From Bacillota bacterium (lineage in GTDB: Bacteria > Bacillota_A > Clostridia > Christensenellales > Aristaeellaceae), in assembly GCA_023421735.1 (NCBI GenBank), contig JAEZSP010000056.1, positions 10,473 to 74,472 on the forward strand: DNA of 64,000 bases. The letters run 5' to 3'. Positions 1-64,000 of the stretch are shown here, piece after piece. Every line of letters begins with the position of its first letter. Within the stretch, counting starts at the first letter, position 1. The position numbers and the translations under genes were made by a program. The notes under the pieces were generated by a model. It was not told where the DNA came from and made no database searches. It worked only from the letters and a program-made list of their open reading frames with translations.

Positions 1-1
1 T

Positions 2-430
2 GCGGATCTCATCTCCATTGCCGAAATGACCCCGGGGCCGATTGCCGTGAATTCCGCCACGTTTGTCGGCGCGCAGCTTGCAGGTGTGCCCGGCGCGCTG
101 CTGGCGACGCTTGGCTGCATCCTCCCCTCGATATTGATCGTCTCCGCCGTTTCCTGGGCGTATACAAAGTATAAAAGCGGCGATGCCATGCAGGCGGTTA
201 TGAGCTGCCTGCGTCCGACGGTCGTCGCGCTCATTTCCTCAGCCGGCGTCATGATGCTCCTATCTGCGGCGCGCGCGGAGACAGGCGGCATCAACTGGAT
301 CGGCGTCGTCCTGTTTGTCGCTGCGCTCTTTGCACTGCGCAAATGGAAAATCAATCCCATCCTTGCGATGATGCTCTCGGGCGCAGCCAACCTGCTTTTT
401 GCATTGGCGACCGGCGGGATACATCCTTAA
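2..430 (+). CDS. Chromate transporter family protein, C-terminal part (cut by window edge)
   Basis: The reading frame is open from the first bases of the window, so the start lies upstream. The visible part carries the MTPGPIAVNSATFVG motif of the chromate ion transporter (CHR) family, followed by hydrophobic helices at about residues 25-45, 62-80, 88-105 and 112-130. It ends in a short polar tail. Clostridial CHR proteins are often two half-size genes that work as a pair; whether this is the second half of a pair or the end of a full-length protein cannot be told here. The substrate, chromate or another anion, is inferred from the family name only. Confidence 0.85.
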   Translation, partial: ADLISIAEMTPGPIAVNSATFVGAQLAGVPGALLATLGCILPSILIVSAVSWAYTKYKSGDAMQAVMSCLRPTVVALISSAGVMMLLSAARAETGGINWIGVVLFVAALFALRKWKINPILAMMLSGAANLLFALATGGIHP

Positions 431-494
431 TCAAAATTAAGCGGATTTGACACATAAATTATCCGTCCATTCGCACGTCTTGCGATCCTTATTT

Positions 495-523
495 CTGACA
501 AATTCGACAGAATATGCTATACT
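495..523 (+). promoter_or_regulatory. Probable sigma-A promoter for the sulfatase-like gene
   Basis: CTGACA at 495-500 and TATACT at 518-523 are separated by 17 bp. The start codon at 569 follows a strong AAGGAGG site. A small GAGC/GCTC hairpin lies between promoter and ribosome site. Confidence 0.55.
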
Positions 524-568
524 TAAACCAGAAGAGCTGCGGCTCTCCTGATTGAAGGAGGTAGCATC

Positions 569-1897
569 ATGCGCAAGCCAAATGTACTTTTTATCCTGAC
601 GGACGATCATGGATATGGAGATTTGGGGTGCATGGGCGCACGGGATTTATCAACCCCGAACCTGGATGCGATCGCAGCCTCCGGTTGTTTATTTGAAACG
701 ATGTATGCCGGCGCACCGTCGAGTTCCCCCTCGCGCGCGGCGCTATTGACCGGACGGTATCCGGCAAGCGCAGGCGTACGTGCAGACCTGACGGGCAGCC
801 GGACCGCGCCCGGACTCGTGCCCGGCGTGCCGACCCTTGCAACCGCACTGCGCGCCGAAGGATACCGCACGGGTTTCATGGGGAAGTGGCATTTGGGCAT
901 GCGGGAGGAATCGCATCCGAACGCCAACGGCTTCGACGTCTTTCGCGGATTCCTGTCTGACGGCATTGATCCCTTCTCGCACATCCACTACTGGGGTCTT
1001 TCAGACGGACAGATCTCACCCTTTCACGACCTGTGGGAAAACAAAACGGAGGTCTGGAGGAGCGGTACATATCTCACCCGTTACATCACAGAACGTGCAA
1101 CCGCGTTCATCCGGGAGAGCGCGCCCGGCCCTTTTTTTGCGGTTGTGTCCTTCGGCGCGCCCCATGCCCCCGCGATCGTGCCGCAGGAATCTGTCGAGCC
1201 CTTTTCACACCTCAAACCCGACAGGCGGCAGACCGCCGCCATGCTCCGCGAGGTGGATGACGGCGTCGGCACGCTCGTCGATACGCTTTCCTCGCTCAAC
1301 CTGTCGCGCGAGACCATTCTTTATTTTCAGTCGGTCTGCGGTCCTTCACGCGATGTGCGCAACCGGCTCGACGGACTCCTCACGCAATGGGGGGGCAGCG
1401 CCTGCGGCGCATTGAGCGGCCACCAGGGAAGCCTTTTTGAGGGAGGGATTCGGGTACCCGCGTGCATAAGTTGGCCCACGCACATCCGTTTCGGGCAGCA
1501 TATATCAAAACCCTGCATGGCGATCGACCTGTTCCCAACCATTTTGCGGGCGATCGGCTGCGAGAGTGGCAAGTGGGAGACGGACGGGATCGACCTCACG
1601 CCTTTGCTCGAAGGCGGCAAAGGGGTAGAGCGCGGTGATCTTTTCTGGGAATCGGGTGAACAAACCGCCATCCGCCGGGGTGATCACAAGCTCATCGTCA
1701 ACGTTCGGCCGGACGGCGACCAACCGCTGCCCGACCGCTTTGTTCTTTCCGATCTTGCAAATGATCCGCGCGAAGAAGTCAACCTCTCGGAACAGATGCC
1801 GGATTTGGCGAGCGACATGCTCAACGCCGCGCTCGACTGGCGAAAACAGCTTGTTCGAGACTGGCGCGTGCGCTTTGCCCCGAACAGCCGCGCATGA
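569..1897 (+). CDS. Sulfatase-family protein with Ser-type motif and altered metal site
   Basis: This 442-residue protein has the alkaline phosphatase/sulfatase fold. It opens with NVLFILTDDHGYGDLG, whose paired Asp residues are metal ligands. The sulfatase signature is S52-S53-P54-S55-R56, a Ser-type version that would need a radical-SAM maturase to make formylglycine; no maturase is in the window. GKWHLG (about 110) and SLFEGGIRVP are also conserved. The second metal motif, usually S-D-N-G, reads S255-V256-C257-G258, so both expected Ca ligands are replaced. The gene is complete with a strong ribosome site, so it is not an obvious pseudogene. It may have another activity or be non-catalytic. 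Confidence 0.85.
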   Translation: MRKPNVLFILTDDHGYGDLGCMGARDLSTPNLDAIAASGCLFETMYAGAPSSSPSRAALLTGRYPASAGVRADLTGSRTAPGLVPGVPTLATALRAEGYRTGFMGKWHLGMREESHPNANGFDVFRGFLSDGIDPFSHIHYWGLSDGQISPFHDLWENKTEVWRSGTYLTRYITERATAFIRESAPGPFFAVVSFGAPHAPAIVPQESVEPFSHLKPDRRQTAAMLREVDDGVGTLVDTLSSLNLSRETILYFQSVCGPSRDVRNRLDGLLTQWGGSACGALSGHQGSLFEGGIRVPACISWPTHIRFGQHISKPCMAIDLFPTILRAIGCESGKWETDGIDLTPLLEGGKGVERGDLFWESGEQTAIRRGDHKLIVNVRPDGDQPLPDRFVLSDLANDPREEVNLSEQMPDLASDMLNAALDWRKQLVRDWRVRFAPNSRA

Positions 1898-1961
1898 GTC
1901 ATCCGCACATCGCGCGGTGCGCAGCATATGATAAAGTGGCAAGCAGAAGAGAGGTGAAACC

Positions 1962-2222
1962 ATGGATTCTCAAGCGACTTATCGCGATTGCGCGCAGCCG
2001 ACGGATGCGAACCTTGGCTTGAGGGGGATCTTTTGCATCTCCTCGCTGAAGGTGCTCTGCTTCTATACTATGCTCCTGTCCCTCGCACTGGGGCTGATTT
2101 TCGGCGCCGTATTCTCCCTTGTCATCCTTCTTGCGCTCCCGGCTATCGTCGTGTTCGCAGTTGTCATGGCCGTTCTCATCATCGCGACACTGATTTATCG
2201 GTGCCGCGCGTGTAACCGCTAA
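1962..2222 (+). CDS. Small two-helix membrane protein, function unknown
   Basis: An 86-residue protein behind GAGAGGTGAAACC and ATG. Residues 1-25 are polar; residues 28-52 and 56-78 are strongly hydrophobic and form two probable membrane helices. It ends in the basic Cys-containing tail YRCRACNR. It lies 64 bp after the sulfatase-like gene on the same strand and may be cotranscribed with it, ending at the hairpin terminator near 2300. I recognise no family. Confidence 0.6.
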   Translation: MDSQATYRDCAQPTDANLGLRGIFCISSLKVLCFYTMLLSLALGLIFGAVFSLVILLALPAIVVFAVVMAVLIIATLIYRCRACNR

Positions 2223-2283
2223 TCGGCGAGAACGCCACTCGGTGTGGAAACACACCGGGTACATATGGGAGACCAACTCCCCG

Positions 2284-2306
2284 CATCGCATAGGCGATGT
2301 TTTTTT
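2284..2306 (+). terminator. Rho-independent terminator
   Basis: CATCGC (2284-2289) pairs with GCGATG (2294-2299) around a 4-base loop and is followed by seven T. A second hairpin (ACTCGGTGTG with CACACCGGGT) sits just upstream. It closes the 569-2222 transcription unit. Confidence 0.6.
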
Positions 2307-2315
2307 ATGCGGCAT

Positions 2316-2348
2316 GAAAAAAGAACGGCGGAGATTGCTCCGCCGTTC
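2316..2348 (-). terminator. Rho-independent terminator of the ferritin-like gene
   Basis: GAACGGCGGAG (2323-2333) and CTCCGCCGTTC (2338-2348) form a perfect 11-bp stem with a 4-base loop. On the minus strand the stem is followed by a run of T (A tract at 2317-2322). Confidence 0.85.
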
Positions 2349-2376
2349 CGGTTGTTTCAACGCGCCTTTCTGTCGT

Positions 2377-2874
2377 TTATTCCTGTTCGGGCGCTTCTTC
2401 GTCTTTGCAGGAGCAGGGTTTCGGGTCATCGCAGAACGATTCATAGTGGGGCTTTTTGCACAGGCAGGGCGCGAGCAGCATGGCGCTCCAAATGCGCGCA
2501 TGCGCATATTCGTCGCCGAGGATGGACATCAGGAGGAGCCGAATCTCGGTATTCGGCGCGCAGCTGGCGAGTTCCGCATAGCGTTTGATGGCAGAAAGCT
2601 CACCGGTAATCGCCGTCTCTACGTCGCACTCGAATCTGCCGCTGGCCGGTGCACAGTCGGGGGGGCAGGTTATGGGCGGGGGGCATATGCCCAGGAGCGC
2701 CGACTGGATGCGTGCGTGGCCGTACTCGTCGCCCACGATGGTGATGATCAGGTTTCTCAGTTCGTCGGTGGGGGCTTCGTTGGCAATCTGCGCGTAGAAA
2801 CCTGCGTCGCAGAGTTCATCGAGAAGCGAGCACTCGAGCTGGTTTTTATAATTTTTGCAGCTGCAACAAATCAT
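2377..2874 (-). CDS. Cys-rich ferritin-like protein with internally duplicated helix pair
   Basis: 165 residues. Two segments resemble each other: about 15-60 (ELCDAGFY...GDEYGHARI) and about 85-130 (GELSAIKRY...GDEYAHARI). Each has a Glu-bearing helix and an E-x-x-H helix, the pattern of di-iron ferritin-like half domains. Cys clusters lie at the N-terminus (MICCSC), in the linker (CPPPITCPPDC) and at the C-terminus (CLCKK, CSCKD). The family suggests metal or peroxide handling as in rubrerythrin, but there is no standard rubredoxin domain. It is a lone minus-strand gene with its own terminator. The duplication is visible; the di-iron role is inferred. Confidence 0.65.
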   Translation of the reverse strand: MICCSCKNYKNQLECSLLDELCDAGFYAQIANEAPTDELRNLIITIVGDEYGHARIQSALLGICPPPITCPPDCAPASGRFECDVETAITGELSAIKRYAELASCAPNTEIRLLLMSILGDEYAHARIWSAMLLAPCLCKKPHYESFCDDPKPCSCKDEEAPEQE

Positions 2875-3020
2875 ACAATAACCTCTTTGCGGTCAAATGT
2901 TGGAAGGCGGATGCGCCCTCGCTCCATACTATGCAGACTGCGCGCCGATGGCATAAAAAATTTCCGCCCCTGTTCTGGCGGATGTTCAGACTGCGGGAAC
3001 CCTACCCTCCACGCGGATGC

Positions 3021-3139
3021 ATGAAGGGGTTTATAGCCCCTTCATTTCAATCAGGAGGCGGCAACGACGCCGACAAGGTGCGGATTGCGCCCTTGCGGAA
3101 TTTAGCGGACAGCGTATCGATCAGATCAATACGCTGTCC
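3021..3139. repeat. Two hairpins in the spacer between convergent-side genes
   Basis: ATGAAGGGG (3021-3029) pairs with CCCCTTCAT (3037-3045). GGACAGCGTAT (3107-3117) pairs perfectly with ATACGCTGTCC (3129-3139). Neither has a clear T run on either strand. The second lies just downstream of the cytidylate-kinase-like gene and may protect or end its transcript. The rest of the 2875-3156 spacer shows no gene. Confidence 0.4.
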
Positions 3140-3156
3140 TGTCGATTTTCGCGCGC

Positions 3157-3753
3157 CTATTGGGCGGCGCACAGGAGGATGTCTGTTGCGCGGGGGATGC
3201 CGATTTTTCCGGTGTTGAGGATGACGTCGTAGATCATAGGATCGCGCCAATTCGCATGCGTGGCAAACCGAAAATAGTTGCCGCGGCGGCGATCGAATTT
3301 TCTGCACACTTCGGGTGCCCGCGCGGCTTCAATGCCATAGATCTGTGTCGCGCGCTTGACCCGGAATGCCTCGTCCGCATAGAGGAACACGCGCAGCACG
3401 CTCGGATCGTCCTTGAAAAGCCCCGTTGCGCCGCGTCCGATGATCACGCAGGGCGTCTTGGCGACCTCCCGGACGATGCCCGTTTCCGTCACGGCAAGCT
3501 GCTCGGGCTTAGGAAGCCGTGCCGCACGCCCCGCCGTCACGTCCGTAAACACCGTCAGCGAGTAGAGAATGCTTCCGGTTACGCGCTCCTCCATCTCGTC
3601 GAGCTCGGTTTCCGTGATGCCGAGTTCTTCCGCCGCGCGCAGGGCAATATCCCGCCCATGGCAGTCTATCCCGAGGGCCTTTGCAAGAGCCTCGCCGATT
3701 TCGCGCCCACCGCTCGCATACTCGCGCTCGATGGCAATCACATTGTACCGCAT
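3157..3753 (-). CDS. Cytidylate kinase-like family protein
   Basis: 198 residues with the N-terminal P-loop-like segment EREYASGGREIGEALAKALG (9-28), then YDVILNTGKIGI near the C-terminus, as in the cytidylate kinase-like family common in Clostridia (AAA-like NMP kinase fold). These proteins are distinct from the Cmk that works in CMP recycling and their substrate is generally not known. It is 15 bp downstream of the ABC exporter gene on the same strand, so it may be the last gene of the marR-ABC operon. RBS GGGAGGGATCT precedes ATG. Confidence 0.75.
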   Translation of the reverse strand: MRYNVIAIEREYASGGREIGEALAKALGIDCHGRDIALRAAEELGITETELDEMEERVTGSILYSLTVFTDVTAGRAARLPKPEQLAVTETGIVREVAKTPCVIIGRGATGLFKDDPSVLRVFLYADEAFRVKRATQIYGIEAARAPEVCRKFDRRRGNYFRFATHANWRDPMIYDVILNTGKIGIPRATDILLCAAQ

Positions 3754-3768
3754 ACAGATCCCTCCCGT

Positions 3769-5616
3769 CTATGCAGCCTGTTCAAATTGGCTCATGTAGA
3801 GCTCCGCGTAGAAGCCGCCTTTTTCGAGCAGTTCCTCGTGCCGTCCGCTCTCTACGATGTCGCCGTCCTTCATCACCAGTATGAGGTCGGCATTTTTGAT
3901 GGTCGAAAGCCGATGCGCGATCACGAACGAGGTGCGCCCTTCGGTCAGCGCGTCCATCGCCCGTTGCACGATGCGCTCCGTGCGCGTATCGACCGAACTC
4001 GTCGCCTCGTCGAGGATGAGAAGCGGCGCCGACTGGATCACCGCACGCGCGATGGTTAAAAGCTGCTTCTGCCCCTCGGAGAGGCTGGACTTGTCGCCGA
4101 GTACCGTGTCGTATCCATTCGGAAGCGTTCTGATAAAGTGGTGCAGCCCGACCGTGCGGCACGCCTTTTCCACCTGCTCATCGGTCACGTTGGGCTTGCT
4201 GTACACGATGTTTTCGCGGATCGTGCCTTCGAAAAGCCACGTGTCCTGAAGGACCATGCCGAACAGCTCGTGTACGTTCTCGCGCGGCACGGACGAGATG
4301 GGCACGCCGTCGAGCAGGATTTCACCCGCGTCGATCTCGTAGAACCGCATGAGGAGGTTGACCATGGTGGTCTTGCCCGCGCCCGTCGGACCGACGATTG
4401 CCACTTTCTGTCCGGGGAGAACCCGCGCCGAGAAGTTGTGGATGATCGTTCGGTCGGAGGTATAGCCGAATTGCACGTTCCGGAATTCGACTTCGCCCTT
4501 GATGTCGCGAAAGCGTGCGGTCTTCTCGCGCTCGTCGGCGAGTTCCTTTTCACCCAGGAATTCGAACACGCGTTCGCCAGCTGCCGCCGTGCGCTGGAGG
4601 TTGTTGAACGCCTGCGCGATCTGGGAAAGAGGCTGCGTGAAGAAGCGCACGTAGATCATGAACGCCACGATGACGCCGAATGTGATCGAACCGTTCAGGA
4701 CGAGCGCCGCGCCGACCACGCACACCAGGACATAACTAAGGTTTCCGACAAAGCCCATCAGCGGCATCATGAGGCCGGAGAGGAACTGCGATTTCCATGC
4801 ACTGCGGTAGAGCCGCACGTTGATGCCCTCGAATTCTTCGCCCGCCGCGCGGCCCGCGTTGTAGGCTTTCACGACGTTGTGCCCGGTATAGACTTCTTCG
4901 ACGAGACCGTTAATCGCGCCGAGTTCGCGCTGCTGCGCCACAAAGTGCTTTTGCGAGCTCTTCATGATGACCATCATGAGGGAAAATCCAATGCCGCTTG
5001 CACCCACCGCGGTCAGCGCCATGATCCAGTTATTATAAACCATCATGACGAGTGCGCCGACGAACATGGTAATCGCCGAAACGAGGCCGGATACCGACTG
5101 GGTCATGGTCTGATTGATAGCGTCGACGTCATTGGTTACGCGGCTCAAAACGTCGCCGTAACTCGTCTTATCAAAGTAGGCAAGCGGCATGCGGTTGATC
5201 TTGTCCGAGATGTCGGTGCGCATGTTCTTTGAAATCCGCTGCGTGACGCCCGCCATGATGTAGCTCTGCAGGAAATTGAGCAGTGCCGAGACCAGATACA
5301 GCGCGATCAGCATATACGCGATTTTCAGCACCGCGTCGATGTCGATATCCGCCATATGGGGAACGCCGTTCACAAGCGCCGGGAGACCCTTTGTCACTTC
5401 GTTGGTCAGATCTTTGAGAAAATTCGGGCCGACGATCTGCAGAACCGTACCGACCGCCGCCGTGATGAGGGCTACGACAATCGCAGGCAGATAGCGTCCG
5501 GAATACTGGATGAGTTTTTTCATCGTTCCCTTGAAGTTTTTCGCCTTATCGGCGGGACCGCCCATATGTCCCATCGGGCCGCCGCCCATGGGCCCTCTTC
5601 CGCGTCGTTCACTCAT
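3769..5616 (-). CDS. ABC exporter half-transporter, subunit 2 (permease fused to ATPase)
   Basis: 615 residues: a Gly/Met-rich N-terminal tail (about 5-20), six membrane helices (about 40-320), then an ATPase domain with Walker A GPTGAGKTT, signature LSEGQ, Walker B LLILDEATSSVD and H-loop IAHRLS. It overlaps the preceding exporter gene by 4 nt, so the two are translationally coupled and most likely form a heterodimer of the BmrCD/LmrCD type exporting drugs or lipids. LSEGQ departs from LSGGQ. This subunit keeps the catalytic Glu after Walker B, while its partner does not. Confidence 0.9.
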   Translation of the reverse strand: MSERRGRGPMGGGPMGHMGGPADKAKNFKGTMKKLIQYSGRYLPAIVVALITAAVGTVLQIVGPNFLKDLTNEVTKGLPALVNGVPHMADIDIDAVLKIAYMLIALYLVSALLNFLQSYIMAGVTQRISKNMRTDISDKINRMPLAYFDKTSYGDVLSRVTNDVDAINQTMTQSVSGLVSAITMFVGALVMMVYNNWIMALTAVGASGIGFSLMMVIMKSSQKHFVAQQRELGAINGLVEEVYTGHNVVKAYNAGRAAGEEFEGINVRLYRSAWKSQFLSGLMMPLMGFVGNLSYVLVCVVGAALVLNGSITFGVIVAFMIYVRFFTQPLSQIAQAFNNLQRTAAAGERVFEFLGEKELADEREKTARFRDIKGEVEFRNVQFGYTSDRTIIHNFSARVLPGQKVAIVGPTGAGKTTMVNLLMRFYEIDAGEILLDGVPISSVPRENVHELFGMVLQDTWLFEGTIRENIVYSKPNVTDEQVEKACRTVGLHHFIRTLPNGYDTVLGDKSSLSEGQKQLLTIARAVIQSAPLLILDEATSSVDTRTERIVQRAMDALTEGRTSFVIAHRLSTIKNADLILVMKDGDIVESGRHEELLEKGGFYAELYMSQFEQAA

Positions 5617-7370
5617 GATGCAAGTTCCTCCTGACTGAGCTGGGACTGGGCGATCTCCTGATAGACCGCGCAGCTCGAAAGCAATTCTTTGTGCGTGCCA
5701 ATGCCGACGATCCTGCCCTCGTCGAGCACGACGATTTTGTCCGCGTCCATGATCGTTCCAATTCGCTGGGCGACGATCATGCTGGTAACGCCCGCCGTCT
5801 CCCGTTTGAGCTGGGTGCGCAAGAGCCGATCGGTCTTATAGTCGAGCGCCGAGAAGGAGTCGTCGAAGATATAGACCTCAGGCGCAAAACAAACTGCGCG
5901 CGCGATGGCGAGGCGCTGTTTTTGACCGCCGGAAATATTCTGACCGCCCTGCGCGATGGGCGCTTCGTAGCCCTGCTCCATTGCCTCGACGAATTCCGCG
6001 CCCTGCGCGATCTTGACGGCGCGCCTGATGTCTTCCTCGGTTGCGGCATGGCTGCCGTTGCCGTAATTCACGTTCGAAGATACCGTGCCGCGGAAGAGAA
6101 CCGCCTTTTGCGGCACATAGCCGATCTTTTTATGGAGCGCTTCCTGTGTATACTGGCGCACATTCACGCCTGAAACCAGCACTTCGCCCTCCGTCGCATC
6201 GAAAAAGCGTGGGACCAGATTGATGAGCGTCGATTTGCCGCTGCCGGTCGAGCCGATGAAGGCGATGGTCTCGCCCTTTTTCGCGGTGAAGGAGATGTCT
6301 TTGAGCACATAGTCTGCCGCACCGGGATATTTGAAGGACACATTCCGGAATTCCACTTCCCCGGCGAGGTCCGCCGCGCCCCTGGTGCCCGTGCCGTCGA
6401 TGATGGTGGGTTTGGTTGAGAGCACCTCATTGATGCGCTTTGCGGATACCGCCGCGCGCGGTAGCATGATGAACATCATGACCATCATCATGAACGCCAT
6501 GATGACCTGCATCGCGTACGAGGTGAACACGACCATATTGGAAAAAAGCGTGACGCGCTCCATCATGCCCGCCGCATTGATGAGGTACGCGCCGATCCAA
6601 TAGATGGAGAGCGTCAGGCCGCTCATGAGGAGCATCATCATCGGCATCATGACGGACATGGCGCGGCTGGTATAGAGCTGGGTATCCGTCAGTTCCGCGT
6701 TTGCATCTTCGAACTTTCCGCCCTGATAAGCTTCGGCGTTGTAGGCGCGGATGACGCGCAGGCCCGTGAGGTTTTCGCGCGTTACGCGGTTGAGGTTATC
6801 GGTCAGCGTCTGCATCATCCGGAATTTGGGCAGGACGAACACGATGATGAGCGAAATCATCGCAAGCAGGATCGCCAGCGTAACGCCCGTCGCGATGGAC
6901 CATTCGGTTCCCTTGCCGAGGATCTTCGTGATTGCCCAGACCGCCAGAATCGGCGCCTTGACGATGATCTGAAGTCCCATGGTCACCAGCATCTGGATCT
7001 GCGTCACGTCGTTTGTGGAACGCGTGATGAGGCTCGCGGTCGAAAAGCGGCCGATTTCCTCCATGGAGAAGGAATCAACCTTGTGAAACAGAAGGCTCCG
7101 GAGCCGCATCGCCAGTGATGCCGCGACGCGCGAGGCGAAAAAGCCCACAATGATGGCCGCAGCGAAGCTGCCGAATGCACATAAGAGCATGTAGGCGCCC
7201 TGTGTCCAGATGTCGCCAATTGTGCTGCCCGGCATCTGCGTCAGCCGGGTGACTTCTGACATGTAGTCCGGCAGTTTTAAATCGAGCCAGACTTGCGCGA
7301 CGATGAACACGATGCTGACTGCGATCGCAACCCACTCCCGCGACTTGAAGTGCTTGAATATTTTGATCAT
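5613..7370 (-). CDS. ABC exporter half-transporter, subunit 1 (degenerate ATP site)
   Basis: 585 residues with six membrane helices (about 15-300) and an ATPase domain with Walker A GSTGSGKST, signature ISGGQKQRL and Walker B VYIFDDSFSALD. The residue after Walker B is Asp, not the catalytic Glu. This is the known pattern of heterodimeric exporters in which one ATP site is degenerate. The start overlaps the end of the marR gene by 4 nt, giving the order marR, this gene, partner exporter. The substrate cannot be read from sequence. Confidence 0.9.
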   Translation of the reverse strand: MIKIFKHFKSREWVAIAVSIVFIVAQVWLDLKLPDYMSEVTRLTQMPGSTIGDIWTQGAYMLLCAFGSFAAAIIVGFFASRVAASLAMRLRSLLFHKVDSFSMEEIGRFSTASLITRSTNDVTQIQMLVTMGLQIIVKAPILAVWAITKILGKGTEWSIATGVTLAILLAMISLIIVFVLPKFRMMQTLTDNLNRVTRENLTGLRVIRAYNAEAYQGGKFEDANAELTDTQLYTSRAMSVMMPMMMLLMSGLTLSIYWIGAYLINAAGMMERVTLFSNMVVFTSYAMQVIMAFMMMVMMFIMLPRAAVSAKRINEVLSTKPTIIDGTGTRGAADLAGEVEFRNVSFKYPGAADYVLKDISFTAKKGETIAFIGSTGSGKSTLINLVPRFFDATEGEVLVSGVNVRQYTQEALHKKIGYVPQKAVLFRGTVSSNVNYGNGSHAATEEDIRRAVKIAQGAEFVEAMEQGYEAPIAQGGQNISGGQKQRLAIARAVCFAPEVYIFDDSFSALDYKTDRLLRTQLKRETAGVTSMIVAQRIGTIMDADKIVVLDEGRIVGIGTHKELLSSCAVYQEIAQSQLSQEELAS

Positions 7371-7816
7371 ATGCCGTCTCCCTTTTGATTTTCGGATTTG
7401 ACCCGGAAGTTTTCCGCCAGCCGCAGAATGATCCGCACCAATTCGCGCGCGTCGTTTTCACCCAGACGCTCAAGCGTTTTGGTGACCATGCGGAGCACCT
7501 CCTCGCGCTGCCTTGTGACCTCCGCCTCACCCGCCTGGGTGAGGGTGACCAATATTTGCCGCCGATCAGATGTGTCGATCTCCCGCGTGACGAGTCCCTT
7601 TCGCTCGAGGCTGTTGAGCGTTGCCGCCACGCGCGCCGTGGTTCTTTTGATGGCTGAGCTGATCTCGCTGGGGCGCGCCGGCTTTCCGTGCTGCGCGATG
7701 AAGAGCAATACGACCATCTCCCCCCGCATCGCCTCCGTGACGTCCTCATGGGGTTGTACGCCGCGCAACGTGAACATTGCCGTGAGCATCTGACCTGCCA
7801 GCGCCCTGTAGTCCAT
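7367..7816 (-). CDS. MarR-family transcriptional regulator of the ABC exporter operon
   Basis: 149 residues with a winged helix: the recognition region RPSEISSAIKRTTARVAATL (about 47-66) and the wing REIDTSDRRQILVTLT (about 77-92). It is the first gene of a coupled three-gene operon with two exporter subunits, and paired palindromes overlap its promoter. By analogy with MarR regulators of such exporters it probably represses its own operon and is released by an exported compound. RBS AAGGAGGAACC precedes ATG. Confidence 0.9.
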   Translation of the reverse strand: MDYRALAGQMLTAMFTLRGVQPHEDVTEAMRGEMVVLLFIAQHGKPARPSEISSAIKRTTARVAATLNSLERKGLVTREIDTSDRRQILVTLTQAGEAEVTRQREEVLRMVTKTLERLGENDARELVRIILRLAENFRVKSENQKGDGI

Positions 7817-7830
7817 TTTGGTTCCTCCTT

Positions 7831-7875
7831 TTTAGCTAACAGTATTAATTATATTCATCGTTAGCTAAATTGCAA
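7831..7875 (-). promoter_or_regulatory. marR-ABC operon promoter with two MarR operator palindromes
   Basis: On the minus strand TTGCAA (7870-7875), a 16-bp spacer and TATAAT (7848-7853) form the promoter. TTTAGCTAAC (7831-7840) and GTTAGCTAAA (7860-7869) are a perfect inverted pair, and each contains the self-complementary TTAGCTAA. One box fills the -35/-10 spacer and the other lies at the transcription start, a layout that suits repression. Confidence 0.75.
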
Positions 7876-8243
7876 CCCCATTTTTCGCACGATTTTCGAA
7901 TTTTACGTAAAAAAAGCCCTCCGCGCGGGATGTGCTGCCCTTGCATGTGCAGACGAGGGAAAGTTGCCTGAGACTACCCCCGATGCGTCTTGTGGCGACT
8001 TCCGCTTGGCCCGGCCCAAACGATTCGGATCCCAAAGCGCCTGAGGATGTCCTGCTCCGTCGTTGTCGTCGCCGTCCAATCAATGAAGCAGGTAAATTTT
8101 TCTATATATTCGCCCTGTGCGCAATCAGGTTATGATGTGTGCAAAAGCCGCATGATGCGATCATGAATAAATTTACATAATTATCGTCGATGTTTTGGCG
8201 GAATGCGCGAATTTCAATATTTATATTGTTCCGGACAGCATTT
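7876..8243. other. Long intergenic region without a recognisable gene
   Basis: No supportable coding region. The part from about 7916 to 8095 is G+C-rich. Read on the minus strand it ends in CGGAGGGC and seven T (A run at 7909-7915), so it could be a small RNA or a transcript end. No Rfam-like motif was recognised. From about 8096 onward the sequence becomes A+T-rich, leading into the agr-type promoter. Confidence 0.35.
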
Positions 8244-8314
8244 TGTTCGTTTTGGTAGGACGATGTTCGTTCATTTCTGCGTGCCTTATGATTTGAGAGA
8301 TACGAACGTTCGTA
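8244..8314 (+). promoter_or_regulatory. GTTCGT direct repeats and palindrome upstream of the agr-type operon
   Basis: TGTTCGTT occurs at 8244-8251 and 8264-8271, exactly 20 bp apart. A perfect palindrome TACGAACGTTCGTA covers 8301-8314 and supplies a third GTTCGT plus an inverted copy. Phased direct repeats about two helical turns apart upstream of a promoter are typical of activator sites, for example LytTR-type regulators. No such regulator gene is in the window, so the binding protein is unknown. Confidence 0.45.
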
Positions 8315-8333
8315 CTTTGAATGGGATCATTGA

Positions 8334-8362
8334 TTGCATACATCCTGCTGATGTGGTATAAT
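8334..8362 (+). promoter_or_regulatory. Promoter of the agr-type operon
   Basis: TTGCAT (8334-8339), 17-bp spacer, TATAAT (8357-8362). It lies 36 bp before the first start codon and 20 bp after the GTTCGT palindrome. Confidence 0.65.
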
Positions 8363-8397
8363 TTAAGAAAAAGAAGGAGCACCGCGAACCGGCGAAT

Positions 8398-8958
8398 ATG
8401 CTACCATTTATATTGGCGGCCTGCCTGATTGCAAAGATTAAGCGGTATCGCCTCGCGCCCATTTGGCGCGATATATCACTTTATCCGATCTTCGCCGTCG
8501 AATGCGCGTACTGGTTGTTTCAAATCTTCGCATTCGCGGGTGATTATCGGTTTGTGCCATATGCCGCGTATCTACAATCGGCGTTCCTCTTGAGCCTGTT
8601 GTTTCCGGTCCTTCGGCATCGCCTATATGTGCAGGCGATCATCGGAACGGGGATGACGCTGACCGGAACGGCACTGAACCGTTTGGTCATATCGGCAAAT
8701 GGCGGGCGGATGCCCGTCTATCCCACGCTTTCGCGCATCACGGGGTATTTTGACCCCACGGCGCTAAAGGAAGGTTTCGACACGGTGCACACCTTGATGA
8801 ACGGAAGCACTCCGCTCAGGTTTTTGGGCGATTACATAGACGTAGGCTTCAGCATTATGAGTCCCGGCGACCTGCTGATTCACGGGTTTTCGGCAATCAT
8901 CTTCTACGCTGCAATCAAGGACCTGAACAAACAAAAGAGTGAGGCGGATATCATTTGA
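8398..8958 (+). CDS. DUF5317-like membrane protein, first gene of the agr-type operon
   Basis: 186 residues, mostly hydrophobic, with about five membrane helices and the NGGRMPV motif (about 100-106) and a late SPGDLLIHGF segment that I associate with DUF5317 proteins of Clostridia. The function of that family is not known. The nearest purine-rich ribosome site (AAGGAG at 8374-8379) is about 18 nt from the ATG, longer than usual, and no other in-frame start lies between. The next gene overlaps its stop codon, so the operon is tightly coupled. Its place before agrB suggests a role in peptide signalling or export, which is inference. Confidence 0.65.
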   Translation: MLPFILAACLIAKIKRYRLAPIWRDISLYPIFAVECAYWLFQIFAFAGDYRFVPYAAYLQSAFLLSLLFPVLRHRLYVQAIIGTGMTLTGTALNRLVISANGGRMPVYPTLSRITGYFDPTALKEGFDTVHTLMNGSTPLRFLGDYIDVGFSIMSPGDLLIHGFSAIIFYAAIKDLNKQKSEADII

Positions 8959-9431
8959 AAGAGATCCAATTAATCGTCGCGGCAGGGATACTTGGATATC
9001 TTTTGCAGGCGATGGGCTATATTTTGGGAATGCAGGCCATAGCAAAAAAGCGCGTCAATCTTCCGTGGTTCCTGCTTGTGAGCACGGTTTGTGCACTTAT
9101 GATGTACCTCGTTCGCCGTTTTGGGCAATTCAACTTCGGCGTACACACGATGCTCATGCTACTTATTATGAATCTGCTGTGCGTCCTCGTATTAAAACTC
9201 GACATCATGCTCTCGATTCTCGGTTCCCTGATTGTGACGGCGCTGATCATCGCGATTGAACTGCTTAATTACAGCGCACTGCTTCTATTTTACGCCAAAG
9301 ACGTCATCGATCTGCGGTTGGAGGAACCTTTGTTCAAGGCCTGGACCGCCGTTCCGGGAAACATTCTTCTCATTGCCGTCGTCATCATCCTCTACGGCAT
9401 TCGCATCAGGAAAGGAATGAAAAAGGTCTGA
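8955..9431 (+). CDS. Stand-alone sensor-like membrane protein in the agr-type operon
   Basis: 158 residues starting at TTG, overlapping the previous stop by 4 nt. It has four or five membrane helices (about 5-25, 38-55, 62-80, 84-108, 132-150) and ends in the basic tail RIRKGMKKV. The segment FGVHTMLMLLIMN resembles the membrane sensor part of AgrC-like GHKL histidine kinases, but no kinase domain follows. It could be a kinase-less receptor or a partner of AgrB. The family resemblance is from memory and not certain. Confidence 0.55.
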   Translation: MKEIQLIVAAGILGYLLQAMGYILGMQAIAKKRVNLPWFLLVSTVCALMMYLVRRFGQFNFGVHTMLMLLIMNLLCVLVLKLDIMLSILGSLIVTALIIAIELLNYSALLLFYAKDVIDLRLEEPLFKAWTAVPGNILLIAVVIILYGIRIRKGMKKV

Positions 9432-10057
9432 TGGAAAAACTCGCGAATTATATCGCCGAAAGCGTTGCGAAGAGCGGCGAATTGGATGAGGAGCGCAAGC
9501 GCGTGATTGCCTATGGATTAACCGCGCTCATTCAAATGCTGTTTCTGATGGTTTCGAGCTTCATCTTTGGACTTTTGTTTCACTGTTTGTTTGAGGCGAT
9601 GATGATATTTGCGGCGGTCGGGCTCATCAAGGGTTCGGCAGGCGGCGCACACTCAAATACAAGCGGTAACTGCACGCTCATCAGCCTCGTTTCGATTTTT
9701 GTGATGGCGCTTGTTTCCCGTTATGTCATTCCGGTGGTCGTGCCCTATTTATACATCTACCTTGGTTTTGTGATTCTGTCCTTTGGCATCGCATTCATGA
9801 CGGTTTATCGGCGGGCACCGGTCGCATCTGCAAACAAACCAATCGAGCGCCCGGAAAAGATCAAACGCCTGCGCAGGCGCAGCTTTGCGACGGTTGGCGT
9901 CTTCGCGGTTGGTGCGATCGTTCTGGTCGTGCTCGGGAAGAGCAATCCGCGGTTTATCAATATCGCCCTCAGCCTATGTATGGCAGCCCTCTGGCAAAGC
10001 TTCATGCTCACAGAAAGGGGCGTCAATCTCATCACCTTCATCGATTCATCGACTTAG
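9431..10057 (+). CDS. agrB: AgrB-type membrane endopeptidase for autoinducer peptide processing
   Basis: 208 residues with several membrane helices and the AgrB catalytic pair His74 (SAGGAHS) and Cys81 (SGNCTLIS). The 7-residue spacing equals that of Staphylococcus aureus His77/Cys84. AgrB cleaves the C-terminal tail of AgrD and forms the thiolactone ring. It overlaps the previous gene by one base and is followed after 38 bp by a matching agrD. A basic cytoplasmic loop lies at about 133-150 (IERPEKIKRLRRR). Confidence 0.9.
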   Translation: MEKLANYIAESVAKSGELDEERKRVIAYGLTALIQMLFLMVSSFIFGLLFHCLFEAMMIFAAVGLIKGSAGGAHSNTSGNCTLISLVSIFVMALVSRYVIPVVVPYLYIYLGFVILSFGIAFMTVYRRAPVASANKPIERPEKIKRLRRRSFATVGVFAVGAIVLVVLGKSNPRFINIALSLCMAALWQSFMLTERGVNLITFIDSST

Positions 10058-10095
10058 GTCGTATGGGTTAGATCACGGGAAAGGAGGTGAAAAGA

Positions 10096-10221
10096 ATGAA
10101 GAGGAAGATCTTGTCCGCGATCGCGGTCGTCGGCACCCTCGTGGCCACCGTTGCCGCGACGTCTGCCTGCTGGTGGTATTTCTATCAGCCCGAGGAGCCC
10201 GAATCTCTGCGCAACCTGTAA
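10096..10221 (+). CDS. agrD: AgrD-type cyclic lactone autoinducer precursor peptide (41 aa)
   Basis: A short gene behind a near-perfect AAGGAGGTGAAAAGA site. The peptide has a basic start (MKRKI), a hydrophobic leader, Cys25, and the acidic tail YQPEEPESLRNL that AgrB recognises. By comparison with clostridial AgrD peptides, where a Cys-plus-four ring precedes a QPEEP tail, the mature signal is probably a thiolactone of Cys-Trp-Trp-Tyr-Phe (25-29). The leader before Cys25 ends VAATSA. The precursor is evident; the exact ring and any N-terminal tail are inferred. Confidence 0.9.
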   Translation: MKRKILSAIAVVGTLVATVAATSACWWYFYQPEEPESLRNL

Positions 10222-10242
10222 TGACGACCGATTCACTCCTGT

Positions 10243-10285
10243 CGCTCTGTCGTGAAAGTCGATTGATTCAACGCACGGCAGAGCG
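10243..10285 (+). promoter_or_regulatory. Hairpin between agrD and the GGDEF/HD-GYP gene
   Basis: CGCTCTGTCGTG (10243-10254) pairs with CACGGCAGAGCG (10274-10285) over 12 bp with one G-U pair and a 19-base loop. There is no T run, so it is more likely an mRNA-stability or partial-attenuation element than a full terminator. It could make agrBD transcripts more abundant than the downstream gene. Confidence 0.45.
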
Positions 10286-10321
10286 GTGTTTATCAATATA
10301 TCATGAGCGGGATGTGTACGT

Positions 10322-12010
10322 GTGGAAAATTTAAAGAACAACAGAAATGAAGAACGTGATCAGATATTTCTGATCATAAAAGGGCTTGCACTCGTATTTT
10401 GCACCTATCCGCTTTTTGAACTCTTTTTTAAATATTCGTCTACCGATTCCTTTAGTGATCTCAATCTGCAGTCGCTGATGACATCGTTTGCGCTGATTTT
10501 GGTCGTCCTTTGTGTATGGCTTCTTCTAAATGCGCGCAAAACCTCTTCCAGTTGGTTCGTATGGTTGGAAATTTCCGTCTTTTATTTGATCTGCCTGATC
10601 TCGATCATGGTCAGCGGCGGTTATGAGAGCAGCTATAAATTTCTTTTTATCTACATGGTCGTCGCTTACACAATACAGATTGGGCAAAATATCGGCTTTG
10701 TCATCACGGGACTCTCATCTGCGACGCTTTTCACCATGGATTTCGTGATGTTCAATGGAGCGGGTGTCAATCCGCAAATACAGTCGGATCTCGCGCTGTC
10801 GATTCTATTTCTCGCCGTGTCCTACATACTCGGGCGTTACGCGAAAGTTGAAAAGCGGCACATCGAGGAATTGACGCGCCTGGTGAACGTCGACGGTCTG
10901 ACGGGTCTTTACAACCATCGCTTCTTTTACGAAATGATCGAGCGGGTGTATGAGGAAGCGATGAATGAAAAGGATACGTTTTCCCTCGCCATGCTCGACA
11001 TCGACTATTTCAAGCAGTACAACGACATATTCGGCCATCAGATGGGCGATAAGGTGCTGCGGGATATGTCCGACTTCATGACGGGCATCATGCGCAAGGG
11101 AGATATCCTCTGCCGATATGGCGGCGAAGAGTTCGCGCTGATCATGCCGCACACGCCCGTTGAACAGGCGCAGCAGGTGGCGGAAAAGCTGCGCGAAGGG
11201 GTACACGATATGCCCGTCGAGGGCGAGCACCTGATCAGTGGCGGCCGGCTCACCGTCTCAGTTGGCGTCTCGCAAATGAGCCGCGACGACCGCAATCACA
11301 ATGACATCATTTCGCGCGCCGACGCTGCGCTCTACCACGCAAAATACCTGCGCAAAAACTGCGTGGAAACATACATGGATGTGCTCGAACAGTTCGATGA
11401 CCTCGATGACAAGAAACGCGACGCGCTCATCTCCGCAAAGGCGCTCATCTCGGTTGTGAACATTCGCGATTCTTACACCTATAGCCATACCGAGCGGGTG
11501 GTATTCAGCTGCGAAATGATGGCGAAGGCGCTGAATCTTTCCCAGGAAGACAGGCGCACGCTCATCCTATCGGCGAGCCTGCATGACCTTGGTAAAATCA
11601 ACATCTCAAAGGATATCCTGATTGCAAATCATGACCTTTCGCCGGAAGAATGGGAGATCATCCGCAAACATCCCGAGGCGTCGGGCAACATCGTCGGCAA
11701 GATCGAGGGACTCGAGGAAGTTGCGTGCGTCATCCGGCAGCATCACGAGCGATACGACGGAAAGGGTTATCCCAATGGGCTCAAGGACGGAGAGATTCAT
11801 CCCCTGGCCTATGTGCTGACGGTTGCGGATTCGTTCGACGCCATGACGAACGACCGTCCGTATAAGAAGGCAAAGACGTTTGCGAACGCATTCCGCGAAA
11901 TTCGGGAATGTGAAGGCCGACAGTTCGACCCTGCTACCGCGGAAAAATTCATCGAAACCATACAGAGCGTGTTGGATGTGAAGGAATACGAGGTAAAAGA
12001 GGCTAAGTAA
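10322..12010 (+). CDS. Membrane GGDEF and HD-GYP protein (c-di-GMP synthesis and breakdown)
   Basis: 562 residues from a GTG start. Six membrane helices fill residues 15-170 and form a sensor-like domain with a GGYESSYKFLF turn. A GGDEF domain follows, with an intact active site G267-G-E-E-F271 and an inhibitory RxxD site (RKGD) five residues before it. The C-terminal HD-GYP domain has H421-D422 and HHERYDGKGYP (474-484), both complete. The protein can in principle make and degrade c-di-GMP. It is the next gene after agrD, in the place usually held by the AgrC kinase. The ribosome site is weak. Confidence 0.9.
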   Translation: MENLKNNRNEERDQIFLIIKGLALVFCTYPLFELFFKYSSTDSFSDLNLQSLMTSFALILVVLCVWLLLNARKTSSSWFVWLEISVFYLICLISIMVSGGYESSYKFLFIYMVVAYTIQIGQNIGFVITGLSSATLFTMDFVMFNGAGVNPQIQSDLALSILFLAVSYILGRYAKVEKRHIEELTRLVNVDGLTGLYNHRFFYEMIERVYEEAMNEKDTFSLAMLDIDYFKQYNDIFGHQMGDKVLRDMSDFMTGIMRKGDILCRYGGEEFALIMPHTPVEQAQQVAEKLREGVHDMPVEGEHLISGGRLTVSVGVSQMSRDDRNHNDIISRADAALYHAKYLRKNCVETYMDVLEQFDDLDDKKRDALISAKALISVVNIRDSYTYSHTERVVFSCEMMAKALNLSQEDRRTLILSASLHDLGKINISKDILIANHDLSPEEWEIIRKHPEASGNIVGKIEGLEEVACVIRQHHERYDGKGYPNGLKDGEIHPLAYVLTVADSFDAMTNDRPYKKAKTFANAFREIRECEGRQFDPATAEKFIETIQSVLDVKEYEVKEAK

Positions 12011-12308
12011 ATGCCCAATCGGCATCGGCTGTTCGATGCGGTTCTACGATGTTCGGCTTTGTGATCGCTTAGAACATAGATAACGCCCATCGTCGCGCAA
12101 CAGCCGGGATCGTGACGCCATTGCAGGCTGCGTTCGGGGCGGAATGTCCGGGGCCGGAGGCAATGTTTATGAATCGTATGCCCTTTCTGCAGTTCCTGAT
12201 GTGCGCAATCGCGCGTGCGCTGATCCAACCTAAAAAAGAACCGCTGCCGGCGGTGCGTGCCCTCGATCGGGCGTCGTACCTTTGGCGGCGGTTTTCCGTA
12301 CAAAACAA
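12011..12308. other. Spacer with no recognised gene
   Basis: Lies between the convergent ends of the GGDEF/HD-GYP gene and the phosphotriesterase-like gene. A weak ATGCC/GGCAT hairpin follows the first stop codon at 12011-12025. No clear terminator T run and no supportable coding region were seen. Confidence 0.4.
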
Positions 12309-13229
12309 TCAAATTGCAGTCATCTCGCTCCGCGCGTAAGCTTCGAATACGTTATCGTGGGTGATGATGCGCAATGTCATGCTGTCAATGCCCGCTGGAG
12401 GGAGCTTTGGAAACAGTTCGTCCAACATCCGCGTGTACCCGTGCACCTCGCCGCCGTTTTCAAAACGGGGATTGTACCATCCTGAATCCATGCTTAAAAG
12501 AATCCGGTGCGCAAAACCGTCTTCCAACAGGCGCAGCAGGAGCGTCAACGTTGTGTCAGGATTGTAGTCGATGCTAAGGAACGAGCCGCGCTTCCCGACG
12601 CGCCGGAGCGTCTCGTAATCGCGCTCCGCCGATGCATGAAACCAGGCAAACCGGGCGGGCGCCACGCCTTCCTGCACAAGGATGTCAAGGATCCGATTTG
12701 CCACCAGTCCGTTTGTGGTATGACTGCAAATCAATGCGCCCGTTCGGCGGGATGCCTTGCAGGCCGCGCGCAAAAGCTTTTCCTCGGTGTCCTGCATCGC
12801 ATCATCCGAGGTGCCCAGCTTGATGAAGCCCGCGCGCACATCCGTATTGACGATGTGGTCGTCCAATTCACCAATCAATTGCGCGGCAAGCGCGTCAATT
12901 CCGGCATCGCACGCATCTTCTGTGATCCAAGGTTCCCGATAGAATCCGGTCGCCAACGCAACCGGCACGCCGCACGCCCTTGAAACGCGTGCGACGATGT
13001 CCGCACGCCTGCCGACGCCCATCGGCGTCGCTTCGCAAATCAGACCCACGCCCTTCTCCTTTGCGGCAACGAGGTGCGGTTGCATTACGCGCAATACGTC
13101 GTCCGCTTCCGCGGTGCGATACGCGTATGCCGGTGCGTCTCCCGTTTCCGTAAAGATGTGCTCGTGCGGCAGGGCCAGTGTAAAATCCGCCGCCGCCAGC
13201 GCACCGGACGTCGTATGTACGCGCTTCAT
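12309..13229 (-). CDS. Phosphotriesterase-family amidohydrolase
   Basis: 306 residues. The TIM-barrel metal ligands of the phosphotriesterase family are visible: H-x-H in LPHEHIF (about 23-25), the Lys to be carbamylated in GFIKLG, His in ICSHTT, His in WFHASAERD and the final Asp in SMDSGW. The likely activity is lactone, phosphotriester or acyl-sugar hydrolysis; the family is mixed and the substrate cannot be told. The ATG at 13229 overlaps the stop of the flavodoxin-like gene by 4 nt, so the start is well fixed. An in-frame extension upstream is not used. Confidence 0.85.
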   Translation of the reverse strand: MKRVHTTSGALAAADFTLALPHEHIFTETGDAPAYAYRTAEADDVLRVMQPHLVAAKEKGVGLICEATPMGVGRRADIVARVSRACGVPVALATGFYREPWITEDACDAGIDALAAQLIGELDDHIVNTDVRAGFIKLGTSDDAMQDTEEKLLRAACKASRRTGALICSHTTNGLVANRILDILVQEGVAPARFAWFHASAERDYETLRRVGKRGSFLSIDYNPDTTLTLLLRLLEDGFAHRILLSMDSGWYNPRFENGGEVHGYTRMLDELFPKLPPAGIDSMTLRIITHDNVFEAYARSEMTAI

Positions 13230-13783
13230 CGCGTGCTCCTCTGGGTTGCCAGGGCCTCGGCCGCCGCCGCGATCGCCTTTAATTTGTAGTCCTGATTCCA
13301 TCGGTTCACGCCGATGTAATCGAATACGTGTCCCCGCATGTGCTGCACCGCCCGCTCCATCTGTCCGAGGCAGGTGAGTAACCCGTTCCCCGAACCGCCC
13401 GGCGCGGCGATCAGCAGCACCTCTTTGCCGGTTAATGCGGTCTTCTCCTGTAGCGCCTCGCATCTGCGGAATCGATCGAGAAACGATTTGAGCACTTCGC
13501 TCGTCTCGCCCCAGTAAACCGGGGTTTGGAAAATCAATGCATCTGCCTCCGCGATCTGCTTGGAGATTTCAGTCAATCCATCTTCGCCATAGGCGCAGAC
13601 GTGCTCGTTTCTGCAAATGCCCCAACCGTCCCCGCAGACTTTGCAGCGTCCAATATCCGTCTTGCAAAGGTCGACCACCGTGACGGTTGCCCCCGCCTTC
13701 TCCGCCCCCGCGACGGCGGCAGCCACGCACGATGCCGAAAGCCCTTCGGACTTGGGCGTGCCGGACAAAACAACGATTTTCAT
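13226..13783 (-). CDS. NADPH-dependent FMN reductase / flavodoxin-like protein
   Basis: 185 residues with an FMN phosphate loop near the start (VVLSGTPKSEGLSASCV), a Cys-rich segment CKVCGDGWGICRNEHVC (about 47-63) as in iron-sulfur flavoproteins, and TPVYWGETSEVLKSFLDR, typical of the NADPH-dependent FMN reductase fold. It is likely a redox enzyme that may reduce quinones or metals. Translation starts at 13783 after GGGAGGAACACTGCACC, and it is coupled to the downstream phosphotriesterase-like gene. Confidence 0.8.
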   Translation of the reverse strand: MKIVVLSGTPKSEGLSASCVAAAVAGAEKAGATVTVVDLCKTDIGRCKVCGDGWGICRNEHVCAYGEDGLTEISKQIAEADALIFQTPVYWGETSEVLKSFLDRFRRCEALQEKTALTGKEVLLIAAPGGSGNGLLTCLGQMERAVQHMRGHVFDYIGVNRWNQDYKLKAIAAAAEALATQRSTR

Positions 13784-13805
13784 GGTGCAGTGTTCCTCCC
13801 TTTCG

Positions 13806-14009
13806 TCAATTCGATGGCCCCTCAATCACGGCGACCCTGCCCACCTGCCCGTTTTCCAACATGACCTTAATGCCGTGCGGGTGGTGGCTGCTCCTGGTCA
13901 AAATACGCGCAACGACGCCCTCGGTAAGCCTGCCGGTTGGCTGATCGGCCTTCAGCACGATCTTTACGCGTGCGCCGACATGGATGTTCGCCCTGTTCTT
14001 TCCGTCCAT
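13806..14009 (-). CDS. ywbE: YwbE family protein (DUF2196)
   Basis: 67 residues matching the small YwbE family: N-terminal DGKNRANIHVGARVKIVLK, then HHPHGIKVMLENGQVGRV. Family members are short beta-barrel-like proteins of unknown function in Bacillota. It has a GGGAGGGATCAA ribosome site and lies 22 bp before the flavodoxin-like gene, so the three minus-strand genes 14009-12309 probably form one operon. Confidence 0.9.
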   Translation of the reverse strand: MDGKNRANIHVGARVKIVLKADQPTGRLTEGVVARILTRSSHHPHGIKVMLENGQVGRVAVIEGPSN

Positions 14010-14314
14010 TTGATCCCTCCCGCAGCGCGGGTCATCGGTTTTCCCGCAACAATCGCATCAATTCCCGTATTTCAATTATACCACATCATGCGGGAATATG
14101 GAGCGTCAGACCCATTCCTTTCATCTGCAAGAGGATTTTAAATTCGCGTTCGCTGTGATAAAATGAGAGTGTTGGGTCAAGTTCGCTTGTCCGATTCTAT
14201 CAATGGAGGTGCCAGATGGCGTTTCATCCAATTGACCGCGCGCCTCATCAACGAGATGCAGGCGTGGGCGAGCAATTTTACGGTGGAGAGCTGACATGGC
14301 GACGTGATGATCCC
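14010..14314. other. Intergenic region with one doubtful small reading frame
   Basis: On the plus strand ATGGAGG precedes a 35-codon frame at 14216-14323 (starts MAFHPIDRAPHQ). It has a plausible ribosome site but no recognised homology and runs into the terminator hairpin. A-rich TATACC/TAAAAT stretches at 14080 and 14159 could be promoter parts. I see no supported gene. Confidence 0.25.
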
Positions 14315-14355
14315 AAAAAATAGCCGATCACCCGCGGGTAGCCCCGGGTGATCGG
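14315..14355 (-). terminator. Rho-independent terminator of the glgP-lplA operon
   Basis: CCGATCACCC (14324-14333) and GGGTGATCGG (14346-14355) form a perfect 10-bp stem. On the minus strand six T follow (A run at 14315-14320). It lies about 50 bp after the lipoate ligase stop codon. Confidence 0.85.
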
Positions 14356-14403
14356 ATGATGAAGGTATCATAGGAGCGGAGGCATCGCCGGCACGCGCCT
14401 TTC

Positions 14404-15351
14404 TCAGCACGGCAGTTCTTTGCGCATCCAGTTTGCCAATTCCTCGTTGAACGTAAGCCGATCCGCGAGGCATGCGCCGTAATCGATGCCCGCAAGGGCG
14501 GCTTTTATTTTGTCGGCGAGCGTCTCGTCCATGGCGTCTGTGTAGACCTCGGCGACCGCGACCTTTCCATTTGCGAGGGAAAGAAGGATCTCTACCCCGC
14601 CCCAGGAGAAGCGATTTTCGAGGGAGACGTCAAAGCGCGGCGTTTCGCCGTAATTCCACGCCCAAGAGGAATACAGGGGATAGATTTTGGAAATGTCGAG
14701 CACCTCGGGGGCGAGCTCGTCCGCGCCGCCAAACCGATTCTTAAATGCGCCGATCAGCAGTTCACGCATCGCGTCAATGGTGAGCGCGGGATTGATATCC
14801 GAGAGGTTCGTCACCCGCGCGCGCACACTATCGATGCCCTTCGCGCGCAGCTTGCTCTCCGGCGGACGCAGATAGCGCGGCAGGAGCGACATGTCGACCG
14901 AAATGAGAAGCGTTCCGTGCTGCATAGAACAGTTTTGCGTATGCTTGAATGCATTTCCGGAGAATTTTTTGCCGTCCACGGTGATGTCGTTTCTGCCCGT
15001 AAATTCCGCCTTGATGCCCACGGTTTCGAGCGCTGAGATGATAAGCGCGAGCTGTGCGTGCAGGTCGTACCGCTCGGGGGATGCGGCAAACGTGAAGTTC
15101 AGATTTCCCAAATCGTGATACACTGCGCCGCCGCCCGAGGAGCGCCGCGCCAGCGTGCCCTTTTCTTCGCGCAGCAGTTCACAACGGCATTCCTTCCAGG
15201 CGTTCTGGTTGCGCCCGATGACCACCGTGTGCTTGTTCTGCCAAAGATACATGCAAAAATCGCCCGGTTTGATCGCGTCCATCAACGCCGTTTCGACCGC
15301 CAGATTTTTGTGCGGGTCCGTTTCACCAGTCAGCATGATATAGTTATTCAT
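14404..15351 (-). CDS. lplA: Lipoate-protein ligase A
   Basis: 315 residues of the lipoate/biotin ligase fold. Visible motifs are the RSSGGGAVYHDLGNLNF lipoate-binding segment (about 70-86), the GRNDITVDGKKFSGNAF region holding the catalytic Lys (about 119-135) and a C-terminal accessory domain. The enzyme attaches free lipoate to E2 or GcvH proteins via lipoyl-AMP. Its ATG overlaps the stop of the GH13 gene by 4 nt. No lipoylated enzyme is nearby, so its place at the end of a glycogen operon is odd. Confidence 0.9.
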   Translation of the reverse strand: MNNYIMLTGETDPHKNLAVETALMDAIKPGDFCMYLWQNKHTVVIGRNQNAWKECRCELLREEKGTLARRSSGGGAVYHDLGNLNFTFAASPERYDLHAQLALIISALETVGIKAEFTGRNDITVDGKKFSGNAFKHTQNCSMQHGTLLISVDMSLLPRYLRPPESKLRAKGIDSVRARVTNLSDINPALTIDAMRELLIGAFKNRFGGADELAPEVLDISKIYPLYSSWAWNYGETPRFDVSLENRFSWGGVEILLSLANGKVAVAEVYTDAMDETLADKIKAALAGIDYGACLADRLTFNEELANWMRKELPC

Positions 15352-17099
15352 ATCCACTCCGCACTCTCGCCAGACACTGAAATGCCCGCGTAATCGGTCG
15401 CTTCTTCGCCTCTGTTGACAACAAGCGTCGCCGTGTCGCCGTCCAGCGTCCGCCGGATTGCGAGCACGTCGTCGTTGATCACCTCGAATGCCATGTCCCC
15501 GTCGATCAGTGCGCGGTGGGAAAGCCGATAGGCCGACGTCGCCCGGAAAGCCTCGATGAGTGCCGTATCCTCGCGTCCCCAAGGGTACGCGGCACGGCAG
15601 AACGGGTCGGCCATGCCGTATAAACCCGCCTCGTCGCCGTAGTAAATCGCGGGCATGCCCGGCAGCGCACAGACCAGCTTCCATGCGGCGATCAATCGGC
15701 GTTTTCCGCGCGCATACTGCGCGTCCGTCAGCTTGATCGGATAGCGATATTTCCGCCCCGGTTCCATGTTTCCCACGTCCGCCAAAATGGTCAGCGCACG
15801 TGGCTTATCGTGGCTTGAAAGCAGATTCATCTGGGAGCGGAAAAACGCCCAAGGCATATTTTCGCGCAGACTCTCGACGACCCGTACACAGCCTTTCGCC
15901 TTCACCTTCCCGGTAAAAAAGCCGAGAACAGCGTCGCGCAGCGGATAGTTCATCGTACAGTCGAGCGTATCGCCCAGGCAGTAGGAGCGCAGATTCCCGT
16001 AAGCGACCTTGCGGCTTGGGTCTTCCCACACCTCGCCAAGAATGACCGCGTCCGGGTTTTGATCCTTTACCCGTTCGCGCAGCGCCGAAAGAAAGTCCAT
16101 TGGCAGCTCGTCCGCCACGTCCAAGCGCCAGCCCGACGCACCGGCGCGCAGCCAATGCGCCGCAACGGAATCGGGCGCGTTGATGACGTACTCCCGGAAG
16201 CTCCGCGCATTTTTATTCACGGTTGGCAAGGTTTTAAAACCCCACCAGCAGGCATAATCGTTCGGCCATTTGTGGAACGTGTACCAATCCGCGTACTTTG
16301 AAAGCCGCGAATTGTACGCGCCGACCGAATGGAAGTGTTTGTATTTGTTGAAGTAGACGCTGTCGTCTCCCGTGTGCGAGAACACGCCGTCGAGGATCAC
16401 GCGGATGCCCATCTCCTGCGCCTTCTGGCATAGCGCCTTGAAGTCATCTTCCGTGCCGAACGCGGGATCGATCGTCATATAGTCGGACGTGTCGTATTTG
16501 TGGTTTGAATGCGCGAGAAAAATGGGGTTGAGGTAGATCACCGAGACGCCCATCGATTTGATGTACGGCAGCTTTTCCGCGATGCCGGCAAGATCGCCGC
16601 CGAAAAAGTCGTCCGCCTCGTTGTCGCCCGTGATGCTCAGCCGCATTTCCGGCGGTTCGTACCAGTCCGCATGCAATCGCCCCCTGCAGGGCTCCTTTTT
16701 GGCGCGATAAAAGCGGTCCGGCATGATCTGCATCATGATCCCGTCGCCCAGCCAGTCCGGCGTCTGAAACGCCGGGTCATACACCGTGATCTGGAAACTC
16801 GGCGGCTCGTGCAGGTAGATTTCACCCTCGCCGCCCAGGTTGTCCTGCGCGTTTCCATAATAGTGCTTTCCGGCAATGAAGTAGTACCACACGATACCTG
16901 GCTTCTCCGGTAGCACAAATCTGTATTCGAAGCCGCCTTTTGTCTGGGTCATCTTGTATAAGTATGCATGTCCGCCGAGCCAAAAGCGCACGACGGCCTC
17001 ACTCTGGTCTGTTTCGAGAAAGAGCCGTACTTCTGTCTTGCATGGCTGTGCGCCCGCCGGAGACCGGAAGGCGGGGTCGCGCGAGTCGTGTCGGATCAT
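15348..17099 (-). CDS. GH13 alpha-glucan hydrolase (neopullulanase/cyclomaltodextrinase-like)
   Basis: 583 residues. An N-terminal CBM34-like beta domain (about 1-120, opening MIRHDSRDPAFRSP) is followed by the catalytic barrel with DGVFSHTG, nucleophile Asp327 (GWRLDVADE), acid/base Glu356 (LGEVWED) and Asp431 (LSSHDKPR). There is no signal peptide, so it acts in the cytoplasm on maltodextrins, cyclodextrins or pullulan pieces. The ATG at 17099 is chosen because family proteins begin at HDSRDP; a longer in-frame extension overlaps the upstream gene. It probably supplies the same pathway as the phosphorylase upstream. Confidence 0.88.
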   Translation of the reverse strand: MIRHDSRDPAFRSPAGAQPCKTEVRLFLETDQSEAVVRFWLGGHAYLYKMTQTKGGFEYRFVLPEKPGIVWYYFIAGKHYYGNAQDNLGGEGEIYLHEPPSFQITVYDPAFQTPDWLGDGIMMQIMPDRFYRAKKEPCRGRLHADWYEPPEMRLSITGDNEADDFFGGDLAGIAEKLPYIKSMGVSVIYLNPIFLAHSNHKYDTSDYMTIDPAFGTEDDFKALCQKAQEMGIRVILDGVFSHTGDDSVYFNKYKHFHSVGAYNSRLSKYADWYTFHKWPNDYACWWGFKTLPTVNKNARSFREYVINAPDSVAAHWLRAGASGWRLDVADELPMDFLSALRERVKDQNPDAVILGEVWEDPSRKVAYGNLRSYCLGDTLDCTMNYPLRDAVLGFFTGKVKAKGCVRVVESLRENMPWAFFRSQMNLLSSHDKPRALTILADVGNMEPGRKYRYPIKLTDAQYARGKRRLIAAWKLVCALPGMPAIYYGDEAGLYGMADPFCRAAYPWGREDTALIEAFRATSAYRLSHRALIDGDMAFEVINDDVLAIRRTLDGDTATLVVNRGEEATDYAGISVSGESAEWI

Positions 17100-17136
17100 C
17101 AAAGCGTTCACATCTTTCAGGTGAAATGAGGGTCCA

Positions 17137-17724
17137 TCATTGGAATGTATTGGCGACTGCCTCCGGGAACAAGTCATAGACGCTGTGTCCCATCCGCGCC
17201 TGAAAAGCATCGAGGATGGAAAAACGGGCCTTGATCGCTTCCGCCAATACGGGCGTAATCCCGTGCCGGCGGATGACGTTCACGATCCGCTTCTCCATGA
17301 GGCAGACACCGTTGCCCCACGAAAGGGCATCGCAAAGTTGAATGAGATGATCAAAGTCGTCCATCTGCGTTTTGAGAATGTCGGCGAGCAGTTCTTCATC
17401 GGCCGTCGTCGCGTCGCGGGTGCCCATGTATGCTTCCGGCACGGGGTAGGGGAATGAGTGCGTCAGGCAAATGCGCGCCAATTCCGGCTCCCCCTTATCC
17501 AGAAGAAGCCGGTATCCCGCGAAGATGTGCCGAATGCCGTATACGCCCTCATACCGCCCGATGTCGTGCAGCGCACCGGAGATCCAGGCGCGCTCTGCGT
17601 CCATGCCGCACGCGGCGGCTATTTTTTCGGCTGCGTGGGCTACGCCGTGGGAATGGTCAAACCAAGGCCCGGGATTATGTCCGTTTGCCCATTGAAGAAG
17701 GGCCTCCGCTTCCCTGCGCGTCAT
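17137..17724 (-). CDS. HD-domain hydrolase in the glycogen operon
   Basis: 195 residues with an HD fold: HSHGVAHAAEKI (about 24-35), then ALHDIGRYEG (about 51-60) holding the metal-binding His-Asp pair, and later Asp residues around QLCDALSWG. Such proteins hydrolyse phosphate monoesters of nucleotides, but the substrate is unknown here. Its ATG overlaps the glgP stop by 4 nt. Confidence 0.75.
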   Translation of the reverse strand: MTRREAEALLQWANGHNPGPWFDHSHGVAHAAEKIAAACGMDAERAWISGALHDIGRYEGVYGIRHIFAGYRLLLDKGEPELARICLTHSFPYPVPEAYMGTRDATTADEELLADILKTQMDDFDHLIQLCDALSWGNGVCLMEKRIVNVIRRHGITPVLAEAIKARFSILDAFQARMGHSVYDLFPEAVANTFQ

Positions 17725-20174
17725 TCCGAAAAGTCCAGCGGCTTGAGGTGCCAGATTTGTTCGTTGTATTCGCGGATGGTGCGATCGGTCGAGAAAACGC
17801 CCGATTTTGCGGTATTTGTGATCGCCATCCTGAGCCACTTTTCGCGGTCCGCGTAATCCTGCATGAGCTTTCTGTGCGCGCCCATATATTCGTTCAGATC
17901 CTTCAACACGAAGTACGGATCGGCCATTCCGCCGCCGTCTCCAAACAGGAGCGCGTGGTAAATCTCCGAGAACAGCCGCGGGCTGCCCGGCTCGAGCGTG
18001 CCGTCGATGAGCTGCTCCATGCAGCGCCGGATCGCGGGCTGCGTTTCATAGACCTCGCTGGCGCGATAGGACGAGTAGCCGTGCTCCACCTGCTCAGCGG
18101 TAAGGCCGAAGATGTAGATGTTCTTGGGTCCCACTAGGTCGAAAATTTCGCAGTTCGCGCCGTCCATGGTGCCGATGGTCACCGCGCCGTTCATCATGAA
18201 CTTCATATTGCCGGTGCCGCTCGCTTCCTTGCCGGCGGTGGAAATCTGTTCGGAAACCTCCGTGGCGGGCATGAGGTACTCGGCCGCCGAGACGGAGTAG
18301 TTCTCCAGAAACACGATATTGATGAGCTTCGACGCCCTGGGGTGTTTTTTCACCAGATCGCCGATGGAGTTGATCAATTTGATGATCAGCTTCGCGCGCG
18401 TGTAGCCCGGCGATGCCTTCGCCCCGAAGATAAACGTCTTGGGCGGCATGTCGAAGCTCGGATTGTCGGCGATCCGGTTGTAGAGCATGAGGATGTGCAG
18501 TGCGTTCATCAACTGGCGCTTGTATTCGTGCAGCCTTTTGGCCTGCGCGTCAAAAATGCTGTCCGGATCGAGCCGGATGCCCTGCAGACGCTCGAAGCGG
18601 TTGGCGAGCAAAATCTTGTTTTCGCGTTTCACCGCCGCGAACTTCTCGCGGAATGCCGCGTCGTCTGCAAAGGGCAGGAGGGTTTCGAGAAGTTGCGGCT
18701 CCTTGCGCCATGCATCGCCGATCGCCTCACTGATGAGGCTTGAAAGCCCGGGGTTGGATTGGATGAGCCAGCGGCGGTGCGTGATGCCGTTGGTGATGGA
18801 GTGGAACTTCGAAGGCTTCATGACGTAGAAGTCGCGGAACGTCTGCTTTTTGAGGATGTCGGTATGGATTTTTGAGACGCCGTTCACGCTGTGGGAATAA
18901 GCGACCGCCAGATTTGCCATGTGCGCCTGCCCATAGGCGAGCACAGCCATGTGCCCGATCCGTTCCCACTGACCTGGATATACCTTCCAAAGCCGTGCGC
19001 ACAGGCGACGGTTCAGTTCCTCAATGATCATGTAGATGCGCGGAAGCTGACGGCGCAGAAGGTCTTCCGGCCACTTTTCGAGCGCCTCCGCCATGACGGT
19101 ATGGTTCGTGTATGCAAATATGCCGCGGCAGAGTTCTTCCGCCTCGTCCCATCCAAGTTCGTATTCGTCCATGAGGACGCGCATCAATTCGGGAATGGCG
19201 ATGGCAGGATGGGTGTCGTTGATGTGGATGGCGACCTTTTCCGGGAAAATGCGCCAGTTTTCGCCGTGCACTTCCACAAAATCACGCACCGCATACCGCA
19301 CCGACGCCGCGGAGAAGAAGTATTGCTGCTTGAGACGCAGCTCCTTGCCCTCCGCGGAATTGTCGTTGGGATAGAGAACCTTTGAGATGACCTCGGCAAG
19401 CTCGCGCTCGGCCATGGCCTTCACGTACTGCCCGGAATTGAACGACTCCATGTCAATCCGCTTGGGCGAGCGGGCTGACCATACGCGCAGCATGTTGACC
19501 ATGCAGTTGTCGTAACCGACGATCGGGATGTCATAGGGAACGGCTTCCACGGTCGTCGCGTCCACGGTGCGGAATTGCAGCCGCCCGTTTTCTTCGTATT
19601 CCTCCACGCGGCCGCCGAACTGGATTTCCTCCATCTGGTCGGGACGTGGTATTTCCCATATGTTCCCGGATTCGAGCCAGTTGTCCGGCACCTCGATCTG
19701 ATAGCCATCCACAATTTTCTGGCGGAAGAGTCCGTATTCGTACCGGATCGTGCAGCCCATGGCGGGCAGTTCGAGTGACGTCAGCGAGTCAAGGAAGCAA
19801 GCGGCGAGGCGTCCGAGCCCGCCATTGCCAAGGCCCGGCTCCGGTTCCAGCTCGAAGATCACGTCCCGGTCGATGCCCAGTTCGGTCAGCGCCTTCATGT
19901 ATGCCTTTTCGTTGACGAGATTCACCATGTTGTTGTGCAGCGCGCGACCGACCAAAAATTCCGCGCTGAGGTAGTACACCTTTTTAGCGCCTTCGCGTTT
20001 GCGTTCGCCGCGCGACTGCGTCCTTCTTTGCATCACCTCGTCGCGCACCGTCAGCGCGAGCGCCATATAGAGCTGTTGCGAGGTTGCGTCGGACAGCCCG
20101 CAGCCAAAGTTGTCGCTCAGTTTTTCGACAATCGACTCTTTTATCTCATCGGACGTCATGCGTTCGAATTTCAT
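17721..20174 (-). CDS. glgP: Glycogen/alpha-glucan phosphorylase
   Basis: 817 residues, full length for the family. It releases glucose-1-phosphate from alpha-1,4-glucan with pyridoxal phosphate. The PLP-binding segment KEASGTGNMKFMMNGAVTIG with its Lys, GNGGLGRLAACFLDS and HINDTHPA are plain. The ATG at 20174 follows GGGGTGATAGCA; a GTG nine bases earlier falls inside that ribosome site. It leads a coupled operon glgP-HD-GH13-lplA with its own promoter at 20206-20235. Confidence 0.95.
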   Translation of the reverse strand: MKFERMTSDEIKESIVEKLSDNFGCGLSDATSQQLYMALALTVRDEVMQRRTQSRGERKREGAKKVYYLSAEFLVGRALHNNMVNLVNEKAYMKALTELGIDRDVIFELEPEPGLGNGGLGRLAACFLDSLTSLELPAMGCTIRYEYGLFRQKIVDGYQIEVPDNWLESGNIWEIPRPDQMEEIQFGGRVEEYEENGRLQFRTVDATTVEAVPYDIPIVGYDNCMVNMLRVWSARSPKRIDMESFNSGQYVKAMAERELAEVISKVLYPNDNSAEGKELRLKQQYFFSAASVRYAVRDFVEVHGENWRIFPEKVAIHINDTHPAIAIPELMRVLMDEYELGWDEAEELCRGIFAYTNHTVMAEALEKWPEDLLRRQLPRIYMIIEELNRRLCARLWKVYPGQWERIGHMAVLAYGQAHMANLAVAYSHSVNGVSKIHTDILKKQTFRDFYVMKPSKFHSITNGITHRRWLIQSNPGLSSLISEAIGDAWRKEPQLLETLLPFADDAAFREKFAAVKRENKILLANRFERLQGIRLDPDSIFDAQAKRLHEYKRQLMNALHILMLYNRIADNPSFDMPPKTFIFGAKASPGYTRAKLIIKLINSIGDLVKKHPRASKLINIVFLENYSVSAAEYLMPATEVSEQISTAGKEASGTGNMKFMMNGAVTIGTMDGANCEIFDLVGPKNIYIFGLTAEQVEHGYSSYRASEVYETQPAIRRCMEQLIDGTLEPGSPRLFSEIYHALLFGDGGGMADPYFVLKDLNEYMGAHRKLMQDYADREKWLRMAITNTAKSGVFSTDRTIREYNEQIWHLKPLDFSE

Positions 20175-20205
20175 TGCTATCACCCCGTTTTGCGATTTAC
20201 GACCA

Positions 20206-20235
20206 ATTATAGCACAATTCGCGCTCTCGTGTAAA
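20206..20235 (-). promoter_or_regulatory. glgP operon promoter
   Basis: On the minus strand TTTACA (20230-20235), 18-bp spacer, TATAAT (20206-20211). The G-rich arm of an AGCGGGGG/CCCCCGCT inverted repeat (about 20235-20280) overlaps the upstream side and may end the incoming sulfatase transcript. Confidence 0.65.
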
Positions 20236-20285
20236 GCGGGGGAGGAAACGAGGTGCCGGAAACGCCATCCAGCCCCCGCTTCCTA

Positions 20286-21668
20286 TCATCTGAGGGTATG
20301 TTTTCGCCCCTCCAGCAACTGCGCCGTCACCCAGTTTGCGTTTGCGAAGGGATCGCCGTGCGCTTTCAGCTCCTCGTAAAGCGCATGCCGCATGTCCGAA
20401 AGGAGTCCCGCAAGCGAGGCATCACAGATCAGGTTTTCCTTTTCGCCGGGATCGGTCTCAAGATCATATAATTCGTCGATGTCCGTGAGGTTCCAAATGT
20501 ACTTGTAGCGCGCGCCCCGGATCATGCGGTTCGAATACAGCCCGAATTGCTGCCCGTTTGAGGAAGAAGTGATGTACTGCCTGGGGTGTTGATCCTCGGT
20601 TTCGCAAAGCGGCAGGCGTCTGCCGTGCAGAACGTCCGGTTTTTCAAGGCCCATTAAATCGTAGATCGTATAGGCGATGTCGAGACTTCCGGAGACGAAC
20701 GAATCCGTCCGGTACTGTCCATATCCCGGCGCCTTCAAACACAATGGTATGCGCGTATTGTCCTCGAACAGCACATAGTGCTTGTCCAGCATCTGGTGGC
20801 TTCCGCACATGTCGCCGTGATCGGACGTGAAAACGATGACCGTATTGTCCGCTTGTCCGGTTTCCTGTAAAACTTGTAAAATTTTTCCCAGCGCATCGTC
20901 CAGCTGTGAAATCATGCCGAAATAGCGCGCGACCATGGGCTGATAGTCCGCCCACGTCATATCCTCCTGCCGCCAGTTGAGCATCTGCTGGCGCTGGCAG
21001 TAAGGCTTGCAATGGAATGGGTCGCCGAATCCGTCCCACGGCGGAATTTCTGACGGGTCGTACATGGACGCGAACGGTTCGGAGGGTTGGCAGGGCAAAT
21101 GCGGAATGCCGAGGTCGAACCACATGTGCCACGGCGCGCCGGAATCCGCATAAGACCTGAGAAGATCGCACGTCCGGTCGGCCATCCAATGGGTTACGCT
21201 GTCTTCGAGCGGAATCGGGCTCGTGCAGCCCAGCCAGCCGCCTTCCCATTTGGCGTTTGGATGCTTCCCTGTCTGGAACTTCTTGTGATCCGCCATGTCG
21301 ACGACGTCCGTGTACCCAAAATCGCGCGGTCCACATGTGGGGGAGATATGCCATTTTCCGATATATCCGCCCCGATACCCCAACGCATCGAGCTGCTCCG
21401 GCCACGTCTTGCCCGTCGGCTTCGCGGTGGGCGTCATGAAAAAATCGTAGTTCCACATTGCGCCAAACGAGTCCGGATGCAGCCCGTTGACCAGCGATTG
21501 CCTGACCGGCGCGCAAACGGGCAAAGGCGTAAACGCACGGGTAAAAACAGCGCTCTCGCCTGCCAGGCGGTCGATGTGCGGCGTCGATACCGGGCGGATT
21601 CCCCGGTATCCCGGACAATCGTGCCGGAACTGATCCGCCAGCAGAATGAGTAAATTCGGTCGTCCCAT
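20286..21668 (-). CDS. Cys-type sulfatase
   Basis: 460 residues. The sulfatase motif is C52-A-P-V-R56, a Cys-type site that would be converted to formylglycine. Metal ligands are present in LADQFRHDCPG and FTSDHGDMCG, and GGYIGKWH is typical. The DHGD and CAPVR pattern is nearest to choline-sulfatase or heparan-type sulfatases, but the substrate is not known. No signal peptide is seen, so it acts in the cytoplasm or is exported otherwise. The ATG at 21668 follows TGGAGGTATGT. A terminator-like hairpin lies between it and the upstream oxidoreductase gene. Confidence 0.88.
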   Translation of the reverse strand: MGRPNLLILLADQFRHDCPGYRGIRPVSTPHIDRLAGESAVFTRAFTPLPVCAPVRQSLVNGLHPDSFGAMWNYDFFMTPTAKPTGKTWPEQLDALGYRGGYIGKWHISPTCGPRDFGYTDVVDMADHKKFQTGKHPNAKWEGGWLGCTSPIPLEDSVTHWMADRTCDLLRSYADSGAPWHMWFDLGIPHLPCQPSEPFASMYDPSEIPPWDGFGDPFHCKPYCQRQQMLNWRQEDMTWADYQPMVARYFGMISQLDDALGKILQVLQETGQADNTVIVFTSDHGDMCGSHQMLDKHYVLFEDNTRIPLCLKAPGYGQYRTDSFVSGSLDIAYTIYDLMGLEKPDVLHGRRLPLCETEDQHPRQYITSSSNGQQFGLYSNRMIRGARYKYIWNLTDIDELYDLETDPGEKENLICDASLAGLLSDMRHALYEELKAHGDPFANANWVTAQLLEGRKHTLR

Positions 21669-21710
21669 ACATACCTCCAAAATCGACAGAACCCCCAACG
21701 AGGGGGGAAT

Positions 21711-21752
21711 GAAAGAAGAACGGGTCGCTCGGGGTTGAGGCCCCGAGCGATC
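21711..21752 (-). terminator. Probable terminator after the second Gfo/Idh gene
   Basis: GTCGCTCGGGG and CCCCGAGCGATC (21724-21734 with 21741-21751) form a strong stem with a 6-base loop. On the minus strand TTCTTCTTTC follows. A smaller CCCCC/GGGGG hairpin lies at 21692-21706. The stem sequence closely resembles the one after glyA's coding region at 56916-56954. Confidence 0.55.
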
Positions 21753-21770
21753 CGATGGATCCCGCGCTTT

Positions 21771-22886
21771 TTACCAGACGTAGCGAATGTCGCCGTGGAC
21801 GGGCGGCAGCCTGTGGGGGACGACGACCTCGCCGCCGTTCTCATAGGACTCGATCGCCGCGAAGGTGTACTCGAGGGTCGCGAGTGCGTCGCGGCCGGAG
21901 GCGCGGATATATTCGCGCGGCACCTTGTTGGTGAGGTCTTCCAGCCACGCGTTGATGCGCACGGGGAAGGTGGCGTTGAAGGTCTTGATGCCGGTGTCGA
22001 ACACTTCGGGCTCGAGGGAGGCCTGCGCCATGGTGGGCAGCTGGCCGTTCTGCTGCTGGGGGTTCCAATACAGGAGCTTTTCGGTGCAGTTTTCGATTGC
22101 GAAGGTGCCCTTGGTGCCGGTGTGCTCGTAGCTCCACCATCCGCCATAGCCGAAGGCCGCATCGCCGCGCTGGGAGATCAGGTGGCCAAAGCCGCCGTTT
22201 GCGAACTTGACGTGGATGGAGTTGACAGAAAGCATCGGATCCTCGGCGGTGTAGCGAACGCCGGGCTTATCGAGGAATGCCTGCACGGCAACGATGTCGC
22301 CGCAGAAATAGCGCATGACGGAGAAGGGATGCGCGCAGAAGGCCTTCAGGTGGGAATAGGGCGTCTGCCAACGCGGAGAGCCCGCACCGTTATAGGTGCC
22401 CTGCCAGCCGTTGAAGCCGACCTTGTGGATGCAGTACAGAAGCTGGCCGATTTTGCCATCCTTCTGCATGTCCTTGGCGCGATCCGCGGTTTTGGTGAAA
22501 TAGTGGTTCAGGTCGCAGCCGAGATAGAGGTTCTTATCTGCCGCGTACTTGACGAGCGTGCGCGCGTCCTCGACGTCCGCGCAGATGGGCTTCTCGACGA
22601 GCACGTGCTTGCCCGCCGCGAGGCACTGCATAGCGGGCTCGAAGTGCAAAGAGCCGTTGTCATAGCCGGAGGTGGTGATCGAAACCGCCTCGACCTCGGG
22701 GCAGGCATCGAGCATGTCCTTGATGGAGTAGAACGCCTTGCAGCCGAATTTTTCCGCGGCCTTGTCCGCCTTTTCCTTTACAAGATCGACGACGGCCACG
22801 AGCTCGGCAAGCTCGTTTTCGCTGTAGCAGGTCGCGTGCGTGTTACCGATGCCACCCATTCCGATGACGGCTACCTTGATTGCCAT
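21771..22886 (-). CDS. Gfo/Idh/MocA family oxidoreductase
   Basis: 371 residues. The N-terminal Rossmann fold opens VAVIGMGGIGNTH (dinucleotide binding), EKP follows at about 98 (KHVLVEKPIC), and the C-terminal alpha/beta domain holds HPFSVMRYF. These enzymes oxidise or isomerise sugars, inositols or sugar acids with NAD(P). The start overlaps the end of the AraC gene by 16 nt and has a GAGGAGGAAACAAC site. It shares an operon with a second, divergent Gfo/Idh gene, two sulfatase-fold enzymes and an isomerase. Confidence 0.9.
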   Translation of the reverse strand: MAIKVAVIGMGGIGNTHATCYSENELAELVAVVDLVKEKADKAAEKFGCKAFYSIKDMLDACPEVEAVSITTSGYDNGSLHFEPAMQCLAAGKHVLVEKPICADVEDARTLVKYAADKNLYLGCDLNHYFTKTADRAKDMQKDGKIGQLLYCIHKVGFNGWQGTYNGAGSPRWQTPYSHLKAFCAHPFSVMRYFCGDIVAVQAFLDKPGVRYTAEDPMLSVNSIHVKFANGGFGHLISQRGDAAFGYGGWWSYEHTGTKGTFAIENCTEKLLYWNPQQQNGQLPTMAQASLEPEVFDTGIKTFNATFPVRINAWLEDLTNKVPREYIRASGRDALATLEYTFAAIESYENGGEVVVPHRLPPVHGDIRYVW

Positions 22887-23770
22887 GTTGTTTCCTCCTC
22901 GTCATTGAATAACTGTTGTTCCGCGTATTGTTTGCGGTATTGGGAGGGCGTCACGCCCAATTGGTTCTTGAATTCCCGGGAGAAATGGCAGAGATTCTTG
23001 AAACCCACCTGACGCGATACGTCCGTCACCGACTCTCCCCCGGCGAGCAGTTCCATTGCCCGCGCAAAGCGGTATCTGCGCAGGTATTCGACCGGCGCGA
23101 TGCCCGTCACCTGCTTGAACTGGCGGGAAAAATAGTCGTTCGAGACGCCGATGTGCTCGGCGATGTCGTGGATGGTGAGTTCGTCCTGATAATGTTTATC
23201 GATGTACTGAAGCGCCTGTGTCACATAGCCCATGTACGTGCGCTTTTCCTGCATGTCGGAAAGATGATGCTGGAAGATGCGCCCGCAGTGTACGACCAGA
23301 GACGTCATGTACGATTCGAGCAGAAGATCCCAACCGGCCATGCGCTTTTGATATTCCTGCGTCATGTCCTCCAGAAGCTGCGTCACCGCGCTTCGTTCCT
23401 GCAATTCGAGGTGTGCGTGCATGAATCCGTCGTAGTTGGGGTTCAGAAGGCTGTTCACGCCCGGAATCAGGTTCAGCTTCTCGGTGAGCGGTCCGAACGA
23501 CTCGGCGGTGAACATGCAGTTATAGAGCTTGATGTCCCGGTTGCACATGTACCGGTGCGTCTTTCCCGGCGGAATGATGAAAAGATCACCCGCCATCAAA
23601 AGGGTCATCCTGCTCGCCATATCGTGCAGGCAATAGCCATCCGAGATGTAGACGAGCTCGAAATAATCGTGATCGTGGATCGTCACCGATTCGTGCGCCG
23701 TCTTGAGCGCGACGATCTCGGGATCGCCCGCTGTCAGGTACCTGCTGATGCGGATCGTACGATCTGGCAT
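22871..23770 (-). CDS. AraC-family transcriptional regulator
   Basis: 299 residues: an N-terminal cupin-like sensor (IHDHDYFELVYISDGYC, AGDLFIIPPGKTHRY) and two C-terminal helix-turn-helices (about 205-290; LTIHDIAEHIGVSNDYFSRQ and VTDVSRQVGFKNLCHFSREF). It probably senses a sugar released by the encoded enzymes and activates the cluster. It sits inside the operon rather than divergent to it, so regulation would be autogenous. The ATG follows AAGGAGGGCGACGAT. Confidence 0.9.
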   Translation of the reverse strand: MPDRTIRISRYLTAGDPEIVALKTAHESVTIHDHDYFELVYISDGYCLHDMASRMTLLMAGDLFIIPPGKTHRYMCNRDIKLYNCMFTAESFGPLTEKLNLIPGVNSLLNPNYDGFMHAHLELQERSAVTQLLEDMTQEYQKRMAGWDLLLESYMTSLVVHCGRIFQHHLSDMQEKRTYMGYVTQALQYIDKHYQDELTIHDIAEHIGVSNDYFSRQFKQVTGIAPVEYLRRYRFARAMELLAGGESVTDVSRQVGFKNLCHFSREFKNQLGVTPSQYRKQYAEQQLFNDEEETTWQSR

Positions 23771-23795
23771 ATCGTCGCCCTCCTTTGCTTGATCG

Positions 23796-24818
23796 TTATT
23801 TGGCATCCTCCGGATACATTTCGTCCATATAGACGATCTTGCCCGTGTCGAGTGAACGGATCGCCGCATGGATCACCTTTTGTGCCTCGAGACCCTGCAG
23901 TCCCGACCCGTCGATCATGTCCGGCGCGTCGCCGCGGTCAACCTGCACAACGAAGTTGTGGATGCGGTCCCGGAACGTATCCTCGAATGTGCTGAACTCG
24001 GATTCGAACACCGGGTTGGTGTACTGAAGTTTCGTGTAGTCGCCCGCCGGATAGAGCGTCGCCTGATGCCACATATCTTCGAAGATCAGCCGTCCCTTGA
24101 GACCGGCGACCTCGCAGCGCTCCATGGGGTGCCCGCGCTTGATGTCGTAAGAGGAGGTGAGATGCCCGACCGCGCCGCACTTGAACTTAAAGTTCATCGA
24201 TGCGGTCGACCAGATCGTCCGGCCCGGCGCCTTCATTGCGAAGCATTGCACCGCTTCAAAGTCGCCCATAAAGTAGCGCATGATCTCGATGGAGTGCGGG
24301 TTCAGCGCCTTGAGATGGTAATAGGGGGAGGGATAATCCTCCGGCTTTCCAATCCACAGCGCCATGTTGCAGAAAAGCAGATCGCCCAGACGTCCCTCGT
24401 CCTGCCATTTCTTCGCCGTGCGCGCGGCGTCCGTGAAGCGGTGGTTGAAGTCGAGCGCGAAGCAGCGATTGAGCCGCTTGGCTGTTTCAACCATCTCGCG
24501 CGCATGGTCGATCCGGTCTGAAATCGGCTTTTCGGTCAGTACGTGACAGCCGAATTCCAGTGCCTGCATGGTCGGGAGATAGTGATCCGACGAGTATTCA
24601 TAGCCGCCGGTACACACACTCACAAGATCGGGCTTTTCCGTTTTCAGCATGTCGTCCACGGACAGATAATACGGCACGCCGTATGTCTCCCCGCCTGCTT
24701 TTGCGCGGTCTTCATTGACATCACAAACGCCAACCAATGTCACGAGGGATTCTTTTTTGTAGATGCGGCAATGCCTGTTCCCGATCGGGCCCATGCCGAT
24801 GACGCAAACTCTAAGCAT
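23796..24818 (-). CDS. Gfo/Idh/MocA family oxidoreductase
   Basis: 340 residues with VCVIGMGPIGNRHCR at the N-terminus (dinucleotide binding), LTEKPISD at about 95 and LNPHSIEIMRYFMG in the catalytic domain. It differs clearly from the other copy in the operon, so the two likely act on different intermediates, for instance one oxidising and the other reducing in a redox-neutral epimerisation. The ATG follows GAAGGAGAATTCATC. Confidence 0.9.
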   Translation of the reverse strand: MLRVCVIGMGPIGNRHCRIYKKESLVTLVGVCDVNEDRAKAGGETYGVPYYLSVDDMLKTEKPDLVSVCTGGYEYSSDHYLPTMQALEFGCHVLTEKPISDRIDHAREMVETAKRLNRCFALDFNHRFTDAARTAKKWQDEGRLGDLLFCNMALWIGKPEDYPSPYYHLKALNPHSIEIMRYFMGDFEAVQCFAMKAPGRTIWSTASMNFKFKCGAVGHLTSSYDIKRGHPMERCEVAGLKGRLIFEDMWHQATLYPAGDYTKLQYTNPVFESEFSTFEDTFRDRIHNFVVQVDRGDAPDMIDGSGLQGLEAQKVIHAAIRSLDTGKIVYMDEMYPEDAK

Positions 24819-24920
24819 GATGAATTCTCCTTCAGGTGTTGTCCGCATCCTGAGCCGCCGGGCGCGAAGCCTCATTGCCGCGCGCCCGTCCGCCTCCGGG
24901 GAGGGTGCCGCCCCGAAAGG

Positions 24921-26321
24921 TTACTTCTTCTGCTGGAGGGAAACCGCCTGCTGGACGGAGCCGATGTAGAGGCCGTCGTATGCCTGCTGCGAGGTCTCGT
25001 ACGGGCCGTTCCAATTCGGGTTCGCGTGCCAGTTGAGGTTGGTGTACATCGGGTTCGTGCGCCCGGTTTCGGATTCGCGCTTGGCAATGTAGGCTTCCAT
25101 TTTGCTCGTGAGTACCTCAACGACGTCCTTGCGCTCGTCCGCGAGGTTGTGAAGCTCCTTCGGATCATCCACGAGGTTGTACAGCTCGACCGGGGGCTTG
25201 AAGTGGAGGTCGGGCTCCAGCGCGCGGATGAGCTTCCACTCCGGCGTGCGCCAGCCGTGCTTGCGCATCCAGGTGCACTCGGTGATGTAGAACTCGTCTT
25301 CCGCCGCGACGGTCTCGCCGTTCATGAGCGGGGTAAGACTGCGTCCGTTGAAGCCGAAGCCTTCCTTCTCGATGCCCAGAACGTCCAGGATCGTCGGGGT
25401 GACGTCCTTGAGCTGGCAAATGTTGTCATAACGCTGGCCGGGCGCGATGTGTCCCTTCCAAACGAGCGCGAAGGGCACGACGAGCGTGCACTCGTACAGA
25501 CCGTGATGGTCATAATAGCAGTCATGCTCATTGAGCGTCTCGCCGTGGTCGGAGACGAAGACGACCAGCGTCTCTTCCTCGATGCCCATGGACTGAAGCT
25601 TCGTGATCACCTGACGGATGGCGCTGTCGAGGTAAGTGACGGAGGCGTCATACTGCGCGTCGACGTACTTGTCGGATGTGCAGCCCTCGGGGATCCAGCT
25701 CCTGATGTAATCGCGGAAGGGCTTGAAGTTAAACAGGCCTTCGAGAGACTTGTCTTCGGGGTCGTTGTACACGCCCTGGAAGAACATGTCCTGGAACGGC
25801 TGGGGTGCGAGATAGGGGGAGTGGGGATCCATGTAGCGGATGAAGAGGAACCAGGGCTTCTCCTCTGCCTGAAGCCGCTCCATCTCGGGGATCACGACGT
25901 TGTTGCAGTTCTGCGCCTTGTGCGCGCGGCCGTCCTCGTGATCGGCGCCCCAGCCCTTGAACTCAAGATAAGTGTCGTAGCCGCGCCCGCCCGCGTTGCC
26001 CTTGAAGCCGACGCAGGTGGTGTTATAGCCGTTGTCCTTCAAAATTTCTGAAAGCATCTTGACGCCCGGGGCGACCTGATTGTCGTGCGCCTTGTGGCGA
26101 AGCGCCACAACGTCGGTGCCAAAGCAGTCCTGACCGGTCAGCATGCAGGAATAGCCCGGTGTGGTGGGGATGGAGGCGGAGAACATTTGCGTGAAGGACG
26201 CGCCGTTTTTGATGTAGTCCGACATGTGGGGGGTGGTGAGCCGCTCGTAGCCGTACTCGCTCATGCGGTTGCGGCGCAGACTGTCGATGCCGAAAAACAG
26301 GATATTCGGTTTCTTGGACAT
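24921..26321 (-). CDS. Sulfatase-like hydrolase with Thr at the nucleophile position
   Basis: 466 residues of the alkaline phosphatase superfamily. Metal motifs are kept: FGIDSLR near the start, FVSDHGETL and YYDHHGLYE. The usual C/S-x-P-S-R site reads T53-T54-P55-G56-Y57, so neither Cys nor Ser is available for formylglycine and the conserved Arg is gone. Thr nucleophiles occur in phosphatases, phosphodiesterases and LtaS or phosphoethanolamine-transferase relatives. It may therefore cleave a phosphate ester or transfer a head group rather than act as a sulfatase. There is no signal peptide. Confidence 0.85.
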   Translation of the reverse strand: MSKKPNILFFGIDSLRRNRMSEYGYERLTTPHMSDYIKNGASFTQMFSASIPTTPGYSCMLTGQDCFGTDVVALRHKAHDNQVAPGVKMLSEILKDNGYNTTCVGFKGNAGGRGYDTYLEFKGWGADHEDGRAHKAQNCNNVVIPEMERLQAEEKPWFLFIRYMDPHSPYLAPQPFQDMFFQGVYNDPEDKSLEGLFNFKPFRDYIRSWIPEGCTSDKYVDAQYDASVTYLDSAIRQVITKLQSMGIEEETLVVFVSDHGETLNEHDCYYDHHGLYECTLVVPFALVWKGHIAPGQRYDNICQLKDVTPTILDVLGIEKEGFGFNGRSLTPLMNGETVAAEDEFYITECTWMRKHGWRTPEWKLIRALEPDLHFKPPVELYNLVDDPKELHNLADERKDVVEVLTSKMEAYIAKRESETGRTNPMYTNLNWHANPNWNGPYETSQQAYDGLYIGSVQQAVSLQQKK

Positions 26322-26337
26322 TTTATTTTTCCTCCCG

Positions 26338-27195
26338 TTATCTGTTGCCCAGAACCTTGAGCAGGGCGTTCATATAGCCAAAGGATTCGGACGCGATGGC
26401 GCATGCGCCCGCGTAGCTCTGATCGGGGCCGATGACCTCGAGGGATACCGGGCCTTCATAGCCCACATCCACGAGCGCCTTGAAGTAGCCCTTCAGGTCG
26501 ATGTCGCCGCGGCCACAGGCCTGCATGGCCGGCGGGCCGGGGGGGATGACGCCCTTCGGCGCGGGACGGCCGTCCGGCATGACCGGCGGCTCGGCGTCCG
26601 GGTCGGGCAGTTTGCAATCGCGGATGTGAATGTGCTTTACGCGGCTGGCGATCTTGGGAAGCGCCTCCGCCGGGTTCTCGCCCGCGCGAATGATGTGCGA
26701 AGGATCCATGTCGACGCCGAAGTTTTCCATCTTCACCGCTTCCATAAGTTCCAGAGTGGTCTCGGTGTTGTAAACGGACGCGCCCACATGCGCCTTCATG
26801 CAAAGGGTCACGCCATAGGCTTTGCAGATGGCTGCTGAATTTTTGACGGTTTCGGCGCAGAAGGCGACGCCGCCTTCCTGACCGGTCTTTCCGTTGGGGC
26901 CGACGTTTACGATCGGAACGCCCAGATCCGCAGCGGCCTTCGCGGCCTTGCGAACCATCGCCGGGTCCTGCGTTGCAAGTTCCATCGAGAGAAGCTCGAG
27001 GCCCGTCTCCGCCTGCGCGGCCTTGATTTCAGCAATCGACTGCGCGGTGGCTTCGGGATCCGTCAGTTTCAGGTGGGGGTTCATGCCCGGAATTGCCGAA
27101 AGCTCGATTCCGTCGTATCCCGCCTGTTTGATGCCCTTGAATGCCTCCATGACGGAGAAGGGCTTAAAGAGAACCGAATTGACGCCCAGTTTCAT
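26338..27195 (-). CDS. Sugar phosphate isomerase/epimerase (xylose isomerase-like TIM barrel)
   Basis: 285 residues with the AP endonuclease 2-like barrel: GYDGIELSAIPG (about 27-38), metal-site pieces in FGVDMDPSHIIRAG, VKHIHIRDC and EGPVSLEVIG. These enzymes act on ketoses or inositol derivatives and commonly sit beside Gfo/Idh genes. It is the first gene of the 27.2-21.8 kb operon, with AAGGAGGAAGATC before the ATG and a good promoter upstream. Confidence 0.88.
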   Translation of the reverse strand: MKLGVNSVLFKPFSVMEAFKGIKQAGYDGIELSAIPGMNPHLKLTDPEATAQSIAEIKAAQAETGLELLSMELATQDPAMVRKAAKAAADLGVPIVNVGPNGKTGQEGGVAFCAETVKNSAAICKAYGVTLCMKAHVGASVYNTETTLELMEAVKMENFGVDMDPSHIIRAGENPAEALPKIASRVKHIHIRDCKLPDPDAEPPVMPDGRPAPKGVIPPGPPAMQACGRGDIDLKGYFKALVDVGYEGPVSLEVIGPDQSYAGACAIASESFGYMNALLKVLGNR

Positions 27196-27241
27196 TGATC
27201 TTCCTCCTTGACGACGCGCGCACGCGCTCGTTGCTTCGCTT

Positions 27242-27270
27242 ATTATACATGAACGCAACACTCTTTACAA
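27242..27270 (-). promoter_or_regulatory. Promoter of the sulfatase/oxidoreductase operon
   Basis: On the minus strand TTGTAA (27265-27270), 17-bp spacer, TATAAT (27242-27247). About 47 bp of leader precede the isomerase start codon. The A+T-rich spacer 27271-27487 separates it from the divergent nnr promoter and shows no gene. Confidence 0.7.
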
Positions 27271-27487
27271 TATGCACACCCGCACCAGCATCAAATAAGA
27301 GACGGAAAACATCAAATAGATGATTTCCGCGCACAGCATTGTTAAGGGGAAAACCCCGGAAATCGCCCTAAAAAACCACATATTAAACGGATCAAATTGG
27401 ATATTTCGACTGAAATGTAAAGAACAATTCACTGTTGTTGCGCCGCTCCGATACGTCGGATACCGTAAACACAAGAAAACTGAATGC

Positions 27488-27516
27488 TTGACAGGAAAGC
27501 GATGGCATTTTAAAAT
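27488..27516 (+). promoter_or_regulatory. Promoter of the nnr operon
   Basis: TTGACA (27488-27493), 17-bp spacer, TAAAAT (27511-27516), followed by GGGAGG at the ribosome site. Confidence 0.75.
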
Positions 27517-27538
27517 AGGATGAAGGGAGGTGGAATTT

Positions 27539-29002
27539 ATGCGCAAGCTCGTAACGCCAATTGAGATGCGGGAGCTTGAAAAAGCCTACCTCGAGGATAC
27601 CCGGATTCGACCGATCGAACTGATGGAACGTGCGGCGCAAAGACTTTGCGAGGCACTGACGGAGCTTTATGGCGCCGACAAAACGGTTTACTTTGCCTGC
27701 GGCCCAGGTGGCAACGGCGGGGACGGCTATGCCTGCGCGCGGCTGTATGCCGCAGGAGGTGGAATCGTCGTTGCTGTGGAGGTCGTTCCCCCGGTATCGG
27801 CGGACGCGCGCAAAAATCGACAGCGCGCGGAGGACGCGGGCGTGACGGTGACGGTCGATTGGCGCAATCTGCCCGCGCCGGACGTGTGGGTGGACGCGGT
27901 GTACGGTATCGGCCTCTCCCGTGCGCCCGAAGGCGAGGCTGCGGAGATCATTGAACGGATGAACGCCGACAGTTCCGACATCGTTTCGGTGGACATACCC
28001 TCCGGGCTTGACGGCCTTTCGGGGCGTGCGTACGACAAATGCGTGTGCGCCGACCTCACCGTGACGTTTCAGCGCGCCAAGACCGGGCATTATCTTGCCG
28101 ACGGCCTTGATTTGTGCGGCGACGTGATCGTCAAGGACATCGGCATTCCCGAGTCCTTTCTGCCGCCGGATGCCGCGATGCTGGTTAATTACCACGACGT
28201 CAGGCCCATGCCCCGCAGGCGCAACAGCTATAAGGGGGAGTATGGACATCTTTTGATCGTCGCGGGTTCCTTCGGCATGGCGGGCGCGGCGGCGATGTGC
28301 GCGCTCGCGGCGATGCGCGCCGGGGCGGGACTGACGACCGTCGCGTGTCCGCGCTCCATCGTGCCTATCGTCCAGACCATTGCGCCCTGCGCCATGTGCG
28401 TGCCGCTGCCGGAGGCGGACGGCGCGCTGAGCGACGAGGCGGTGCCTGCGCTGACGGAAGCCATGCGGGGCAAGAGCTGCGTTGCGGTGGGCTGCGGGCT
28501 TTCGTGCCGCTGCGGCAAGGGCGTGATTCGCGTCCTATTGGAAAGCGGGCTGCCTGCCGTGATCGACGCGGATGCCATCAACATCATTGCGGGGGATGCG
28601 TCTCTGAAATCGCTTTTGACCGCAGACCATCTGATTACCCCCCATCCCGGCGAGGCGAAGCGGCTTCTCGGGCGGGAATTGACCGACCCGATTGCGGATG
28701 CCCGGGCGCTCAACGCTCTGGGCCCGGCTGTGATCCTCAAGGGGGCGTCGAGCGTGATCGCTTCCGACCGGGGCACGTTTGTCAGTGCATCCGGCTGTCC
28801 CGGCATGGCGAAGGGCGGTTCGGGCGACGCGCTCACGGGCATGGCAGGCGCGCTCATCGCGCAGGGACTCCAGCCGGGCGTGGCAGCCTACTTTGCGAGC
28901 GAGCTGCATGGGCTTGCGGGCGAGGCGGCACAGGAGGAGTTCGGCGAGCGCGGCATGCTGACGACTGATCTGATCGAGATGATTTCAGAGGTCGTCCTGT
29001 GA
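27539..29002 (+). CDS. nnr: Bifunctional NAD(P)H-hydrate epimerase / ADP-dependent dehydratase
   Basis: 487 residues. The N-terminal YjeF-N domain (about 1-210) has CGPGGNGGDGYACARLY and epimerises hydrated NAD(P)H. The C-terminal ribokinase-like domain (about 225-487) has GEYGHLLIVAGS, VIDADAINI, TPHPGE and the catalytic KGGSGDALTG, and dehydrates the S form using ADP. The ATG at 27539 is preferred because a GTG nine bases earlier lies within GGGAGGTG. The next gene overlaps the stop. Confidence 0.93.
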   Translation: MRKLVTPIEMRELEKAYLEDTRIRPIELMERAAQRLCEALTELYGADKTVYFACGPGGNGGDGYACARLYAAGGGIVVAVEVVPPVSADARKNRQRAEDAGVTVTVDWRNLPAPDVWVDAVYGIGLSRAPEGEAAEIIERMNADSSDIVSVDIPSGLDGLSGRAYDKCVCADLTVTFQRAKTGHYLADGLDLCGDVIVKDIGIPESFLPPDAAMLVNYHDVRPMPRRRNSYKGEYGHLLIVAGSFGMAGAAAMCALAAMRAGAGLTTVACPRSIVPIVQTIAPCAMCVPLPEADGALSDEAVPALTEAMRGKSCVAVGCGLSCRCGKGVIRVLLESGLPAVIDADAINIIAGDASLKSLLTADHLITPHPGEAKRLLGRELTDPIADARALNALGPAVILKGASSVIASDRGTFVSASGCPGMAKGGSGDALTGMAGALIAQGLQPGVAAYFASELHGLAGEAAQEEFGERGMLTTDLIEMISEVVL

Positions 29003-29433
29003 ACCTGCGCGCGCGGGTGCGCGCTGTGATTCCGGAATCCGCATTTCTTCGGCGCGATCGGGGCAACGCGCTTTATGTGACCGATGCGCCGCGTTACGGC
29101 TTTGCGGGCGCGGTGCCCGGTTTTCGCACCGAGGCGGGAAAAGGCCTTTTGCGCCTCTATATAAAAGAAGAAATCCTGCGCGCATGCGCATTTTCCCCGG
29201 ACGATGTGGCGGATACGCTCGCGCGGTTCGAGGATCTGTCGGCGACGGAAGAAGCGCTTTTTCTGTTTACGGAAGGGCTGAAACTGCTGGAGGCACCGGA
29301 CGCGGCCGGGTATCTCGCCTATGACAAAAAGGTCCGGCAGGCGGCGGCAGTCGCATTGCGCACGGGACGGGGCGGTGGGCTTTCCGCCTGCGCGCGTCTG
29401 CTTTCCGAAGTCAAAAGGAGGATGATCGAATGA
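28999..29433 (+). CDS. Uncharacterised protein between nnr and an MBL hydrolase
   Basis: 144 residues from a GTG overlapping the nnr stop by 4 nt; its own stop overlaps the next start. I recognise no family. It is rich in Ala, Arg and Leu, with a predicted helical C-terminal half and no membrane segment or signal. Tight coupling on both sides and a normal reading frame support it as a real gene. A role in nucleotide or cofactor housekeeping is only a guess from position. Confidence 0.6.
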   Translation: MNLRARVRAVIPESAFLRRDRGNALYVTDAPRYGFAGAVPGFRTEAGKGLLRLYIKEEILRACAFSPDDVADTLARFEDLSATEEALFLFTEGLKLLEAPDAAGYLAYDKKVRQAAAVALRTGRGGGLSACARLLSEVKRRMIE

Positions 29434-30059
29434 AACTGATCTGGCACGGACACTCCTGTTTTGAAATGGACTTTAAAAACGGCCCGCGCGTGATCGCCGA
29501 TCCGTTTGATGAAAAGGTGGGCTACCCGGTGTGCAGGGCGGAAGCCGACATTGTGACGAACAGCCATGCGCACATGGATCACAATTACATTGCGGAATTG
29601 ACCGGAAACTTTTCACGGCTCAATCAGCCGGGCAGCTTTGTATTTGAAGACATTGCCATTGCGGGCTATCGTTCCTTTCACGACGATGCGGCCGGTCAAA
29701 AGCGCGGATCGAATCTCGTCTTCCTCTATGAGGCCAAGGATCTGAAGATCGCCCATCTTGGCGATCTTGGACATATGCCGGACGACGCGCTCTTTGCGGC
29801 GCTCTCGGGGCTTGATGTCATGCTCATCCCCATCGGCGGCTTCTATACCATCGACACGCCGACCGCCGTCGAGATCATTCGCCGCGCAAAGCCCCGTGTC
29901 GCGGTCGCCATGCACTTTCGCACGCCCAGGATTAATTTCCCCATTGCCGATGAAAAACAGTTCGTTGAACTGACGGGCGCTCAGTTTGTTGGCGCGCGCG
30001 AGGTTGAAATCACGAAGGGAGAATTGCCAAGGGCGATGGTTTTGGAGTGGCCGAAATAG
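29430..30059 (+). CDS. Metallo-beta-lactamase-fold hydrolase (UPF0173/UlaG-like)
   Basis: 209 residues. The MBL metal motif NSHAHMDHN places ligands at His46, His48, Asp50 and His51, followed by GYRSFHDD, HLGDLGHMP and AMHFRTPR. The start MKLIWHGHSCFEM is typical of UPF0173 and UlaG-like lactonases. The substrate is unknown. It is the third gene of the nnr operon, with AAAGGAGGATGATCGA before the ATG. Confidence 0.85.
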   Translation: MKLIWHGHSCFEMDFKNGPRVIADPFDEKVGYPVCRAEADIVTNSHAHMDHNYIAELTGNFSRLNQPGSFVFEDIAIAGYRSFHDDAAGQKRGSNLVFLYEAKDLKIAHLGDLGHMPDDALFAALSGLDVMLIPIGGFYTIDTPTAVEIIRRAKPRVAVAMHFRTPRINFPIADEKQFVELTGAQFVGAREVEITKGELPRAMVLEWPK

Positions 30060-30116
30060 GCGATGCCGCCTATCATTTGCGATGAAACAAAATAGCCCGG
30101 TATGCGGAGGCAGATT

Positions 30117-30150
30117 CCAATCGCGCGAGACGTCAGTCCCGCGCGATTGG
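30117..30150. repeat. Inverted repeat after the MBL hydrolase gene
   Basis: CCAATCGCGCG (30117-30127) pairs perfectly with CGCGCGATTGG (30140-30150). Neither strand has a T run after it, so it is not a standard terminator, though it may serve to end or protect the convergent transcripts. Confidence 0.5.
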
Positions 30151-30202
30151 AGGAACATATTAAAATCGGGCAAAATCCGTTTGGGCTATGTCGCCAAGGC
30201 GG

Positions 30203-30613
30203 TCATTCGCCGGATTGTTTGTAGAAATTGAAATTTCCCACCTCGCCGCAAGGATCGATGCACCATTTTGCGGTGGCGTCTTTGGCCTGGTAGTATAGGA
30301 CATCCGCTGAGAGGGTACGCTTGCCGGCAAGCACGGCGTGCGCTGCCTTGAGACTGTCCGCATCGTATTGTTTCCCGCACGGGAACTGCTGTTGGCCCTT
30401 GAGCACATCCTCGAGCGCATCCGGAAACCACGGACTCGCAACGCGGTTCATGACGATGCAGCCGATGGCGAGCTTTGCCTCATAGCTGTCCTGTCCCGCA
30501 AGCGCGTAAATCGCCCGCGCGAGGCGGACGGTCGCCGCATCTTCTGTGAAGCTGACGGACGGCACGCACGCAATTGCGCACAAAACCAGCACCACCGCAA
30601 TGACCTTTCGCAT
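30203..30613 (-). CDS. SleB/CwlJ-type cell wall hydrolase, secreted
   Basis: 136 residues with a signal peptide (MRKVIAVVLVLCAIACVPSV, cleavage near SFTEDA) and the Hydrolase_2 domain: LARAIYALAGQDSYEAKLAIG with the expected catalytic Glu, VMNRVASPWFPD and QQQFPC. SleB-type enzymes degrade spore cortex during germination or peptidoglycan in general. There is no peptidoglycan-binding domain. The ATG at 30613 is set by GAGGTGTGCGGC; an in-frame codon nine bases upstream is not favoured. Confidence 0.85.
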   Translation of the reverse strand: MRKVIAVVLVLCAIACVPSVSFTEDAATVRLARAIYALAGQDSYEAKLAIGCIVMNRVASPWFPDALEDVLKGQQQFPCGKQYDADSLKAAHAVLAGKRTLSADVLYYQAKDATAKWCIDPCGEVGNFNFYKQSGE

Positions 30614-30637
30614 GCCGCACACCTCGCTTTCCTGCGT

Positions 30638-30666
30638 ATTATACTATGTTCTGTAATGGTTATCAA
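30638..30666 (-). promoter_or_regulatory. Promoter of the SleB-like gene
   Basis: On the minus strand TTGATA (30661-30666), 17-bp spacer, TATAAT (30638-30643). It looks like a vegetative sigma-A promoter rather than a sigma-G type. Confidence 0.65.
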
Positions 30667-30765
30667 TGGTTTTGTAATCATTTTGAAACAAATGTCTACA
30701 TTCATATCTATATTCACAATTCCCCCCGAATATGACAAAACCCGGCAAATCATGTCGGGCTTCTT

Positions 30766-30812
30766 CAAAAAGAGCGCTCCGCCTGCGAAGGCGGAGCGCC
30801 GGATGGTTTTTT
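30766..30812. terminator. Bidirectional terminator next to the XpaC-like gene
   Basis: GCGCTCCGCC (30774-30783) pairs with GGCGGAGCGC (30790-30799), extended by a T-A pair. On the minus strand TCTTTTTG follows, ending the XpaC-like transcript. On the plus strand a run of seven T (from about 30807) follows after a short gap. Confidence 0.8.
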
Positions 30813-30814
30813 TA

Positions 30815-31849
30815 TTATAGTTTCAACTGCATGGCCTGCTGTGTGAGCCCATCCTTGGCAATCATGGTTTCGAGCACCTGAATGTCCGAGGAAATATCGA
30901 TGGCCTCTGCGGCGAAGAGCTGGTCGAGCTGCTTTTCGAAGGCATGTACGAGCGTCGAGAGGATGTCCTCGATGTTCTTTTTCGCTGCGACGATGTTTTC
31001 GCCCTGATAGCTCTGCTTTTCGAGCATGGAGTACGAGGTCAGAAGTTTCACGGTTGTGGGCAGGTAATAGTTCATAAATTTGCGCACCTGGCTGGACGGT
31101 TCGGGATTTTGTTCGATGAACTCATAGATGTCGTCCGTCAATTCCGCGATGCGGTCAATTTTCTGCGAAACACCTTCGTCGAGGATCTTGTCGTTGAGCA
31201 ACTTGAGCTTTTTGAGGATTGCCTCGTGATCCGATTCCTTGTCGGGCGCGGGTTCCTCACGCGGCGCTTCCCTGGTCGCTTCCTGCCTTTCGCTCTGCGG
31301 CTGAGAAGGCGCATAGGGGGTCTGATTTACGCGCTGCGCGTTTTTGAAGCTCGAGGAAAACTCGCTTTTGATATTGCGGGTGATCTCGCCGACCACGCCC
31401 TTGAGATCGCTCAGGTCGATGTCGATATCCGCACGCACGCGCGGCCCGCCCTTGGTTTCGGCCTCGTATTCCGCCTGCTCGTCCTGATTGAATGCGGCGG
31501 ATGGCTCGAGTACGAGGTAGCCGACGGAATAATCGATGTATGCGTCGGGCCCCAGGTAACCGTTCTGGATCATCTCGCCCAGTATGTGTACGACGGATTC
31601 GCGCGACTCACCCACGGCAGATGCAATCTTTTTGAGTGAAATGTGCGCACGCGAACCAACCACACCCATATAGTTACGGTAGGTCACAAGTCTTTTCTTT
31701 TTCCATAGCGCGCGGACTTTTAAAAATCCGAGAATGGCCGTGATAGGCCAGAGCTGGATCACCGCCGTCACGACGATCGCGATCCAGGATGGACCCTCGT
31801 CTGCGTGCGTGGGGATCGGAACGCGCTTTTTGGTACGCGCCGTAGGCAT
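30815..31849 (-). CDS. XpaC-like protein (5-bromo-4-chloroindolyl phosphate hydrolysis family)
   Basis: 344 residues. It has one membrane segment (about 20-43), a winged-helix-like stretch (about 65-115, ISLKKIASAVGESRESVVHIL), a charged linker rich in Pro, Glu and Gln (about 180-205) and a helical C-terminal domain like XpaC. XpaC relatives lie next to toxic-anion resistance TelA genes in many Bacillota; no telA is present here. The biochemical role is not established. Confidence 0.7.
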   Translation of the reverse strand: MPTARTKKRVPIPTHADEGPSWIAIVVTAVIQLWPITAILGFLKVRALWKKKRLVTYRNYMGVVGSRAHISLKKIASAVGESRESVVHILGEMIQNGYLGPDAYIDYSVGYLVLEPSAAFNQDEQAEYEAETKGGPRVRADIDIDLSDLKGVVGEITRNIKSEFSSSFKNAQRVNQTPYAPSQPQSERQEATREAPREEPAPDKESDHEAILKKLKLLNDKILDEGVSQKIDRIAELTDDIYEFIEQNPEPSSQVRKFMNYYLPTTVKLLTSYSMLEKQSYQGENIVAAKKNIEDILSTLVHAFEKQLDQLFAAEAIDISSDIQVLETMIAKDGLTQQAMQLKL

Positions 31850-31871
31850 GATTCATCCCTCCACGCTCCAA

Positions 31872-31900
31872 AGTATACCATACTCAGCCATTCATTGAAA
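31872..31900 (-). promoter_or_regulatory. Promoter of the XpaC-like gene
   Basis: On the minus strand TTTCAA (31895-31900), 17-bp spacer, TATACT (31872-31877), 22 bp before the start codon. Confidence 0.6.
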
Positions 31901-31910
31901 GTGGGAAGTG

Positions 31911-31939
31911 TTGCAATTATGCGTTTTGTGGACTATAAT
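31911..31939 (+). promoter_or_regulatory. Promoter of the ADP-ribosylglycohydrolase-like gene
   Basis: TTGCAA (31911-31916), 17-bp spacer, TATAAT (31934-31939). It is divergent from and adjacent to the XpaC-like promoter. Confidence 0.75.
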
Positions 31940-31965
31940 GTCCGAAAAACGGGCGGAGGGATTAC

Positions 31966-33948
31966 ATGGTAGAAAATCTGTTGCGCACATATGCGGGCTG
32001 GCTCGCGAAGCTCGTGGGGATACGGCTCGGCGCGCCCATCGAGGGCTGGACATATGAAAAGATCGCCGCAGAAATCGGCGAAATCGACGGTTATGTGGAA
32101 GATATTTCCCGCTTTGCGGCGGACGACGATTCCAATGGCCCGATGATCTTTATTCGCGCGCTGCGGGATTACGGCCTCAACGCCACGGCGGAGGACATCG
32201 GCAACACATGGCTGAATTACACGCCCTACGAGCACGGTATGTTCTGGTGGGGTGGGTACGGCGTTTCGACCGAGCACACCGCGTATCTGAATCTCGCAAA
32301 CGGCATTCCGGCGCCGCGTTCCGGTTCGACGCAGCAAAACGGCGCGGCGGTTGCGGAACAGATCGGCGGACAGATTTTCATTGATACATGGGGCCTCGTG
32401 TTTCCCGGCGACCCGGCGCGCGCGGCGGAATATGCGGCCCGTGCGGCGAGCGTCAGCCATGACGGTGAGGGAAAATACGGGGGCATGTACGTCGCCGCAG
32501 CGGTTGCCATGGCGTTTGGGGAGCGCGACATTGAGAAGATCGTTCTGGGCGCGCTTGATTTCATCCCCGACTGCGCGTATGCCCGCGTGGTGCGCGCGGT
32601 GAAGGCATTCCGGGACGAAAACCCCGACGATTGGCGCGCCTGTTTCCGGTACATATTTGAAAACTTCGGCTACGACCGCTATCCCGGCGCGTGCCATATC
32701 ATTCCCAACGCCGCGGTGATGACACTTTCCATGCTCTACGGCGGCGGCGACTTCGACCGGACGCTCAACATCTGCTGTATGTGCGGATGGGATACGGATT
32801 GCAATGTGGGGAATGTTGCGGCCATCATGGGCGTCATGCTGGGCATCGAGAAGATCGCGTACCAAAAGTGGCTTGCGCCCATCAACGACGGCTTTGCGGT
32901 TTCCTCACTCATGGGTTCCCTCAATTATATGGACGCTCCCTGGTGTGCGCGTTATCTTAACGATCTCGCGCTCTGGCTTGCGGGCAGGGAGAGCCATTTT
33001 GATCCGGGGATTCGCATCTACGACTTCGCATTCCCCGGTTCCACCCACTCCTTTGAGGCGGAAAACGCGGAAATGGAAAACGCGGGCGGCTGTCTGCGGT
33101 GTCGATGTGTCGGCCCTGCCGAAATCTTTCGCCGGACGTACCGCGCGCCGATGTCGTTTATGGACGATCGGTATCAGCCGGTGATGAGCCCTGAACTGTA
33201 CCCCGGGCAGCGGGTGACGTTCAAGCTGCGCGGCGCAAATGTGCGCGTGCGTGCGTTTGCGCGGGATATGCTGTCGGGGCGGATCATCGAGGGCGAAGAT
33301 GTGATGCTCAACGGCGCGGCCGAGGTTTTTGTCGATCTTCCCACGCTCGAAAACGCATGCATGGAGCGCGCGGGCATTTTGGTTGACGGGGGGGAAGTGT
33401 TCATCGACGAAATGCGCTTATCGGGAAAGCCGGACTATGCCGCCGATTTCGCACACATTCCCATGGAAAGGCACCACGGCGGGCGCACGAGCCTGCAGGC
33501 GTTTACGCGCCACAAGGGCATCGCCGGGATTGAAGACGGGCAGCTTTCGCTGTCCTGTGCGGACAGCGGCGCGGTATTTACGGGGGATGTGGAGTGGGAC
33601 GATTACGCATTCGAGGCGGAAATGGTTCCCGTCGCGCCGGGCGACTGCGCGCTGATCGTGCGTGCGGCGGGCGCCGTTTTAAACGTCTCTGTTTCCCTCG
33701 AGCCCGAGGGCGTGCTGCGGGCATATGCGGGCAATCAAATTCTCGCCGAAGCGGCGTGCGCATTTGAGATTGGGAAAAAATACGCCCTGCGCATTGAATG
33801 CGCGGGCGATTTGGTGCGCGTGTACGCGGATGGAAGAGACCTTTTGTCCTTTCAAACCACGCGTGCGCGCGGCGCCGTTGGCTTTGGCGTTCGGCGCGGC
33901 GCACACATGCATGTCACTCGGTACGCGGTAAGGCCATGTCGGGGGTAA
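31966..33948 (+). CDS. ADP-ribosylglycohydrolase-family protein with C-terminal beta-sandwich domain
   Basis: 660 residues. The N-terminal domain (about 1-345) has the DraG-like metal motifs FAADDDSNGP (about 50-59) and GWDTDCNVGN (about 276-285). Residues about 360-480 form a beta-rich region and about 490-655 a LamG-like or glycosidase-associated beta-sandwich (DGQLSLSC...GALIVRAAG-type repeats). Such multidomain forms often sit in glycan-use regions and may act on N- or O-glycosides rather than ADP-ribose; this is inferred. The last 35 bases overlap the convergent lgt gene. Confidence 0.85.
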   Translation: MVENLLRTYAGWLAKLVGIRLGAPIEGWTYEKIAAEIGEIDGYVEDISRFAADDDSNGPMIFIRALRDYGLNATAEDIGNTWLNYTPYEHGMFWWGGYGVSTEHTAYLNLANGIPAPRSGSTQQNGAAVAEQIGGQIFIDTWGLVFPGDPARAAEYAARAASVSHDGEGKYGGMYVAAAVAMAFGERDIEKIVLGALDFIPDCAYARVVRAVKAFRDENPDDWRACFRYIFENFGYDRYPGACHIIPNAAVMTLSMLYGGGDFDRTLNICCMCGWDTDCNVGNVAAIMGVMLGIEKIAYQKWLAPINDGFAVSSLMGSLNYMDAPWCARYLNDLALWLAGRESHFDPGIRIYDFAFPGSTHSFEAENAEMENAGGCLRCRCVGPAEIFRRTYRAPMSFMDDRYQPVMSPELYPGQRVTFKLRGANVRVRAFARDMLSGRIIEGEDVMLNGAAEVFVDLPTLENACMERAGILVDGGEVFIDEMRLSGKPDYAADFAHIPMERHHGGRTSLQAFTRHKGIAGIEDGQLSLSCADSGAVFTGDVEWDDYAFEAEMVPVAPGDCALIVRAAGAVLNVSVSLEPEGVLRAYAGNQILAEAACAFEIGKKYALRIECAGDLVRVYADGRDLLSFQTTRARGAVGFGVRRGAHMHVTRYAVRPCRG

Positions 33949-34849
33949 ATCGGTAGAGAACGCAGGTCGCAGCGAGCGACGCGAGATAGAGCGCGAGCGC
34001 GGCGGGGGAGACGGAGCCGAGGACGCCTGTCCCGACCAGAACCGCCGCCGCGAAGCACAGCACCGGGGCCGCGACGCGCCAGAGGAGTCCGCCCCGTGCG
34101 CGCCGTGCGAATGCCAGCGCGACCACGAACAACGCGAGCAGACTCAGAAGTTGCGACACGCGCACACTGCCCCAATAGAGGCTGTCCGTGCGCAGGCCTT
34201 CGACCGCGCCGCGTTCGAGCGCGTACAGGAATACGTACCACAAAAAGATGTCGCCGGTTTTTCGGAAGAAGCGCCTGCGTTCCGCGATGAGCAGAAACGC
34301 GACGATGAGAAAGCACCACATCGACTCGTAAAAAAACGTTGCCGCGTGCCACTTCCCATCCGCTGCGATGAACACCCCGGCGGGAAAGAACTGGTACTTG
34401 GCATTTTGGATTGCGACGCCGTATGCCTCCTGGTTGAGAAAGTTTCCCCAACGCCCGATGGCCTGCCCCAGCGCGAGCGAGGGCGCGGCGAGGTCGGCCA
34501 GGTGCCAGAATCCGACCTTCTTCCAGCGCGCGTAGATGAGGGCGGCGATGGCGCCGCCGATGACCGCGCCATAGATCGCAAGGCCACCAAGGCGCAGGTT
34601 CAGAATGGAGAGAAGATCGCCCTTGTAAAGGTCCCACTCGAACGCCACGTAGTAAAGGCGCGCGCAGACGACCGAGATTGGCACCGCGATGAGCGTGAGG
34701 TTCAGCGTCGTCTCGGGCGGCACGCCCAGGCGCTTTTCGCGCCGGGACGCGAGCAATACGCCTAGGAGGACCCCCAGTGCCATCAGAATCCCGTAGAACC
34801 GAATGGGAAATCCCGCGATCGTCAAGGAATTGCGGCTTAATTCGAACAA
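33914..34849 (-). CDS. lgt: Prolipoprotein diacylglyceryl transferase
   Basis: About 311 residues with seven membrane helices and the Lgt signature GQAIGRWGNFLNQEAYG (about 132-148 from the chosen start). It transfers diacylglycerol from phosphatidylglycerol to the lipobox Cys of prelipoproteins. The start is set at TTG 34849, seven bases after the GAGGTGG ribosome site; a GTG at 34858 lies inside that site. The C-terminal 90 residues add extra hydrophobic helices beyond the usual end. The terminal 35 bases overlap the convergent gene. Confidence 0.9.
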   Translation of the reverse strand: MFELSRNSLTIAGFPIRFYGILMALGVLLGVLLASRREKRLGVPPETTLNLTLIAVPISVVCARLYYVAFEWDLYKGDLLSILNLRLGGLAIYGAVIGGAIAALIYARWKKVGFWHLADLAAPSLALGQAIGRWGNFLNQEAYGVAIQNAKYQFFPAGVFIAADGKWHAATFFYESMWCFLIVAFLLIAERRRFFRKTGDIFLWYVFLYALERGAVEGLRTDSLYWGSVRVSQLLSLLALFVVALAFARRARGGLLWRVAAPVLCFAAAVLVGTGVLGSVSPAALALYLASLAATCVLYRFTPDMALPRTE

Positions 34850-34872
34850 TATTACCACCTCTATCGGCGCCT

Positions 34873-34902
34873 ATTATAATCATTTTGGCGCGGAATTGTC
34901 AA
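34873..34902 (-). promoter_or_regulatory. lgt promoter
   Basis: On the minus strand TTGACA (34897-34902), 18-bp spacer, TATAAT (34873-34878). It is close to and divergent from the promoter at 34913-34941. Confidence 0.8.
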
Positions 34903-34912
34903 TACAAGGTCG

Positions 34913-34941
34913 TTGCATCATCAACATAGAATGCTTATAAT
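34913..34941 (+). promoter_or_regulatory. Promoter of the HlyD-like/sepF cluster
   Basis: TTGCAT (34913-34918), 17-bp spacer, TATAAT (34936-34941), 63 bp before the first start codon. Confidence 0.75.
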
Positions 34942-35004
34942 AGGAATATGGTGGATAGAAATGTCTGCCTTTATGCGCGAATTTGACGGGCGGAGTGTGT
35001 TTAC

Positions 35005-36180
35005 ATGCAAAGGATGAGGATCAAAGGAAGATTTTTTGTGTTCCTGGCGATTATCATCCTCATCGTGTTTTTCATCGTCCGCCCCTATCTGTCCTTCGGG
35101 GACAAGACGGAGGTCATCATGATGGCCTCATCCAACTACACCGAGACCATGCAGGCGGTGATCGTGCGGGACGAGAACCTGGTGACCGCCGAATCCATCG
35201 CGCGCATCGAGTACATTGCGGCGGAGGACACGCTCGTGTCCGCGGGTGACACGATCGCCTACCTCTACTCGACCGGCTACTCGGAGAGCGAGCTCAAAAA
35301 GCTAGAGACCATCCGGGAAAACATACAGGCCTACCACAAGATCAAGCTCGAGAACATCATCGATCCGAACCTCGAGCGTCTCGATCTCACGGTTGGGCAG
35401 TGGGCGCTGCAGTTTAAAGCGCTCGTGACCGGAAAGACGAACGGCAATCTCATCACGGTAACCCGCCAGCTTGAGAACGCAATGGTCGCCCGGCAGGAGT
35501 ATATGCGCTCCAACATGAGAAGCGACCTCAAGCTCAATAATCTTTATGCGCAGGAGAATACCCGCCTGAACAGCATTGCTTCCTGGCGCGTGGAGTCAGA
35601 CGCGCAGTCTTCCGGCGTCGTCTCCTTTTATACCGACGGCTACGAAAGCGCGCTGAACGCGTCGACCGTTTCATCCCTTTCCGCCGCGCAGGTCAAAAAG
35701 GTGCTCGCGGGCGAGCCCCTTGGGGACGCGTCGAACCGCGTCAAGAGCATCTACCGCCTCGTGAACCAGTCGAGCTGGTACGTCGCAATCCTGACCGACG
35801 GAAAGAAGTGGAACCCCATCGTCGATCAGGAATACTCGATGCAGTTCGAGGGATTCGAGGATCTGACGTTTACTGCGCGGGTGACGACCGTTTCGCAGTC
35901 GGATGGGAGCGTGCTTGCGGTGTTTCGCATCGACGAGCCGATCGGCCCTCTGATCTATCAGAGGCAGGCGCGCGCGAGCGTTTCGATCACCTTCACCGGC
36001 CTCTCGGTTTCCGCGAAGGCGATCAACGAACAAAACGGCCAGACGGGCGTCTGGCTCTACGATGTGCCGGGCGGAACGTTTGTTCCGGTGACGGTTTTGT
36101 CCTCGGACGGCAAGACGGCGCTCATCGAGCCGCAGGTCGACGGCGCGCTGTCGGCCTTCCAGAGAGTCTTGATAAAGTGA
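35005..36180 (+). CDS. HlyD-family membrane adaptor-like protein, division cluster
   Basis: 391 residues with a single N-terminal membrane helix (about 9-27), a lipoyl-like beta segment (IEYIAAEDTLVSAGDTIAYLY, about 66-87), a coiled-coil stretch (about 92-175) and a C-terminal beta domain. This is the membrane-fusion adaptor layout. In Clostridia a gene of this type often precedes ylmE-sepF. It may act at the septum or with an exporter not encoded here. The next gene begins 9 bp later. Confidence 0.75.
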   Translation: MQRMRIKGRFFVFLAIIILIVFFIVRPYLSFGDKTEVIMMASSNYTETMQAVIVRDENLVTAESIARIEYIAAEDTLVSAGDTIAYLYSTGYSESELKKLETIRENIQAYHKIKLENIIDPNLERLDLTVGQWALQFKALVTGKTNGNLITVTRQLENAMVARQEYMRSNMRSDLKLNNLYAQENTRLNSIASWRVESDAQSSGVVSFYTDGYESALNASTVSSLSAAQVKKVLAGEPLGDASNRVKSIYRLVNQSSWYVAILTDGKKWNPIVDQEYSMQFEGFEDLTFTARVTTVSQSDGSVLAVFRIDEPIGPLIYQRQARASVSITFTGLSVSAKAINEQNGQTGVWLYDVPGGTFVPVTVLSSDGKTALIEPQVDGALSAFQRVLIK

Positions 36181-36189
36181 GGGTTCAAC

Positions 36190-36855
36190 ATGACGCGCGA
36201 TGAATTGATCGCGAAGAACATTGACGATTGGAAAAAGAAATTGAACGGTGCGCAGATTTGCGCGGTCACCAAGACCATGCCGGTCGCGGATTTGAACGCG
36301 GCAGTGCGTGCGGGTGCGGATGCGGTGGGCGAAAACCGCGTGCAGGAGTTGATGGACAAGTTTGAATCCATCGAACCCGGCGCGCGCGTCCATTTGATCG
36401 GCCGGCTTCAGACAAACAAGGTTCGGTATGTCATCGGCAAGGTCCATATGATTCAGTCCCTCGACCGCGACGCGCTCGCCCTGGAGATTTCCAAACGTTC
36501 GGCGCAGGCGGGGGTCGAGACCCGTACCCTCGTTCAGGTCAACGTTGCGCGCGAGCCGCAAAAGGGCGGCGTTGAACCGGACGCGCTCTTCCCGTTTCTC
36601 GAAACATGCGCCGCGCTTCCGGGACTTCGGGTGGACGGGCTCATGGCGGTCATGCCGTTCGCGGACGACCCCGAGGACGTGCGCCCCTACATGCGCCAAA
36701 TGCGCGCGCTGTTCGAAGAAGCCGCGCGCGCGCACATCCACGGCGTCCATATGGATGTCCTTTCGATGGGCATGTCGGGAGACTGTCTGGTCGCCGCGGA
36801 AGAGGGATCGACCATGGTGCGCATCGGGCGCGGCATATTCGGTTCGCGCACGTAA
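36190..36855 (+). CDS. ylmE: YggS/YlmE family PLP-binding protein
   Basis: 221 residues of the alanine-racemase N-terminal-like barrel. The PLP Lys is Lys28 in ICAVTKTMP; GENRVQEL, HLIGRLQTNK and LSMGMSGD are typical. The family maintains pyridoxal phosphate and amino acid balance and has no known racemase activity. It sits directly before sepF, as in many Bacillota. Confidence 0.92.
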   Translation: MTRDELIAKNIDDWKKKLNGAQICAVTKTMPVADLNAAVRAGADAVGENRVQELMDKFESIEPGARVHLIGRLQTNKVRYVIGKVHMIQSLDRDALALEISKRSAQAGVETRTLVQVNVAREPQKGGVEPDALFPFLETCAALPGLRVDGLMAVMPFADDPEDVRPYMRQMRALFEEAARAHIHGVHMDVLSMGMSGDCLVAAEEGSTMVRIGRGIFGSRT

Positions 36856-36899
36856 CCGCCGTCCAATTTTTGCCCCACCGGGCGCATGGAGGAATATCA

Positions 36900-37577
36900 A
36901 TGGCACAAAATAAACCCGGCATGTTTAAAAAGATATTGAACGTCATCGGCATCGTGGACGACGGCCCGCGCGATTACGACGACGATTATGATGCGGCCTA
37001 TTCGCGTCAGGGACGACCCAGCACATATGTGCCCCACCAGCAGAGATCCCGCACGGAGGAGACGCGCCGCCGCACCGTCGTTCCGGACGAGCGCAGGGGT
37101 TATTCCGCGCCGTCGCGCGCGAGCGCTTATGACGAAGGCTACACCGTGCGCCGTTCGACGCGCGCTTATGAGGACGACTTTGCAGAGCCGGTGCGCCAGC
37201 CGCGCCGTGCCGCGCAGAGCCGGGCGAGCGAACCCCTGCCGGTGCGCACGCCTTCGCGCTTTTCGCAGAACAACGCGGTTGCCGCGGTTGCGCCACAGGC
37301 GCGTTCCGTCACTCCTGCAAGCGCGCGCACGGTCATGTTTTCGATCATGTCGCTCGAGGAATGCTGCGAGGTGATCGATTCGCTGATTGGCGGGAATATC
37401 GTGCTTTTGACGCTCGATGCGCTCGACCCGAAGCTTACCCAGCGCGCGGTCGATACGCTTTCCGGGGCCGTGTTCGCCTTGCACGCGACCATCCGCAAGG
37501 CCTCCGACAAGACGTATCTGATCGCGCCGCGCACAGTCGAGGTCAACGAGACCTATGACGTTGAGCGCCGGTTTTAG
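36900..37577 (+). CDS. sepF: Cell division protein SepF
   Basis: 225 residues. The N-terminal amphipathic helix FKKILNVIGIV (about 9-19) is for membrane binding; an Arg-, Tyr- and Asp-rich disordered linker follows (about 20-135). The C-terminal SepF domain (about 140-215) has MSLEECCEVIDSLIGGNIVLL and LSGAVFALHATIRKASDKTYLI. SepF links FtsZ filaments to the membrane. The linker is longer than in Bacillus. An in-frame extension before 36900 overlaps ylmE and is not used; ATG follows GGAGGAATATCA. Confidence 0.93.
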   Translation: MAQNKPGMFKKILNVIGIVDDGPRDYDDDYDAAYSRQGRPSTYVPHQQRSRTEETRRRTVVPDERRGYSAPSRASAYDEGYTVRRSTRAYEDDFAEPVRQPRRAAQSRASEPLPVRTPSRFSQNNAVAAVAPQARSVTPASARTVMFSIMSLEECCEVIDSLIGGNIVLLTLDALDPKLTQRAVDTLSGAVFALHATIRKASDKTYLIAPRTVEVNETYDVERRF

Positions 37578-37586
37578 GAGGATTCA

Positions 37587-37859
37587 ATGGGTTATCTGTT
37601 TCAGGCGTTGTATTTGTTTCTGGAGATCATGTCGACGGCGCTGTTTGTCTACGTTATTCTTTCGTGGATCGCGCCCCGTACAACGATCTATGATTATCTC
37701 GGTCGGTTTCTTGAGCCGTTTCTCAGGCCGTTTCGCATTCTGTCGAATCGGCTGCTCGGGCGGTATGCGCTGCCGATCGATTTTTCGGTCATCTTCGCGT
37801 GGATTGGCATCGGAATCATTCGATACCTCCTCTCGGTGTTGTATTCCATGCTATTATGA
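37587..37859 (+). CDS. ylmG: YggT family membrane protein
   Basis: 90 residues with two membrane helices and the SWIAPRTTIYDYLGRFLEPF motif of the family (29-48). YggT/YlmG proteins take part in envelope or division processes, though the mechanism is unclear. Its stop overlaps the next start by 4 nt, keeping the sepF-ylmG-ylmH order. Confidence 0.9.
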   Translation: MGYLFQALYLFLEIMSTALFVYVILSWIAPRTTIYDYLGRFLEPFLRPFRILSNRLLGRYALPIDFSVIFAWIGIGIIRYLLSVLYSMLL

Positions 37860-38584
37860 CCGATGAGAAGCGGTTGTTTGAGCTCGCGCACCGCGGTGCT
37901 TTTGCGGACAAACCCGCGTTCTCCCGCTTCCTCGAACCTTCGATGATCCCCGTTGCAGAAAAATGCGCCCGGCAGGCGGGCGCGCATGTGGCGTTTTTCG
38001 GCGGATATGAAGGCGCGGAGCGCGTGGTCGCGGCGTTTTCGGCGGGAGGTGGGGCGATCGAATACCCCATCGTCTGCCTCGCCCTTCGTTGGAATCAAAA
38101 GTATGGCGCCGCGGGGCACCGCGATCTTCTGGGCGCGGTGATGGGCCTTGGCATCGACCGGGAGGCGACGGGGGACATCGTGGTTGCGGATGGCGTCGCG
38201 TATCTGTTTTCAGAGCGAGAAATGGCGCGGTATCTGCGTGAAAACCTCACATCCGCCGGCCGCGTGAAACTGACGGTAACGGAGGAAGCGGGCGGTGTGG
38301 TGGCTGCGGAGCCGGAGGGTGTCCGCGCGCGGATCACGTTTTCATCGCCGCGCCTCGATGCCATTTTGTCCGCGGGCTACGACCTTTCGCGTGCCGAAGC
38401 GCAGCGGATGATCGCAGCCGGATTGGTGAAACTGAACCACGTCCCGGTGGAGCGCACGGACGCACAGGTCAAGGAGGGCGACCTCCTCTCTGCGCGCGGG
38501 CACGGGCGGCTCAAGGTCGAGGAAATGCTCGGCGAAACAAAAAAAGGACGTCTGGCGGCGCGCGTGTTCCGGTACGGAAAATAG
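37856..38584 (+). CDS. ylmH: YlmH-type S4-domain RNA-binding protein
   Basis: 242 residues. The N-terminal YlmH domain (about 1-165) contains FFGGYEGAERVVAAF and GDIVVADGVAYLF. The C-terminal S4 domain (about 175-235) has RLDAILSAGYDLSRAEAQRM. In Bacillus subtilis YlmH acts in rescue of stalled ribosomes; that role is known for the family. The ATG at 37856 overlaps ylmG and begins MTDEKRL. Confidence 0.9.
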   Translation: MTDEKRLFELAHRGAFADKPAFSRFLEPSMIPVAEKCARQAGAHVAFFGGYEGAERVVAAFSAGGGAIEYPIVCLALRWNQKYGAAGHRDLLGAVMGLGIDREATGDIVVADGVAYLFSEREMARYLRENLTSAGRVKLTVTEEAGGVVAAEPEGVRARITFSSPRLDAILSAGYDLSRAEAQRMIAAGLVKLNHVPVERTDAQVKEGDLLSARGHGRLKVEEMLGETKKGRLAARVFRYGK

Positions 38585-38689
38585 ACGGATCGGTAAAATC
38601 ACGCCGAGATGGGAGGAAACGGCGCGGCGTTGGCGAATAAGATAACAAACTACCCACATGGGATCAATCACGAAAGGATGTTGTGAAGA

Positions 38690-39202
38690 ATGCCGATTAG
38701 TGTGAAAGATATCAAGGAAAAGGACTTTACCGCCCAGAAGCACGGCTATGCGATTGAGGAAGTGGATGATTTTCTCGACGAGATCGCGGAGCAGGTGTCG
38801 GAACTGATCAAGGAGAACCTTCTTTTGAAGGACAGGCTCGCCAAGGCAGAATCCACGCCGCCGCCCGCCCCGGTCGTCATCCAGAAGGAGAGCGCCAAGC
38901 CCGACTTCGACGACGAGGGTTATTTCAAGAATCTCGAAAGCGCCATGCGCGAGTCGCTCATCAATGCGCAGCGCATTGCGGAGGAGACGAAGAAAAAGGC
39001 CGACAAGGAAGCCGAGGAATCCGTATCTGCCGCGCGTGCCAAGGCGGAAGCCTTGACGACCGAGGCGAAGAACGAGGTTGACGCCATGAAGGCGGAGGCT
39101 CAGTCCATGCGTGAAATGATCGCGAAGTACCGCACGGATTTCCGCGCGCTCATCGAGGAGCAGATTAAGGTATTGAAGACCCGGGAGTCGCTTTTCGACT
39201 GA
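38690..39202 (+). CDS. divIVA: DivIVA-domain protein
   Basis: 170 residues. The N-terminal DivIVA domain (about 1-40, DIKEKDFTAQKHGYAIEEVD) senses membrane curvature. The rest, about 30-160, is a coiled coil rich in Glu, Lys and Ala with a Pro break near 63-68. DivIVA proteins mark septa and poles. A 105-bp spacer separates it from ylmH. The ribosome site AAAGGATGTTGTGAAGA is moderate. Confidence 0.92.
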   Translation: MPISVKDIKEKDFTAQKHGYAIEEVDDFLDEIAEQVSELIKENLLLKDRLAKAESTPPPAPVVIQKESAKPDFDDEGYFKNLESAMRESLINAQRIAEETKKKADKEAEESVSAARAKAEALTTEAKNEVDAMKAEAQSMREMIAKYRTDFRALIEEQIKVLKTRESLFD

Positions 39203-39478
39203 CCGGATGGAAGACGGAGTTGAGCCGTCGGACGCGGGCGGAGGCTCGCCCGGCGGCTTTTCCGTATGCCGCGAAGCGGATGGCCGAACCCGTGCAGATG
39301 AAGACGCGACGATTCGTCGGGTCTTGGCTGACCCGGTTTTGCGCACGGGAAATCGGGGCCGAGATTCGAGGTAATGGGCCGACGGCGGCGGCTTTTTCCC
39401 ATCAGGATAATGCGTGTCGCCGCATGCCGTGCATTTTGCGCAGCCGATTCGGGGATACTGGCGTCGGAGGCGACAAAT
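39203..39478. other. Spacer between divIVA and the DUF5665 gene
   Basis: A 55-codon frame from ATG 39207 to TAA 39374 (begins MEDGVEPSDAGG) is open but has no recognisable family and no good ribosome site. Many Clostridia have a DksA/TraR-like zinc finger gene here; no such motif is seen on any frame. A degraded gene is possible. Confidence 0.3.
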
Positions 39479-39754
39479 GTGCGCGATAGTTTGGAAGAGC
39501 GGGTCGACAAGCTCGCGGGGGTGCTCGAACGGATGCGACTGGACGAGTATCTCGACCGCGTAACGAACCGCAGACGAATGATCTGGGAAAACCTTCTCTA
39601 TGGCATGATGCGCGGGGTCGGCTATATGATCGGCTTTACCGTGCTGGGCGCGCTGGTACTCGTGATACTGGGCAGGATCGCGTCGAACAACATTCCCGTT
39701 CTGGGCGGATTTTTGGCGGAGGTGCTCGCCGAGGTGGAGGCGTGCAGACAATGA
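39479..39754 (+). CDS. DUF5665 small membrane-associated protein
   Basis: 91 residues from GTG 39479, behind CGGAGGCGACAAAT. Features are a charged N-terminal half with YLDRVTNRRRMIWENLLYGM, then a membrane helix with GYMIGFTVLGALVLVILGR (about 52-70) and NIPVLGGFLAE. The pattern fits DUF5665 proteins, which often lie beside lspA in Clostridia. Their role is not known. A longer in-frame extension upstream lacks family similarity. Confidence 0.75.
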   Translation: MRDSLEERVDKLAGVLERMRLDEYLDRVTNRRRMIWENLLYGMMRGVGYMIGFTVLGALVLVILGRIASNNIPVLGGFLAEVLAEVEACRQ

Positions 39755-39755
39755 A

Positions 39756-40235
39756 ATGGACATAAAAGGAAAATTCAGGGGTGCATGGGTCGTGCCAGTG
39801 GCGCTCGTGCTCGACCGGATCACGAAAGCGTGGGCGGCTGGATACGGGGATGGTGCGCACGCGATCATACCGGGGATATTGGGCTACCGCTACGCACAGA
39901 ACACAGGGGCGGCCTTTTCCATATTCAGCGGGATCACGCAGATCTTGGCGCTTTTAACCGCGCTTTTGATCGTCGGGGTTTCGCTGTATCTGTTTTTTGG
40001 AAAGGACATTCCGCGCGTTGCGCGCTACGGGCTCTGGCTTGTAGTCGCGGGTGGACTGGGAAACCTTTACGACCGTATTTTCTACGGTTACGTCGTCGAT
40101 TTTTTCAATTTTCTGTTTGTTGATTTCGCTATTTTCAACGTCGCGGATATCTGCGTGACGTGCGGGGCGGTGCTTGCCATTGCAAGCATCCTCTGGCAGG
40201 ATGCGCGCAAGGGGGCAAGGCATGCGGCTGATTGA
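39756..40235 (+). CDS. lspA: Lipoprotein signal peptidase (signal peptidase II)
   Basis: 159 residues with four membrane helices. Family motifs are DRITKAWA (20-27), NTGAAFSIF (about 48-56) and the catalytic Asp pair in VVDFFNF and FNVADICV. LspA cleaves prolipoprotein signal peptides after Lgt has acted, and lgt is 5 kb upstream. It starts two bases after the DUF5665 stop and overlaps the following gene. Confidence 0.93.
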   Translation: MDIKGKFRGAWVVPVALVLDRITKAWAAGYGDGAHAIIPGILGYRYAQNTGAAFSIFSGITQILALLTALLIVGVSLYLFFGKDIPRVARYGLWLVVAGGLGNLYDRIFYGYVVDFFNFLFVDFAIFNVADICVTCGAVLAIASILWQDARKGARHAAD

Positions 40236-41145
40236 GTTTGCCGCGCCCCGCGAGGAGCGGCTCGACGTGCTTTTGTCGGAACAGGCGGACATCACGCGTT
40301 CGCGTGCGGCGGCACTCATCAAGGAGGGACGGGCGTCGGTCGCGGGTGATGTGCCGGCGAAGGCGGGGCACAAGGTGCGGGTGGGGGAGCCCATCATTCT
40401 GGAAATTCCAGATCCCGCGCCCGCGCGTGCCGTGGCACAGAACATCGAGGTCGACGTGCTCTATCAGGATGCCGACCTTGCGGTCGTCCTCAAACCATCC
40501 GGTATGGTGGCGCATCCGGCGGTCGGGAATCCGGACGGCACACTCGTGAACGCGCTTCTGGCGAAACTCGACAGCCTCTCCGGCATCGGCGGGGAGCTTC
40601 GCCCCGGGCTCGTTCACCGGATCGACCGGGATACCTCGGGGCTTCTCCTGATCGCAAAAAATGACCGCACACATGTCTTTTTGTCCGAGCAGATTGCAGC
40701 GCATACTGTCGAACGCGCATACTGGGCGATTGTCGAGGGCGGCATGAAGGAGGACGATGGCTTCGTCGAGGGGCCCATCGGACGCCACCCCGCCGATCGC
40801 AAGAAGATGGCGATTGTCCGGGGCGGACGCGCGGCGCGCACGAATTGGCGGGTTGAAGAACGCCTGCGCGGCGCGACGCTGCTCGAATGCAGACTCACGA
40901 CGGGGCGCACACACCAGATCCGCGTACATATGGCATCCATCGGCCATCCGGTGCTGGGCGATCCAACCTACGGCCACAAAAAACCTGCTTTTGCGGTGAA
41001 GGGCGGGCAGCTGCTGCACGCCTACAAGCTCGGGTTCGTTCATCCGACCACAGGGGAGCATCTACTCTTCACGGTTCCTCCGGAACCGCGGTTTCTCGAC
41101 TGGTATCATAAATTGGGAGGAAATTCGGATGCGCTATTCACTTGA
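40222..41145 (+). CDS. RluA/RluD-family pseudouridine synthase
   Basis: 307 residues with an N-terminal S4 domain (about 10-60) and a catalytic domain containing LVHRIDRDTSGLL, where Asp135 is the expected catalytic residue, then TTGRTHQIRVHMASIGHPVLGD. It makes pseudouridine in rRNA or tRNA. The S4-containing form beside lspA resembles RluD or YlyB, which act on 23S rRNA. It overlaps lspA by 14 nt and the mannosidase gene by 17 nt. Confidence 0.9.
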   Translation: MRLIEFAAPREERLDVLLSEQADITRSRAAALIKEGRASVAGDVPAKAGHKVRVGEPIILEIPDPAPARAVAQNIEVDVLYQDADLAVVLKPSGMVAHPAVGNPDGTLVNALLAKLDSLSGIGGELRPGLVHRIDRDTSGLLLIAKNDRTHVFLSEQIAAHTVERAYWAIVEGGMKEDDGFVEGPIGRHPADRKKMAIVRGGRAARTNWRVEERLRGATLLECRLTTGRTHQIRVHMASIGHPVLGDPTYGHKKPAFAVKGGQLLHAYKLGFVHPTTGEHLLFTVPPEPRFLDWYHKLGGNSDALFT

Positions 41146-43363
41146 CGGGACATGGAAACTCAGATATCATCCCGAAAAACGGGATATGCCGGATGACGCG
41201 CACTGGCCCGAGATCCCGGCGGAAGTGCCGGGAAATGTGGAGCTCGATCTGTTCCGCGCGGGCGTCGAGGGGGATCCCTTTTATGACGAAAACATCTACG
41301 ATTATCGAAAGTATGAGTTTTACCGCTTCGTGTACGAGCGGACGTTTGCGTTGCCTGCGATCACAGGCGGTAAGCCCATCCTCGTCTTCGAGGGACTCAA
41401 TACATATGCGGATGTATTTGTGAACGGGAAAAAGGTGGGGCATGCGGAAAACATGCTCGTTTCCCAGTCCTTTGATGTATCGGATGCCGTCCAAACGGGC
41501 GAGAATGCGATCCGGGTGGTCATCTACGCGGCCTCGAACATCGCGCGCCAAAAGGACTATCCCGTGAGCGTCTCGAGCGGACACGAGGACAGCGACGAAT
41601 ACATTCGCCAACGCAAGCCCCCGCACAGCTTTGGTTGGGATATCATGCCGCGCTTCCCCTCGGCGGGCATGTGGCGCGGCGTGTATGTGGAAATTGAAAA
41701 GCCGACGCGCCTCATCCAGACCTATTATGCGACGCTTACAGCCGATGAAGCGTGTGCGACGCTCGTCTACAAGTATCGCTTTGCCACCGATGCGGACACC
41801 CTCGACGGATTCCAGATTCGCGTGACGGTGGGCGATCAATCCGTCACGAAAAACGCCTTCTTTGTCAGCGGCGAAGGAAACATCACGGTCGAAAACCCCC
41901 GGCTCTGGTGGCCGCGCGGCTACGGCGCGCAGGCGCTCTACGATGTGAAGATGGAGCTGCTCCAAGAAGGTGCGGTCATGGACGAGAAGACCGAGCGCAT
42001 CGGCATTCGCACCGTCGAAATTGACCACAAGATGCTGCCCGGCGACGCCGGCGAATTCCTCATCAAGGTCAACGGCTGTCCGATCCTCGCAAAGGGGTCA
42101 AACTGGGTTCCGCTTGACGCCATGCACAGCCGCGATGCCGGGCGCTATGCCCGCGCGTTGGCGCTGTTTTACGAGGCAGGCTGCAATATCGCCCGTTGCT
42201 GGGGCGGCAACGTCTACGAGGATCACCAGTTCTACGACCTCTGCGATGAATACGGCATTCTCGTATGGCAGGATTTCACCATGGCATGCGCGATCTATCC
42301 GCAGGATCGGGCATTTTTGGATATCATGGAGGATGAGGCGACGCGCGTGATCCGCAAGTTGCGCAATCACCCCTCGATTCTTCTGTGGGCGGGCGACAAC
42401 GAGGTGGACGAGGCCTATGTCTGGCATGGATACAAACCCATCGGCAACCGCTATAATGCCGTGACGCGCGAGGCGCTGCCGCGTGCCGTCCGGCTGAACG
42501 ACCCCTTCCGCATGTTTTTGCCCTCTTCCCCGTACATCGATTTCGACGTGCCGCGCTATGAGGTGCCGGAACAGCATAACTGGGGCGCACGGGCATATTT
42601 CAAGGACGACTTCTATAAGCACTCAAACGCGCACTTCATCAGCGAATGCGGCTATCACGGCTGCCCCGCGCCGCAGTCGCTTGCAAAGTTTATGCCGGCC
42701 GACAAGCTTTGGCCGATGCATCATTCCGTGTGGGATACGCATGACACGGATTACATGCCCAAGGGCGGGCGCGGATACAACAGAAACCAATTAATGGCGG
42801 ATCAGGTTCAGATCATGTTCGGCTTCGTGCCGGACGATCTCGCCGAATTCTCGCTGCTCTCGCAGGTCGTGCAGGCGGAGGCGAAAAAATTCTTTATCGA
42901 GCGCACGCGCATCAAAAAGTGGCGGCGCGCGGGCATCATTTGGTGGAACATGCTCGACGGCTGGCCGCAGATTTCAGACGCCGTCGTCGATTACTACTTT
43001 GTTAAAAAGCGGGCCTTTCACTACATCAAGCGCGTGCAGGAACCCGTTTGCGTGATGATGGACGAGTTGGTCGATTGGGGGCACGCGGTCATTCTCGGAA
43101 ACGACAGCCGGGCGCACGCGGATGTCACATATACCCTTACGGATGCGGATACGGGCGAGGTGCTTCTCTCGGGTTGCGCGCACGCGAACCCCAACGAGAA
43201 TGTGACCCTCGCATCCGTACGCGTTCTGGCGGGCGCCCAGCGCCTCATCCTGATTCGTTGGACGTGCTGCGGAAAAACCTACTTCAATCACTACATCACC
43301 GGTTATCCCCACTTCGACGCAGCGCGCATGAAGCATTGGCTTTCGCTGATCGACGCGCAGTAA
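41129..43363 (+). CDS. GH2 beta-mannosidase
   Basis: 744 residues in the GH2 domain order: jelly roll (about 1-160), Ig-like domain (about 170-285), catalytic barrel (about 290-620) and a short C-terminal beta domain. Acid/base Glu425 is in WAGDNEVDE and nucleophile Glu506 in HFISECGYHG. The sequence begins RYSLDGTWKLRYHPEKRDM and has no signal peptide, so it would cleave imported manno-oligosaccharides in the cytoplasm. A GGGAGGAAATTCGG site lies inside the end of the previous gene. An oligosaccharide- or peptide-type ABC importer follows 1.1 kb downstream. Confidence 0.88.
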   Translation: MRYSLDGTWKLRYHPEKRDMPDDAHWPEIPAEVPGNVELDLFRAGVEGDPFYDENIYDYRKYEFYRFVYERTFALPAITGGKPILVFEGLNTYADVFVNGKKVGHAENMLVSQSFDVSDAVQTGENAIRVVIYAASNIARQKDYPVSVSSGHEDSDEYIRQRKPPHSFGWDIMPRFPSAGMWRGVYVEIEKPTRLIQTYYATLTADEACATLVYKYRFATDADTLDGFQIRVTVGDQSVTKNAFFVSGEGNITVENPRLWWPRGYGAQALYDVKMELLQEGAVMDEKTERIGIRTVEIDHKMLPGDAGEFLIKVNGCPILAKGSNWVPLDAMHSRDAGRYARALALFYEAGCNIARCWGGNVYEDHQFYDLCDEYGILVWQDFTMACAIYPQDRAFLDIMEDEATRVIRKLRNHPSILLWAGDNEVDEAYVWHGYKPIGNRYNAVTREALPRAVRLNDPFRMFLPSSPYIDFDVPRYEVPEQHNWGARAYFKDDFYKHSNAHFISECGYHGCPAPQSLAKFMPADKLWPMHHSVWDTHDTDYMPKGGRGYNRNQLMADQVQIMFGFVPDDLAEFSLLSQVVQAEAKKFFIERTRIKKWRRAGIIWWNMLDGWPQISDAVVDYYFVKKRAFHYIKRVQEPVCVMMDELVDWGHAVILGNDSRAHADVTYTLTDADTGEVLLSGCAHANPNENVTLASVRVLAGAQRLILIRWTCCGKTYFNHYITGYPHFDAARMKHWLSLIDAQ

Positions 43364-44288
43364 AAAGTCCGGTGCTCCGTCCATGACAGAAGCCGTGAAG
43401 TCGGACGCGTCCCTTTGCTCCCGATTCGAAGCTTGGGACGAAAGGATCCGCCGGGAATGCGGGATCTGTCGTGGATGGGGCGACCGCTTTGGAATGGCAA
43501 ATTTGGGATTTCCCGGATGATCGCACAAGCGCAAAACAGCAAGAAGCGCCGTTTGATAGCCGTATGCCGACGACGTGTGTGACTGAAAAAGCACAATGTC
43601 CGCCAAGGGCGCACAAGCGCATTCCGGACGGTTTGGAGGGACACGCGACGCGGATTGTTTCCGTGCGTTATGAGAGATTTGTACATATGCCAATCAAATA
43701 GAAGAAGAAAAGCCGCATCGCGTCCCCCTTTTTCGACCATGGGACCGGAAAGCGGGAAATAAGCGTACAGAAATTGGGGTTTTTGTCGAGTGTTTTGCGG
43801 ATGAGCCCGCAAATTCTGCCAACTTTTTCGCCATTTGATCTATATGTGCTGACCGAGGGAGAACGCGCTTGCCGCGCCTGCGTTGGCGATCCCGCGCGGC
43901 GATCGCGCACGAGATCGCGTGGAGGATCGTTTGTATGTCCAATATACATGTGATCTGTCTTGACAGTGCGACAAAAAAATCTCAGCAAGATACATATATT
44001 TATGAGGCGCTCTTTCCTGATTAACGCGCCGAATGCACAGTTTCGCGGCGATTGACGCACGACATCGTTTCCTATTATTCGGGCCGGGCGACACGCGTTT
44101 CGTTCGGCAGGCGCAGGGAAGAGGCATGTCTGCCAGATTTTACCGCCGCGCCCTTTATACAAGAGGAATGTACGCAATGAATACATTTGTGTCAGATCAG
44201 GTTAGGCGCAAAATACAAATGTTGTGCAATATGAAGCGGTTTAAGGCGGTGGATTGATCAAGCTTACTGGTATTTTGATCTTTATGTG
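43364..44288. other. Long region without a supportable gene
   Basis: More than 900 bp between the mannosidase and the importer promoter. Frames of up to about 170 codons exist on the minus strand, but they have no recognisable domain, weak ribosome sites and composition like non-coding G+C-rich sequence. From about 43900 the sequence turns A+T-rich. It may hold a decayed gene or a long leader or RNA; I recognise none. Confidence 0.4.
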
Positions 44289-44317
44289 TTGACAATTGCG
44301 TGTGTTTAAAATATAAT
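44289..44317 (+). promoter_or_regulatory. Consensus promoter of the ABC importer operon
   Basis: TTGACA (44289-44294), exactly 17 bp, TATAAT (44312-44317): a perfect sigma-A match. About 125 bp of leader precede the binding-protein start codon. Confidence 0.85.
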
Positions 44318-44447
44318 TAAATTACCGTGAATGACGCGCCCGACGGAATCGGTATGCGCATGCGCGCAAAAGCGCCGCATGCCCGTAGGGTGCGCACATG
44401 AACCAGTTTGGGCAATCAGCCCGAAATCACACAAGGAGGAAGGAAAT

Positions 44448-46370
44448 ATGACCAAAAGAGTATCTCTGGTACTCGCCCTGGCGCTCGTCGTTGCCATGAT
44501 GATCCCGTCGTTCGCTTCCGCGGAAGCGATGACCGACGTTGGCACGCCCCGCGCGCAGACCCTCATCTGTGAGCCCGACGCCGACGTTTACGCCAACCCG
44601 GGTCAGTTCAACCCTTACATGACCGGCACCCAGGCTTCCTGGGGCATGCATCAGATCATGTGGTCGGACGGTCTGTGGGAGATCAACACCATGGAAGGCA
44701 CGACCATCCCGACGGTCGCGGCCGATCTCGCTGTCCCCAACGAGGACTTCACCGAGTGGACCATCACGATCCGCGAGGGCCTCAAGTGGTCAGACGGCAA
44801 CGATCTGGATGCCAACGATGTTCTGTTCACCTTCAACATGATCATGAACACCGAGAATCTCGGCGACCACACCTACTACAACAGCCTCTTCACCGGCGCC
44901 GAGCTGGTCGATGATTACACGCTGAAGGTCTTCTGCAAGGCGCCCTTCACCCGTATCATGACCACCCTGGGCGTCAACCTCTGGGGCTGCGGCTTCCGCG
45001 TCGTCCCCGAGCACGTGTACAGCCAGGTCGAGGACGTCCTTTCCTTTAAGGACAGCGAGCCCCTCGCAGTCGAGCAGTACGTCGTGAAAGAGTACGACGA
45101 TCTGGGCACCTGGATCCTCTACGAGAAGCGCGCCGACTGGGATGCCACCCCCACCGGAATCCTCTACGGCGAGCCCGTTCCCCAGTACGTCCTCTATCGC
45201 GTGTTCGGCAACACCGAGTCCCGCGTGATGGCGATGATCAACAACGAAGTCGACGTCATGAACGAAGTTTCCTATGAGGATCTTCTGACCATGCTCGATT
45301 CCTCGGAGACCGTCCGCGGCTGGTACAAGGATTATCCCTATGCCAACACCGACGACGCCTGCTCCAAGGGCGTGAACTTCAACTGCGCGATCGAGCCCTT
45401 CAACGACGTCAACGTCCGCTGGGCGCTCACGCTGTGCTGCGACTGGGTCGAGGTTTCGGAGAACATCTTCGAGGGCATCGGCCGCATGTCCCCCCTGAAC
45501 GTGCCCTCCATCACCCCCATGGAGAACCTCTATGTCAAGCCCATGCAGGAGTGGCTCCAGGCCTTCACGATCCCGGGTACCGACATCAAGGTCTATGACC
45601 CGAATTTCGCCATGACCCTGGCTGCGGCCCTCATCGAGGACTACGGCTATGATCTGGGCGGCTATTCCGAGGACGAGCTGAAGACCATGTTCGGCTCCGG
45701 CTACTACCGCACCGACGTCGAGGCCGCCACCGAGCTTCTGCTCGCAGCGGGCGACTTCGAGCTCACGGACGGCAAGTGGTTCTATAAGGGCGAGCCGTGG
45801 ACCATCGAGGTTCTCGTGCATCCCGAGGATTCCTCCACGCAGGCTTCCCGTTCGGGCAAGGCCATCGCGGATCAGTGGTCGAAGTTCGGCGTCACCGTCG
45901 AAGTGACCACCCTGACCGGCGCAGACATCGGCACCCGCGTCAACCTCGGCGACTTCCAGGTCGACGACGGCTGGCCCACCTGCTCCTCCTACCGTCAGGA
46001 CTTCTACAACAACGTCTCCGGCTGGAACTCCGAGACCTTCAACTACGCAATCGGCGAGACCGCGACCGGCGTCTCCGGCTACCGTGCGTACGCCTCCAAT
46101 CCGGAGCTGTCCGCCCAGATCACCGAAGTTCTCAAGGCCGCCGAGAAGGTCGATCCCGACAGCGAGGAGTGCTACGAGCTGATGACCCAGTTCCTCAAGC
46201 TCGCCTTCGAAATGCACTACAACATCACCGTGCAGGCCGGCACCAAGATCGTTCCGGTCAACGAGGCCTACTGGACCAACTTCCCGACCGCCGAGAACCC
46301 CTACGAAGGTCCGTGGTGGTGGTGGTCCAACTTCAAGTTCACCGTTGCCCAGCTGAAGCCCGTCGAGTAA
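44448..46370 (+). CDS. Opp/Dpp-type solute-binding protein (SBP_bac_5), no lipobox
   Basis: 640 residues. The signal peptide is MTKRVSLVLALALVVAMMIP followed by SFASA, with cleavage before EAMTDV. There is no Cys near the cleavage site, which is unusual for a Gram-positive binding protein. The family 5 fold is seen in the AADLAVPNEDFTEWTITIRE stretch and the LKWSDGNDLDANDVLFTF motif. The C-terminus is Trp-rich (GPWWWWSNF). Codon choice is strongly biased to C-ending codons, which suggests high expression. Large proteins of this family bind oligosaccharides in some organisms, and the upstream mannosidase makes that plausible. Confidence 0.9.
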   Translation: MTKRVSLVLALALVVAMMIPSFASAEAMTDVGTPRAQTLICEPDADVYANPGQFNPYMTGTQASWGMHQIMWSDGLWEINTMEGTTIPTVAADLAVPNEDFTEWTITIREGLKWSDGNDLDANDVLFTFNMIMNTENLGDHTYYNSLFTGAELVDDYTLKVFCKAPFTRIMTTLGVNLWGCGFRVVPEHVYSQVEDVLSFKDSEPLAVEQYVVKEYDDLGTWILYEKRADWDATPTGILYGEPVPQYVLYRVFGNTESRVMAMINNEVDVMNEVSYEDLLTMLDSSETVRGWYKDYPYANTDDACSKGVNFNCAIEPFNDVNVRWALTLCCDWVEVSENIFEGIGRMSPLNVPSITPMENLYVKPMQEWLQAFTIPGTDIKVYDPNFAMTLAAALIEDYGYDLGGYSEDELKTMFGSGYYRTDVEAATELLLAAGDFELTDGKWFYKGEPWTIEVLVHPEDSSTQASRSGKAIADQWSKFGVTVEVTTLTGADIGTRVNLGDFQVDDGWPTCSSYRQDFYNNVSGWNSETFNYAIGETATGVSGYRAYASNPELSAQITEVLKAAEKVDPDSEECYELMTQFLKLAFEMHYNITVQAGTKIVPVNEAYWTNFPTAENPYEGPWWWWSNFKFTVAQLKPVE

Positions 46371-46397
46371 TCGCTTCAAAAAGGTAACCGAAACTGG

Positions 46398-46425
46398 CGA
46401 CCGCCCGCCTTGCGGCGGGCGGTCG
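46398..46425 (+). promoter_or_regulatory. Intercistronic hairpin after the binding-protein gene
   Basis: CGACCGCCCGCC (46398-46409) and GGCGGGCGGTCG (46414-46425) form a perfect 12-bp stem with a TTGC loop and no T run. Such hairpins commonly stabilise the binding-protein mRNA and lower expression of the downstream transporter genes. Confidence 0.75.
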
Positions 46426-46443
46426 TATAAGGGGTGCGAATAG

Positions 46444-47436
46444 ATGAAATTTGCAAAGTATCTCGGCGGCAGGGTACTTTCGTGGTTTATGGTGATATTC
46501 ATCGGCGTATCATTCATGTTTTTTATCCCACGATTCTTCCCCTCGGATCCCGTCGAGAGCTATATTCAGCAGATGCTTTCGAGGACGAGCCTTCAGGCGG
46601 AGGTCGTGGTATCGCTGCGCGAGCAGCTGCGCGAGCAGTACGGCCTGGAGGGCACCATCTGGGAGCAGTATGCGAACTTTCTCAGGGGCGCCGTCCAATT
46701 TGATTTTGGCCCGTCGCTCATGAGCTTCCCGACGAGCGCGTCCTCCATCGTGGCGCGGTATCTTCCGTATACGGTCGGGCTCTCTCTGACGACGACACTG
46801 ATTTCGTGGATCATCGGCAACGCCATCGGAATTCTGGCCGGATTCAGGAAGAACAAACTGTCCTCCGTCATTTTGGAGTACGTCGCGATCTTCCTGTATC
46901 CGATTCCGTATTTTATTCTGGCGCTTGTCGTGCAGATATTCCTGTGTTACATTTTGAAGCTGTTCCCCATCACCGCCACGATCCTGACGCGGGGAACCTT
47001 CGCCCAGTATATCACAAGCCTCGTGCGCTCGTCGCTTCTGCCCGCGCTCACGATGGTGCTGGTCGGCTTCGGCTGGTGGGTCATCAGCATGAAGGCGGTC
47101 TCGTCGGATACTGCGCAGGAAGAGTTCGTGCGCTACGCGCGCTACCGCGGCATCCGCGAGGGGCGCATCGCGCGCAAGTACGTCTTCCGAAATTCCATCC
47201 TCCCGCAGGTATCGGGCCTCGCGATCAGCCTGGGCGGCATATTCGGCGGCGCGCTGATGACCGAGATCATCTTCCAGTATCCCGGCGTCGGTCAGCTCGT
47301 CCAAAAGGCCATCATGCAGGCAGATTATAACATGATCATGGCCACCGTTTCCATTTCAATCATCGCGATTGCATCGGCGACGCTGATCGCGGATCTTCTC
47401 TATCCGCTGATTGATCCGCGCGTCCGCTATTCTTAA
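46444..47436 (+). CDS. ABC importer permease (DppB/OppB type)
   Basis: 330 residues with six membrane helices. The first is at about 12-33, then an extracytoplasmic loop (about 34-100) and the inner-membrane EAA-like loop RYARYRGIREGRIARKYVFR (about 232-251), which contacts the ATPases. It is the second gene of the importer operon, downstream of the 12-bp hairpin. Confidence 0.92.
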   Translation: MKFAKYLGGRVLSWFMVIFIGVSFMFFIPRFFPSDPVESYIQQMLSRTSLQAEVVVSLREQLREQYGLEGTIWEQYANFLRGAVQFDFGPSLMSFPTSASSIVARYLPYTVGLSLTTTLISWIIGNAIGILAGFRKNKLSSVILEYVAIFLYPIPYFILALVVQIFLCYILKLFPITATILTRGTFAQYITSLVRSSLLPALTMVLVGFGWWVISMKAVSSDTAQEEFVRYARYRGIREGRIARKYVFRNSILPQVSGLAISLGGIFGGALMTEIIFQYPGVGQLVQKAIMQADYNMIMATVSISIIAIASATLIADLLYPLIDPRVRYS

Positions 47437-47451
47437 AGGGGGCATAAGGAT

Positions 47452-48294
47452 ATGAGTAAGATTTGGAAAAACACCTCTGCCCGCTTCAAGATCGGTTTTT
47501 TCGTGGTCGCGGTTCTCATTATCTGTGCGTTCATCGTGACGCTATTTTACACGGGACCCAATATTACGGAGTATAACTCCTACAAGAAAAACCTGCCCAT
47601 CAGCGCGCAGCACCTTCTGGGCACGACGTCGCTTGGACAGGATACCTTCTGGATGTTGGCCTTCTCCCTTCGCAATTCCATCACCATCGGCGTCATCGTC
47701 GGCATCTTCGGTACCGTCGTCGGCGTCCTCTATGGTCTGATTGCGGGCTTTGTGGGCGGCACGATGGACAGGATTATGATGACGGTTTCGGATACCTTCA
47801 TCGTCATTCCGTCACTGCCTGTTTTGATCCTCATGACATCCCTCATGAGCGGATCACTTTCGGTTCTCCCCATTGCGATCGTTCTATCAATGTTCGCATG
47901 GGCGCACCCATCGCGCCACGTGCGCGCGATGTGCCTCTCCCTCAGGGAGCGCGACTTTATTTCGACCGCGCGATTCTCGGGCGAGGGCATTTTGCAGATT
48001 GTCGTGACGGAAATCCTGCCCTACCTTCTCACTTGGTCGCTTTCAAACTTTATGAACGCGATTCTGGTTGCCATCGGTCAGGAGTCGAGCCTTGCGGTTC
48101 TGGGTCTTTCGTCCTCGACGCTGCCGACCCTCGGCAATATGATTCAGTGGTCGCGCGACAGAAACGCCATCATGGCGAAAAAATGGCTCTGGATCGGTTC
48201 TCCGATCACGACGACCATCATTCTGTTTATCTCGCTGTTCATGCTCATTACGGGCTACAACGAGTACATTTCCAAGAAGAGAGGTAGATTGTAA
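47452..48294 (+). CDS. ABC importer permease (DppC/OppC type)
   Basis: 280 residues with an N-terminal membrane helix (about 12-35), the LLGTTSLGQDTFWMLAFSLR segment usual for OppC/DppC, and five further helices. The coupling loop has RDFISTARFSGEG (about 165-177). It pairs with the DppB-type permease. Its stop codon shares one base with the start of the first ATPase gene. Confidence 0.92.
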   Translation: MSKIWKNTSARFKIGFFVVAVLIICAFIVTLFYTGPNITEYNSYKKNLPISAQHLLGTTSLGQDTFWMLAFSLRNSITIGVIVGIFGTVVGVLYGLIAGFVGGTMDRIMMTVSDTFIVIPSLPVLILMTSLMSGSLSVLPIAIVLSMFAWAHPSRHVRAMCLSLRERDFISTARFSGEGILQIVVTEILPYLLTWSLSNFMNAILVAIGQESSLAVLGLSSSTLPTLGNMIQWSRDRNAIMAKKWLWIGSPITTTIILFISLFMLITGYNEYISKKRGRL

Positions 48295-49274
48295 TGCTGA
48301 AAATTGACCATCTTACCGCTTCTTATAAGACGATGGATGGAAATGTGGTCGCCGTAGAAGATTGTAACTTCGAGGTGTATGACAACGAGATCTTCGGCAT
48401 CGCGGGCGAGTCCGGCTGTGGCAAGTCAACGATCATGAAGGCCATGTACGACATCATCGAGTTCCCTCTTGAGGTGGACAAAGGCCGCGTCGTCATTACG
48501 GGTAAAAAGGATGGGAAGGCTTTCGAGTACGAGACGGGTCAGATCCGAAAGACCTGGTGGAACAACATTTCCTACGTTCCGCAGGCCGCCATGTCGGTTC
48601 TCAATCCCATCGCGCGACTGAAAAATCAGTTTCTCGATTCCATTCCGGAAGCCGACAAGAAGCGTGAAAAGCCCGAGCAGACGGTCAAGCGCGTGCAGGA
48701 TTATCTCGTCGCGCTGAACCTTTCTCCGGATGTCCTGGATTCCTATCCTTTCCAGCTCTCGGGCGGCATGCGCCAGAGAGTGATCATCGCGCTTGCGACG
48801 TTCATGAACCCGAACATTGTGCTCGCGGATGAGCCGACCACCGCACTGGACGTCGTGGTGCAGCGCGGCATCCTGATGCTTCTGATGAGGCTTCAGAAAC
48901 AGCTTCAGAATACGATGATCTTCGTCAGCCACGATTTGGGCGTGCATTATCAAATCACGGACCGCATCGCGATCATGTATTCTGGCAAGATCATGGAAAT
49001 CGGCAAGACGACCGAGATGTTTGCCAATCCCATGCACCCCTATACGTCGATGCTCATCAACGCCCTTCCCCGCGTCGGCGATAAAACCGAACGCGAGGGC
49101 ATTAAGGGCGAACCGCCGTCCCTTCGGAATCCGCCTCCCGGATGCCGCTTCGCGCCGCGTTGCCCGAAGGCATTTGGGTTGTGCACGCAGGCCGTGCCCG
49201 AATTCCGCGAGGTCGCGCCCGGCCGCTTTGCCGCGTGCCATCTTCTGAATAAGGAGGGGAATTCGAATGGCTGA
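48294..49274 (+). CDS. ABC importer ATPase (DppD/OppD type)
   Basis: 326 residues with Walker [10 protein letters not shown] (about 40-48), Q-loop VPQAAMS, signature LSGGMRQRV, Walker [13 protein letters not shown] and H-loop VSHDLG. The C-terminal oligopeptide-type extension has [14 protein letters not shown], the Cys-rich motif that can hold a 4Fe-4S cluster in this subfamily. It is a normal member, in contrast to its partner. It overlaps that partner gene by 8 nt. Confidence 0.93.
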
Positions 49275-50796
49275 AAACACAGCGGCCAATAAGGGGAAGA
49301 ACGTGCTTGAGATTCAGCATCTCAGCAAGGTCTTCAAAATCGGCAGCCTGCTCTCCAGAAAGAGGCTGACCGCGGTCGATGATGTGTCGCTTTCCATCTC
49401 CGCCGAAAAGCCGGTGATTCTCTCGATCGTCGGCGAATCCGGCTGCGGAAAATCGACGCTTGCGAAGCTGGTTTTGCGCCTGCTCGACATCGATAAGGGC
49501 AACATCATGCTCGACGGTCATAACTACGTCGAGAAGGCGAACGCCCCCGAGCTTTGGAGAAAGAAATTCATTACGCACACCATTGGCCTTGTCGCAGTTG
49601 TGCTGGGCATGCTCATTGCGTTGGTCGGCATGTTCGGCATGTATCACATGTCCGTCATGGGGAATCGCTATGGCCTCGGCTTTGGCGATACGAATGCGAT
49701 TGTCACGCAGTACACCGCCGATACGTACACGGGCGAACCCAGCTATACGGAAATCGTAAAGGCATCTGAGGCGAACGGCAAGACGAAAGCTGCACGCGAA
49801 GCCGCCCGGGAAACCGATATGGCGAACCTCACGGCGGAACTTGAGGCGCGCGGCCTCAAGGGTACTGTTGAGGATTACCTCATCAGCGAGAAGATCAATG
49901 CCTTGCAGGATGCCAAGAAGTATGAAGAAGGCATGGTCATCGCGATTTCTTCGTCGAAGATCAACATCGTCGCGCAGATGATGCTCATCGGCGCGCGCAC
50001 CGCGCTGATCGGCGCATGCGTATTTGCATTGGGCATTCTGCTTCTCTTCATCGCTGCGATCAAGTCGTATCCGTTCCGTCGGTTCCGCCTCGACGTGCAG
50101 CCCATTTTCCAGAACCCCTTTGAGGCGTTCTCGAGCCGAAAGACGGTGGATAAGTACCTGTACAACACCGCGCGTCGGTTGGGCATTGCGAAGAACAAGG
50201 CAGACGCGACCAAGCGCGTGGATGAAGCGCTGCACTCCGTCGGGCTTTCTCTCGATGTGGTGCGCGGTAAGTATTCAAACCAGTTCTCCGGCGGCGAGCT
50301 CCAGCGCGTGTCCATTGCGCGCGCGCTCATCACCAAGCCGAAGATCATCATCGCCGACGAGCCTGTTGCGATGATCGATGCATCCATGAAGATGAACATC
50401 GTGAACCTCTTCAAGGATCTGCGCGATAAGTTCGGCATCAGCTTTATCTACATTACCCATGATTTGTCCACCGCGTATTACGTGTCCGATTACATCGCGA
50501 CGCTCTACCGCGGTTGCCTGATCGAGTACGGCATGGCAAAGGATATCATGGAAAAACCCGCGCATCCCTACACGAAGCTCCTCATGGATTCCGTGCCGCG
50601 CGTGGGCGATAAGTGGAAGCAGGATGTGGCGATGCCGGACATGGAGGATAAGGAATACTCCGTCACGCATTGCAAGTTCGCGGCGCGTTGCCCGTATGTC
50701 ACCGACGAATGCGTCAAGACGCGTCCGCACATGGTCGATCTTGGCGATGAGCGTCAGGTGCTGTGCTATCATCCGTTGGGCCAGAACGCGTCTTAA
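49267..50796 (+). CDS. ABC importer ATPase (DppF type) with inserted membrane domain
   Basis: 509 residues, about 170 more than the family norm. Walker [10 protein letters not shown] is at 56-64. At about residue 100 (APELWRKK) the normal sequence stops and resumes at about 271 with RRFRLDVQPIFQNPFEAF, which holds Q-loop Gln282. The insert has a membrane helix at about 104-130, a hydrophilic, helix-prone loop of about 105 residues and a second helix at about 238-265. Signature FSGGELQRV (340-348), Walker B IIIADEPV and His398 are intact, so the ATPase should work. The C-terminal Cys motif CKFAARCPYVTDEC is present. The insert spans about 49564-50076 and the reading frame is unbroken. Confidence 0.92.
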   Translation: MAENTAANKGKNVLEIQHLSKVFKIGSLLSRKRLTAVDDVSLSISAEKPVILSIVGESGCGKSTLAKLVLRLLDIDKGNIMLDGHNYVEKANAPELWRKKFITHTIGLVAVVLGMLIALVGMFGMYHMSVMGNRYGLGFGDTNAIVTQYTADTYTGEPSYTEIVKASEANGKTKAAREAARETDMANLTAELEARGLKGTVEDYLISEKINALQDAKKYEEGMVIAISSSKINIVAQMMLIGARTALIGACVFALGILLLFIAAIKSYPFRRFRLDVQPIFQNPFEAFSSRKTVDKYLYNTARRLGIAKNKADATKRVDEALHSVGLSLDVVRGKYSNQFSGGELQRVSIARALITKPKIIIADEPVAMIDASMKMNIVNLFKDLRDKFGISFIYITHDLSTAYYVSDYIATLYRGCLIEYGMAKDIMEKPAHPYTKLLMDSVPRVGDKWKQDVAMPDMEDKEYSVTHCKFAARCPYVTDECVKTRPHMVDLGDERQVLCYHPLGQNAS

Positions 50797-50841
50797 TGAC
50801 GCATGGTCCCTGTGGCGCATGTCGTTATGGAGGAAAGGTGC

Positions 50842-50870
50842 GGGGACTCCGAAAGGAGTCCCCATCTTTG
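50842..50870 (+). terminator. Terminator of the ABC importer operon
   Basis: GGGGACTCC (50842-50850) and GGAGTCCCC (50855-50863) form a perfect 9-bp stem with a GAAA tetraloop, followed by ATCTTTG. The T run is short, but the stem and tetraloop are strong. Confidence 0.7.
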
Positions 50871-51132
50871 TGCTTTGGATTGCCCGGGATGCAAAACCCT
50901 GTTTTATTGGCAAATGGACGCATATGAACGCAGGGGAGCGTAGGTGCTGTGGTTTCGCACGTTGCAGTGTGTAGGCGAAAGGCGCACGATTTTTGATCGT
51001 TTCGACTGAAACGATCAAGTCCGTGCGTGAAAAAGCGTAATTTCTGATCCCGCCGATTGTGCGGAAACAGTCGCCCGCGGCGCGCGGCTGCGGACGACTG
51101 TTTAAATGGGTGATATGGTTATGTGTGCACAG
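50871..51132. other. Spacer between importer terminator and hairpin repeats
   Basis: No gene recognised. A TTTCGACTGAAACGATC-type short inverted repeat lies near 50995-51020. Confidence 0.3.
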
Positions 51133-51315
51133 CTAGTAGTCCGCGAAGCCTAACTCCCGCGATATGGCTGGATCTTTTCCCGCCCAGCTTTGTCGCCTTC
51201 CGCTTGACGGAAGCGGAAAGTCCGCCCCTGGCTGCTACGTCTGCGCTCCGGCTTCGCGCTGGGCGGGAAAATCTCTGCGCCATATCATCGATTCTTAAAC
51301 TTCGCGGACTACTAG
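51133..51315. repeat. Hairpin-forming repeat element, copy 1
   Basis: Nested inverted repeats fold the whole 183 bp into one long hairpin. The outer arms of 16 bp are perfect (51133-51148 with 51300-51315, CTAGTAGTCCGCGAAG). Inside lie GATATGGC/GCCATATC (51161-51168, 51279-51286), a perfect 14-bp pair (51175-51188, 51258-51271) and a central stem TTCCGCTT/AAGCGGAA (51198-51205, 51211-51218). It could be a MITE-like element or a structured RNA. Confidence 0.75.
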
Positions 51316-51316
51316 T

Positions 51317-51477
51317 AACGCCATCCACAGCAAAACCGCGTTTTCGGCGATTTCCTTTCGGCCCTGGCTTTGTCGCGCTCCGCTTGACGGAGGCGGAAAG
51401 TCCGCCCCTGGCTGCTACGCCTGCGCGCCGGCTTCGCGCCAGGAACAAAAGTGTCGCGCCGAATTCCATCGCTTCTG
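51317..51477. repeat. Hairpin-forming repeat element, copy 2
   Basis: The 72-bp core 51368-51439 repeats core 51188-51259 of copy 1 at an offset of exactly 180 bp, with 67 of 72 bases the same by my count. The changes in the central stem keep pairing as G-U (AAGCGG to AGGCGG). The outer arms differ from copy 1 and pair less well (CCTGGC with GCCAGG, CCACAG with CTGTCATGG). It ends right at the stop codon of the GNAT gene. Confidence 0.65.
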
Positions 51478-52203
51478 TCATGGACGCAGGACGATGTCAT
51501 ACGTCATGTCCAGTATGCTACTTTGGAGGAAAAACTTGCGCGCCTGACATGCGGCGTTGACTGCGTCGTTGTCCGTCATGACATAGAGGATTTCATTGCC
51601 TGGCTTGAGAAGCGGCTTGAGCGCGGCAAGCGCGGGCAGCAGATAGACATCCGGATCGGTAAGCGTGAAGTCCTTGATGCCAGAGACCTCCTCGTTGAAC
51701 TGGCCTGCGCCGATTTCGCGCACATCGCGCAAGAGACGCACGGGGTATTTGTAGCCGGTTCCGTCTTTTTTGACGCGCAGGTCGGTTTCGACGGCGAGAC
51801 GCTCCAGGGGGCAGGCAAACCTGCGCTGTATGCGGCCGGTTTCGCGAAATCCATATTTCGTATATAGTGCGCGGGCACCCTGATTGTCGCCGCGCACGCG
51901 CAACAGCAGCCCCTGTGCGCCCACATCCTGCGCAAATGCGCGCGCTGCGTCGAGCAGGCGCCACGCGATCCCGCGCCGCCGGAAATCACGCGCGACCTCG
52001 ATGCGCGCGATGTGGAGGACGCCCTCGCGCAAATCCGCATGCATGAACCCGATGAGATTGCCATTTTCCCGAACCGTCCAATAAGGACCTTCCATTCGTT
52101 CGTCAAATTGTATTTTTGTCGCCGCACCATCGCCAAACGAGGCAACTTCCAGCGGCTCTAGTTCGTCATAGGAAAGGACGCCTTTATAGGAAATGATTTC
52201 CAT
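51478..52203 (-). CDS. GNAT-family N-acetyltransferase
   Basis: 241 residues. The GNAT domain (about 1-140) has the acetyl-CoA loop RDFRRRGIAWRLL (about 72-84) and ALYTKYGFRETGR (about 111-123). A C-terminal domain of about 100 residues with no recognised family follows, so the enzyme is longer than a simple GNAT. The substrate is unknown. The ATG at 52203 follows GGGAGGTGTTAAAT; a GTG nine bases earlier falls within that site. Confidence 0.8.
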   Translation of the reverse strand: MEIISYKGVLSYDELEPLEVASFGDGAATKIQFDERMEGPYWTVRENGNLIGFMHADLREGVLHIARIEVARDFRRRGIAWRLLDAARAFAQDVGAQGLLLRVRGDNQGARALYTKYGFRETGRIQRRFACPLERLAVETDLRVKKDGTGYKYPVRLLRDVREIGAGQFNEEVSGIKDFTLTDPDVYLLPALAALKPLLKPGNEILYVMTDNDAVNAACQARKFFLQSSILDMTYDIVLRP

Positions 52204-52226
52204 ATTTAACACCTCCCGTATAAGCT

Positions 52227-52255
52227 ATTTTAGCAGTTCCATAAAAATCCGTCAA
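52227..52255 (-). promoter_or_regulatory. Promoter of the GNAT gene
   Basis: On the minus strand TTGACG (52250-52255), 17-bp spacer, TAAAAT (52227-52232), 23 bp before the start codon. Confidence 0.7.
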
Positions 52256-52284
52256 TGCATAGGATCATAACTTTGGAGGCATAC

Positions 52285-52851
52285 ATGCTATTTTTCCCCA
52301 GCGCAATCATGGTGATCGATCAGGAAAGCGACCGGCACTTCATGGAGAACCTCTATCGCGATCATCACAGATTAATGTATTGGGCGGCATACAAGGTTAT
52401 GGGTGTAAACGACAGTCTCGACGACGTCGTTGGGGATGCCTGCGTGCAGCTCATACGTAAAATTCATGTTATTCGCGAAATGGAAGGAAACATTTTGCGC
52501 GCTTACGTCATTTCTACTGTGAGGAATACGGCGCTTTCCCATCTCCGATCGGAGGGCAGACGGCGCATGCGCGACGGGGACGTGGACATGGAGGGCCTGC
52601 GCGCCGAAGATCCCAGCCCGCTCGAACGCGTGTGTACCCTCGACATGGTGGCGCGCCTGATGGATGCGATTGAACATTTGTCCATGCGCGACCAGGACGT
52701 ATTGCGAATGAAATATCTTTCCGACATGACCGATGCGGAAATCGCCGAGACGCTTGGGATCGAGCGCGTGACCGTACGCGTGGCGCTTTCGCGTGCGCGC
52801 AAGCATGCGTACCAGTTGATGGTGGAGAAGGAGGAAAATGGCGCAATCTGA
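52285..52851 (+). CDS. Sigma-70 family RNA polymerase sigma factor (ECF-like)
   Basis: 188 residues. Region 2 is at about 18-60 (RDHHRLMYWAAYKVMG, DDVVGDACVQLIRKI) and region 4 at about 128-178 (LSMRDQDVLRMKYL, DAEIAETLGIERVTVRVALS). There is no region 3, as expected for extracytoplasmic-function sigmas. The ATG at 52285 follows TTGGAGGCATAC; an earlier ATG at 52255 lacks a ribosome site. It overlaps the DUF4367 gene by 14 nt, which suggests a sigma and regulator pair. Confidence 0.88.
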   Translation: MLFFPSAIMVIDQESDRHFMENLYRDHHRLMYWAAYKVMGVNDSLDDVVGDACVQLIRKIHVIREMEGNILRAYVISTVRNTALSHLRSEGRRRMRDGDVDMEGLRAEDPSPLERVCTLDMVARLMDAIEHLSMRDQDVLRMKYLSDMTDAEIAETLGIERVTVRVALSRARKHAYQLMVEKEENGAI

Positions 52852-53590
52852 TGTGATGTCTCGTGAAGAGCGCCTTCTCGCGGACTGCGAGGACGCCATG
52901 TTTCGCCTTGCCGTTGCGCGTTTCGAGGTGCGTCGGGCGGAGGTGGTTTCGGCGGAAGCCGACGCGGGTGACGCATTGTTGACTCCAGAGGCCATGGATC
53001 ACGCGTATGAGATCGCCCGCCCACGCATCCTCAGGCGCGCGCGTAGGGAAGGATACCGCGGCGTGCGCCGCCGTCTGCTCTCGCGCGGCTCAACCATGGT
53101 TGCCATGCTGCTGGTTCTGGCGCTTGTGGGCGGCATTTCCGCGCTTGCCGTAAGCCCCGAGATGCGCCAAAGGCTCTCCCGCCTGCTCGTCGATCCGCAG
53201 ACGGAGTTTACGGCGTTTGAGATGGATCGATTGGACGAATACCCGCCACCCGATGTGCCGGACGAGTTCAAGGGAGACTTTTTCCCGAGCTACATACCGG
53301 CTGGGTTCATACGCACAGACGCATCCTGGTACACCGTCGTATATGAGTCCGAGGATGACCGACGGTTTTTTTATGATGACATGAATGAGAATACGTCGCT
53401 GAATCTCGACACCGAAAACGCGGAGGTGACCTACACAAAGGTGGGCGGCACCGATGCCATGCTCGTTCAGAAAAATGGAATGACAACGGTCGTCTGGTCA
53501 TTTGCGAATCACTATTTCTTGGTAAGCGGAATGGAAATGCCGGATGAAGTGATGAAGATTGCGGAATCGCTGGTCGTCATCGACCGATAA
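52838..53590 (+). CDS. DUF4367 membrane protein, probable anti-sigma factor
   Basis: 250 residues: a charged cytoplasmic N-terminal part (about 1-83), one membrane helix (about 86-106, MVAMLLVLALVGGISALAV) and an extracytoplasmic DUF4367 domain (about 125-250, FFPSYIPAGF, TYTKVGGTDAMLVQKN). Genes with this layout often directly follow ECF sigma genes and are thought to hold the sigma at the membrane until a signal arrives. No HxxxCxxC zinc anti-sigma motif is seen, so the role is inferred from position and topology. Confidence 0.75.
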   Translation: MAQSDVMSREERLLADCEDAMFRLAVARFEVRRAEVVSAEADAGDALLTPEAMDHAYEIARPRILRRARREGYRGVRRRLLSRGSTMVAMLLVLALVGGISALAVSPEMRQRLSRLLVDPQTEFTAFEMDRLDEYPPPDVPDEFKGDFFPSYIPAGFIRTDASWYTVVYESEDDRRFFYDDMNENTSLNLDTENAEVTYTKVGGTDAMLVQKNGMTTVVWSFANHYFLVSGMEMPDEVMKIAESLVVIDR

Positions 53591-53630
53591 AAGAGGCCCT
53601 CCCACGCGGATTTGCGCGGGAGGGTTTTTT
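53591..53630. terminator. Bidirectional terminator between DUF4367 gene and proS
   Basis: CCCTCCC (53597-53603) pairs with GGGAGGG (53618-53624), with three further pairs inside. On the plus strand six T follow (53625-53630). On the minus strand CCTCTTTTA follows, so it also ends the proS transcript. Confidence 0.8.
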
Positions 53631-55076
53631 CTAATATGCCTTCGCAAAGTAGATGATTTTTTTGGCTCCCTTTCCACAACAGACACAGGTTTTACCGGTC
53701 ATATCGGGCTGGTCGAAGGGCATGTTGCGGGAAGAGGCGTTGAACTTCTCCTTGATTGCGTCCTCGCAGCCCTGTTCGCCGCACCATGCGGATTTGACAA
53801 AGCCGTTCTGCACGCCCGCTTCTAATTCCTCCATGTTCGCCGCTTCCTTCGTATGCGCGGACATGAACGCCTTCGCTTGATCGTACATGGAAGTTTGAAT
53901 TTCCTCCAGCAACGCGCAGACCGTATTCTCGATGCCGTCCAGGGGTAAGGTCACCTTTTCAAGCGTATCGCGCCGCATGCACATCGCAACGCCGTTTTCG
54001 ATATCGCGGGGGCCAATCTCGAGTCGGACGGGCACGCCCTTCATTTCCCACTCATTGAACTTCCAGCCCGCGGAGTAGGTGTCGCGGTCATCGAGGTTCA
54101 CGCGCAGGCCGGCTTTCTCAAGCTGTGCCTTCAATTCGCGCGCCTTGTCAAGAACGCCTTCCTTGTGCGCCGCGATGGGCAGAATGACCACCTGAATGGG
54201 CGCAACGCGGGGGGGCAGCCTCAAGCCGCGGTCGTCGCCGTGCGTCATGATGATCGCGCCGATGAGCCGTGTGGACACGCCCCAGCTCGTTTCATTGACA
54301 TATTCCAGCTTTCCGCCCTTTGAGAGGAACTGGATGTTGAAGGCTTCCGCAAAGTTGGTTCCGAAATTATGCGAGGTGCCGGCCTGCAGCGCCTTTCCGT
54401 CGTTCATCATGGCCTCGATGGAGTATGTGGCGCGCGCGCCTGCGAACTTCTCCTTCTCGGTTTTCTGTCCGCAGATGACGGGGACGCCCAAAACAGTTTC
54501 GACGACCTCGCGGTACACCTCAAGCATGGTGAGGGTCTCCTCCTGCGCTTCCTCGGCGGTCTCGTGGATGGTATGGCCTTCCTGCCAAAGGAATTCGGAG
54601 GTGCGCAGGAAGGGGCGGGTGGTCTTTTCCCAGCGCATAACCGAGCACCACTGGTTGTATTTCATGGGCAGATCGCGCCAGGACTGCACCCATTTTGCGT
54701 ACATGGCGCAGAAAATGGTTTCGGATGTGGGGCGGATTGCCAGCCGTTCTTCGAGCTTTTCGTTGCCGCCCATCGTGACCCATGCGACCTCGGGCGCGAA
54801 GCCCTCCACGTGCTCTGCTTCCTTGAGGAGCAGACTCTCCGGAATCAACATGGGCATGTAGACATTCTGATGACCCGTTTCCTTAAACCGCTTGTCGAAC
54901 GCCTGCTGGATGAGTTCCCACACGGCGTAGCCATAGGGCTTTACGACCATGCAGCCACGCACCGGCGCATAGTCCACCAGATCGGTGCGCAGGATCACGT
55001 CCGTGTACCACTTGGAAAAATCTTCGCTGCGGGGCGTGATTTGCGTGACAAATTCCTGTTTGTCCTTCTTGCCCAT
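53631..55076 (-). CDS. proS: Prolyl-tRNA synthetase (short, archaeal/eukaryote-like form)
   Basis: 481 residues, class II. Class II motifs are seen around VRGCMVVKPYGYAVWELIQ, RPTSETIFCAMYAKWVQSWRD and the HGDDRGLRLPPRVAPIQV region; the C-terminal zinc-like end has TGKTCVCCGKGAKKIIYFAKAY. The editing domain of bacterial-type ProRS is absent, as in the ProS-type 3 group. The ATG at 55076 (MGKKDKQEF) follows GAGGAGGAAACGAAA. It is preceded by a T-box leader, so it responds to uncharged tRNA-Pro. Confidence 0.95.
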   Translation of the reverse strand: MGKKDKQEFVTQITPRSEDFSKWYTDVILRTDLVDYAPVRGCMVVKPYGYAVWELIQQAFDKRFKETGHQNVYMPMLIPESLLLKEAEHVEGFAPEVAWVTMGGNEKLEERLAIRPTSETIFCAMYAKWVQSWRDLPMKYNQWCSVMRWEKTTRPFLRTSEFLWQEGHTIHETAEEAQEETLTMLEVYREVVETVLGVPVICGQKTEKEKFAGARATYSIEAMMNDGKALQAGTSHNFGTNFAEAFNIQFLSKGGKLEYVNETSWGVSTRLIGAIIMTHGDDRGLRLPPRVAPIQVVILPIAAHKEGVLDKARELKAQLEKAGLRVNLDDRDTYSAGWKFNEWEMKGVPVRLEIGPRDIENGVAMCMRRDTLEKVTLPLDGIENTVCALLEEIQTSMYDQAKAFMSAHTKEAANMEELEAGVQNGFVKSAWCGEQGCEDAIKEKFNASSRNMPFDQPDMTGKTCVCCGKGAKKIIYFAKAY

Positions 55077-55088
55077 TTTCGTTTCCTC

Positions 55089-55335
55089 CTCAAAAAAATA
55101 CGCCCCGTCCACGCATGGACGAAGCAACGCTTCGCGGTACCACCAGGCTTGGGCGTTTCCGCCCACTCGCACGCCCTGTAACGGGAGCACCCGTCGGGCT
55201 TCCGCTTTGATGGAAAGCGTCGCCCGTGCGCTTGGGGAGCCGGAGCATCCGCGTTCCGCCCGCGTGCTTTTCAGCTTCCGCACGCTCTCTGAGGACAGTT
55301 CGCGGCGCTTTTCCCTTCATCGCGCCGTTGTATAT
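55089..55335 (-). promoter_or_regulatory. T-box riboswitch leader of proS
   Basis: On the minus strand stem I shows AGAGAGCG (55290-55283) and GCTGAAAA (55276-55268), a typical distal pair. The antiterminator T-box reads TGGTGGTACCGCG at 55145-55133. It is followed by a hairpin with GTCCATGCGTGGAC and a run of seven T (55098-55092), the terminator arm. A CCG triplet at 55243-55241 could be the Pro specifier, but I did not resolve the specifier loop. Uncharged tRNA-Pro would favour antitermination. Confidence 0.88.
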
Positions 55336-55341
55336 GCGCCC

Positions 55342-55370
55342 ATTATATGCAAATGGCGCCCTTTTTTCAA
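55342..55370 (-). promoter_or_regulatory. proS promoter
   Basis: On the minus strand TTGAAA (55365-55370), 17-bp spacer, TATAAT (55342-55347). It lies against the stop codon of the upstream gene at 55372. Confidence 0.75.
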
Positions 55371-55371
55371 G

Positions 55372-55893
55372 TTAAGAATTCATATCCTGCTCGCAGTACG
55401 CGTGCCGGAACCCTTCCATGTCGTCTGCGCGCGCCACGATTACGCCGTATTCGCGCAAGAACATCGTTTTCCCATTCGCATGCTCGAAAATGGCGGCCTT
55501 CACAATGTCCGAGAGTCCATCGAGATACCAGACTGTCCGATAATCCCAGTTTTTGAGAACCGCAAGCGCGCCGAGCGTGCGCGAGGGCGGGTTTTCACCG
55601 AAAAGCCGTTTTAATTCAGCAAAGATCGGCGCAGCCGCCTCGAGATCGTCGGAACAAATGATTGTTTCGCCCATCCGTTTGATTTCAGGGGCATTTTCGC
55701 GTACCATTCGATAGTATTCAAGGCGCACCTTCATCTGTTCCTCGTAGATCTGTTCCTCCGCCTCGATATGTCCGTCCGGCTCCGGCGCGCGCCGATACCG
55801 CCCCTTGACATAACTGCGGTTTGTGAACGCGCGGAAAACGAGCCAGCCGACCGTAAACGCGAGCAGGAGCAGAATTGCAACGACGAACGCCAT
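55372..55893 (-). CDS. Uncharacterised single-span membrane protein
   Basis: 173 residues with an N-terminal membrane helix (about 2-22, FVVAILLLLAFTVGWLVF), a basic stretch, a Glu-rich helix (about 40-70) and a soluble alpha/beta C-terminal part (about 75-173). The order suggests a cytoplasmic domain anchored by its N-terminus. No family recognised. It starts 2 bp after the HD-domain gene, with which it is probably cotranscribed. Its C-terminal half holds a single Cys and no repeated motif. Confidence 0.55.
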   Translation of the reverse strand: MAFVVAILLLLAFTVGWLVFRAFTNRSYVKGRYRRAPEPDGHIEAEEQIYEEQMKVRLEYYRMVRENAPEIKRMGETIICSDDLEAAAPIFAELKRLFGENPPSRTLGALAVLKNWDYRTVWYLDGLSDIVKAAIFEHANGKTMFLREYGVIVARADDMEGFRHAYCEQDMNS

Positions 55894-55895
55894 CG

Positions 55896-56468
55896 CTATG
55901 CGTCGGTGCCGAGAAGGCCAATATCGGCTGCGACCTCGCGCATGCCGAGGATCGTTTCGGTGATGACATCCTGAAGGGGCATGTTGATCATGTCGCAGCC
56001 CTTTTCGATGACGGAGCGGTCGACACCCGCCGCAAACGATTTTGTCTTATACTTCTTTTTGACCGATGCATATTCCAGATCCATCACGCTCTTGGATGGG
56101 CGCATGATCGCCGCAGCAGCGATGAGTCCGGTCAGTTCGTCGATCGTGAACAGCACCTTTGCCATGTCGGTCTCGGGCTCAATGTCCGAGCAGATGCCCC
56201 AGCCGTGGCTCGCGAGTTGGCGCGCAAAGTCCTCGTCCACGCCGTGCTGTGCAAAGAGTTCCAGGCACTTCGCGCAGTGTTCATCCGGCCACTTTTCGTA
56301 GTCTAAATCGTGCAGAAGGCCCGCCGCACCCCAGAGATCCGGGTCGCCGCCAAATTTATGCGCAAAATGGCGCATCACGCCTTCGACGGTCTTCGCATGC
56401 GTCAAAAGCGCCGGACTCTCGTTGTATGTCGTTAGGATCTTCCACGCTTCATCTCTCGTCGGAATCAT
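55896..56468 (-). CDS. HDIG-domain hydrolase
   Basis: 190 residues. HD-fold motifs are HAKTVEGVMRHFA (about 24-36), LLHDLDYEKWPDEHC (about 51-65) with the His-Asp pair, and a later ASHGWG. The HDIG form probably hydrolyses a phosphoester, but the substrate is unknown. It starts 2 nt after the dUTPase-like stop, behind GCGGAGGTTTGAA. A longer in-frame extension overlaps the upstream gene. Confidence 0.8.
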   Translation of the reverse strand: MIPTRDEAWKILTTYNESPALLTHAKTVEGVMRHFAHKFGGDPDLWGAAGLLHDLDYEKWPDEHCAKCLELFAQHGVDEDFARQLASHGWGICSDIEPETDMAKVLFTIDELTGLIAAAAIMRPSKSVMDLEYASVKKKYKTKSFAAGVDRSVIEKGCDMINMPLQDVITETILGMREVAADIGLLGTDA

Positions 56469-56469
56469 T

Positions 56470-56844
56470 TCAAACCTCCGCTTGCTCGCCCGCCGCATAA
56501 CCCGGCTTTTGCGATTTGCCGTGCTGGCGGTCGAAATTTTCCTTGTTCTTGTCCATGTATCTGCCGAACAGCTCGTCCGCGTCCATGCCCGCGCGCTGCG
56601 CCATGCTGATTAAGAAGTGGAGCATGTCCACGATCTCGCCCTTGAGTTCTTCCGGATCGCGCTTCACCGGGTTTTTCCACCACTTGAAATTCGTTTCATC
56701 CAGCGCCTCCGCAAGCTCCGAAAGCAGCGCCAATGTCAGATGCTGCTGCCAATCATCCGCCGTCCAATTTTCTAAGTGCCGAAGCGTCGTAATTTCCTCG
56801 TTCAGCGCGGCCTGCATGTCAAAGATGGTGTCGAGTTTATCCAT
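56470..56844 (-). CDS. dUTPase-like all-alpha NTP pyrophosphohydrolase
   Basis: 124 residues. The MazG/dimeric-dUTPase-like motifs are LLSELAEALDETNFKWWKNP (about 42-61, first EExxE part) and LKGEIVDMLHFLISMAQRAG (about 68-87, second ExxD part). It probably removes pyrophosphate from dUTP or another dNTP to clean the pool. ATG at 56844 follows GGAGGTATT. A longer in-frame extension reaches into the glyA terminator and is not used. Confidence 0.82.
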   Translation of the reverse strand: MDKLDTIFDMQAALNEEITTLRHLENWTADDWQQHLTLALLSELAEALDETNFKWWKNPVKRDPEELKGEIVDMLHFLISMAQRAGMDADELFGRYMDKNKENFDRQHGKSQKPGYAAGEQAEV

Positions 56845-56910
56845 AATACCTCCAGTATGTGGGACGCAGGAGGCGGTGCTCGTCCCTTGCACATTCCATA
56901 GCGGGTCTGT

Positions 56911-56954
56911 CAAAGATCGGATCGCTCGGGGATTAGGCGCCCGAGCGGTCCGAT
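56911..56954 (-). terminator. Probable terminator after glyA
   Basis: ATCGGATCGCTCGGG (56916-56930) pairs with CCCGAGCGGTCCGAT (56940-56954) with one mismatch or wobble. On the minus strand CTTTG follows, a weak T run. The stem repeats much of the hairpin at 21724-21751. Confidence 0.5.
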
Positions 56955-56963
56955 GGCGTTCCC

Positions 56964-58208
56964 TTATGCCTCTTCGTAGAGCGGATATTTTCCGCACAGC
57001 GCAAGGGCGCGCTCCTTCACGCCGGGGACGGCGTCTGCACCGCCGAAGACGACGTCCGCGATCATGTCCGCGATGAGCGCCATGTCGGATTCAACCATGC
57101 CGCGGGAGGTGACGGCGGGGGTGCCGATGCGCACGCCCGAGGTGATGGTGGGCTTTCTGGTCTCATTGGGGACGGTATTTTTATTGAGGGTGATGTTTGC
57201 CTCTCCGAGAAGGGTTTCCAACTTTTTGCCGGACATGGGCAGGCCTGTGAGATCGACGAGCATCAGGTGGTTGTCGGTGCCGCCGGAGACAAGCTTTACG
57301 CCGCGCGCGATCAAACCGGATGCGAGCGCCTGCGCGTTCAGGACGATTTGGTGCTGATACACTTTGAAGGAATCGGAAAGCGCCTCGCCGAAGCAGACGG
57401 CCTTTGATGCGATGACATGCATGAGCGGGCCGCCCTGCGTGCCGGGGAAGATGGCCTTGTCAAGCGCCTTGCCGTATTCTTCGCGCGCGAGGATCATGCC
57501 GCCGCGCGGACCGCGCAGCGTCTTATGGGTGGTGGTGGTGGTCACGTCCGCATAGGGGATGGGCGATTCGTGCTCGCCTGCGGCAACCAACCCCGCGATG
57601 TGCGCCATATCGACCATCAGGTATGCGCCGACCTCGTCGCAGATCGCGCGGAATTTTGCAAAATCGAGTTTGCGGGGATACGCGCTTGCACCCGCAACGA
57701 TCATTTTGGGCTTGCATTCGAGGGCAATTTTGCGCACCTCGTCATAATCGATCTGCTCGGTATCGCCGCTCACGCCGTAGGGAACGAAATGGAAGTATTT
57801 GCCGGACATGTTTGCGAGGCTTCCGTGGGTGAGATGTCCGCCGTGCGAAAGGCTCATGCCCATCACGGTGTCGCCGGGCGTCAACAGCGCATAATAGACG
57901 GCCATGTTCGCCTGCGCACCGGAATGCGGTTGAACGTTCGCGTAATCAGCGCCGAAGAGTTCCTTGGCGCGATCGCGCGCGATCTCTTCCACGACGTCCA
58001 CGAATTCGCAGCCACCATAATAGCGATGTCCCGGGTACCCTTCCGCGTACTTGTTCGTCAGATGCGAACCCATCGCCGCCATCACGGCCGGGCTGACGAA
58101 ATTTTCGGATGCGATCAGCTCAATATGGTCGCGCTGGCGCTTCAGTTCGTCCGCCATGGCAGCAAAGACCGCCGGATCCGCCTTCCGTATGATTTCCATA
58201 TACTCCAT
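56964..58208 (-). CDS. glyA: Serine hydroxymethyltransferase
   Basis: 414 residues, full length. It converts serine and tetrahydrofolate to glycine and methylene-THF using PLP. The N-terminal [18 protein letters not shown], the YGGCEFVD loop and the PLP Lys in [15 protein letters not shown] are present. The ATG at 58208 ([12 protein letters not shown]) follows AAAGGGGGACGACGGAT. The promoter is at 58240-58268. Confidence 0.96.
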
Positions 58209-58239
58209 ATCCGTCGTCCCCCTTTTGGAATGTTCTTTC

Positions 58240-58268
58240 ATTATATGGCAATGTTTCGCGGGCTTCAA
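58240..58268 (-). promoter_or_regulatory. glyA promoter
   Basis: On the minus strand TTGAAG (58263-58268), 17-bp spacer, TATAAT (58240-58245). The -35 overlaps the end of the acyltransferase gene. Confidence 0.75.
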
Positions 58269-59407
58269 GACCGCCGTATACACTTCTTTGTTAGCTTTTC
58301 GGTCACGGGCCTTTCAAACAAATATGTCAATAAGGCCGCGAGAAGAATGGATAAAAGAAAGCAGATGATTGTGTAATTCAGCTGCCATCCGGGTTCCGGC
58401 GTGGCACTCGGGTTATCTGTGACATAGTTCGGGAATTTCCATTCCTTGAGCTTTGTCGCGAGCACTTGGTGCCATATATAGACGTTGTAAGAGAGGAGAG
58501 ACAAAAACCGCGTCACCGGATTTCCGAACAACTTTCTTATATATAGGAAGGAACGTTCGCAGGATACGAGCAAAAGCGCGCCCGTCGCCGAGAGCTCAAA
58601 CCGCCGGGAAAGCTGACCAAGCTTGCGCAGTTCATAGGGAAAGGAGTCGAGAAACTGTCCCTGCATGATTCGCCATAGGCTAACAAGCGCGAGCGCGGAC
58701 AATGCGGTGAAAAGCGCCATCGTAAACTTCGTGTCCGCCCGCTTTTCAAGTTCGGCAGTGATGGCCGCCGCGAGCATACCGTTTGCGTACACGTCAAGCA
58801 TTGCCGGGAGCTGATTGAGCCAGATATCGAGGTTTTGCTGCCGCTCAATGAACAGCGTGCGAAACAGAACCGAAAACAGCGCCATGCCTGCGTAGGTCAA
58901 GAGCGGCTTTTTCCGAAACGCGAGCGCGACGAGCGGGAAGATGAGATAAAACTGCATCTCGATGGCGAGCGTCCAAAGAACCACGTTCAACCGCGTCGAG
59001 ACGTAGGTGTCCATGAAAAAAGTGTGGGTGAACGTAAGGTGCGTCAAAAGATCCTTCCACATCGCCGCGTGCGTCGCATATTCGCGGCCCGGAAGGGCGA
59101 AGGCAAACAGCATTACAAAGACGCTCAGGTAATAACTCGGCACGATGCGGATCAGACGCCTGATGTAATAATCCCGTGTGCGCAGTTCTTTCCCGCGCGC
59201 GATGGGAAGATACAGCAGATACCCGCTGAGCATCAGCATGATGTCGACAAAGAGGTATCCTGTGCGCGCGACCGCCGTGAAATCCGCAGTGATCCCGCCG
59301 ACATGCAGGACGGGCGGGAGCCAGCTCTGCTGCCAGATGTGGAACCACATAACCAGCCCGATCGCCAGAACGCGCACCCCGTCCGGCGCATAAAGCCTGT
59401 CCTTCAT
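58265..59407 (-). CDS. Acyltransferase_3 family membrane protein
   Basis: 380 residues with about ten membrane helices. The family pattern is [20 protein letters not shown] at the N-terminus (catalytic-type His), [16 protein letters not shown] and [13 protein letters not shown]. These proteins transfer acetyl or other acyl groups onto cell-surface glycans, peptidoglycan or lipids. The acceptor is unknown. The ATG at 59407 follows GGGAGGGATCTTC. It is divergent from the NUDIX gene. Confidence 0.85.
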
Positions 59408-59425
59408 GAAGATCCCTCCCATCCT

Positions 59426-59477
59426 ATTATAGCATTGACGCATCGCGCTTGACAAATCCTCCGCGCTCGGCTATCAT
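59426..59477. promoter_or_regulatory. Overlapping divergent promoters (acyltransferase and NUDIX-ruvCA)
   Basis: Plus strand: TTGACA (59449-59454), 17-bp spacer, TATCAT (59472-59477). Minus strand: TTGTCA (59450-59455), 18-bp spacer, TATAAT (59426-59431). The two -35 boxes share five bases, so the polymerases cannot bind both at once. Confidence 0.7.
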
Positions 59478-59484
59478 CGAATTC

Positions 59485-59952
59485 ATGAAAAGACTTCTGA
59501 TGAAGGCGTGGAAAAAGCTACCGATTCCCTTTTTCGCGCGCCGCATGTTTACATATCTCTCCAACTTTCGCTTTCCAATCGGGGTCAACGGCGTCATCAC
59601 GAACGCGGCGGACGAGGTGCTGCTCTTTATGCACACCTATCGCCGGGTGCCGTGGGGCATGCCCAGCGGATGGATGAAGCGAGAGGATCCCGCGCAAGGG
59701 TTGATCCGCGAGGTGCGGGAGGAATCCGGACTTGAAATTGCCGTTGACCGCGTGGCGCATGTCTGGCACGAAAAAAATGTCTACGGCGTGCATGCCGCCG
59801 GCATCCTGTTTGTCGGGCACGTCGTGGGCGGTGCGTTCCGCCCGAGTGCCGAGGTCTCGGATTGCGGCTTTTTCCCGTTGGGCAAGTGGCCAAATGGCAT
59901 GCGCAACGATCAAAAAAAGATGATTTTGCGTGCGCTGGAGGATAAAAAATGA
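59485..59952 (+). CDS. NUDIX hydrolase, possibly leaderless
   Basis: 155 residues. The Nudix box reads GWMKREDPAQGLIREVREES (about 66-85), one residue shorter than the usual loop, while the REVREES catalytic helix is intact. The substrate is unknown. The ATG at 59485 is only 8 nt after the -10 box and has no ribosome site, so the transcript probably starts at or next to the ATG. Its stop overlaps ruvC by 4 nt. The N-terminal 30 residues are basic. Confidence 0.82.
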   Translation: MKRLLMKAWKKLPIPFFARRMFTYLSNFRFPIGVNGVITNAADEVLLFMHTYRRVPWGMPSGWMKREDPAQGLIREVREESGLEIAVDRVAHVWHEKNVYGVHAAGILFVGHVVGGAFRPSAEVSDCGFFPLGKWPNGMRNDQKKMILRALEDKK

Positions 59953-60443
59953 TCATTCTCGGCATCGATCCCGGCCTTGCGACCATGGGGTATGGCATCA
60001 TCGAGGTTTTGGGTGATAAGAGGCGCGTCGTTCAGTACGGCACGCTCAATACCAAGGCCAAATCGCCCACGCCCCAGCGGCTCAGGACAATCTTCAAGGG
60101 TGTGACGGAATTGATTGAGATGTATCGCCCCGAGGATGTCGCCTTTGAAGAACTCTTTTTTTCGAAAAACGTCACAACGGGCATGTCGGTCAGCGCGGCG
60201 CGCGGCGCTGCCATCGTTGCGGCGGCGGAAAAGAGCGAAAATCTTTACGAATACACGCCCATGCAGATCAAGCAGGCCGTCACCGGCTATGGCGGCGCGG
60301 ACAAGCACCAGGTGCAGCAGATGGTGCGCCTGCTCCTCAATATGGAGGAAATCGCACGCCCGGACGACGCCGCGGACGCGCTCGCGGTGGCCCTCACGCA
60401 CGCCAACAGCATGAACATGAAAAAGCTCTTTAAAATCAAGTAG
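59949..60443 (+). CDS. ruvC: Holliday junction endonuclease RuvC
   Basis: 164 residues. The four catalytic acids are Asp7 (GIDPG), Glu67 or Glu68 (AFEELFF), Asp140 and Asp143 (PDDAADALA). It cuts Holliday junctions during recombination. It overlaps the NUDIX gene and is followed after 12 bp by ruvA. No ruvB follows, although ruvB normally accompanies ruvA. Confidence 0.95.
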   Translation: MIILGIDPGLATMGYGIIEVLGDKRRVVQYGTLNTKAKSPTPQRLRTIFKGVTELIEMYRPEDVAFEELFFSKNVTTGMSVSAARGAAIVAAAEKSENLYEYTPMQIKQAVTGYGGADKHQVQQMVRLLLNMEEIARPDDAADALAVALTHANSMNMKKLFKIK

Positions 60444-60455
60444 CGGGGGAACCTT

Positions 60456-61043
60456 ATGTACGCACATATCGAGGGTACCGTCTCCGAAAAATGGCAGGAC
60501 GCCGTGGTGTTGGACGCGCACGGCGTCGGGTATCTCCTCATGGTTTCATCGGCGACGCTCGCATTGGCGCCCGCCGTCGGCGAAATGTGGAAGCTTTACA
60601 CCATATTGAATGTCCGCGAGGACGCGATGGAGCTCTTCGGATTTTACAGTCGCGAGGAAAAGAGCATGTACGAGCGATTGCGCGGCGTGAGCGGCATCGG
60701 CCCGCGCACCGCGCTTTCGATCCTTTCCGCACTCTCCGTGCGGGATATCTCGATCGCACTCGTGACGGGCGATTCGAATGCGCTGACCCGCGTACCGGGG
60801 ATCGGTAAAAAGACCGCGCAGCGGTTGGTGCTCGAGCTCAAGGACAAGGTTGAGGATTCTGAGCTGACCGGGGGCGACGTTTCGCCGGCTGTTGCAAAGA
60901 ACGGCCCGGAGGCGGAAGCCATCGCCGCGCTCATCTCGCTGGGATATGCTTCGTCCGAGGCCGCGCGCGCGGTCTCGAAGGTCGCCGGGCAGACGGATCG
61001 GGCGGACGAACTCATCTTCCTTGCGCTCAAGGGGCTGGGCTGA
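60456..61043 (+). CDS. ruvA: Holliday junction branch migration protein RuvA
   Basis: 195 residues with the N-terminal OB domain (about 1-62), two helix-hairpin-helix motifs (GVSGIGPRTALSILSAL and RVPGIGKKTAQRLVLEL) and a C-terminal UBA-like RuvB-binding domain (about 148-195). It binds Holliday junctions with RuvB. The C-terminal domain is intact, so a ruvB elsewhere in the genome is expected. Confidence 0.95.
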   Translation: MYAHIEGTVSEKWQDAVVLDAHGVGYLLMVSSATLALAPAVGEMWKLYTILNVREDAMELFGFYSREEKSMYERLRGVSGIGPRTALSILSALSVRDISIALVTGDSNALTRVPGIGKKTAQRLVLELKDKVEDSELTGGDVSPAVAKNGPEAEAIAALISLGYASSEAARAVSKVAGQTDRADELIFLALKGLG

Positions 61044-61261
61044 TTGAGCGCTCATCTACGACGGAACCGCGTTTCCGACGATCCTTTTCATCTCTTGTTT
61101 TGTCATCTGACGAATAATCCGCACATCATCGCACCACTTCATTTGTGCGGTATTGCAATCTGCGGGACGGCGTTGCCGCCCCCATGCATTTCGCCGCCAC
61201 GCGCATGTGCGTGCGATGCAGTTCTAATTGCAAGCAGGCGCCGCACAGGGCAAGCCTTTTT
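61044..61261. other. Spacer where ruvB would be expected
   Basis: No coding region and no RuvB motif on any frame. A run of seven T at about 61258-61264 follows a poorly paired GCAGGC/GCAAGCC hairpin and may end the ruvCA transcript. Confidence 0.35.
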
Positions 61262-62170
61262 TTATGGATTGCGCTTTCGGGTGGGGAAGTAGATGGTGTA
61301 GGCTTCGTAGCCGATCTCGTTGAGCGGAACGAAGGTCATGTTCTTTGCCTGACCTTGTGTGCGGTATGTATTTGTCCATCTGCCCCATTCGCGCTCGTTG
61401 AACACCGCGAGCGCATCCTCCGGCGATTCCTCGTATGTGATTACCGTGTCATCTTCCGTCAATCCCACGAGCACCGTGTCCCCGTCGAGGAACGCCACGG
61501 TATCCGGGCGGTCGGGCAGGGGTTCTATGCGCAGGCGGCGGGCAAGGGTGACGAGGAACGCGTCGTCCAGCCATTCCCGCTCAATGCGGACGAAGCCGCC
61601 CGTGCCCGGTGCGGCGTCGATCTGCGCGCCGTTGACGGTCAATTCCATCTCCGCCCATTCGGGAACGGCGAGCAGCAGTGTCCACTTTGACGGCCCGTCC
61701 GCGCGCACGCGGATTTGATAAGCACACTGCATGGGGTTGTGGGCTGCGCGCGTTTGTGCGGGTGTCAGGTGTTGATACCCGGACGTGTTTCTGTTTGAAA
61801 TTGCGGAGTAATTGAATTCATCCTTCGCGATCTCAAATGCCACGTCCGCATCGCCGATTTGCACGTGCGTCGCGCTTTCGAGATAGCGCGCGATCACCGC
61901 GCCCGTGAATGCGTACAGGTTTGCCCATACCTCGAGCATGCCGCCCGTCTCCATGTCCAGAATATCGTCGAACTGGCTGCGCGTAAAGGTGCCGCTCCAG
62001 CGGTGAAACCACTTCGCCCAGTTGCACGCGATGTCGAGCGCCTGTTCGTTTCCTGTGTAGGTATTGAGATCGACAAGTCCCATCAGCGTCTTGCGCACCG
62101 TATCATGCGGCGCCCAGATGGGTTTGCCCTGCGCCGCGCGTTCAAAGTATCTTTCGGGAATCACGCCCAA
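61262..62170 (-). pseudogene. GH127 beta-L-arabinofuranosidase-like remnant
   Basis: 302 codons. The first part (about 15-90: WAPHDTVRKTLMGLVDLNTY, GGMLEVWANLYAFTG) matches the middle of GH127-type barrels. From about 105 it passes straight into the C-terminal beta domains (EFNYSAISNRNTSGYQHL, CAYQIRVRADGPSKW). The N-terminal third of the barrel and about 200 residues between these parts, with the catalytic Glu and Cys region, appear lost. The frame begins at TTG without a ribosome site, four codons after a stop. It is probably a decayed gene, though a short functional protein cannot be excluded. Confidence 0.6.
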
Positions 62171-62246
62171 AATTGCATGTCAACAAACGGTTCTGCGCAA
62201 AAAGGCGCGACTTTTTGCATTGCATAGAAGATTGTATCCTTACATA

Positions 62247-62252
62247 TATAAT
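62247..62252 (+). promoter_or_regulatory. Possible -10 box upstream of the dpa genes
   Basis: TATAAT at 62247-62252 lies 16 bp before a small gene. No -35 at standard spacing was found (TTGCAT at 62218-62223 is too far, 23 bp). A mother-cell sigma could be used, as expected for dpaAB, but I could not identify a sigma-K or sigma-E pattern with confidence. Confidence 0.35.
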
Positions 62253-62267
62253 CCGGGGCGATTTTTG

Positions 62268-62447
62268 ATGTCATTTGACGAACAGGACATTTTGCATTCC
62301 ATTAGGGGGCCGATGGCGGTCCTGCTCGCATGTGCGCTGCGCGCTCGAGAGGGGGCGGGGCGCTCTTGCGCATGTGCTGCGCGACTCGATGCGGTGATCG
62401 ATTGCGCGCGGCATATTCTGTCATTGATCGAATCGCAGGATGTGTGA
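62268..62447 (+). CDS. Small uncharacterised protein before dpaA (59 aa)
   Basis: Begins MSFDEQDILHSIRGPMAVLL and ends LSLIESQDV. It has a hydrophobic, Cys- and Ala-rich centre (MAVLLACALRA; RSCACAARL). No family is recognised. The ribosome site is poor (GGGGCG). It sits between a TATAAT box and the dipicolinate genes, so it may be a sporulation gene or a chance reading frame. Confidence 0.35.
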   Translation: MSFDEQDILHSIRGPMAVLLACALRAREGAGRSCACAARLDAVIDCARHILSLIESQDV

Positions 62448-62496
62448 CGGCCCGCTCCCTTCCGGCATAGGATGCCCCGTGAAGGGAGTGATGGCC

Positions 62497-63207
62497 GTGC
62501 AGATTGCGGTCATGGGATCGGATCGGCGCTATGCGGCGCTGGCCGATCTGTTTCGCGCCGAGGGGCATGCGCTCGTCGACGCGGTGGATGCGGATCTGAT
62601 CATTACGAGTTCGCCGCCCCCCGCTTGTGCGCCAACCGGTAAAAAAATGGCGACCTGCGGTCCGCGCTCTGCGCCGGAGGGGCAGATCGACCTATTGCAG
62701 GACGAGGAATACCTCGTCGATGTTGCTTACATGACGGCGGAGGGCGCAATCGCTGCGGCGATGGCTGCGTCCGAGGCCATGATTTGTGGCTCGACCGCTT
62801 TGATCGTCGGGTGGGGGCGGATCGGGAAAACCTTGACGGAACTTCTGTTGTCGCTGGGTGCGCACGTGACAGTTCTCACGCGTCGGCTCTCCGCCCGCGC
62901 AGAAATCGAATTGCTCGGCGCGCATGCCGCGTCGACGGACGATGCGGCCGCAGAAATCGAAGGAAAGCGGCTCGTGTTTTCGACGCCGCCGGCGCTCGTT
63001 TTGGATGACGCCGTCTTAAAACACGCCGACAAAAATGCGATGATCATCGATCTCGCGAGTCCGCCCTACGGCGTGGATCTCGACGCCGCGTGGGCGCTGG
63101 GCCTGCGGGCGTGGCGCGAGCCGGGTTTGCCCGGCAGATATTGCCCCGAAAACGCCGCGCAGGCGATTTACGCCGCGCTTCGGAGAGGGGGCGTTATCGA
63201 TGATTGA
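62497..63207 (+). CDS. dpaA: Dipicolinate synthase subunit A (Rossmann-fold dehydrogenase)
   Basis: 236 residues from GTG 62497, eight bases after AGGGAG; an ATG at 62491 is closer than ribosome spacing allows. The Rossmann motif GSTALIVGWGRIGKTLTELL is at about 116-135, then RLVFSTPPALVL and MIIDLASPPYGVD. It oxidises the tetrahydrodipicolinate pathway intermediate to dipicolinate in the mother cell. It is shorter than Bacillus SpoVFA (about 300), chiefly in the N-terminal domain. It overlaps dpaB by 8 nt. Confidence 0.85.
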   Translation: MQIAVMGSDRRYAALADLFRAEGHALVDAVDADLIITSSPPPACAPTGKKMATCGPRSAPEGQIDLLQDEEYLVDVAYMTAEGAIAAAMAASEAMICGSTALIVGWGRIGKTLTELLLSLGAHVTVLTRRLSARAEIELLGAHAASTDDAAAEIEGKRLVFSTPPALVLDDAVLKHADKNAMIIDLASPPYGVDLDAAWALGLRAWREPGLPGRYCPENAAQAIYAALRRGGVIDD

Positions 63208-63787
63208 TCTCAAGGGCGTGCGCATCGGTTGTGCCATGACGGGATCGTTCTGCATGTTTGAAAAGACCTTTGCGGCGTTTCGGGTACTCCGGGAAGCGGG
63301 CGCGGAACTTTACCCCATTATGTCCGAAAACGCCTACAGCCTCGATACCCGGTTTTACTCGGCATCTCTCGCGCACGAGATCTTCGAGGGAATCTGCGGC
63401 CGCGCGATTCTGCACACCATACCGGAAGTCGAACCCATCGGACCCAAGAAGATGTTTGATCTTTTGATCGTCGCGCCGGCAACTGGAAACACCATCGCCA
63501 AGCTCGCAAACGGCATTGCGGATACATCCGTGACGCTCGCCGTGAAGAGTCATTTGCGAAACGGAAACCCTGCGCTCCTCGCCGTTTCCACCAACGACGG
63601 TCTCGCGCGGAATGCAAAAAACATCGGCGCGATCATGGCGATGCGCCACTTCTATTTTGTGCCCTATTCGCAGGATGCGCCCGACGGGAAACCCGCCTCG
63701 GTTGTCGCGCACATGCCTCTCATCCCGGACGCCGCGGAAAAAGCGCTTGCGCGCGAACAGCTCCAGCCGATTATCCGACTCGTTTAA
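63200..63787 (+). CDS. dpaB: Dipicolinate synthase subunit B (flavoprotein)
   Basis: 195 residues of the flavoprotein family: GCAMTGSFCMFEKTF (10-24), DLLIVAPATGNTIAKLANGI (about 86-105) and PALLAVSTNDGLARNAKNIG. Together with DpaA it makes dipicolinic acid for the spore core. The presence of this pair is direct evidence that the organism forms endospores or descends from one that does. It is followed by a terminator hairpin. Confidence 0.92.
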   Translation: MIDLKGVRIGCAMTGSFCMFEKTFAAFRVLREAGAELYPIMSENAYSLDTRFYSASLAHEIFEGICGRAILHTIPEVEPIGPKKMFDLLIVAPATGNTIAKLANGIADTSVTLAVKSHLRNGNPALLAVSTNDGLARNAKNIGAIMAMRHFYFVPYSQDAPDGKPASVVAHMPLIPDAAEKALAREQLQPIIRLV

Positions 63788-63804
63788 GGACATTCGCCGA
63801 TGGC

Positions 63805-63831
63805 AAACCCCGCGCCTCGCACGCGGGGTTT
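63805..63831 (+). terminator. Terminator after dpaB
   Basis: AAACCCCGCG (63805-63814) pairs with CGCGGGGTTT (63822-63831) with a 7-base loop. The T run is short and overlaps the stem. Confidence 0.6.
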
Positions 63832-63877
63832 CGATTGTGACACAAATGTGAAAGCACATATTATTTGATTTTTGGGG

Positions 63878-63907
63878 TTGACAATCCCAGGTATCACATG
63901 ATATACT
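63878..63907 (+). promoter_or_regulatory. Strong promoter and leader, probably of an rRNA operon
   Basis: TTGACA (63878-63883), 18-bp spacer, TATACT (63902-63907). The downstream sequence has CGCCGCGAGAGAGACGCGG, CCTTGAAAACGATACAG and an A/G-rich run, and ends in TTTCTGAGA. This resembles the leader that precedes 16S rRNA in Clostridia. The rRNA itself lies beyond the window, so the call is inferred. Confidence 0.55.
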
Positions 63908-64000
63908 AACACCTGTCGCCGCGAGAGAGACGCGGGGCGCGATCCTTGAAAACGATACAGAGAAAAAGGAAACAGAAAAAGAACAGTCAGATTTCTGAGA

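Follow-up and report, generated by a model that had tools for sequence, protein, structure and literature searches.

ABC importers of the Opp/Dpp class consist of membrane subunits and of ATPases that touch them through coupling helices. The ATPases are usually soluble, peripheral subunits without membrane helices, which is a usual trait rather than a strictly defining one. We analyzed a stretch of 64,000 nucleotides (here referred to as the window), which contains an ATPase gene of this class (49267..50796, + strand) with two hydrophobic helices predicted inside the ATPase fold. The locus therefore raises the question of whether such a segment is a genuine and inherited part of the protein, and what an ATPase with a membrane hairpin of its own might do.

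The ATPase and its family

The gene is a single open frame for 509 amino acids, and the Pfam, NCBIfam and structure matches identify its product as an OppF/DppF-type ABC ATPase. Pfam found the ABC_tran domain split into two stretches and an oligo_HPY C-terminal region (PF08352) at residues 419-482 (50521..50712), the latter with 60.8 bits against a cut-off of 27.1. All five ATPase motifs are present. They are the Walker A motif GESGCGKS (residues 56-63; 49432..49455), the strand VQPIFQN leading into the Q-loop (residues 277-283; 50095..50115), the signature motif FSGGE (residues 340-344; 50284..50298), the Walker B motif with D364 and E365 (50341..50361) and the H-loop histidine H398 (50458..50460). 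The strand was placed by alignment and by the AlphaFold2 model, and Q282 is the residue that we take, by family, to be the Q-loop glutamine. The preliminary description had called the motifs on both sides of the insert intact, and in fact their key residues are invariant in ten aligned insert-bearing proteins. Four cysteines (469, 475, 482 and 500; 50671..50766) are also invariant in the ten proteins. They are putative [4Fe-4S] ligands, because their spacing of 6, 7 and 18 resembles that of the E. coli DppF ligands C293/299/306/323 (6, 7 and 17; PMC12136057).

The scores for named family members stay below the NCBIfam cut-offs, with 223.9 bits against 408 for the best (PRK11308) and 173.6 against 660 for DppF. 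The partner ATPase of the same operon, which has no insert, also falls short (236.5 against 408), so the low scores reflect the subfamily and not the insert alone. In sequence, the protein thus belongs to an established kind of ATPase, but it is predicted to be an integral membrane protein.

The operon and its possible substrate

The insert-bearing ATPase is the last gene of a five-gene operon on the + strand. The preceding genes encode a family-5 solute-binding protein (44448..46370; from its ORF, Pfam and structure relatives), an OppB-type permease (46444..47436) and an OppC-type permease (47452..48294), both from Pfam, NCBIfam and comparison with relatives, and an OppD-type partner ATPase (48294..49274; from its ORF, Pfam and comparison with relatives). 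These four genes are the ones that accompany an OppF/DppF-type ATPase in an Opp/Dpp importer. The order SBP-B-C-D-F is found in 28 of the 30 loci listed, and the other two begin inside the operon. There is no space for another membrane gene among the five genes (44331-50796). Compared with eight relatives chosen from 80 loci, OppB, OppC and the OppD-type ATPase show no change matching the insert, and a compensating loss of a permease helix was rejected on the same comparison.

The longest ORF of the binding protein (from 44331) probably starts 117 bases early; AAGGAGGAAGG stands before the ATG at 44448, the likely start. From there the N-terminus resembles a signal peptide without a lipobox. 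By a simple pattern, which errs both ways (in L012 the box was truncated, and the one in L061 could be spurious), 55 of the 67 readable binding proteins of insert-less relatives have no lipobox either. The missing lipobox is thus not specific to the insert, and the absent lipid anchor was rejected as a sign of a tether that goes with it. The box is missing even in the clostridial relatives L001, L007-L010 and L019, where lipid-anchored binding proteins are expected.

The solved relatives of the binding protein include a chitin-oligosaccharide binding protein (1zty), together with many named for peptide or nickel binding. A glycoside hydrolase family 2 (GH2) gene lies upstream (41129..43363, + strand; Pfam) and hints at an oligosaccharide substrate. 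An oligosaccharide is our best guess for the cargo, and the system is probably an Opp/Dpp-type importer for oligosaccharides.

Among the 30 loci listed, L019 has the nearest relatives of the binding protein, OppB and OppC (62, 73 and 73%), and L001 those of the two ATPases (80% for the partner and 82% for the insert-bearing one, after the insert). These mixed closest relatives within 44331-50796 may reflect exchange between paralogous operons. Elsewhere in the window, an ECF-type sigma factor gene overlaps a DUF4367-domain gene (52255-53590), possibly as a sigma/anti-sigma-like pair. Two long ORFs on the - strand, 38342-39868 (508 aa) and 35671-36906 (411 aa), have no Pfam match at E up to 0.001 and may not be genes.

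Extent of the insert and its hydrophobic helices

In the window ATPase, the distance from the Walker A lysine to the QPIFQN motif is 216 residues. The same spacing is 39-43 in all 80 insert-less relatives (the best 80 of 310), as measured by the standard motif in 77 of them and by a looser motif in L062-L064 (spacing 42). Altogether 111 loci were fetched, some places twice, and each of the 100 with the standard motif has a spacing of 39-43; the other 11 are L062-L064, L081-L087, which are not orthologues, and L089, which gave no match. The net insert is about 175 residues long. By alignment and motif spacing, the part missing in insert-less homologues covers residues ~92-264 (49540..50058).

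Hydrophobicity, alignment and spacing thus agree with the preliminary description, which had reported a two-helix insert just before the Q-loop of a DppF-type ATPase. The place was right, and the exact bounds have shifted slightly from ~100-270 (49564-50076). Its layout of helix, hydrophilic loop and helix also stands with corrected limits. Predicted transmembrane helix 1 covers residues ~104-128 (49576..49650) instead of 104-130, predicted transmembrane helix 2 covers residues ~244-265 (49996..50061) instead of 238-265, and the predicted extracytoplasmic loop between them (residues ~129-243; 49651..49995) has about 115 residues instead of ~105.

Hydrophobicity over 19 residues peaks at 106-124 (mean Kyte-Doolittle 2.61) and at 247-265 (2.93). 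All ten insert-bearing proteins have both hydrophobic segments, whereas a 19-residue stretch at or above 1.6 is absent from all 41 insert-less homologues that were taken from the 80 loci for comparison. A third segment, 223-241, passes this threshold in P0001 and P0006 only (1.62-1.65), with unfavourable insertion energy (5.8 and 5.9). The GC content at the third codon position is 0.72 for the insert, close to the values of its two flanks (0.76 and 0.78), so that the insert resembles normal coding sequence of this gene.

Conservation of the insert among relatives

A database search for the insert elsewhere had been set as a check beforehand. The search with the insert region gave eight proteins, and a second search, started with the most distant one, yielded P0010 as well. 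As a result, we obtained nine relatives (P0002-P0010) of 498-535 aa, on 15 contigs, which carry the insert in frame. Identity in the insert region falls from 80 to 34% among the first eight. In the alignment of the ten proteins, length changes within the insert are confined to the loop, which evolves fast: its identity is 29% in P0009 and 24% in P0010, where residues 265-504 are still 86 and 87% identical.

The helices are much more constant. Helix 1 has glycine at 107, 114, 121 and 124 and helix 2 at 249 and 256 in all ten proteins, and residue 242, just ahead of helix 2, is glycine in nine and alanine in one. Glycines are therefore seven apart in both helices of every insert-bearing protein, as is typical where antiparallel membrane helices pack tightly against each other. 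All ten also keep the patterns MxHxxxxxNR and GxxGxxExYL.

The distribution of charges supports a chain that returns to the cytoplasm, as the preliminary description had proposed. There are 3-6 Lys/Arg on the inner flanks of the helices in all ten proteins, and the outer flanks have 1-2 in eight proteins, 2 and 4 in P0009 and 2 and 7 in P0010. The positive-inside rule is clearly obeyed by eight of the ten. It is ambiguous for helix 2 in P0009 and P0010, because the flank before this helix (4 and 7) exceeds the inner flank after it (3 and 4).

Origin and distribution of the insert

We built a tree of the ATPase without the insert (midpoint root; L014 flagged as a long row; L019 left out). A single branch (100/96; 99% of bootstrap trees) separates the ten insert-bearing proteins from all others, and this clade adjoins the insert-less L014 and L001, both from clostridial genomes. 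The insert is an inherited feature of one small bacterial lineage. Since its carriers form one clade, a single gain is the simplest reading, and the insert was probably acquired once, in the ancestor of a small clostridial lineage. A prolyl-tRNA synthetase encoded in the window shares 85% identity with its counterpart in the L001 genome, the closest of 391 genomes drawn from the class of that genome.

We further searched for the insert in related genomes, each time without a positive control. It was found in none of the 11 genomes of chosen loci and in none of the 308 genomes of the family of G001 and L001, and in the order of G001 four of 396 genomes gave matches at E 0.002-0.007, about the chance expectation. 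A search of the same 308 genomes with the whole protein found 24 with an orthologue at E up to 1e-110, and every match starts at residue 266-272. The spacing is 41 in 23 of these 24 orthologues; in L089 the motif was not found, even with the looser pattern. Because none of the family genomes carries the insert and their orthologues match only from residues 266-272, the carriers appear to belong to a lineage poorly represented in the genome collections searched.

The insert was also compared with known domains. Slices covering six of the ten inserts gave no match over a cut-off in Pfam or NCBIfam, so a known domain was rejected; the best sub-threshold matches were DUF2721 (E 0.044, one of six), DUF202 (E 0.48, three of six) and the CD3337/EF1877 mobilome membrane protein (E 0.013, one of six). 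A stand-alone protein as the source was likewise rejected: a profile of the six inserts was scored against the 7,996 candidates with the most words in common and gave no match up to E 10, in a word-based and length-limited search that could miss a remote source.

Structural models

AlphaFold2, run with 51 sequences of which 10 bear the insert, modelled the protein as an intact ATPase with a helical hairpin (mean pLDDT 84.7, pTM 0.71). The modelled insert helices cover residues 94-134, 174-215 and 229-264, so that the loop is mostly helical, and are followed by a helix at 270-276 and a strand at 277-280 running to the Q-loop. The pLDDT is 90-95 over residues 101-130 and 231-260; it is weaker at the inner helix ends (59 over 91-100 and 77 over 261-270) and over 151-180 (55-72). 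The best solved match is OppF (8z21_D; TM-score 0.87 by target length), and the top matches are E. coli OppF, DppF and their partners. The insertion point would probably lie at the outer edge of the ATPase, near the membrane. The insert modelled alone reached a pLDDT of only 65.4, and with this weak model no solved structure matched at E < 0.001 (best E 1.5); a solved fold was rejected on this basis.

Possible roles of the hairpin

We consider it fairly probable that the hairpin anchors the ATPase in the membrane and packs against a permease. In this explanation, a segment forming a tight two-helix membrane hairpin and a small helical outside domain would have been inserted, probably once, into the stretch just ahead of the strand that ends in the Q-loop, and because of this segment the ATPase would sit in the membrane by itself. 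The hairpin would most likely pack on the outside of the C-type permease that the ATPase serves; OppC is the likely neighbour because DppF pairs with DppC in the solved Dpp relative (PMC12136057). It would help to hold the transporter complex together, and the extra domain of ~115 residues would be placed on the outer face near the docking site of the binding protein, which it may contact. The transporter would most likely otherwise run like other Opp/Dpp importers. The anchored reading is supported by the two hydrophobic helices in all ten proteins and in none of the controls, by the conserved glycines and by the confident hairpin in the AlphaFold2 model. The weak model of the insert alone, the ambiguous charges around helix 2 in P0009 and P0010, the unchanged partners and a loop with no recognisable domain speak against it.

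The same hairpin could be read in other ways. It might work as a lever, in which the outer domain detects a ligand or the loaded binding protein and helix 2 relays the signal straight to the ATP site. The outer face of the cell would then be linked directly to the Q-loop, and the ATP engine could be sensed or controlled from outside, bypassing the permease. Helix 2 does end only ~12 residues before the Q-loop strand (V277 at +12 and Q282 at +17 after residue 265), the layout of helix, outside helical domain and helix resembles bacterial sensors, and a chemoreceptor domain (2d4u_B) stands among the chance-level fold matches (rank 21, E 3.8). We nevertheless regard this role as unlikely, since conservation is lowest in the loop and none of the fold matches reaches significance. 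It is just as doubtful that the hairpin docks a further membrane protein or mediates self-association instead of binding the permeases. The glycine faces, which both helices conserve at heptad intervals, could pack on a third partner and the permeases show no compensating change, but the operon has no room for an extra membrane gene and mutual packing of the two helices would account for the glycines.

A tolerated, functionless insertion kept by descent would suit the narrow lineage and the fast-changing loop. It is quite improbable, because the helices, glycines 107, 114, 121, 249 and 256 and the two sequence patterns are kept in all ten proteins despite a loop differing by up to 76%. The preliminary description had also allowed for an assembly or chimera error at the insert junctions and for an intein-like segment. 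The former is contradicted by the nine in-frame relatives on other contigs, and for the latter, six inserts compared with Pfam and NCBIfam matched no intein family, even up to E 10. In fact, the shared insert, the kept glycines and the codon-position composition, unchanged across the junctions, together effectively rule out a chimera and argue for selection on the hairpin; an artefact of any kind is extremely improbable.

Comparison with known systems

The E. coli OppF and DppF structures (8z21, 8z1v-8z1y) share with the window ATPase the fold, the motifs and the four-Cys Fe-S C-terminal region, and they also work in a heterotetrameric translocator with a binding protein; however, their chains have 333-334 residues and no insert. 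The insert-less clostridial orthologues (such as L001, which is RUG11247, and L014) have the same operon order, and the L001 ATPase is the 82% identical one mentioned above, but they keep the short spacing of 39-43. OppD/DppD of M. tuberculosis (8j5q, 8wd9) belong to the same ATPase family, but have two ATPase domains per chain, and the alignments of 8j5q and 8j5s show no such insert. No ABC ATPase whose fold contains a membrane hairpin came up in the literature searched, where coverage of subscription journals was thin, or in the titles of the matched solved structures, which give a partial view.

Membrane subunits joined to ATPases through coupling helices are also what the E. coli Dpp structure shows (PMC12136057). 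If the anchored reading is true, a hairpin and an outside domain beside the Q-loop would show that this division of subunits is not obligatory in ABC importers. The lineage would then offer a natural system for asking to what extent the assembly of ATPase subunits relies on coupling helices, and whether a second route may give access to ATP hydrolysis from outside.
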